A DNA stretch of 23,272 nucleotides from a virus, in IMG/VR virus record IMGVR_UViG_3300033148_004293, positions 1-23,272 of that record. One strand, written 5' to 3'. Position numbers and translations under genes: made by a program. Positions within the stretch are counted from its first letter, which is position 1; each line of letters begins with the position of its first letter. Shown here piece by piece: positions 1 through 23,272 of the stretch. Under the pieces are notes generated by a model. It saw only the letters and a list, made by a program, of their open reading frames with translations. It did not search any database and was not told where the DNA came from.

Positions 1-223
1 AAAACACCTTAAACGGTCACCTATAGAAATGTCAAGTTATTATCTAGCTATTGAAAAAATGCCCCTGAAGTTCATTGTAATAGCGTTTTAAGGCTACAGC
101 TAAACACAGGGGCACATAGCAGAATAACCACGGTAAGGGCTTACCGCAGAAATATTTTTACAATCTTATTGAATTAACCTAACCTTGTAAACTCATATTA
201 GCAGAATAAATAAGGGGCAACAC
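1..223. other. Non-coding leader before the primase-helicase gene
   Basis: There is no convincing gene here. The stretch holds an 8-bp inverted repeat (TGCCCCTG at 60-67, CAGGGGCA at 107-114) and a tight dyad, CGGTAAG-GG-CTTACCG, at 131-146. The CGGTAA half site is the same core seen in the repeats downstream of the primase gene (2629-2759), so both sides of the replication gene carry related sites. TTGAAA at 51-56 could be a -35 box, but no well-spaced -10 box follows, so I call no promoter. Confidence 0.55.
131..146. repeat. CGGTAAG dyad upstream of the primase gene
   Basis: A perfect 7-bp inverted repeat (CGGTAAG and CTTACCG) is separated by only GG. A 2-nt loop is too tight for a good RNA hairpin, so a protein-binding site in duplex DNA is more likely than a terminator. 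A further single CGGTAAG lies at 2690-2696 and CGGTAAC variants lie at 2629-2759, which suggests one DNA-binding protein recognises both regions. The binding protein is not identified. Confidence 0.4.
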
Positions 224-2587
224 TTGACTATTCAAATTGGTAAGTTACGTAAATGGACACCACCAGGTGAAACTAAAGAAGTTATCTACTTCAGTGCCAT
301 TAAAGGCTTTCACTATCAATCTTTAAAAGACCTATTCAATAATGTAGAAGCTGACCTACCTAAGTTTCTAAGTGAAAAAGAACAAAACAATATCTTTTAC
401 ACAGTAGCCCACCATTTAGAGGGGCAACGTACTTTTAAGTCATGGCAGGCACAGGACATTGTACCCTTTGACCTGGACGGTATAGACCTTGACCGTAAAG
501 AAGACTATTTACAGGTGGTAGCTGATGCCTGCGGCTTTGACCTTCAAAAATGTGCTGTGGTCTTTTCAGGTAATGGTATTCACATACTGGTTCAGGTACC
601 CAGGTTTACTGATACTGAATTTATAAAAGATGCAAAGCTAGGCTATAAACAATTAGTAGAACGTATAAAGGTAGCCTGTGATGAACATGCCCTACCCTAT
701 ACTGATGTTAAAAAGGGTCCATGTGATTCTACAGCCTGGGACTATGCACGTATTCTAAGGGTGCCTTTTACTAAGAACGTAAAAGTAAATGATGACGGCA
801 GCGAAAAGATAAAGCACTGTGAACTATTTCTAAATAACCTGGTAGAACAGCCCTGGTCAGTACCTAAAGTAGATAAAATAAAGTCAGATAAATTTCTAGC
901 TAAAGGGGCATTCCCTAACCCTGACAGGGTACACATAGTAAGTGAATGTAACTTTTTTAAGTGGCTGGCTGAATGTCCTGATGAAGTACATGAACCGCAT
1001 GCCTACGCTATGCTATCAATAGCTGGTCACTTTGATGATGATGGTACCGTAGCTAAAAACCTATGGGAGAAATTCAGCAGCCCTAGTATCAATAGTAAGA
1101 ACTTAGAAGAATTTACTGAACAGGCTTTAACTGCCAGTGGTCCCAGGACATGCCAGGGTATTGATGAAGTGTGGGGTAACTGTAAAGAATGCCCACATTA
1201 TAATAAAGTGACTTCACCTATCATGTTAAAAGGTGATGACTTTATAGGTACACAGTACATGGGCTTCACTACTAGAAGTGTTAGCGGTAAAAGTTTTGTA
1301 AGGCACTACGATGACCTGGTTAAGTTCTTTAGAAATGAACACCATTATAAACACATACCTGAAACATCAGATATTTATATTTATGATAAAACCCACTATG
1401 TACCCTTTCACCCTGCTAGGGTAAAGAAGTATGCCCAGGATAACTTCACTAAACCAGTAAAAGAAACTGAACGTATGGAGTATTTAAAGTGTGTAGAAGC
1501 TAATGACTACACCCCTATACAGTGGTTAGAAAAAAAGCCTACTGGTAAAATCAATTTTCAAAATGGAATACTAGACATTGAAACAGGTAAGTTAGAAGAA
1601 CATTCACCTGAACATAATTTTACAACGTGCCTACCTTTTAGCTATGACCCTGATGCTGTATGCCCTACATGGGACCAGTTTATAAAAGACGTAACTATAG
1701 ACAGGGTAGACCTGGCTAATATCTTACATGAGTTTATGGGTTTTTGTGCCTACGGTGGTGAATATAGATACCATAAAGCTTTAGTGTTAAGTGGTTCAGG
1801 TAAAAATGGTAAGTCTACTTTTATTGATGTTCTAACTTCTATAATGGGTGAAGAAAATACTAGTGCTGTGCCTTTGACCAGTCTTAGTAAAGACGTTTTT
1901 GCTATGGCTGACATGCATGGTAAGCTTATAAATGTATCAGAAGAAGAACCACCTAGCTGTTTTAAAGAAACTGGGGTTTTTAAAAACCTAACAGGTAACA
2001 ACTATGTAAGGGCACAGAAAAAGTTTAAGTCACCTTTCAAAATGTTATCACGTGCTAAAATAGTTATATCTTATAATGAACTACCTTTTATTAGTGACAC
2101 GTCTACAGGTATGCGAAGAAGGCTTTTAATAGTGCCCTTTGATTTAAACCTAGAAAATAACCCAAGTAAGGTAAACACTAATATTAAAGATGACCTGTCA
2201 AGTGAACTACCTGGAATATTTAATAGAGCATTAGAAGGCTGGAAAAGACTAGAAAAGCAAAGGGGCTTTACTAATAGTACTAGTGTGACTGAAGCGGTTA
2301 AAAACCTAATGGAAAGTTCAAATAGTTTCTATGCCTGGTGGGACGATGAAGTGTCAGAAACAGGTAATGACGCTGACCGCATCACTTATAAAGACCTTTA
2401 TAATAGTTATGTAAATTACATGGAAGAAAATAATGACAGGGCAATTATGAAGAAAACTAGGTTTTCTAAAGAACTGCGTCATAAAGGCTTTTCGGTAACA
2501 AATATGAGAATTTCAGGAAAAAAGAAAGTTCAGAAGGCTGTGCAGGGTGTTAGTATTGACGTGATGAATAAAAATTTAGGTTTTTAA
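224..2587 (+). CDS. Primase-helicase fusion (AEP-type primase plus D5/SF3 helicase)
   Basis: This is a 787-aa replication protein expected to prime and unwind phage DNA. The N-terminal third looks like an archaeo-eukaryotic-type primase: an acidic motif PFDLDG at 81-86, an SGNGIH motif at 115-120, and ARILRVPFTKN at 175-185, which matches the family's R-x-x-R-x-P-x-T-x-N region. A cysteine cluster follows (C310, C320, C323), perhaps a metal site. The linker INFQNGILDI at 443-452 is typical of D5_N proteins. The C-terminal SF3 helicase has Walker A GSGKNGKST (524-532), an acidic Walker B VSEEEP (571-576), sensor AKIVISYNE (611-619) with N618, and arginine-finger candidates in GMRRR (629-633). 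The start is TTG, six nt after AAGGGG; no in-frame ATG gives the whole primase domain. Family calls come from motifs only. Confidence 0.92.
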   Translation: MTIQIGKLRKWTPPGETKEVIYFSAIKGFHYQSLKDLFNNVEADLPKFLSEKEQNNIFYTVAHHLEGQRTFKSWQAQDIVPFDLDGIDLDRKEDYLQVVADACGFDLQKCAVVFSGNGIHILVQVPRFTDTEFIKDAKLGYKQLVERIKVACDEHALPYTDVKKGPCDSTAWDYARILRVPFTKNVKVNDDGSEKIKHCELFLNNLVEQPWSVPKVDKIKSDKFLAKGAFPNPDRVHIVSECNFFKWLAECPDEVHEPHAYAMLSIAGHFDDDGTVAKNLWEKFSSPSINSKNLEEFTEQALTASGPRTCQGIDEVWGNCKECPHYNKVTSPIMLKGDDFIGTQYMGFTTRSVSGKSFVRHYDDLVKFFRNEHHYKHIPETSDIYIYDKTHYVPFHPARVKKYAQDNFTKPVKETERMEYLKCVEANDYTPIQWLEKKPTGKINFQNGILDIETGKLEEHSPEHNFTTCLPFSYDPDAVCPTWDQFIKDVTIDRVDLANILHEFMGFCAYGGEYRYHKALVLSGSGKNGKSTFIDVLTSIMGEENTSAVPLTSLSKDVFAMADMHGKLINVSEEEPPSCFKETGVFKNLTGNNYVRAQKKFKSPFKMLSRAKIVISYNELPFISDTSTGMRRRLLIVPFDLNLENNPSKVNTNIKDDLSSELPGIFNRALEGWKRLEKQRGFTNSTSVTEAVKNLMESSNSFYAWWDDEVSETGNDADRITYKDLYNSYVNYMEENNDRAIMKKTRFSKELRHKGFSVTNMRISGKKKVQKAVQGVSIDVMNKNLGF

Positions 2588-2783
2588 AACCGTAACACGT
2601 GGTGCATCAAGTTATTGAAAATTCCAAAATGTTACCGATGTTACCGGTAACATGTATTAGGGATGATATTTAGAAAAAACAGTATAACACGGTAAGTAAA
2701 AAGAGAAAAAAGAATAAAATATATAATACAATAGAAACAGCCGGTAACATCGGTAACATAGTAACAGTACGGAGCGTTATAAA
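2588..2783. other. Non-coding repeat region: candidate origin, operator or packaging site
   Basis: This gap has no gene. It contains five copies of the 9-mer CGGTAACAT: two inverted (2629-2637, 2638-2646) and three direct (2645-2653, 2742-2750, 2751-2759). The two clusters flank an A-rich stretch (about 2698-2734) that includes TATAAT at 2722-2727, without a good -35 box. Iterons around an AT-rich segment beside a replicative primase-helicase suggest an origin. The site is also just upstream of the terminase genes, so cos/pac recognition or a repressor operator are equally possible from sequence alone. Confidence 0.6.
2629..2759. repeat. 19-bp perfect inverted repeat built of CGGTAACAT units
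   Basis: The left arm ATGTTACCGATGTTACCGG (2629-2647) is the exact reverse complement of the right arm at 2741-2759; 93 nt lie between them. The left arm overlaps a separate perfect 16-bp palindrome, ATGTTACCGGTAACAT (2638-2653). Each arm is itself two head-to-tail 9-mers. The lack of a T-tract after the right arm argues against a simple terminator. Confidence 0.85.
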
Positions 2784-3029
2784 ATGGATAAAGAAGACAA
2801 GAAATTATTGATAATGAACACGGCTAGTCACATACTAGTTGAGTTAGTTAGTCAGGATTATTCAGAAGTAAGAAATAGATTTACAGGTACTAGTAGGTTA
2901 GACAGTGAAATTAAAAAATGGGCAGGGTTAGCTGATAAAACTTTATGTGAAGCTGCACTTGGAAAAGCTTACGAATTAGTTAGACAGTTTGAAGCAGACG
3001 TGCGTGAAGGCTTCATTGAACTAGAATAA
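2784..3029 (+). CDS. Hypothetical small protein upstream of terminase
   Basis: This 81-aa protein is mostly helical in appearance and rich in charged residues (for example EIKKWAGLADK near the middle); it has no signal peptide, membrane segment or motif that I recognise. The ATG is preceded by GGAG at 2771-2774 with a 9-nt spacer. It sits between the repeat region and the small terminase and has the same base composition and codon use as its neighbours, so it is probably a real phage gene. A role with the adjacent repeats or in packaging would be a guess. Confidence 0.7.
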   Translation: MDKEDKKLLIMNTASHILVELVSQDYSEVRNRFTGTSRLDSEIKKWAGLADKTLCEAALGKAYELVRQFEADVREGFIELE

Positions 3030-3073
3030 TTTTACGGTTACACTAAAATAAGTCATTGACATGGAAGAAAAAT

Positions 3074-3652
3074 ATGGTCACCAGGACGACTAAAAAAACA
3101 GCCAAAAAGAAGGCTACTAAAAAAGTAACTAAAGCTACAAAAAAGGTAGCTAAAAAAGCCACACCTAAAAAACCTGCGGCTAATTCAAAATATTCACCAG
3201 AACTAAAGCCTGTAATTCTAAACCTGGCAGCACGTGGAAAAACAAATATAGAAATAGCTGAATTATTAGGTGTTTGTGAAAAGACATTCTATAACTGGCT
3301 GACTAACTTCTGTCCTGAACTTCTACAGCCACTAGAGAAGACCAAAGAAGAAAAGATAGCTGATGTAGAACGTGCTTTGTATGAACGTGCTACAGGTTAT
3401 TCACATAAAGAAACTAAAGTACACATGACTAAAAGTGGTGTGATAAAAACACGTGATGTAATTAAACATTACCCACCTTCTGAAACAGCAGCTAAATATT
3501 ATCTAGGTAATAAAGACCCTGCTAATTGGAAGGAAAAAAGAGAAGTAGAAGTAACAGGTGATGAACCTACACGTAACCTATCATTAGCTTTTAGCTGTGA
3601 TGAAGACCCTGCTGAAGTAGATGCCAGGGGTGGTGATGAACCAGAAGAATGA
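3074..3652 (+). CDS. terS: Terminase small subunit with a histone-like lysine-rich tail
   Basis: This is the likely DNA-recognition subunit of the packaging motor, 192 aa. The first 40 or so residues are a run of K, T and A (KKATKK, KKVAKKATPKK), like the C-terminal tail of histone H1. A helix-turn-helix follows (GKTNIEIAELLGVCEKTFYNW), then a C-terminal segment with ERALYERATGYSHKE and an acidic end. The order HTH, ATGYSH-type helix, acidic tail is seen in small terminases of many phages, and the gene lies just before the HNH nuclease and the large terminase. I prefer ATG 3074 (GGAAG at 3063-3067, 6-nt spacer) over TTG 3056, which lacks a comparable site and would add six residues. Confidence 0.88.
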   Translation: MVTRTTKKTAKKKATKKVTKATKKVAKKATPKKPAANSKYSPELKPVILNLAARGKTNIEIAELLGVCEKTFYNWLTNFCPELLQPLEKTKEEKIADVERALYERATGYSHKETKVHMTKSGVIKTRDVIKHYPPSETAAKYYLGNKDPANWKEKREVEVTGDEPTRNLSLAFSCDEDPAEVDARGGDEPEE

Positions 3653-3890
3653 AATGGGTAAAGCACGTGTAGATAAACTTATATTAACTAAAACACAGAA
3701 AAGGCACATAAAGCAGCAGCTATGGAATGAAAGTAAAAAGTGTGGAATATGTGGTAAAGATTTACCAGGCTTAAAAAGGTCTACACTTGACCACATTCTA
3801 CCCCTGGGTAAGGGGGGTGAAGATAAAAAAGAAAATCTTCAGTTAGCACATTGGAAGTGTAATAACATCAAGGGTGATGACCATGAATGA
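3636..3890 (+). CDS. HNH endonuclease of the packaging module
   Basis: This is a small one-domain HNH nuclease of about 84 aa. Visible parts are CGIC (zinc pair), STLDHILPLGKGG with the catalytic D-H, then ENLQLAHWKCNNIKG with the conserved N, H and second zinc-binding region. In HK97 and other cos phages an HNH protein coded next to the terminase works with it in DNA cleavage and packaging, so this is probably a packaging partner rather than a selfish nuclease. ATG 3636 follows AGGGG (3626-3630) by 5 nt and overlaps the end of the small terminase. ATG 3621 and ATG 3654 (one base after the terminase stop) are also possible; all keep the complete domain. Confidence 0.88.
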   Translation: MNQKNEMGKARVDKLILTKTQKRHIKQQLWNESKKCGICGKDLPGLKRSTLDHILPLGKGGEDKKENLQLAHWKCNNIKGDDHE

Positions 3891-4110
3891 AGTACAAAGT
3901 AAGTTAGAAGCTATAGGTGTTAAAAAGCTTGACGGTACCTGGTGTATTATAAATCATCAGTTTGTACTAGATACCTATAATCATTTTAAACCTATCTACC
4001 CTGCATTCATCTATGTGGGTGACTTTGTTTTAAAGTTCTTAAAGCCTACTAAATCAGGTAGAACACTTTATACCCAGCTAGACCCTGAAGGTGTTCTGAA
4101 TAATGTCTAG
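3883..4110 (+). CDS. Hypothetical small protein between HNH nuclease and large terminase
   Basis: The 75-aa protein begins MNEVQSKLEAIGVKK and has an aromatic middle (FIYVGDFVLKFLKP). I recognise no family. Starts at GTG 3874, ATG 3877 and ATG 3883 are in frame; 3883 is chosen because AAGGG at 3870-3874 then lies 8 nt upstream. It overlaps the HNH gene by 8 nt and the large terminase by 8 nt, so it is translated within the packaging operon. Confidence 0.72.
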   Translation: MNEVQSKLEAIGVKKLDGTWCIINHQFVLDTYNHFKPIYPAFIYVGDFVLKFLKPTKSGRTLYTQLDPEGVLNNV

Positions 4111-5584
4111 TAAAAAAGCGTTAATAACTAAAACGTCTACACCTTCTTTTCATGAGTTTAACCCTAAATATATTCCCTGGCAGTATAGGCTTTGGCATGA
4201 TGTAGAACATAACTTTGACTTCAGTACAGGTGTTCATTATATTTTAATGTCAGGTTCAGTAGGTAGTGCAAAAAGTATTGAAGGTGCTGCCCTGGCTATA
4301 AGACATGTAACTAAGTACCCAGGTGCTAGGGTGTGTTTAGGACGTAAAGCCCTACCTGACCTTAAAGACACCATCTTTACTAAAATACTTGAAATGCTAC
4401 ACGGTACCTACACTGAAAAAAAGGACTACTGGGTAAGGCATGAAAATGGTTATATTAAGTTTGCTAATGGTAGTGAGATAATAAGTAGGTCATGGGCTGA
4501 CAGAAAATTTAAAAAGTTCAGGTCATTAGAACTATCAATGCTGTTAATAGAAGAAGGCACTGAAAATGATAAACGTGACTGGGAGTTTTGGGACGAGGCT
4601 ATAGGACGTGTAGAACGTCTACCACACATTGAAGAAAATCTAGTAGTCATGATGACTAACCCTGATGACCCTTCACACCCCTGCCACAGCTTCTTCATTG
4701 AAGGTAGTAAAGTAGACCCTAAGTGTAGCTATGTAGCACGTAAAGAAGATGAAGATGGTATAACAAATATTCACACCTACTATTCATTGACAGAACAAAA
4801 CCCTTTTCTAAAGCCTTCATACATTAAAGGTCTACGTAAAAGGTATGATGCTAAAATGATTGAACGTATGTTAATGGGTAAGTGGATATTCATTAGCACT
4901 GATGTTATCTACCACCAATATGATGAAGACATACATGTAGTAAAAGAAATACCTGTAGATAAACAGCTACCTTTACGTTTGTGTTTTGACTTCAATATTT
5001 CTAAGAATAAACCAATGTCAAGTACCTGCATGCAATTTTTCCCTAAAGCTAGAAACAAAACTTTAAGTACTATGCGGTTTAGGTTTTTAGATGAAGTAGC
5101 TGTAGAAGGTGCCAGGACAGAAGACGTATGTGAAGAATGGCAGGGTAAAGGTTATTTTGATTTACCGCATAACCCGACCATAATAGTACATGGTGATGCC
5201 ACAGGTAAGTCAGGTTCTTCTAAATCTAAGTATTCAGATTATGAGATAATAGAAAAGTATCTAGCCAATTATAGACGTAAAGACGGTCAGAAGTTAAACT
5301 ATGAAATAGAAGTACCTAGTAATGGTCAAAACCCACCTGTGCGTGAAAGGCATAACATAGCTAATGGACAGCTAAAAAATGCTGATGGTCAGGTAAGTGT
5401 AGCCATAGCTGAAAAATGTGAACTGGTCAGAAAAGGCTTTTTACAAACTAGGCTAAAAGAAAATGCAGGCTACATAGAAGATCAAACTACTGAAGGGCAG
5501 GATATGTCAAACGCTTCTACCTATGGCATTCATTGGTGTATAGCGTATGAAATGGACGATGAAGAAGAAATAGAATTTTTATAA
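4103..5584 (+). CDS. terL: Terminase large subunit
   Basis: This is the 493-aa packaging motor ATPase and nuclease that moves DNA into the prohead through the portal. The ATPase half has Walker A SGSVGSAKS (50-58), Walker B MLLIEE (146-151) and the coupling motif TNP (185-187). The nuclease half has a RNase H-like acidic set: D296 in LCFDFN, D365 in VHGDATG, and a late acidic/Ser motif in GQDMSNASTYG (465-475). Length and motif order fit the Terminase_3/PBSX-type large subunits. The ATG overlaps the end of the preceding small ORF by 8 nt; AAGG lies 11 nt upstream, a rather long spacer, so translational coupling is likely. Confidence 0.97.
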   Translation: MSSKKALITKTSTPSFHEFNPKYIPWQYRLWHDVEHNFDFSTGVHYILMSGSVGSAKSIEGAALAIRHVTKYPGARVCLGRKALPDLKDTIFTKILEMLHGTYTEKKDYWVRHENGYIKFANGSEIISRSWADRKFKKFRSLELSMLLIEEGTENDKRDWEFWDEAIGRVERLPHIEENLVVMMTNPDDPSHPCHSFFIEGSKVDPKCSYVARKEDEDGITNIHTYYSLTEQNPFLKPSYIKGLRKRYDAKMIERMLMGKWIFISTDVIYHQYDEDIHVVKEIPVDKQLPLRLCFDFNISKNKPMSSTCMQFFPKARNKTLSTMRFRFLDEVAVEGARTEDVCEEWQGKGYFDLPHNPTIIVHGDATGKSGSSKSKYSDYEIIEKYLANYRRKDGQKLNYEIEVPSNGQNPPVRERHNIANGQLKNADGQVSVAIAEKCELVRKGFLQTRLKENAGYIEDQTTEGQDMSNASTYGIHWCIAYEMDDEEEIEFL

Positions 5585-5599
5585 CAAAGGATTGTTAAA

Positions 5600-7180
5600 A
5601 TGCCAGTTAGTCAATTACCAGCACGTCAGATAGATATTCATAACACTGACCATCTACGTAGAATAGTAGCTGAAATAGATAATGAACAAAATAGAAGACG
5701 TAAGCGTGATGCCTGGCAGGCATTCCAGGTAAAAAATGATAATCAATTAGAATACGTAGAAAAAGAATTAGCTACGCTTTATCCTAAGACCCATACTAAG
5801 TTTAGAAAAGGTAACATTAAGATAGCTAAAAAAATTGTAGAAAAGGTTAGTAAAGCCTATAAACAAACGCCTATTAGAAAATTAGAAGATGATACCGAAA
5901 CTCAAGAACTAAATAACATCTATGATGAATATAATTTTCATAGATCATTTAAAGAAGCTGATGAACTATTTAACCTACATAAATATGTATTCATGTGGCT
6001 TACTTTTCAAAACCCTAGCGAACCTAAAGATAAACATGACATACCATTAGAAGAAGGTAAGTACGTGCTTCAGGCATTAGCACCCTATGAATATGACTTA
6101 GTTCGATGTCAAGTAAGTGGTGAACCGCTAATACTAATTATGTCCTATCCTGAAAATACTATTACACGTTTAGCAGGTAGGTCCGACGGTATCGAACAAA
6201 CAATTAGTGAAAGTCAATCTGATACATCAGCACAAACTACTATCTATAGAATATGGACACCTAACAAATTTGCTGAAGTAACAGTTAAACGTGCTAAAGG
6301 TCATGGTAATGATGATAATGACACTAATATGACTATTAACTTTAATATTCAACGTGCTAACCCACTAGGTAGATTACCAGGGGGCTATCTTCAGGCTGAT
6401 ACATCAGTAGACTACCCAGTTAAATCTGACCTGGCTAAAACATCAATAGCCTGGAATGTTTCTTTTTCTGATTTAAAGACAGCTTCAGCAGCACAAGGAC
6501 ATGGACAGTTAGTGCTAAAATACCCTGACGGTCAAAAACAAAAAGAAATTCACATGGGCATGCACACAGCTATAGGACTACCGCAAAGTAAAAAACCTGA
6601 TGCACCTGAAACTACGGCTGAATATATTAGTGCTTCACCTGACCTGGCTGGTCAGTTAGATGTACTTAAGTTTGACCTATCTAATATTTTAGATGATGAA
6701 GGTATTAAAGCTAAAGGCACCATTGAAGGTGGGGCTGAAAAGTTTAGTAGTGGTTTTGATAGGCTTATTAGTGAAGCCGATGTACAGGACAGGGTAGAAG
6801 ATAACCAGGGTCTATACAGCACATCTATTGAACAGGATATATTTTTAAGTGTTAAGGCACATGAAGAAGCCATGAACCAGCAGACCTTTAAGAAGTCTGA
6901 AAAGATTGAAGTTCATTTTGAAAAGCCTAAAGTTCTTATTACTGATAAAGAAGTACGTGAAAATATTAAATTTGATGATGAAAATGGTTTAAGCCTTTCA
7001 CATGAAAAGCACATGGTTCTAAACCCTAACTTAACTGAAGAACAGGCTAAAGAACGTGAAGAAGAAATTACTGAAGAAAAGAAAGCTAAACTTGAAGAAA
7101 TGGCAGCTAATTCACCCTTCACTGAACCAGGTGAAGAAGATGATGAAGATAGTTTACCGCCACAGCCTGAAGAAGAATAA
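5600..7180 (+). CDS. Portal protein
   Basis: This 526-aa protein is expected to form the dodecameric ring at the capsid vertex, binding terminase during packaging and the connector afterwards. Support is mainly position (directly after the large terminase), length, and an N-terminal half of SPP1 gp6-like character: helical residues 20-75, then KIAKKIVEKVSKAYKQTPIR and a DELFNLHKYVFMWL helix. The C-terminal tail is strongly acidic (LPPQPEEE at the end), as in many portals. AAAGGA precedes ATG 5600 with an A-rich spacer. A family search would be needed to name the exact portal group. Confidence 0.9.
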   Translation: MPVSQLPARQIDIHNTDHLRRIVAEIDNEQNRRRKRDAWQAFQVKNDNQLEYVEKELATLYPKTHTKFRKGNIKIAKKIVEKVSKAYKQTPIRKLEDDTETQELNNIYDEYNFHRSFKEADELFNLHKYVFMWLTFQNPSEPKDKHDIPLEEGKYVLQALAPYEYDLVRCQVSGEPLILIMSYPENTITRLAGRSDGIEQTISESQSDTSAQTTIYRIWTPNKFAEVTVKRAKGHGNDDNDTNMTINFNIQRANPLGRLPGGYLQADTSVDYPVKSDLAKTSIAWNVSFSDLKTASAAQGHGQLVLKYPDGQKQKEIHMGMHTAIGLPQSKKPDAPETTAEYISASPDLAGQLDVLKFDLSNILDDEGIKAKGTIEGGAEKFSSGFDRLISEADVQDRVEDNQGLYSTSIEQDIFLSVKAHEEAMNQQTFKKSEKIEVHFEKPKVLITDKEVRENIKFDDENGLSLSHEKHMVLNPNLTEEQAKEREEEITEEKKAKLEEMAANSPFTEPGEEDDEDSLPPQPEEE

Positions 7181-7189
7181 GGGGTAATT

Positions 7190-7390
7190 ATGAATGATGT
7201 TTTTTATGTAATAGAAACTAATAAAGGTAATGGTTCTACAGGTACGTATGTACTTTTTGACAAGGCACAGACCACAGACATTTATAAAGCGGTAAAGTTT
7301 TATGATAAAGCTAGTGCTGAAACTATGTTTATGTATTTAAAGTGTAATCAGAAGGACCACCAAATAACTGAACACAGTTTTGTAGAATAG
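7190..7390 (+). CDS. Hypothetical small protein after portal
   Basis: A 66-aa protein beginning MNDVFYVIETNKG, with a pattern of beta strands and a short helix (FYDKASAETMFMYLK) and ending ITEHSFVE. Small proteins of this type (a FYVI strand, a K-F-x-x-K-x-x-A helix, and a final I-T-E-H) occur in phage genomes without a known function; that likeness is from memory. AAGGGG at 7180-7185 precedes ATG 7190, and the spacing to the portal stop is 9 nt. Confidence 0.72.
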   Translation: MNDVFYVIETNKGNGSTGTYVLFDKAQTTDIYKAVKFYDKASAETMFMYLKCNQKDHQITEHSFVE

Positions 7391-7397
7391 GTAACAC

Positions 7398-8063
7398 ATG
7401 GCTAGTAGGACTGAAGCCAATGGTAACACCAGGCTACTACATTATTTAGACTTAGATGAATATGGTCTTAAAGAAGTACCTGACCAGGAAAAGGCTAGTG
7501 CCAAAGCTGAAGTAGCTGAATATCTTTTAGAACAGACTTTAAGACAGGTAGCAAATGGTCAAAGCCCTGTAGCTGGTGAAGGGCGTTTTAGAATATTAAA
7601 CCCTGAATATGCTAGAAAAGAAAAGGGTGGTAGAAGAACATCAGATTTAGAATTAGAAGGTGATCTTAAAGACAGCCTTATAAGTACACCTTCAGTAGGT
7701 TCTTTTATTAAGTACGGGCATGAAGGTGACCAGGTACCAAAGTCTGATGGTCATAATCAAATTACCAGTAAGGCTAAAGCCTGGGCTAAACAGTCAGGAC
7801 ACCCAAAGCGCAGGTATATACCTGGTAATGGTCAGAAATTTGATAATTCAATTACTACCGGTATTAAAAGAATAATAGAAGACTTTAAAAGAACAGCCCC
7901 ACCTAGTCGTCAAGACCTAACAGAAGATGATGACCTTTTTCAAGGTACTACAGACATTAGAGAATCATCTACAGTTAGAAATGATGCTACCCAAGACTTC
8001 TTTAGAGATGATGTAATAGAAGACTTATTAGAAGAAGCCTTTGAACGTAGGGGTATTTTCTAA
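7398..8063 (+). CDS. HK97-gp10-like / tail-completion-type protein, copy A
   Basis: This 221-aa protein has features of the family that joins heads to tails (HK97 gp10 and virion morphogenesis proteins): SPVAGEG (56-62), EGDLKDSL (87-94), IKYGHEG (104-110) and KRRYIPGNGQKFDNSI (137-152). The next gene carries the same four blocks in the same order (SPVKGGG, SGKLHKSL, DIHNRLG, IRRLLPTRRGERFNNRI), so the two look like diverged tandem copies. The C-terminal 50 residues are acidic and not shared. Its place before the scaffold, not after the capsid, is unusual. The stop and the next start share a TAATG junction. Confidence 0.7.
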   Translation: MASRTEANGNTRLLHYLDLDEYGLKEVPDQEKASAKAEVAEYLLEQTLRQVANGQSPVAGEGRFRILNPEYARKEKGGRRTSDLELEGDLKDSLISTPSVGSFIKYGHEGDQVPKSDGHNQITSKAKAWAKQSGHPKRRYIPGNGQKFDNSITTGIKRIIEDFKRTAPPSRQDLTEDDDLFQGTTDIRESSTVRNDATQDFFRDDVIEDLLEEAFERRGIF

Positions 8064-8761
8064 TGCCTTTTAAAATTACTACCCCTAAAAAATTTCAGAA
8101 GTTATTAGACCCTGCTAATAAAGAAGGTTTAGTAGCACAGACTAGAAAAGAGTTTAGTCGTAGGGGCACTAAAAAAGTAAAGCAGGCTATAGTTCAGGAC
8201 ATGATAAAAGGAATAAGCCCTGTCAAGGGTGGGGGTAAATGGAAGAAGTATAGTCAAAGCTATAAAGACGTTATACAGAATAAAGCGGCGTACTTCATGA
8301 AGAACGGTAAGATAGTCAGGGTAGGGTTGAGTACAAAGCTTAGGAAAGGGTTAGTTTCTAGTAAAAGTACTGAAGCTTTTAGAAGAAGGGTTAATAAGAA
8401 ACGTAAAGCCAGTGATGAAAATGTACAGAAGTTAATTACTAAATATAATAGTAACTTCCATAAAGAATCTAACCCTACAAAACAAATAAGCCCTGTCAAT
8501 CTAAGGCATTCAGGAAAATTACATAAATCACTTAAAGTTTTTACCAAGGGTGGGTTTTTATCTAATTTCAGGATGGTAACCCAGTTTAAAAATAAATTAG
8601 CTGATATTCATAATCGACTAGGTGCAGGAAAATCTAAAGTAATTAGAAGACTTTTACCCACACGTAGGGGTGAAAGGTTTAATAACAGAATAGAAGGGGT
8701 TATATTTACTGAACTAAAAAAGGCGGCTGATTATGTTGCTAAACAATTTTCTGGACAGTAG
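8063..8761 (+). CDS. HK97-gp10-like / tail-completion-type protein, copy B
   Basis: A very basic 232-aa protein. ISPVKGGGKWKKYSQSYKD (51-69), HSGKLHKSLKV (149-159), DIHNRLGAGKSKVIRRLLP (181-199) and a final helix (VIFTELKKAADYV) match the layout of minor capsid or tail-completion proteins that have an ISPV start and a conserved I-H-N-x-x-G before R-R-x-L-P. Residues about 76-140 form a Lys/Arg-rich insertion not present in the upstream copy. The start ATG overlaps the upstream stop by one base, so the two proteins are probably made in similar amounts and may act together. A role at the portal-tail interface is inferred. Confidence 0.75.
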   Translation: MPFKITTPKKFQKLLDPANKEGLVAQTRKEFSRRGTKKVKQAIVQDMIKGISPVKGGGKWKKYSQSYKDVIQNKAAYFMKNGKIVRVGLSTKLRKGLVSSKSTEAFRRRVNKKRKASDENVQKLITKYNSNFHKESNPTKQISPVNLRHSGKLHKSLKVFTKGGFLSNFRMVTQFKNKLADIHNRLGAGKSKVIRRLLPTRRGERFNNRIEGVIFTELKKAADYVAKQFSGQ

Positions 8762-8779
8762 AATTTTCACTTCTATAAT
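8752..8779 (+). promoter_or_regulatory. Predicted sigma70-type promoter for scaffold and capsid
   Basis: TGGACA (8752-8757, five of six against TTGACA) is followed after 16 bp by a perfect TATAAT (8774-8779). It covers the end of the upstream gene and would start transcription near 8786, just before the hairpin leader of the scaffold gene. A dedicated promoter here fits the high demand for scaffold and capsid protein. Confidence 0.6.
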
Positions 8780-8786
8780 AATAACT

Positions 8787-8834
8787 AGGAAGGGTGAACA
8801 CCCGACCGCTTCAGTGGTGAACACCACAGGAAGG
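8787..8834 (+). promoter_or_regulatory. Leader with two GGTGAACACC hairpins
   Basis: The 10-mer GGTGAACACC occurs twice (8793-8802 and 8816-8825), 23 bp apart. Each copy sits in a small hairpin with the loop GAAC: GGGT/ACCC at 8792-8803 and GTGGT/ACCAC at 8814-8827. AGGAAGG appears both before (8787-8793) and after (8828-8834) the pair; the second copy is the Shine-Dalgarno of the scaffold gene, 5 nt before ATG 8840. The structures could stabilise the mRNA, gate the ribosome site, or be a DNA operator. Confidence 0.5.
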
Positions 8835-8839
8835 TAACA

Positions 8840-9472
8840 ATGCCAGAAATTAGTGATGAAGAACTAAAAGCATTTCAAGATGCACAGGAAAAAGCGAAGG
8901 CTTTAGAAAGTACAAACGCTAGGCTTTTAGAAGAAAGTAAGAAGAACAAAGAAAAAGCTGAAGAAGCCCTAGGTAAAATTAGTGAAGCCGAAAAAGCCAA
9001 ACTTGAAGAAGAAGGTAAGCTGAACGAACTTTTATTGCAGGAGCGTAAAGAAAAAGCTGAACTTGAAGAAAAGGTTAAGCTTAGAACTAAGACAGCCATG
9101 AAGGAAAAAGTTAGGACTGAAGTAGCTAAAGTAGCTAAAGATGCCCATGACATTGACATGGTTCTTAGGGTAGCTGAACATAAAGAACTTCTGAAATTAA
9201 ATGAAGATGAACTAAGTGTAGATGGTGTTGAAGAATATGTGACTAAAGTACGTGAAACACATGCCTATCTTTTTGGTAAAAAGAAAATGCCAGAAGGTGA
9301 AGGTGGTGGTAAGCCCCCAGGTCCAGGTGAAGAAGGACATGACCCTAATGCAGGTAAATCTGATGAAGAAAAATTTAGGGCTGAACTTAAACTGGTTACG
9401 TCAAGGGCTGAACAACTAAAGGTTTATAAAAAATACGGTAAACCTATAGACAGCTTCATGTCACATCGTTAG
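8840..9472 (+). CDS. Capsid scaffolding protein
   Basis: This 210-aa protein is expected to guide prohead assembly and then leave. Residues 5-125 are nearly continuous E/K/A/L heptads (for example KAEEALGKISEAEKAKLEEE), predicting a long coiled coil. A Gly/Pro-rich linker (EGEGGGKPPGPGEEG) follows, then a charged C-terminal helix ending KKYGKPIDSFMSHR, the usual capsid-binding end of scaffolds. The position directly before the major capsid gene agrees. No capsid protease is visible nearby, so the scaffold may leave intact. AGGAAGG lies 5 nt before the ATG. Confidence 0.88.
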   Translation: MPEISDEELKAFQDAQEKAKALESTNARLLEESKKNKEKAEEALGKISEAEKAKLEEEGKLNELLLQERKEKAELEEKVKLRTKTAMKEKVRTEVAKVAKDAHDIDMVLRVAEHKELLKLNEDELSVDGVEEYVTKVRETHAYLFGKKKMPEGEGGGKPPGPGEEGHDPNAGKSDEEKFRAELKLVTSRAEQLKVYKKYGKPIDSFMSHR

Positions 9473-9538
9473 AATTTAAGTACTGGTTTTAAAAAGTTTA
9501 ATAAAATGATTTATTAACTATAACAAAGGAATGTAAAA

Positions 9539-10471
9539 ATGGCTGATTTCACAGTTAATCTTACAGGCACAGCAGAAGTTGATGATTCCATTAGACAGGA
9601 ATTTGATACTGAGTTCAGACTAGCGTTTACTGAACAGGGTGTTGCCTCTCAATTTTCAACTTTAAAACGTGACATTGGTGCAGAATCAATTTCACTACCA
9701 AAGTATGACCAGCTAGGTCTAGCTATCACACCACTTAATGAACGTGAAGACGTAGATAGTGAATCACTAAGTGATTCTAAAGTGGTAATTACACCACAGG
9801 AATATGGTAAGGTAGTTACAACTACTAAACTAGCTAACCTTCAGACAGGTGGTATGGTAGACCGTGCTGCTGCTAGACTGGTAGGTATCAATGCTGGTAG
9901 GTCACGTAACAAACTAGCCACATTAGCCCTAGATGCTGGTACTCAAATTTTACGTGTTGGTGGTTATGCTACTGATGCTGAAATTTTAGTAGGCGATACT
10001 ATGGACGGTTCTACTATGGGTAAAGCTTTTAATAAGCTTGCACGTAAAAACGTACCTGGTCTAGCTGGTGGTGACTATTTCTTTATTGCACATGATGATG
10101 TTATTCATGACATTCGTGAACAGTCAGGTGCTAACTCTTGGATTGATGCCCACAAATATGCACTACCTGAAGCACTTCTTAGAAATGAAGTAGGTATGTA
10201 CAAAGGGTTTAGAGTTATTAGAGATAACCTTTCAACTATCCTAGCTGATGCTGGTGATGGTACTACTGATGTTTATAACAGTTATGCTATTGGTTTTAAT
10301 GCACTAGGTGAAGCAGTTTCGGCTGATATTGCCATGGTAGCCACTGGACCATTTGACAAGCTTAACCGTTTTGTAAACATGGGCTGGCTAGGGTGTTTCA
10401 ACTATAAGATTATTGATAATGAAGCCCTAGTGCTTTGTAAGTCTTCATCTTCTGTAGGTGACAACGCTTAA
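9539..10471 (+). CDS. Major capsid protein
   Basis: This 310-aa protein should form the icosahedral shell. It begins MADFTVNLTGTAEVDDSI with no long cleavable delta domain, in line with the separate scaffold. Text such as ITPLNEREDVDSESL, TTTKLANLQTGGMVDRAAARLVG and NKLATLALDAG resembles the N4-gp56/HK97-fold capsid group: a P-domain beta region followed by the long spine helix. The ending GWLGCFNYKIIDNEALVLCKSSS is a typical beta-strand finish. AAAGGA precedes ATG 9539 with an A-rich spacer, and a strong terminator lies 30 bp after the stop. The fold call rests on general likeness plus context. Confidence 0.9.
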   Translation: MADFTVNLTGTAEVDDSIRQEFDTEFRLAFTEQGVASQFSTLKRDIGAESISLPKYDQLGLAITPLNEREDVDSESLSDSKVVITPQEYGKVVTTTKLANLQTGGMVDRAAARLVGINAGRSRNKLATLALDAGTQILRVGGYATDAEILVGDTMDGSTMGKAFNKLARKNVPGLAGGDYFFIAHDDVIHDIREQSGANSWIDAHKYALPEALLRNEVGMYKGFRVIRDNLSTILADAGDGTTDVYNSYAIGFNALGEAVSADIAMVATGPFDKLNRFVNMGWLGCFNYKIIDNEALVLCKSSSSVGDNA

Positions 10472-10501
10472 TTAAACTGAAACGATAGGTTTAAGAAATA
10501 G

Positions 10502-10527
10502 GGGTGGGGTAATACCCACCCTTTTTT
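10502..10527 (+). terminator. Intrinsic terminator after the major capsid gene
   Basis: GGGTGGG (10502-10508) pairs perfectly with CCCACCC (10515-10521) around the loop GTAATA and is followed by TTTTTT. This would end or reduce the scaffold-capsid transcript. Genes continue 22 bp later on the same strand with no clear promoter, so partial read-through is likely. Confidence 0.92.
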
Positions 10528-10548
10528 GTTTTAAGGGAGAATTAAGTT

Positions 10549-10794
10549 ATGTCATGGTATGGAAAAAGATTACCAAATTTTGTAAGTGATACCACTGAAG
10601 AACGTCTTAGAAAAAGACTAGCTGACATTAGCCTTAATATTGGTGAAAAGTTAGAAGTAATGACTATATACCCTAGGGGTGGTAAAATTGTAGCATGGTA
10701 CTTTTTAGACGTGCAGAAGGTAGACAGACTACCAGAAGGTGAAAAGCCTGTTAAAAAAACTAAAAAGAAGACCACTAAAAAGAAAAACCAGTAG
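10549..10794 (+). CDS. Hypothetical small protein with lysine-rich tail
   Basis: An 81-aa protein. Residues 1-60 look like a small alpha/beta fold (RLRKRLADISLNIG helix, KLEVMTIYPRGGKIVAWYFLDVQ strands). The last 16 residues are almost all Lys and Thr (KPVKKTKKKTTKKKNQ), which suggests contact with DNA or an acidic surface. AAGGGAG precedes the ATG. It lies just after the capsid terminator; a capsid-associated role is possible but unproven. Confidence 0.7.
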   Translation: MSWYGKRLPNFVSDTTEERLRKRLADISLNIGEKLEVMTIYPRGGKIVAWYFLDVQKVDRLPEGEKPVKKTKKKTTKKKNQ

Positions 10795-10801
10795 GTACTA
10801 A

Positions 10802-11248
10802 GTGAGTTTTGAAGACTACGATAAAAGTACAAAGTCCACTGTGGCACATGAAGATTTAGAACAGGCTAAATTTCTTAAAACTGTTTTAGATGAAATCGCT
10901 GTACGTGTAGGTAATTCAGATAGTGCCCCTCTATTCACCCACCAGAAAAAAGAAGACATTTCACTTAATACCCTTTTCAATCTAACCAATAGTTCAGGTC
11001 TTTTAGTAGGTGCTGAATTTGACTGTATTATGTACGGTGTAGGTGGTGAAGGTAATGAAGGGTTAAACATTTTAACCTATGAACTTGACGGTGTGGCACA
11101 GTTTCAAATTGTACTAGATTTAATTTCACAGGAAAATTTTACTATTTATAAAAGACCTGCTGAATTTTTTCTACTACAGGAAAATGGTGATAACATTTTA
11201 TTAGAAGATGGTGTGGGTGCTTTAAGAACACAGGGCTTAACACCGTAA
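10802..11248 (+). CDS. Hypothetical protein, possible capsid or fibre accessory
   Basis: A 148-aa protein starting at GTG 10802, 7 nt after the preceding stop, with only a weak TAGG as ribosome site, so coupling to the upstream gene is likely. The N-terminal 60 residues are charged (FEDYDKSTKSTVAHEDLEQ), the rest is beta-rich with SGLLVGAEFDCIMYGVGGEG and a FFLLQENGDNILLEDG hairpin near the end. The ILLEDG-type hairpin is common in phage structural proteins. I recognise no family; it is followed by the fibre gene and may assemble with it. Confidence 0.65.
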   Translation: MSFEDYDKSTKSTVAHEDLEQAKFLKTVLDEIAVRVGNSDSAPLFTHQKKEDISLNTLFNLTNSSGLLVGAEFDCIMYGVGGEGNEGLNILTYELDGVAQFQIVLDLISQENFTIYKRPAEFFLLQENGDNILLEDGVGALRTQGLTP

Positions 11249-11260
11249 AGGAATATAATT

Positions 11261-12439
11261 ATGGCTGATGCAAAAATAACTGACTTAGATGAACTACTGA
11301 TAGTAGATGATGCTGATGTACTAGTTATAGTAGATGATAGTGTAGCACCTAAGACTACTAAAAAAATTACTGTAGAAAATGCTGTTAAAAACCACCCTGA
11401 TGTAGCAGCTTCTACTACACATAGAAGTCAAACTGATAACCCACATGCTGTTACTAAAGCCCAGGTAGGGTTAGGTAATGCTGATAATACTGCTGACATT
11501 GATAAACCTGTTAGTACTGCCCAGGCTGCTGCTGATGTTCAGGCTATTACTGACCATAAAGCTGAAATTGACCCCCACCCACAGTATGAAACTAGTGCTG
11601 AAGCACAGGCTAAAGTAGATGCCCATGCTAATCTAACTAATAACCCACATGCTGTTACTAAGGCACAGGTAGGTTTAGCTGAAGTAGATGACACTAGTGA
11701 TGCTGATAAACCAGTTAGTATAGCTACCCAGGCTGCTTTAGATGATAAAGCTAGCTCAACCGATCTTACTAACCATGTAAATGACACTACTAACCCACAT
11801 AACGTAACTAAAAACCAGGTAGGTTTAGGTAATGTGGATAATACTAGTGATGTTAATAAACCAGTGAGTACAGCCCAGGGTGCGGCTGATGCTGTAGTGC
11901 AGGGTAATTTAACTACACATATAAATGATAATGGTAACCCACATAACGTAACTAAAAACCAGGTAGGTTTAGGTAATGTTATTAATGAATCTAATCAAAA
12001 AGGCTTTCTCCAATACCAGAATAATAATACACAGAATGCTGATGTAGGTAGCGGCTGGACCACACTAGCTTTTCAAGTAAATAGAGATTCTTTTCCTAAT
12101 AGTCTTTTTACTAAAACAAGTAACACTAATTTTAGAGTAGATTTTGCTGGGTATGTAAAATTTAATCTATCACTAGTAGTAGATACAGCTTCTAATGATA
12201 GGGGTTTTGACGCTAGGGTTTTAAAAAATGGAACAGCTTTGCCGCAGGCTACTTATTTAGGTTTAACTGCTGATAAATCAGATAATGACAGGCAGGCACA
12301 ACTAGGGGCAAGTGTTTTTGCAGAATGTTCTAATGGTGATATTTTTACAATCCAATTACAGGCAGCAGAAGACTCACAAGTAAGAATACTAACAGGTGGG
12401 GCTGTTTTTTCTATTGAAGTTTTTAGGATTAATCCGTAA
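11261..12439 (+). CDS. Fibre protein with NPH-VTK-QVGLGN repeats
   Basis: A 392-aa elongated virion protein, probably trimeric. The N-terminus (KITDLDEL, VLVIVDDSV, KKITVENAV; residues 5-43) matches an anchoring module common in phage fibres. Four repeats start at residues 60, 128, 178 and 226, of the form N-P-H-x-V-T-K-x-Q-V-G-L, the first three continuing with a D-N/D-T-x-D and K-P-V-S run; such repeats form fibre shafts in many phages. The C-terminal 145 residues (from about 247) are beta-rich, resembling C1q/TNF-type knob domains. Being among head genes, not at the tail tip, it may be a head, neck or collar fibre. AAAGGA precedes the ATG; the stop overlaps the next start (TAATG). Confidence 0.85.
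   Translation: MADAKITDLDELLIVDDADVLVIVDDSVAPKTTKKITVENAVKNHPDVAASTTHRSQTDNPHAVTKAQVGLGNADNTADIDKPVSTAQAAADVQAITDHKAEIDPHPQYETSAEAQAKVDAHANLTNNPHAVTKAQVGLAEVDDTSDADKPVSIATQAALDDKASSTDLTNHVNDTTNPHNVTKNQVGLGNVDNTSDVNKPVSTAQGAADAVVQGNLTTHINDNGNPHNVTKNQVGLGNVINESNQKGFLQYQNNNTQNADVGSGWTTLAFQVNRDSFPNSLFTKTSNTNFRVDFAGYVKFNLSLVVDTASNDRGFDARVLKNGTALPQATYLGLTADKSDNDRQAQLGASVFAECSNGDIFTIQLQAAEDSQVRILTGGAVFSIEVFRINP
11438..11989 (+). repeat. Four shaft repeats in the fibre gene
   Basis: Repeat units begin at 11438, 11642, 11792 and 11936. The first three are about 29 residues each and the fourth is shortened. The third and fourth share long nearly identical DNA, whereas the first two are more alike to each other (NPHAVTKAQVGL) than to the last two (NPHNVTKNQVGL), which suggests stepwise duplication. 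Confidence 0.88.
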
Positions 12440-13038
12440 TGATTGAAATTAAGTTAAGTGACTATTCAGAATTTAAAGCTAATATTTCTACCAAAGGTCT
12501 GAAACACTTTAGTTATGTTAAAGATAAACGTATTAGACTTATAGCTATTGATGGTCCACTTTACTATACACACCACCTGGCACCTAAGAATGAAAAAGAT
12601 TATGAAGAAAATTTAAAGGCTTCAGCTAATGGTAAAATAGGTGATGAAGTAGTAATAGCCCCCTTTGCTTCTAAAGGTAAAAACCACTTTAGGGGTAAGG
12701 GTGTAAAGCTGTTATGCCCTAAAGGTGAAGCTACTAATATTGACTATGCTATTCCAGCAGGCACTTTTAGATTTAATGGTATTGAAGTATTAAATGGTGA
12801 CTATGGTGATGAAGTACAGCTTCAAATTGTAGACACGGCTGCTGGTAGTTATTCAGGTGTACCTAGTCATGTATTAGACCAGTTTGGTGACACCTGGAAT
12901 ATGTCTAAAGAATTAAAAAAAGTACTACCCTATGAAGCCACTATTTATTCAGGCATGATAATTAGGGTTAAGTACACCAATAATACTGAAAATGATAAAA
13001 TGGTCTATGTGAACCATGACCTACACCTGGTGGCTTAA
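12439..13038 (+). CDS. Hypothetical beta-rich virion protein coupled to the fibre
   Basis: A 199-aa protein with alternating strands and no helix-rich part except near NMSKELKKVLP. It has an aromatic and Gly-rich middle (NGIEVLNGDYGDEVQLQIVDTAAG) and ends MVYVNHDLHLVA. No family is recognised. Its ATG overlaps the stop of the fibre gene by one base, so the two are made together and may form one structure such as a knob, base or decoration. No signal peptide or membrane segment. Confidence 0.7.
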   Translation: MIEIKLSDYSEFKANISTKGLKHFSYVKDKRIRLIAIDGPLYYTHHLAPKNEKDYEENLKASANGKIGDEVVIAPFASKGKNHFRGKGVKLLCPKGEATNIDYAIPAGTFRFNGIEVLNGDYGDEVQLQIVDTAAGSYSGVPSHVLDQFGDTWNMSKELKKVLPYEATIYSGMIIRVKYTNNTENDKMVYVNHDLHLVA

Positions 13039-13040
13039 TT

Positions 13041-13643
13041 ATGTTAAGTAGTTTTTATAAATTCATACTTAGAAAAACTACCCCCTTCATAAAGTGGGTA
13101 GGTAAAATACATTCACCGTGGTCACGTAAACTAATAAATGGAAAATTCTACTATACAATAAGGGAAAAAGTAGAACCAGGGACGGTACTACTTACCACTA
13201 CCTATGGTGAACTGTCTAACTTAATAAACCCAGTAAGTGTTAAGCACGGTGCCATTTATATAGGCAAAACTACTGATGACATTTGTTATGTGACTGAAGC
13301 TGTAGGTAGTGGTGTTGTTAAAACTGACCTGGTAACATTCTTAACCACTAAAGATGTAGTGATAGTGCTAAAGCCTAACTTCTTAACTGAAACTGATAAA
13401 ACACTACTAACAGGTGAAGCTGTTAAGTTCTTAGGGGTACCCTATGATTACCTTTTTGAACATGGCAAAAAAGCCCTATACTGTTTTGAAAATATAGTAA
13501 GTGTGTTTAAGGCTTTAAGACCTGAACTTAATTATAAGAAAAATGAAATAGTCAAGGGTAAGGCTGTTTATGATTCTAGTACTTTTTTATCAGATAAAGA
13601 ACTGTTTACAGTCTTATTTGATAGTAGGAAAATGAAACTATGA
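13041..13643 (+). CDS. YiiX-like permuted NlpC/P60-type cysteine hydrolase
   Basis: A 200-aa protein that fits the circularly permuted papain-fold hydrolases (YiiX/YaeF and poxvirus G6R relatives). Expected catalytic parts are visible in order: H69 in VSVKHGAIYIG, E86 in YVTEAVGSGVV, and C148 in KKALYCFENIV, the counterpart of the Y-Y-C-S-E motif. GTVLLTTTYGELS (47-59) is the typical first strand. These enzymes act on amide or ester bonds in lipids or peptides; the substrate here is unknown. There is no signal peptide, though residues 1-25 are basic and hydrophobic (FYKFILRKTTPFIKWVGKI). Sitting in the structural operon, it may be carried in the virion. It overlaps the next gene by ATGA. Confidence 0.75.
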   Translation: MLSSFYKFILRKTTPFIKWVGKIHSPWSRKLINGKFYYTIREKVEPGTVLLTTTYGELSNLINPVSVKHGAIYIGKTTDDICYVTEAVGSGVVKTDLVTFLTTKDVVIVLKPNFLTETDKTLLTGEAVKFLGVPYDYLFEHGKKALYCFENIVSVFKALRPELNYKKNEIVKGKAVYDSSTFLSDKELFTVLFDSRKMKL

Positions 13644-14503
13644 AACGTCAAGACTTTTACACAGTAAAATTAAACCTAGATGATGTGTCTGTTAGGGTAA
13701 AAGATTACACCACCCCTTCAGTACCTATGGCTTTAACTGCTGGTCAGTACATGCACGTAGGATATTACAAAGCATTTAGGCAGTTTTATATTGACTTCAA
13801 AGTATTGAATGCTGTGGCTACTAGCCTGGTATTTGAATATTATAATGGTGCTGCCTGGGTAGCTTTACCTGATATAGTAGATGAAACTGAAGACTTTATT
13901 AAGTCAGGTTTTATGTATTGGAACAGACCAGGTGACTGGGCACCAGTAGAAATAGATGGTGATGAAAATTACTATATTAGAATTTCTGCACCTGATGACT
14001 TAACCCCTGAAACAGAACTAAACGGTGTGAATGTACTTTTTAGTAATGATATTGATTTAGTGGGTATCAGGTCTAATATAGTTTCTAAACATAACAATGA
14101 TGAACCTTGGATTGAAAAACATGAAGCTGCTAGAAAGCATATTATTCAGCAGTTTAGAAATTTAGGACACCGTAAGGTTAAACAGGCTAATGGTGATGAA
14201 CCTAATGTACTTTTCACTGGTGAAAAAGAAGATAGCCTTGACTTTTCTGACCTTACACAGTTTGATTTATTTGACCCTTTTCAGTTACGTGAAGCTTCTA
14301 AGTTCTTTGCACTATCCTATATTTACTTAGATGAACTATCTGATGAAAATGATGATAAGTGGGAAAGGGCAGGGTTAAGGCATGATAAACGTGCTGATGA
14401 AGCTTTGAATGTCTTCATGCTTAGGATTGACACCAATGACGATGGTGAAGAAAATGAAGAAGAAAATATGGGTGATACTGGGACTAATTTAACATGGGTA
14501 TAG
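13640..14503 (+). CDS. Head-tail connector-like structural protein
   Basis: A 287-aa two-part protein. Residues 40-140 resemble a beta-sandwich module known from phage structural proteins: FEYYNGAAWVALP, SGFMYWNRPGDWAP and NYYIRISAPDDLTPETEL. Residues 150-275 are helical: WIEKHEAARKHIIQQF, FDPFQLREASKFFALSYIYL and RADEALNVFMLRIDTNDDGE. The last section recalls connector or head-completion proteins, where a helix pair ends in an acidic strand. The position (before the tail terminator-like gene) supports a neck role. The C-terminal tail is acidic. It starts in an ATGA overlap and ends inside the next gene. Confidence 0.65.
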   Translation: MKRQDFYTVKLNLDDVSVRVKDYTTPSVPMALTAGQYMHVGYYKAFRQFYIDFKVLNAVATSLVFEYYNGAAWVALPDIVDETEDFIKSGFMYWNRPGDWAPVEIDGDENYYIRISAPDDLTPETELNGVNVLFSNDIDLVGIRSNIVSKHNNDEPWIEKHEAARKHIIQQFRNLGHRKVKQANGDEPNVLFTGEKEDSLDFSDLTQFDLFDPFQLREASKFFALSYIYLDELSDENDDKWERAGLRHDKRADEALNVFMLRIDTNDDGEENEEENMGDTGTNLTWV

Positions 14504-14949
14504 TAGAAGAAATTCAGACAGCTATTAAGGCTTTGCTGCCAGGACTAACTGACAACGGTAAACAGCTAGACTATGAATATGACATAAATCTAAATTCTGA
14601 TAGGGGCTACACTAACCGCTTTGGCTTTATACCTGGTTCTGCTACCTTTGCTGAAGGTAGGGCTATGGGCTTCACTACAATGAACCATAATTATCAGCTA
14701 ATTCTAACTGATGATTTTCAGAATAAAGATTGTGATGTGGTGCAAAATAGTACACTAATGGGCATGTATAATAAAATTCAGGGTACCCTTAAAGAACTTC
14801 AAAAAAGTAAGTTAGCTTTACCCACCCCAGGCAATAGAGTACTATTAATTAGTGGGCTGGCTATAGATGACCCTGAATTTAATGAAGATAATTCAGTAGC
14901 AGCCTTAAGGGCTAATTTTGTAATACAATATCAATATAGGAATAACTAA
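14494..14949 (+). CDS. Tail terminator-like protein
   Basis: A 151-aa protein with an N-terminal helix (MGIVEEIQTAIKALLPG) and alternating strands such as TTMNHNYQLILTDDF and SVAALRANFVIQYQYR. Size, strand pattern and place directly before the tail-tube gene agree with a gpU-like ring that caps the tail tube and contacts the connector. It overlaps the upstream gene by 10 nt and has no strong Shine-Dalgarno, so coupled translation is likely. Confidence 0.7.
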   Translation: MGIVEEIQTAIKALLPGLTDNGKQLDYEYDINLNSDRGYTNRFGFIPGSATFAEGRAMGFTTMNHNYQLILTDDFQNKDCDVVQNSTLMGMYNKIQGTLKELQKSKLALPTPGNRVLLISGLAIDDPEFNEDNSVAALRANFVIQYQYRNN

Positions 14950-14964
14950 CTAAGGAAGGATAAG

Positions 14965-16152
14965 ATGGGTTATGGTTTAGTAGCTGATGAAGGCAGCGTT
15001 TACGTAGAAAAAGAAGTAACAGAAGGTGAATACGTTGCTGAAACTGAAGGTGCTAGTGCCCTGGAAGTTTTAAGTGACGGTTTAGAATTTACACCTTCAA
15101 AAGAATTACTTGAAAGGAATAATAGAACTGCTACTGTAGAAAAAGTACCTGCTAGGGTAGGTCAAAAGTCTATGGCTGGTTCTATTCCTATTGAATACCG
15201 TGCAGGTTCAGCAGAAGGTGATGCACCTGAAGCTAATGACCTTTATGAAGCCATGTTAGGTGGTAAACGTGTCATCACTTCTACTATTTCTGATACTGGT
15301 CACACAGTATCACGTATTCAGTTAGCTGATGGTGATGGTGCTAAATATAAAATTCATGACATTGTAAAAATTAAAGAATTTGCTGAAAGTGGTGCTGAAG
15401 ATCATGTTAGCCCTATCACTGGTAAGTCTGAAACACCAGGCGATAACTACATTGACCTATTAGTACCAATGGGTGCAGCCCCTTCTGATAATGTAGAAGT
15501 AGCACCAGTTACTATGTATTTTCACCAGTCAGGTGCCCCTACTGTTTCAGTTACAAACTATCTAGGTGGTCAGATTCGTGAAAAAGCTATTGGTATGCGA
15601 GTAACTTCTGCTGAAATTTCTAACTTCAGTACAGGGCAGTTACCACAGGTTACCTTTGCTATGGAAGGTCTGAACTATGAACGTGAAGTAGGTACACCAC
15701 TTTTTGCTTCAGAATTTGATAGCTCACTACCACCTGTAGTACTTTGTTCTAAAATTTACCAGGACGATGTAGAATTAGTACTTAATAACTTTGGTATGAC
15801 CATGACTAACACCCTAGGGTTTTTAACTTCTACGGCTTCATGCCAGGGTAAAATTAGTTCACGTATTACTGAACTAGTTACTACATTTTCAGCTAATCCG
15901 TACATGGAAGATGACGATGTAGAACAGTTTGAAAAATTTGATAAAAACACTGCTTTTAGTATCTTTGGTTCTTCACATAACCCAGGTGCTACTTCTAAAG
16001 ATGAACACTTAGAAATTGTAGCTTTTTATATGCCTAACTGTAGAAGTACTGAAATTACTACAGGTGATGAAGATGGTATTTTAACTGATGCAATTAGTGG
16101 ACAGGCGTATAAGTCTAACGGTAATGATTCGGTATTTCTAGCATTTATCTAA
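14965..16152 (+). CDS. Major tail (tube) protein
   Basis: A 395-aa protein, probably the subunit of the tail tube. The N-terminus (GLVADEGSVYVEKE, LEFTPSKELLERNNRTATVEKVPARVGQKSMAGSI) is the classic tube layout in which a beta hairpin stacks on the next ring, followed by the DLYEAMLGG region. A second half (RVTSAEISNFSTGQLPQV, FAMEGLNYE, ITELVTTFSANPYM) repeats the pattern. The strong AAGGAAGG before the ATG and the terminator 33 bp after the stop fit a highly expressed gene. At 395 aa it is longer than lambda gpV, so it may carry an extra surface domain around residues 110-170. Confidence 0.88.
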   Translation: MGYGLVADEGSVYVEKEVTEGEYVAETEGASALEVLSDGLEFTPSKELLERNNRTATVEKVPARVGQKSMAGSIPIEYRAGSAEGDAPEANDLYEAMLGGKRVITSTISDTGHTVSRIQLADGDGAKYKIHDIVKIKEFAESGAEDHVSPITGKSETPGDNYIDLLVPMGAAPSDNVEVAPVTMYFHQSGAPTVSVTNYLGGQIREKAIGMRVTSAEISNFSTGQLPQVTFAMEGLNYEREVGTPLFASEFDSSLPPVVLCSKIYQDDVELVLNNFGMTMTNTLGFLTSTASCQGKISSRITELVTTFSANPYMEDDDVEQFEKFDKNTAFSIFGSSHNPGATSKDEHLEIVAFYMPNCRSTEITTGDEDGILTDAISGQAYKSNGNDSVFLAFI

Positions 16153-16184
16153 GCTTGTAATAACAATATATTTTTTCTATAGTT

Positions 16185-16216
16185 AAGGGGTACAATTTTA
16201 GTACCCCTTTTACTTT
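16185..16216 (+). terminator. Intrinsic terminator after the tail tube gene
   Basis: AAGGGGTAC (16185-16193) pairs over 9 bp with GTACCCCTT (16201-16209) around a 7-nt AT loop and runs into a T-rich tail. As with the capsid gene, the terminator stands right behind an abundant structural gene while the operon continues 24 bp later without a clear promoter, pointing to tuned read-through. Confidence 0.9.
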
Positions 16217-16232
16217 ATAGGAGAATAACAAA

Positions 16233-16688
16233 ATGGCTATTGTAGTAAGCCCTATGGGCAGAATTTTTAGAATTGAAATTTCACATGAAGAAGAAAAGAT
16301 TAGTTTTGACTTGAAACAATTAGACTATAAAACTAAAGCAAAAATTACATCACTAGTAACTAGTGTAGAAAAAGGGCAGCTTCAAATAGATGCGGCTTTA
16401 CAGGTGTTCTTCAATCTAAAGCATGGTTTAAAAGCCGTGTCAGGGCTAACTGATGAAAATGGTAATGCCTATGCCCTTAAGTTTGAAGATGCTAAAAAGA
16501 CTGAATTAACTGATGACTGTGTAGATGAACTTTTAGCTACTGTACTATCAGATAATCTTCAATATTCAGCCAGGGCTTTATCAGGTTCAGTTATGCCTAC
16601 TGAAATTGTACACCCCCTTACACAGAAAAAAATTGAAGGTGTAGAAGTAATACCCCCTAGTGAACTTAAGGGTGTTACAAAAAAGTAG
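16233..16688 (+). CDS. Tail assembly chaperone, short form (lambda gpG-like)
   Basis: A 151-aa protein. It lies between the tail tube and tape measure genes, where lambda-type phages code the two chaperones that coat the tape measure protein. N-terminal strands (MAIVVSPMGRIFRIEI) are followed by a helical body (LDYKTKAKITSLVTSVEKG, CVDELLATVLSDNL). It ends GVTKK with the last codons ACA AAA AAG TAG. These form the slippery heptamer A AAA AAG in the right phase for -1 slippage, so this ORF is also the first part of a longer fusion protein. AGGAG precedes ATG 16233. Sequence resemblance to known gpG is not obvious; the call rests on position and the frameshift signal. Confidence 0.85.
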   Translation: MAIVVSPMGRIFRIEISHEEEKISFDLKQLDYKTKAKITSLVTSVEKGQLQIDAALQVFFNLKHGLKAVSGLTDENGNAYALKFEDAKKTELTDDCVDELLATVLSDNLQYSARALSGSVMPTEIVHPLTQKKIEGVEVIPPSELKGVTKK

Positions 16689-16744
16689 TAAGCCTCTATG
16701 AAGTGGCTACTATTTGGGACTATGTAAGCTACAGAATAGAGGCT
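16679..16744 (+). promoter_or_regulatory. Programmed -1 ribosomal frameshift signal
   Basis: The heptamer A AAA AAG occupies 16679-16685 in the zero-frame phase A-AAA-AAG, the same as the E. coli dnaX site. The zero-frame stop TAG follows at once (16686-16688). After a 5-nt spacer a stem begins: AGCCTCTAT (16691-16699) pairs perfectly with ATAGAGGCT (16736-16744). Inside, after a 3x3 internal loop of G and A bases, GTGGCT (16703-16708) pairs with AGCTAC (16727-16732), one pair being G-U, around an 18-nt loop. Heptamer, spacer and stem all fit a stimulated -1 shift. Confidence 0.9.
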
Positions 16745-17128
16745 GAAAGTTACTTAACTATCAGTGAAACAGCTATTTTATTGGCTTCTATAGAATCACG
16801 TTTAGACCCTAAAGCGTTTGACTGTGGTACCTGTATAATGCAGTATGGTAAATCAGCAAAAATGCAGGGTAAGTCAGACCGTAAACGTCAATCTAAAGGC
16901 TGCTTTGATCTAAAAACTAAAAGTTACAGGCTAGAAAATATTAGATACAATAACTGTATAGGTAACCACACGGTACCCATTGATTTTATTGTAGATGCTT
17001 TTCTACATTATGAAAAAGGTGGGCTACCATTTGAAGGTACTTTAGGTGACCAGCCAAATAAAATGATAGAAATATTTGACATGTTTCACCGTAGAAGGAA
17101 TGAATTTACAAAAAAGAACGCTAAATAA
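16685..17128 (+). CDS. Tail chaperone extension (T part of a GT-type fusion, via -1 frameshift)
   Basis: After -1 slippage the frame runs GTA GTA AGC CTC TAT GAA and on to 17125, so the fusion 16233-17128 is about 298 aa. The T part reads VVSLYEVATIWDYVSYRIEA and onward. A separate start at GTG 16703 is possible but has no Shine-Dalgarno and lies within the frameshift stem, so I do not favour it. The domain has four cysteines (C41, C44, C67, C85 counted from GTG 16703: CGTC, then SKGCF and NNCIG), perhaps a metal site. It ends in a basic helix (FHRRRNEFTKKNAK). In lambda, gpGT binds the tape measure and recruits tube subunits. Confidence 0.87.
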   Translation, partial: VVSLYEVATIWDYVSYRIEAESYLTISETAILLASIESRLDPKAFDCGTCIMQYGKSAKMQGKSDRKRQSKGCFDLKTKSYRLENIRYNNCIGNHTVPIDFIVDAFLHYEKGGLPFEGTLGDQPNKMIEIFDMFHRRRNEFTKKNAK

Positions 17129-17139
17129 GGAAGTTTAAC

Positions 17140-19545
17140 GTGCCTAATACTATAAGTGTAGCCATTGAGCTAGAAGGTAAAGATGCCTTACGAACCTTAA
17201 CTGCATTAAATAAAGGTGTAAAAGATTTAGGTAAAACAGGTACCCAGTCTATTAAATCAATGGACGTAGCACTAGGTAGTTTTGTGGGTAACTTAGGTGC
17301 CCAGGCTGTACTTAAGTCAGTACAGTTAGTAAGTACTGCTTTTCAAGACGGTGCAAAATCAGCTTTAGATTTTGGTAAAGCTGTAGCAGAAATTAACTCT
17401 ATTGCACCTAGAACTGCGGCTGAAACTTTAGCACTTAAACAGCAGTTAGTAGGGCTGTCTAATGAATTTGGTGGTGAAGCTCAAAAACAGGCACGTGCAT
17501 TTTATAACATTGTATCAGCAGGTGTACAGGGCACGGCAAAGCAGTTAAATGTTTTAGAAACTGCTAATAAAGCAGCCGTGGCAGGGCTAGTAGATATTGA
17601 TACTAGTGCCAGGGTTTTAGTAGCCTCAGTTAATAGTTATGCCCAGTCAGGACTAACAGCCAATGAAGCCAGTGATATATTATTTACTACTGTTAAAGAA
17701 GGTATAACTACTTTCGGTGAATTATCTAGTAGTATAGGTACAGTAGCACCTTTAGCCGCAGCCGCAGGGGTAGAATTTTCTGAACTAGGTGGTACCCTAG
17801 CATTCTTAACTAAATCAGGTGTTAGTACTGCTGAAGCAGCCACAGGTATTAGGGCATTATTAACTTCAATTATTAAACCTGCTGAACAGGCTTCACAGGC
17901 TGCTAAAAAACTAGGTATTGACTTTTCTACAGCAGCCATTAAGCAAAAAGGCTTTGTAAATGTTCTAAAAGAAATTAAAGATGCCACAGGCGGCAGTGAA
18001 GCTGAACTAGCTAAACTATTCCCTAATGTAAGGGCGTTAGGCGCAGCTATTCAAATTACATCAGGTAACTTTGATGACTTTGTTAGAATTTTAGAAAATA
18101 CAGGGGCAGCTACAGGGGCTACTGATAAAGCACTAGCCGTAATTACTGACAGTGCTGCTTTTCAATTTGACAAACTAGTTAACCAACTTAAAAACTTTCC
18201 TACAGCTATACTTACTAATTTTGAAGAACCATTAAGTGATGGTCTAAAAGCCATTAATGAATTTGTAGGCGGTCAGGGTGTCCTACTTCTAGTAGATGCG
18301 GTAGATGGTATTATTAGTGCTTTTCAATTCTTTAATTCAGCAGCCAGTGAAGTAGATCAGTTTTTTAACTTTATTGCCGCAGGGGCTTTGAATACGGCTA
18401 AAGCCTGGAATGAATTTTTATTATCAGTAAACAGTGCTAGACAGGCACTAGCTGAATTTACAGGTGAAAGTGACCATTTAGAAAATCTTAAACAGCAGGA
18501 AGAAGGTTTAAGAAAAAATATTCAAGTGTTAGACCAGGCAGTTATAGCTAACCAGCAGGCTACACTTAAAATTCAAGCTGAAGAAGAAAAACGTTTTAAT
18601 GTAGCTGAAGACTTTAGAAAAAAGATTGAAGCAGGACGTGAAGCACAGGTAGCTGCTGAAGATGCTAGACGTGAAGAACAAAAAGAAAAAGATAAAGAAA
18701 AAGCTGAAAAAGAATTAGAAGCAGCACTAGAAACTGAAACAGTTAAATTTGAAGCTATTCAAGAACTTAAAGCTGCACAACGTGAAGAAGAAAAAGAACT
18801 AGAAGAACAGGCTAAACTAGAAAAAGAATTAGCCCAGGAAGAAGAATTTAAGTTTTTAGCTAAAAACTTAGGTAAAGAACGAACGCTACGTGAACTAAAT
18901 AGAATTAAAAACATTGAAGATGAAGGTAAAAGACAAAAAGAACTTAAGAAACTAAGAGATAAAGCCAGGACAGAAGAAAAAGCTAGTATTTTTTCTTTAC
19001 GTCAGTTTGAAGATTTAAGTAACCGTGAAAAGATAGCTGCGCAGAAGTCTACACTTCAAACTATTTCTACCCTAAGTCAGTCTTCTAATAGTGCCCTTTT
19101 TGCTATTGGTAAAGCTAGTTCACTGGCTTTAGCCGGTATAAATGTGGCTGAAGGTGTTACCAAAGCCCTGGCTGCATTCCCACCACCTTTTAACTTTGCT
19201 GCGGCTGCGGCTGTAGGGGCTGCTGGTGCTATCAATATTGCTAAAATTGCTAGTGCTAAACCGCCTTCTGCTGGTAACTTTCAAAGCGGTGGTATCGTAG
19301 AAGGCTCTAGTCAGTCAGGTGACCAGCTAACTGCTAATGTAAATGGTGGTGAAGCTATATTTAATAGAAGACAGCAGCAAAACCTTTTTAGGGCTGTAGA
19401 CCAGGGTAATTTAGGCGGTGGTAATAATATAACCATCAATAACCCTATGTTCATGAATGAAGAAATGGTAGATGAAACTATTGATTTAATAAATGACCGT
19501 GTAGAATTTGGTAATAAAAGGCTGACAGCCAGTGAGGTAGCATAA
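17140..19545 (+). CDS. Tape measure protein
   Basis: An 801-aa protein that sets tail length and is expelled at infection. Residues 80-340 match the TP901 core (AVAEINSIAP, LSNEFGGEAQKQARAFY, VASVNSYAQSGLTANEASDILF, GVEFSELGGTLAFLTKSGVSTAEAATG). Residues 475-640 are charged coiled coil (EEQKEKDKEKAEKELEAAL). Hydrophobic stretches lie at about 650-705 (ALFAIGKASSLALAGI, FNFAAAAAVGAAGAINIA), likely for membrane insertion. The C-terminus has the usual QSGGIVEG and NGGEAIFN motifs (715-742). At about 1.5 angstrom per residue the tail would be near 120 nm (inferred). Start is GTG 17140 after AAGGAAG. Confidence 0.96.
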   Translation: MPNTISVAIELEGKDALRTLTALNKGVKDLGKTGTQSIKSMDVALGSFVGNLGAQAVLKSVQLVSTAFQDGAKSALDFGKAVAEINSIAPRTAAETLALKQQLVGLSNEFGGEAQKQARAFYNIVSAGVQGTAKQLNVLETANKAAVAGLVDIDTSARVLVASVNSYAQSGLTANEASDILFTTVKEGITTFGELSSSIGTVAPLAAAAGVEFSELGGTLAFLTKSGVSTAEAATGIRALLTSIIKPAEQASQAAKKLGIDFSTAAIKQKGFVNVLKEIKDATGGSEAELAKLFPNVRALGAAIQITSGNFDDFVRILENTGAATGATDKALAVITDSAAFQFDKLVNQLKNFPTAILTNFEEPLSDGLKAINEFVGGQGVLLLVDAVDGIISAFQFFNSAASEVDQFFNFIAAGALNTAKAWNEFLLSVNSARQALAEFTGESDHLENLKQQEEGLRKNIQVLDQAVIANQQATLKIQAEEEKRFNVAEDFRKKIEAGREAQVAAEDARREEQKEKDKEKAEKELEAALETETVKFEAIQELKAAQREEEKELEEQAKLEKELAQEEEFKFLAKNLGKERTLRELNRIKNIEDEGKRQKELKKLRDKARTEEKASIFSLRQFEDLSNREKIAAQKSTLQTISTLSQSSNSALFAIGKASSLALAGINVAEGVTKALAAFPPPFNFAAAAAVGAAGAINIAKIASAKPPSAGNFQSGGIVEGSSQSGDQLTANVNGGEAIFNRRQQQNLFRAVDQGNLGGGNNITINNPMFMNEEMVDETIDLINDRVEFGNKRLTASEVA

Positions 19546-19980
19546 ATGAACTTCAAAGGTAACCAGTCTAGGCACCCACTGTACAGTACTTGGAATGACA
19601 TGAAACGTAGATGCTACGTTGAAAGTAGACCTGAATACATAAATTATGGCGGTAGGGGTATTGAAGTTTGTAATAGATGGTTAGGTGACTTCTGGTTATT
19701 TGTTAAAGACATGGGTAAAAAACCTAAAGGGTATTCACTTGATAGAATTGATAATGACGGTCACTATTGCCCTGAAAATTGTAAATGGTCCAGTAGAAAA
19801 GAACAAAATAAAAATAAAAGAAATGAATATGTAAATACAAAACATAAAAATATTTATAAAGTAAGTACAGGCTATCAAGTAATTTTAACTAAACCTAGAA
19901 GAAAATATATAGGTACTTTTAAGTCATTACTAACTGCTAAAAAAGCACTTAAGGGGGTGTCTTATCAACTTCATTCCTAA
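19546..19980 (+). CDS. HNH-AP2 homing endonuclease
   Basis: A 144-aa free-standing homing endonuclease. HPLYSTWNDMKRRCY (10-24), NYGGRGIEVCNRW (33-45), SLDRIDNDGHYCPENCKW (64-81) and EQNKNKRN (86-93) are the marks of this HNH group. The C-terminal part (NIYKVSTGYQVILTKPRRKY, IGTFKSLLTAKKALKG; 102-136) resembles an AP2 DNA-binding domain. Such enzymes cut phage genomes lacking the insert and so spread. It starts directly after the tape measure stop (TAA then ATG), using GAGG upstream. Its first codons ATG AAC TTC A match the start of the next gene apart from one base, so the ATG and ribosome site probably belonged to the tail gene first. Its 3' end contains AAGGGGGTG, the ribosome site of that next gene. 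Confidence 0.92.
   Translation: MNFKGNQSRHPLYSTWNDMKRRCYVESRPEYINYGGRGIEVCNRWLGDFWLFVKDMGKKPKGYSLDRIDNDGHYCPENCKWSSRKEQNKNKRNEYVNTKHKNIYKVSTGYQVILTKPRRKYIGTFKSLLTAKKALKGVSYQLHS
19549..19966 (+). mobile_element. 418-bp homing endonuclease insertion flanked by AACTTCA repeats
   Basis: AACTTCA occurs at 19549-19555 and again at 19967-19973; including the preceding bases the match is ATGAACTTCA against ATCAACTTCA (9 of 10). Removing the 418 bp between equivalent points joins the tape measure stop to ATG AAC TTC ATT CCT AAA, a normal start for the following tail gene. This reconstructs a plausible pre-insertion junction. The exact borders are inferred. Confidence 0.65.
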
Positions 19981-20371
19981 AATAGAGTACACACAAAGGG
20001 GTACAGGCACCCCTTTAGTTTTAACCTTTGATAGCCCCCCTGAAGGTGACCCCTTTGGTGAAAGTTATAAAGATAATAAAGTAGTTACCAGGTCAAACAA
20101 TGGTACACCACAAACGCAGTTTAACTACACCCTTAAAACATTTGGTGTAGAATTTATTTTTCAATCTGAAAGTGTAAAAGATGATTTTATTACTTTTAGA
20201 CAGACAGCAAAGTATGGTGCTACCTTTAAATATTTTCCTTCTTCTGATGAAGCTGAATATGAAGAATTTACCCTTGACGGTAAGGGTGTAGAAATTAGTA
20301 GACCTATACCAGCAGCCACACCTGGTGAATTTGAATATGACTTTAAACTGTCAATGTCTAGGGTATTCTAA
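19964..20371 (+). CDS. Distal tail-type protein with a non-standard ATC start
   Basis: This open frame codes about 135 aa and has no ATG, GTG or TTG start before a Met five codons from its end. It reads (M)NFIPKIEYTQRGTGTPL, VLTFDSPPEGDPFGE, TPQTQFNYTLKTFGVEFIF, KYGATFKYFPSSDEAEYEEF, and ends EYDFKLSMSRVF. Strand pattern, size and place between the tape measure and a hub-like gene fit a distal tail (Dit-like) protein. The best start is ATC 19964: AAGGGGG ends about 6 nt upstream, and the upstream gene's first codons give ATGAACTTC for the same position. CTG 19934 is the only other near-standard start and has no ribosome site. A base error at 19966 (G read as C) is possible. Its stop overlaps the next ATG by one base (TAATG). 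Confidence 0.8.
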   Translation: MNFIPKIEYTQRGTGTPLVLTFDSPPEGDPFGESYKDNKVVTRSNNGTPQTQFNYTLKTFGVEFIFQSESVKDDFITFRQTAKYGATFKYFPSSDEAEYEEFTLDGKGVEISRPIPAATPGEFEYDFKLSMSRVF

Positions 20372-22179
20372 TGGGTTACAATGATGAAGCCGTAAAAAAA
20401 GATTTAGAACTAAATGTAGTAGTTACTGTAGACGGTGTTCATTATGCCATGAAACAGCCTGACAGTGGTTTAGTAATTGATAGTGATAAATTAGTAGTAG
20501 ATGACCCACGTGTTAATGGTGTCACTATTGACATTAGAAAAGTCAGTACACCTATTGGTACCTTTTCCTTTAAAGTTAAAGAAGATAATGAAGACCCTAA
20601 TATGAGTACTATTATCATGCAGGACGCTACCCAGTGGCTTAAAAAAGAATGTGTGGTTAGAACAGGGTTTTTAACAGGTTCATTTGATATAGCCGATTAT
20701 AAAGAAATAGCTAGGACCAGGGTAAATAGAGTAACTAAAACTAGAAATGGTTATTCTATCAAAACTAAAGAAGTCACTGGTTTAGTAGATGAAGAAGCCC
20801 TAAACATAAACGATAGCCTTCAAACTTTCATGTTAGATACCACCTTAAGTTTAGATGTAACTGATGGTAGTCAGTACCCTAATTCAGGTATTCTAAATAT
20901 TGAAGGTGAATTTATGTCGTACACCAGTAAGACTGATGACACCTTAGAAAATATAACTAGGGGTATTTTTGGTACTACGGCTGAAGAACATGAAGTAGGT
21001 GAAGCTGTATTTTTAGTTACACCAGCCCTACTAACTAACCCTATAGACCTAATGCTTCAGGTAATGCTATCTGACCAGGGTGATAACACTAATGACCCTA
21101 CCTATGATGTATTAAATGGTGGTCTAGGTATTTCACCTGATGATGTAGATATAACTACCTTTGAAGAAATACGTGATGAATTTTTTGTAGGTGAACAGCA
21201 TGATTATTATGTTTATGATAATTCATCTATGCTTAAATTCTTAGAACGTACAGCCTTAACTGCTACAAATACCAGACTTATAACTATTAATGGTAAAATA
21301 AGTTTAGCCCTTTTAGATCAGGTAGACTTTGAAGAAGAAATACCCATACTAGATGAAAGCAGTATTAAAGGTACACCCACCTGGTCACTAGATGAAAATA
21401 AAGTAGTGAACAGAATAGAAGTAAGTTATGACTTCAATCTAGCGACACAAAAATATGAAAGTCTTACGGTTTTTGAAGATGCTGAAAGTATAACTAACTT
21501 TGGGTTAAAGAAGCCGTTAAAACTTAAATTTGAAGGTGTAACTTCAGCTTTAAATGGTGGGGCTATTGTATCTGACCGTGCTAATAGATTACTGGGTAGA
21601 TTATCTACAGCCAGGGGGTCTATAACTGTTAGTTCACATTTTGATGCTTCTACTTTAGATATTGGTGGTAATGTTCAATTAGTTCACAGGTTCTTACCGC
21701 AGCAGGGGGGTACATTAGGTTTTTCAGACAGACTAGAAATTATGAGTAGGTCCATTGACCTAAAAAAAGCTATAGTCAAGACTAAATTAGATTTTACTTC
21801 TTACACAGGTATTAGAATAGCCTTCATAGCTCCTAGCCCTAGAATAACCAATGTTATTAGTAGTAAAAGCGTAGAAGTAGATAATGCAGAATGTCTAAAA
21901 GTAGGGTATTTAATTAAGTTATTTAAAGATGGTCCTATAGTTGACGGTGACCCTACTATAGGCAGCTATTTACCTGATGATATTAACATAATAGAATCTA
22001 TAGTAGGTAATGTAGTGAATTTTACCAGTGACTTTGTGAGTGTTTTAGGTACTGACATTGTTTTAAAAATGGCTGACTATGATGAAGCTAATGAAGAACA
22101 AAAAGCCAGGTATGCCTTTATAGGTGATAATTCAGGCTTCTTCAATGATGGTTCTAAGTCATACCAAATAATCTTTTAA
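20371..22179 (+). CDS. Tail hub / tail tip protein
   Basis: A 602-aa structural protein placed after the distal tail gene, where siphophages code the hub that closes the tail tube. The first 140 residues look like hub beta-barrels (LNVVVTVDGVHYAM, TFSFKVKED, YSIKTKEVTGLVDEEAL). Residues 158-215 form an inserted module seen in several phage tail proteins: LDVTDGSQYPNSGILNIEGE, FMSYTSKTDD, NITRGIFGTTAEEHEVG. From 225 to 480 there is an alpha/beta region (MLKFLERTALTATNTRLITI, NRIEVSYDFN, RANRLLGRLSTARGSITV), as in gp27/Tal-type proteins. I see no lysozyme or peptidase motif. Translation is coupled to the upstream gene. Confidence 0.78.
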   Translation: MGYNDEAVKKDLELNVVVTVDGVHYAMKQPDSGLVIDSDKLVVDDPRVNGVTIDIRKVSTPIGTFSFKVKEDNEDPNMSTIIMQDATQWLKKECVVRTGFLTGSFDIADYKEIARTRVNRVTKTRNGYSIKTKEVTGLVDEEALNINDSLQTFMLDTTLSLDVTDGSQYPNSGILNIEGEFMSYTSKTDDTLENITRGIFGTTAEEHEVGEAVFLVTPALLTNPIDLMLQVMLSDQGDNTNDPTYDVLNGGLGISPDDVDITTFEEIRDEFFVGEQHDYYVYDNSSMLKFLERTALTATNTRLITINGKISLALLDQVDFEEEIPILDESSIKGTPTWSLDENKVVNRIEVSYDFNLATQKYESLTVFEDAESITNFGLKKPLKLKFEGVTSALNGGAIVSDRANRLLGRLSTARGSITVSSHFDASTLDIGGNVQLVHRFLPQQGGTLGFSDRLEIMSRSIDLKKAIVKTKLDFTSYTGIRIAFIAPSPRITNVISSKSVEVDNAECLKVGYLIKLFKDGPIVDGDPTIGSYLPDDINIIESIVGNVVNFTSDFVSVLGTDIVLKMADYDEANEEQKARYAFIGDNSGFFNDGSKSYQIIF

Positions 22180-22191
22180 AGGAATAATATA

Positions 22192-23272
22192 ATGGCTTTA
22201 CCCTACCCTATAGCCCCTTCACAAACTGATGCAAAAAGCCCTATAGACCAGCAACTAATGGACGCTTTAAGGCTTAACCAGGAATATTTAGACGGTGAAA
22301 TAGGTGGTGCTACTTCAGGCGGCATTCTTAATTTTAGAGTAAATGGCAGACTTAAAAGAATTAAAGAAACACTTCATCTAGGTTACGGTCAGCACCTTGA
22401 CGGTGGTATAGTAGCTAATGCCGTGACTTTTACCCAGGCTAAACTTTTCTTAGAAAAAGGCGGTTTAAGCGGTGACCTAGAAGTAGATGTGTTTAGACAT
22501 AAAGAACTTCAGCACGCTATTGAAAAAATAACCGCACAGTATTCAGGTATCACCCAGGCTATAGGTAGGTTAGGTACACCAATAAGTACACAGGCTATTT
22601 CACAGGCTACCCCACAAATAGCTACACAGTTAATTACTAAACCTAAAGCAGGTGTAAATATTGAAAGTATTGCTGACATGGGTGATGGTAATTTTTTGTA
22701 CACCTTTTCAGGTACAGTAGGGTTAGACGTTGATTATGAAATTGATGATTTTATTACCTTTGCAGGCTGTACTAATGCTGTAAATAATGGTGAATATCAA
22801 ATATTAAATTTTAACCTTGATGGTCTACCTTCTGTTCTAGTTAATAACCCTGCTGGGGTAGAACAAATTGGTGCTGCTGGTACAGGTACTTTATCACTTT
22901 ATGAATTTACTTACCTGGCTGCTGTAGATGATGACATAGTAGCAGGTGAAGAAGTCATAATGGCTGGGCATACTGATGGTGGTAATAATGGTACACGTAC
23001 AGTTTATAAAACTAACCAGGCTGGTAATAACATTTGGTTAAAGTATTCAGGTGGGGCTACTCAAGGTGCCCCTGCTGGTACTGCTGACTGCACTAGGTGG
23101 GTCTATGCTTTTTCTGCTGCCCTAAATGATACACAGTACATAGTAGGTGAAAAAGCTGAATTTACTGGGCATAGTTCAGCTAATAATGACGGTAAATTTA
23201 CAATTAGAAGGGTTAATGAAGCAGGTGATAACATTTATGTTTCTAACCCTAATGGTGTTTCACAGGGTGGTG
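22192..23272 (+). CDS. Tail fibre / tip protein, cut by the window end
   Basis: The frame opens at ATG 22192 (AAAGGA upstream, A/T-rich spacer) and stays open for 360 codons to the edge. The N-terminus MALPYPIAPSQTDAKSPIDQ and the next helices (QQLMDALRLNQEYLDGEIGG; LEVDVFRHKELQHAIEKITAQY) look like a virion attachment region. From residue 167 there are three tandem beta repeats of roughly 65 residues with a G-x-T/S-x-x-x-N-N-G core: FAGCTNAVNNGEYQI, MAGHTDGGNNGTRTV and FTGHSSANNDGKFTI. Such repeats occur in large phage tail proteins. Receptor binding is plausible but not shown; total length is unknown. Confidence 0.8.
   Translation, partial: MALPYPIAPSQTDAKSPIDQQLMDALRLNQEYLDGEIGGATSGGILNFRVNGRLKRIKETLHLGYGQHLDGGIVANAVTFTQAKLFLEKGGLSGDLEVDVFRHKELQHAIEKITAQYSGITQAIGRLGTPISTQAISQATPQIATQLITKPKAGVNIESIADMGDGNFLYTFSGTVGLDVDYEIDDFITFAGCTNAVNNGEYQILNFNLDGLPSVLVNNPAGVEQIGAAGTGTLSLYEFTYLAAVDDDIVAGEEVIMAGHTDGGNNGTRTVYKTNQAGNNIWLKYSGGATQGAPAGTADCTRWVYAFSAALNDTQYIVGEKAEFTGHSSANNDGKFTIRRVNEAGDNIYVSNPNGVSQGG
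22690..23271 (+). repeat. Three tandem beta repeats in the tail fibre gene
   Basis: Protein-level repeats start near 22690, 22900 and 23101. Each has an opening strand (FLYTFSG, YEFTYLA, VYAFSAA), a D-x-x-x-x-x-G/D-E/D spacing, the NNG-like core and a closing strand (SVLVNNPAGV, NIWLKYSGGA, NIYVSNPNGV). They have diverged in sequence, so they are old duplications. More copies may follow beyond the window. Confidence 0.75.

Follow-up and report, generated by a model that had tools for sequence, protein, structure and literature searches.

A probable programmed -1 frameshift junction between tail assembly chaperone genes in a family of uncultured tailed phages

Results

The window analyzed here is the whole stretch of 23,272 nt that makes up positions 1 to 23,272 of IMG/VR virus record IMGVR_UViG_3300033148_004293. 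Its plus strand carries a run of tail genes that Pfam and PHROGs place in the order tube protein, G, T, and tape measure, which is the placement expected of a G/GT chaperone pair. The gene for the major tail (tube) protein (14965 to 16152; Pfam Phage_tube_2, E = 1e-10) adjoins G on its upstream side. G itself is a zero-frame ORF of 151 amino acids (aa) (16233 to 16688), assigned as a putative tail assembly chaperone from its modeled fold and the gene order. T (16679 to 17128) is an extension in the -1 frame, recognized by that open frame and by a conserved family of T proteins, and directly 3' of it lies the tape measure gene (17140 to 19545; Pfam PhageMin_Tail, E = 8e-28; PHROG tape measure, E = 2e-40).

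Elsewhere in the window, a permuted papain-like amidase (13041 to 13643; Peptidase_C92, E = 1e-18) sits among the tail and structural genes, and a small HNH endonuclease (3621 to 3890; Pfam HNH, E = 1e-11) lies just upstream of the gene for the terminase large subunit. Two further ORFs have no Pfam match at 1e-3: one at 11261 to 12439 that bears repeated NPHxVTKxQVGLGNVDNT-like motifs, and one of 144 aa at 19546 to 19980, between the tape measure and the next tail gene, which, from a motif seen by eye, resembles a homing HNH-type endonuclease.

Read directly from the window, the zero-frame ORF at 16233 to 16688 ends in ACA AAA AAG TAG. The slippery heptamer A AAA AAG (16679 to 16685) is in phase and is abutted by the TAG that terminates G (16686 to 16688), and the -1 frame is open from 16670 to 17128. 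The probability of an in-phase heptamer in an overlap as long as the window's is ~0.03. Five nucleotides (16686 to 16690) separate the heptamer from a two-part stem whose outer helix pairs a 5' arm (AGCCTCTAT, 16691 to 16699) with a 3' arm (ATAGAGGCT, 16736 to 16744) at nine of nine positions. Inside it, beyond a three-by-three internal loop (GAA/AGA), a 6-bp inner helix joins 16703 to 16708, which opens with GTG, the codon at which a gene caller would start T, to AGCTAC (16727 to 16732) through six pairs, one of them G-U. The region from 16690 to 16745 folds at -22.5 kcal/mol (z = -4.9; none of 200 shuffles equals it), and of 600 anchors drawn at random from the window, only 0.3% have a hairpin as strong that starts 3 to 11 nt away (rank 0.003). 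A first-pass annotation of this DNA had described an in-phase A AAA AAG directly 5' of the zero-frame stop, a -1 frame open from there to 17125, a 5-nt spacer, and a perfect 9-bp outer stem enclosing the internal loop and an inner stem of 6 bp, and the sequence agrees with that description and its coordinates to the base. Absent from it was the element AAGGG (16668 to 16672), which lies 6 nt before the heptamer and, at a duplex energy of -5.0 kcal/mol, is a weak candidate stimulator of the SD-like kind.

An AF2 model of G built from the family alignment (pLDDT 92) was compared with 994 realigned PDB chains. Only two gave a Z of at least 2, namely YqbN (3klu; Z = 6.1, rmsd 4.4, 99 residues aligned), which we take to be a member of the tail chaperone family, and the HK97 tail assembly chaperone (2ob9; Z = 5.1, rmsd 5.9, 95 residues aligned), both below the Z of 8 that is safe alone. 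Several of the named best matches to G among the BFVD predicted viral structures are tail assembly or tape measure chaperones, at weak E values of ~1e-3 to 1e-2; Foldseek with G against the PDB alone gave no match with an E of ≤0.001. The Z values are of moderate strength by themselves and are consistent with the gene order, and together they suggest a tail-chaperone fold for G. T, aligned from 27 sequences and modeled by AF2 at a pLDDT of 83, gave no informative match in the fold search. Neither the window's own G and T nor a scan of 28 G and 27 T family members gave anything significant against the Pfam and PHROG chaperone families (best chaperone match E = 0.026, in one member only). Sequence searches with G and T matched no phage record, their sole match being one contig with identical proteins, and no relative was found among the GTDB genome contigs. 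In the alignment with the window's T (16679 to 17125), the T proteins are of two types: one has conserved cysteines (CxxC, then a single C and another C) that may form a metal site, and the other carries DPRLLxRGY in the same region and no cysteines.

Because the G and T sequences are too diverged for relatives to be found directly, we used the tube protein as the query. The tube protein alone led to 14 loci and an alignment of tube proteins to 41 (42 with the window); once 12 copies and two contigs that end before G (L016 and L019) were dropped, a first set of 28 distinct junctions remained, the window included. A second tube scan, taken at the best 80 of its 113 matches, gave 74 loci with new identifiers, many of which were contigs already found, trimmed at slightly different points. 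Dropping 34 copies, 4 loci that were too short, and 2 (L085 and L112) without a G-like ORF left 34 new junctions and thus a total of 62, all from uncultured tailed phages. In L094 and L123 the ORF picked automatically as G was incorrect and was reassigned by hand from the ORF list; for the new set, the automatic counts of SDs and stems leave these two aside and use 32 of the 34 junctions, and L044 stands outside the heptamer-anchored counts of the first set, which use 27 of the 28. L085 and L112 keep the tube protein and have no G-like ORF behind its gene, and for that reason their tail module appears to be rearranged.

T lies in the -1 frame at 28 of 28 junctions of the first set and 34 of 34 of the new one, and an in-phase XXXYYYZ heptamer falls within the overlap at 27 of 28 and 34 of 34, which makes 62/62 and 61/62 overall with the second scan at its best 80 of 113 matches. 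For the first set, the frequency with which long ORFs of these loci contain in-phase heptamers predicts 1.1 of 28, giving a P of ~1e-39 if the loci are independent; all of our family P values treat them so, and shared ancestry makes them not fully so. These counts bear out the first-pass proposal that a -1 shift joins the two tail chaperone ORFs. L044 is the single junction among the 62 (best 80 of 113 matches in the second scan) without a canonical in-phase heptamer; near 6530 to 6557 it has A AAC CCC or G GGG AAG as possible nonstandard sites. The 27 heptamers of the first set include 18 of A AAA AAG, 3 of G GGA AAG, and 2 of C CCA AAG, and these three motifs account for 23/27 of them versus 23/261 background heptamers. 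In the part of PMC4066793 available to us, the same three are the most efficient motifs measured in Escherichia coli.

The heptamers also bear on whether the ribosome is what slips. RNA polymerase slipping on a run of A residues could make a fusion instead, and the window does have a six-A run, with longer ones in some relatives (e.g., L017 and L099). However, 17 of the 61 heptamers (second scan at its best 80 of 113 matches) belong to the GGGAAA or CCCAAA type and have no long A run, which makes it unlikely that polymerase slippage is the general mechanism; moreover, these heptamers keep the X XXY YYZ phase, for which polymerase slippage has no need. We therefore regard this explanation as very improbable.

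T might alternatively be a separate gene, begun at GTG 16703 or by reinitiation after the stop of G. The GTG is present 15 nt past that stop, and an SD-like element upstream of a gene's end can take part in translational coupling, according to the available portion of PMC5009743. The codon nevertheless has an SD energy of -1.0 kcal/mol, and thus no usable ribosome site, and it is buried in the stem, whose inner helix it opens, just as the first-pass annotation had placed it. With the second scan at its best 80 of 113 matches, the T frame lacks any ATG, GTG, or TTG as far as 42 nt beyond the G stop at 38 of the 62 junctions and as far as 66 nt beyond it at 22, and a separate gene would leave the in-phase heptamers at 61 of the 62 unexplained. 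Relatives without a start for T already disfavor this reading, to which we give almost no weight, and the first-pass view that the downstream ORF is not a gene of its own stands.

The position and identity of the zero-frame stop follow a pattern across the family. No more than one codon separates the heptamer from the stop at 20 of 27 junctions of the first set (7.1 expected from overlap lengths; P = 2e-8) and at 18 of 32 in the new set drawn from the best 80 of 113 matches (9.2 expected; P = 0.0005); counting L123, which has this arrangement, and L094, which does not, the total on the same sampling is 39 of 61. The heptamer-to-stop distance averages 26 nt in the SEA-PHAGES training genes, as given in the accessible part of PMC10885494. 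TGA terminates G at 0 of 28 junctions of the first set (3.1 expected; P = 0.027) and 1 of 34 in the new one (6.9 expected; P = 0.0026), or 1 of 62 versus 9.7 expected overall (P = 0.0001), with the second scan at its best 80 of 113 matches and with expectations corrected for what the T frame encodes and for background stop use. The sole TGA (L093, near 4570) is preceded by C, and CTGA makes no start codon; where A, G, or T precedes the stop, TGA is found at 0 of 53 junctions (7.0 expected; second scan again at its best 80 of 113). The upstream chaperone ORF of 12 well-known phages ends in TGA in 7. Stop proximity and TGA avoidance are both seen in the 28 junctions and replicated in the 34 new ones, and the avoidance survives correction for T-frame coding as well as for background stop use. 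An apparent enrichment of TAG among G stops (12/28 versus 4.1 expected) was rejected: it is gone once T-frame coding is modeled (12.9 expected), and it persists if background stop use enters as a further factor (5.0 expected; P = 0.002).

Upstream of the heptamer, pairing energy with the 16S tail peaks 5 to 10 nt away in the first set, with a mean of -5.1 kcal/mol at 6 to 8 nt and of about -1.2 kcal/mol at 14 to 20 nt. SDs were counted as of proven type by our reading of the types and distances in the available part of PMC4066793. By this count, 20 of 27 junctions in the first set have one, against a genic expectation of 3.4 and a synonymous-codon null with a mean of 11.3 that was as high in 0 of 1,000 draws. 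The new set, from the best 80 of 113 matches, has 13 of 32, which exceeds the genic expectation of 4.4 (P = 0.00015) and is not above the synonymous-codon null (mean 10.0; 65 of 500 as high); on that sampling the total is 33 of 59. An SD-like element is common in the family and not universal. The window's own AAGGG falls outside the experimentally proven types listed in the accessible text of PMC4066793; with its 6-nt gap, it is a weak candidate for the stimulatory SD that a dnaX-type signal has 9 to 14 nt upstream. Conserved SDs are recorded for some insertion sequence (IS) and prophage clusters (3 of 13) in the same portion of that source.

Two ideas about the SD were tried and rejected. A trade-off between SD and stem was suggested by the 27 loci scored in the first set (Spearman -0.35; P = 0.07) and fixed as a hypothesis before the new loci were taken up; the 32 new loci gave +0.21 (P = 0.25), and all 59 gave 0.07, with the second scan at its best 80 of 113 matches. 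Nor is the SD unique to this family, as in a panel of 12 phages there are SD-like energies (in kcal/mol) before the candidate sites of D3 (-7.2), TM4 (-5.5), P2 (-4.9), and HK022 (-4.4). No such energy precedes the candidate sites of lambda, TP901-1, and A118, and the remaining 5 of the 12 (HK97, N15, Mu, phiC31, and D29) have no heptamer-pattern site in the overlap and are therefore uninformative.

The downstream stem is facultative in the family and is not conserved as such, and the window is among its strong cases. Stem rank falls below 0.05 in 7 of 59 loci, with 3 expected (Kolmogorov-Smirnov P = 0.0016; second scan at its best 80 of 113 matches), and z falls below -2 in 6 of the 27 first-set loci. 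In the covariation check put forward by the first-pass annotation, the 15 pairs of the window's stem were counted in the window plus the four relatives nearest to it: 57% of cells are paired, compared with 25 to 45% in slid controls, but the window supplies a fifth of those cells, all of them paired, and the sequences are too diverged for the figure to speak clearly for or against the stem. The best stems of the four relatives lie elsewhere than the window's, and we lean toward stem turnover rather than stem conservation among them.

Both elements might be by-products of coding constraint, with the heptamer alone being of consequence. The enrichment in stems is modest, and the replication-set SD count, from the best 80 of 113 matches, stays within its synonymous null; against this stand the exceptional stem of the window (rank 0.003; z = -4.9) and the first-set SD count, which the synonymous null never reached. 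On balance we consider the by-product explanation unlikely. The first-pass claim that the ratio of G to GT depends on the stem alone is unsupported, because the SD-like element, which many relatives carry upstream in place of the stem or beside it, is common across the family and the stem is facultative. Heptamer type and the stop may matter for the ratio as well.

Discussion

We interpret the junction as a programmed -1 ribosomal frameshift site that would give G (151 aa) together with a rarer fusion, GT (151 + 147 = 298 aa), and we assign this reading a probability of roughly 0.93. Its basis is the junction anatomy, the frame, the conservation across the family, the missing start for T, the fold of G, and the gene order; from these we infer that ribosomes slip here and, for the fusion, how often. 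In the mechanism we propose, two tail assembly chaperones would be made from one start. Ribosomes reaching A AAA AAG would have both tRNA-Lys molecules re-pair one base back, with the two-part downstream stem holding the ribosome during the slip and the weak upstream AAGGG perhaps helping or perhaps not. Slipped ribosomes would continue with GTA GTA AGC and would therefore avoid the TAG. By analogy with what is recorded for lambda, G would bind the tape measure and T would recruit the tube protein.

Fusion of G to T by a -1 shift is a classical arrangement (available part of PMC5009743). The gpG/gpGT system of lambda shares with the window the site between the tube and tape measure genes, the -1 direction, and the logic of a short product plus a fusion (lambda record and accessible part of PMC5009743). 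Lambda, however, has G GGA AAG, a different heptamer as the first-pass annotation had stated, 15 nt before a TGA and without an SD-like element, whereas the window has A AAA AAG, the heptamer of E. coli dnaX, touching a TAG and followed by a strong stem, and its G and T have no significant sequence-family match. With dnaX the window further shares a stem a few nucleotides downstream. The dnaX gene has a peak in SD energy 5 to 10 nt upstream, a feature that the phage family shows on average and lambda does not, although the window's own SD is weak. The dnaX shift makes the shorter product, whereas the window's would make the longer one; the dnaX genes of a few bacteria, in which the stop directly follows the site, come closer to the window's layout (PMC5009743, available part). 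The window's heptamer also occurs among mobile elements. The IS911- and IS3-type frameshifts make a transposase fusion, and their gene context is unrelated to the window's. They share A AAA AAG or related heptamers, accompanied by an SD-like element and/or a downstream structure, as far as the accessible parts of PMC4066793 and PMC5009743 describe them.

The heptamer on or beside the stop, together with the avoidance of TGA, leads us to a more tentative proposal, namely that the frameshift signal includes the zero-frame stop. The ratio of G to GT could be set by competition between slippage and release at UAA or UAG; alternatively, the arrangement could ensure that no NTG start for a free T arises at NTGA below an upstream SD. 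TGA avoidance fits either an avoided NTG start for T or a role for the release factor, and we hold the proposal as a whole to be rather doubtful. Our literature search, in a library that covers a minority of subscription papers, turned up nothing published about this phage family, nor about the choice of stop codon at tail-chaperone frameshift sites.

What emerges is a well-supported frameshift junction in a phage family for which no matching isolate was found here. The annotation is thereby corrected for a family of uncultured phages whose G and T are recognized by no profile library. The question of whether the adjacent stop participates arose from a pattern that was replicated in new loci, and not from the first-pass annotation. 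The ~60 distinct frameshift cassettes assembled here do the same job with differing heptamers, upstream SDs, stems, and stop distances, and they form a natural series in which the interchangeability of the parts of a bacterial -1 signal, and any role in it of the stop beside the heptamer, can be examined.

What the first reader, a model, noticed from the sequence alone, without database searches (positions are those of the whole stretch)
19546..20371. Homing endonuclease captured the start codon of a tail gene, leaving it with ATC
Seen: the frame 19964-20371 codes a complete tail-type protein but has no ATG, GTG or TTG start. At 19964 it reads ATCAACTTCA; the HNH gene just upstream begins ATGAACTTCA. 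A 418-bp deletion between equivalent points gives ATG AAC TTC ATT CCT AAA directly after the tape measure stop. AAGGGGGTG, inside the end of the HNH gene, sits at proper distance from ATC. Inference: the element inserted at the start of an essential gene, took over its ATG and ribosome site, and supplied a strong Shine-Dalgarno so that ATC can act as start. Very few bacterial genes use near-cognate starts of this kind (infC with AUU is the known case), and gene callers will miss this gene.
Basis: partly seen in the sequence, partly recalled or inferred. Interest (0 to 1): 0.9.

Follow-up and report, generated by a model that had tools for sequence, protein, structure and literature searches.

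The report
Phage tail gene left with ATC start
In this phage a small mobile DNA-cutting gene has inserted exactly at the start of a tail gene, taking its ATG, so the intact tail gene is left with no ATG, GTG or TTG and can best be started at an ATC that sits behind the strongest gene-associated ribosome-binding site in the window; this would be an unusual but testable case of a structural gene using a near-start codon.

Summary
The frame 19964-20371 is intact but has no ATG/GTG/TTG before codon 130 of 135. Eight other phages encode a relative, and all start it with ATG, GTG or TTG at the matching place. In the seven without an insert, that start lies directly after the tape-measure stop. The ATC is not one assembly's error: a second, distinguishable strain (about 70 differences at 12.75-15 kb) carries the same ATC. 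The 435-bp HNH gene starts with the tail gene's ancestral first ten bases and uses the ancestral ribosome site. Its 3' end holds AAGGGGGTG, the strongest Shine-Dalgarno before any gene here (-14.3 versus -8.6 kcal/mol), 6 nt before ATC. A different HNH gene sits at the same junction in another phage, but there the tail gene keeps AGGAG...ATG. Best reading: AUC initiation driven by an extended Shine-Dalgarno, probably helped by re-initiation, since the frames overlap by 17 nt. Expression is not shown. AUU/AUA starts with extended Shine-Dalgarno sites are demonstrated in S. aureus (PMC13009471), so this is a new variant of a known kind. Main rivals: +1 frameshifting and a damaged gene.

The parts
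17140..19545 (+). tail tape measure protein gene (801 aa); its 3' end carries GAGGT, the ancestral ribosome site of the tail gene, now used by the HNH gene
   Evidence: PHROG tape measure families (phrog_991, E 1.9e-40); Pfam PhageMin_Tail; SD CAGUGAGGUA -7.9 kcal/mol before 19546
19546..19980 (+). HNH endonuclease gene (144 aa), the inserted element; starts with the tail gene's captured ATGAACTTCA
   Evidence: phrog_374 HNH endonuclease E 1e-42; absent at this place in seven relatives
19546..19555 (+). left copy of the 10-bp near-repeat, ATGAACTTCA (ancestral start of the tail gene)
   Evidence: same letters at the start of the tail gene in L002 (ATGAACTTCATACC)
19950..19959 (+). TAAGGGGGTG, extended Shine-Dalgarno inside the last codons of the HNH gene; made of codons AAG GGG GTG that are seldom used here
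   Evidence: duplex -14.3 kcal/mol, strongest of all genes, three such places in the window; codon choice has p of about 0.004 given Lys-Gly-Val
19964..19966 (+). ATC, proposed start codon; right copy of the near-repeat is 19964-19973
   Evidence: only near-cognate with correct SD spacing; aligned with ATG/GTG/TTG in relatives
19978..19980 (+). HNH stop codon TAA, 14 nt downstream of ATC; the two frames overlap by 17 nt (tail frame is +1 to HNH)
19964..20371 (+). tail gene, 135 codons, tail-tube/baseplate-hub fold, no canonical start codon
   Evidence: relatives in IMG/VR, best 53-56% identical; AlphaFold2 pLDDT 79.6; Foldseek/VIA matches to phage baseplate hub and tail tube proteins
20371..22179 (+). 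next tail gene; its ATG overlaps the tail gene's stop (TAATG)

Best explanation
A free-standing HNH homing endonuclease gene inserted at the first codons of the tail gene that follows the tape measure gene. The endonuclease is now translated from the tail gene's old ribosome site and ATG. Its own 3' end carries an extended Shine-Dalgarno (AAGGGGGTG), which together with ribosomes finishing the endonuclease (stop 14 nt downstream of the new start) lets fMet-tRNA start the tail protein at AUC 19964, giving fMet-Asn-Phe-Ile-Pro-Lys. Shown: the insertion, the capture, the intact frame, the lack of a canonical start, the strength and spacing of the Shine-Dalgarno. Inferred: that AUC is used, that coupling helps, that the gene is essential.
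For: Relatives without the insert have tape measure stop then ATG/GTG/TTG at exactly the aligned codon. The N-terminus N-x-I-P-K-I is invariant from the residue after the start, so a start elsewhere would lose or add conserved sequence. No ATG/GTG/TTG until codon 130. SD -14.3 kcal/mol against -8.6 for the next best gene. Codons AAG-GGG-GTG are each minority choices in this AT-rich phage, joint p about 0.004. The same ATC occurs in a second strain. The genome record has no second copy of the tail gene. Parallel case L088: another HNH at the same junction supplies AGGAG before the tail ATG. Literature: near-cognate AUU/AUA starts with extended SD give about 10-30% of AUG expression in S. aureus (PMC13009471); an AUC-start rny-lacZ fusion in B. 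subtilis was still expressed, at much lower levels (PMC10303841); ribosomes re-initiate within about seven codons of a stop, and SDs raise this (PMC2988022; PMC2268962).
Against: No expression or protein data. Only two strains carry the arrangement and their tail genes are identical, so long-term maintenance of ATC cannot be tested. A structural tail protein might be expected to need more than the output of a near-cognate start. The host and its 16S tail are unknown; the anti-SD was assumed canonical. The SD can pair locally with GAATG just after the start (hairpin -6.3 kcal/mol, z -0.9).
Confidence: 0.72

Rival explanations
1. The tail protein is made only as an HNH-tail fusion by +1 frameshifting near the end of the HNH gene (for example tRNA-Gly slipping on GGG-G at 19953-19957, or at TCC-TAA 19975-19980).
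For: The tail frame is exactly +1 to the HNH frame and overlaps it by 17 nt. A G5 run allows perfect re-pairing after a +1 slip, and TCC-TAA resembles antizyme-type +1 sites (own knowledge). A hairpin lies about 15 nt after the stop (19995-20016).
Against: The A-site codon at GGG-G is GTG, not slow; no SD-like element at the short spacing known from prfB before TCC-TAA (own knowledge). A 136-residue endonuclease fused to a protein whose N-terminus is invariant in relatives would be unlikely to assemble.
Confidence: 0.07
2. The insertion or a later G-to-C change has crippled the tail gene: these genomes are less fit or defective, and the frame is intact only because the damage is recent.
For: Two strains are identical over the tail gene, so no purifying selection after the insertion can be measured. 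AUC is a weak start (PMC10303841).
Against: Two distinguishable strains assembled from metagenomes both carry it, so it persists. The frame has no lesion. The SD strength and codon choice look selected.
Confidence: 0.1
3. The element leaves the DNA or RNA (precise deletion between the 10-bp repeats, or splicing), so that the tail gene regains its ancestral ATG start.
For: The near-repeat would give a perfect start after a 418-bp deletion.
Against: No Rfam intron match, only chance-level hits. The 418-bp insert is almost wholly HNH coding sequence, with no room for a known ribozyme core. Both assemblies contain the insert; no excised close relative was found among viral contigs.
Confidence: 0.05
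4. Another near-cognate is used (ATT 19973, or CTG 19934).
For: AUU is the best documented near-cognate in E. coli; both are in frame.
Against: ATT lies 15 nt from the G-run and would drop the conserved N-F. CTG has no SD (-2.9 kcal/mol) and would add ten residues.
Confidence: 0.04
5. Base 19966 is wrong or a minority variant; most phages have ATG.
For: Metagenome assembly; no reads could be examined.
Against: A second assembly of a different strain has the same C.
Confidence: 0.02

Closest known systems
AUU/AUA-started genes with extended Shine-Dalgarno in Firmicutes (S. aureus cvfC1, ccpN, citZ, infC; PMC13009471)
   Same: Near-cognate AUN start behind an unusually long SD at start-proximal spacing
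   Different: Those are host genes, several with conserved near-cognate starts; here a phage structural gene with AUC, produced by a mobile element that took the ATG
infC (AUU) and pcnB (AUU) of E. coli
   Same: AUN start in a bacterial-type gene
   Different: AUU not AUC; starts used for control of expression; no mobile element (cited in PMC13009471 and PMC2268962)
Free-standing homing endonucleases of T4-like phages (mob and seg genes; PMC2988022)
   Same: HNH/GIY genes between phage genes, overlapping neighbours, using upstream expression signals and carrying promoters for downstream genes; mobE and mobA insertions split genes
   Different: In the reviewed T4 cases the overlap is with the upstream gene; a downstream gene left without a canonical start is not described in the passages read
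ShiLan-type hidden HNH insertions in phage methylases (PMC11855218)
   Same: HNH gene inserted in a phage gene in another frame with unusual translation
   Different: Inserted inside the reading frame; the endonuclease, not the host gene, has the unusual start
L088 (IMGVR_UViG_3300012231_000070)
   Same: Another HNH of phrog_374 at the same tape measure/tail junction, also starting where the tail ATG would be and supplying a new SD
   Different: Only 40% identical over 90 aa, so probably an independent insertion; the tail gene there keeps ATG

Membership tests
Free-standing HNH homing endonuclease gene | HNH endonuclease domain by profile | tested here: met
   phrog_374 E 1e-42, phrog_3377 E 2e-39
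Free-standing HNH homing endonuclease gene | present/absent at one site among relatives | tested here: met
   absent in seven relatives, present in window and L001; a different HNH at the junction in L088
Free-standing HNH homing endonuclease gene | cleaves the empty site and copies itself there | not testable with these tools
   needs a cleavage assay and a mixed infection
Near-cognate (AUN) start with extended Shine-Dalgarno | no canonical start in the frame where the protein begins | tested here: met
Near-cognate (AUN) start with extended Shine-Dalgarno | extended SD at proper spacing | tested here: met
   -14.3 kcal/mol, 6 nt from the G-run to ATC
Near-cognate (AUN) start with extended Shine-Dalgarno | near-cognate start conserved in diverged relatives | tested here: inconclusive
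   only two strains, identical over the tail gene, carry the insert; other relatives have ATG/GTG/TTG
Near-cognate (AUN) start with extended Shine-Dalgarno | initiation at the codon shown by ribosome profiling or N-terminal peptide | not testable with these tools
   no expression data
Group I/II intron | conserved catalytic RNA core | tested here: not met
   only chance-level Rfam hits over 19300-20400; the insert is nearly all HNH coding sequence
Programmed +1 frameshift | slippery codon with slow A-site plus stimulator | tested here: inconclusive
   GGG-G run but A-site GTG; TCC-TAA without close SD-like stimulator
Tail-tube/baseplate-hub fold (Dit N-terminal, lambda tail tip, CIS hub proteins) | fold of the tail-tube type | tested here: met
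   AlphaFold2 pLDDT 79.6; Foldseek E 3e-4 to phi812 baseplate; VIA Z 10.4, 121 residues, rmsd 4.1 to phiCD508

The most novel reading that the evidence does not exclude
A phage structural gene is translated from AUC as its only start, after a homing endonuclease took its ATG; the endonuclease's 3' end has evolved an extended Shine-Dalgarno that makes the tail gene depend on the element, so imprecise loss of the element is lethal: a general retention strategy of start-capturing endonucleases.
Probability: 0.35. Interest if true: 0.75.

Novelty: new variant of a known kind. Interest (0 to 1): 0.58.

Why it matters
If AUC starts a virion protein, it shows that an extended Shine-Dalgarno (and perhaps coupling) can sustain a phage structural gene on a codon that gene callers do not accept, and that mobile genes can settle at gene starts by supplying the downstream ribosome site. 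It gives a natural insertion pair (this window and L088) in which the same junction was invaded with and without loss of ATG. It also warns that conserved phage genes may be missed next to endonuclease insertions: an ORF caller limited to ATG/GTG/TTG does not list this one.

Tried and rejected
Group I/II intron or other known RNA: only two chance-level hits, E 0.27 and 0.67, far below their gathering scores. Second copy of the tail gene in the record: none. Tail relatives in annotated phage genomes, in bacterial/archaeal genomes, in PHROGs or Pfam or by sequence in the PDB: none. Survey of 60-odd HNH loci for another gene left without a canonical start: two candidates (L065, L075) showed no sign of being genes of that kind. 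A target-site duplication as a general feature of these HNH genes: exact repeats of 9-12 bp at unrelated registers occur in other loci, so the repeat alone proves nothing. HNH inside a dUTPase gene in Staphylococcus phage PT94 (H21): the translated ORF reads as an HNH protein from end to end, so the dUTPase label looks like a misannotation. tRNA genes in the window that might read AUC: none. Hecht et al. 2017 (all 64 codons) is not held, so no AUC efficiency for E. coli is quoted.

Full report
WHAT IS THERE. The window is a whole 23,272-base virus record with a structural gene order. The tape measure gene (17140-19545, phrog_991 E 1.9e-40) ends with TAA. The next base starts a 144-aa HNH endonuclease gene (19546-19980, phrog_374 E 1e-42). 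The tail frame, +1 relative to the HNH frame, overlaps its last 17 bases and runs 135 codons from ATC 19964 to TAA 20369-20371, where the next gene starts with TAATG. The frame is closed upstream by TAA 19931. Between there and codon 130 it has no ATG, GTG or TTG; near-cognates are CTG 19934, ATC 19964, ATT 19973 and ATA 19982. An ORF listing restricted to ATG/GTG/TTG does not show it.

THE BASE IS REAL AS FAR AS ASSEMBLIES CAN TELL. A second contig, IMGVR_UViG_3300033142_002028 (L001, continued by L093), covers 11826-22056. It differs from the window at about 70 places in clusters between 12.75 and 15 kb, by a repeat rearrangement near 11.8 kb, and at only two places further on (17773, 21962). 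It has the same ATC. It is thus a distinguishable strain and not the same assembly. Raw reads could not be inspected.

THE TAIL GENE AND ITS ANCESTRAL START. Relatives were found only in viral contigs: L002-L006 (42-56% identical over the matched part), L088, L089 and L091. All encode (M)NFIPKIEY, (M)ANFIPKIEY or a close variant. In the seven without an insert the start codon follows or overlaps the tape measure stop: L002 TAATGAACTTCATACC, L003 GTG after 10 nt, L004 TAAAAATGAACTTTATTCC, L005 and L006 TAAAATGGCx, L089 TAATGGCA, L091 TAACTTGGCA. Residues N2, I4, P5, K6 and I7 are invariant in alignment A3. AlphaFold2 on that alignment (mean pLDDT 79.6) gives a beta-rich fold. Best structural matches are phage baseplate-hub, tail-tube and contractile-injection-system proteins (Foldseek E 3e-4; VIA Z 10.4 over 121 residues, rmsd 4.1, to a phiCD508 tail protein; a lambda tail-tip chain, Z 7.9). 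A virion role is therefore likely; essentiality is inferred.

THE INSERTION. The HNH gene's first ten bases, ATGAACTTCA, are the tail gene's ancestral start (identical to L002), directly after the tape measure stop, and it uses the ancestral SD (GAGGT, -7.9 kcal/mol). The right-hand copy, ATCAACTTCA, differs by one base. Whether C at 19966 is a later change in a 10-bp duplication or the last base of the element next to a 7-bp duplication cannot be decided. In a free search such repeats are common at HNH ends; the argument rests on register, not on repeat length.

A NATURAL CONTROL. In L088 a different HNH gene (40% identity over 90 aa; also phrog_374) occupies the same tape measure/tail junction. 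It starts at the place of the ancestral ATG (TAATGG). The tail gene that follows has TAGGAGAATTATGGCCAAT, with the new SD at the very end of the endonuclease gene. So invading this junction and taking the old ATG while supplying a new ribosome site probably happened twice; only in the window is the downstream start not ATG. In a survey of 60-odd HNH loci from IMG/VR, the window's arrangement (seen in L001) is the only one whose downstream frame lacks a canonical start near the HNH stop (candidates L065 and L075 set aside).

HOW IT PROBABLY WORKS. TAAGGGGGTG (19950-19959) pairs with the canonical anti-SD at -14.3 kcal/mol. It is the best of all genes in the window by almost 6 kcal/mol and one of three such places on both strands. 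The last G of the G-run is 6 nt from ATC, inside the 5-9 nt range (PMC2268962). The SD is spelled by Lys-Gly-Val codons AAG GGG GTG, each a minority codon here (0.29, 0.10, 0.13; joint about 0.004), which suggests selection for the site, with the caveat that this test was chosen after seeing it. The HNH stop lies 14 nt downstream of ATC, within the reach of bidirectional scanning after termination (PMC2988022; PMC2268962). AUU and AUA starts with extended SDs were shown by ribosome profiling and reporters in S. aureus, at about 10% and up to 30% of AUG (PMC13009471). An AUC-start fusion in B. subtilis was still expressed, at much lower levels (PMC10303841). I therefore put 0.72 on AUC initiation, de novo or coupled. 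The alternatives (+1 frameshift fusion, damaged gene, excision, other near-cognates, base error) are listed with their tests. No step of expression has been shown.

NOVELTY. Near-cognate AUN starts behind extended SDs and free-standing endonucleases overlapping neighbours are both known kinds. A virion gene left with AUC by start-codon capture was not found in the papers searched, though the library holds only open-licence papers. I rate it a new variant of a known kind.

Noticed in passing
L088:2499-2987: A second, different HNH endonuclease gene sits at the same tape measure/tail junction in another contig; the tail gene there keeps AGGAG and ATG.
   Followed up: yes
window 19995-20016: Hairpin AAAGGGGTACAGGCACCCCTTT just inside the tail ORF; its 3' arm CACCCCTTT can alternatively pair with the Shine-Dalgarno 19951-19959. 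Could modulate initiation or be chance (z -1.5).
   Followed up: partly
window 11676-12439: Gene with repeated NPHxVTKxQVGLGNVDN units; the repeat region is arranged differently in the sister strain L093.
   Followed up: no
window 12750-15000: Differences between the two strains come in tight clusters (13.25-13.5 kb, 14.5-14.75 kb), with almost none from 15 to 22 kb around the HNH gene; could reflect recombination or a homing co-conversion tract.
   Followed up: partly
window 3621-3890: Small ORF before the large terminase gene that reads like a second HNH-type protein (not profile-tested); its end contains AGGGGGGTGA, the strongest anti-SD match of the window, which is not directly before a listed start.
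   Followed up: no
L090:2300-2989 (Staphylococcus phage PT94): ORF labelled dUTPase in the record reads as an HNH endonuclease with an AP2-like C-terminus; probably a misannotation.
   Followed up: partly
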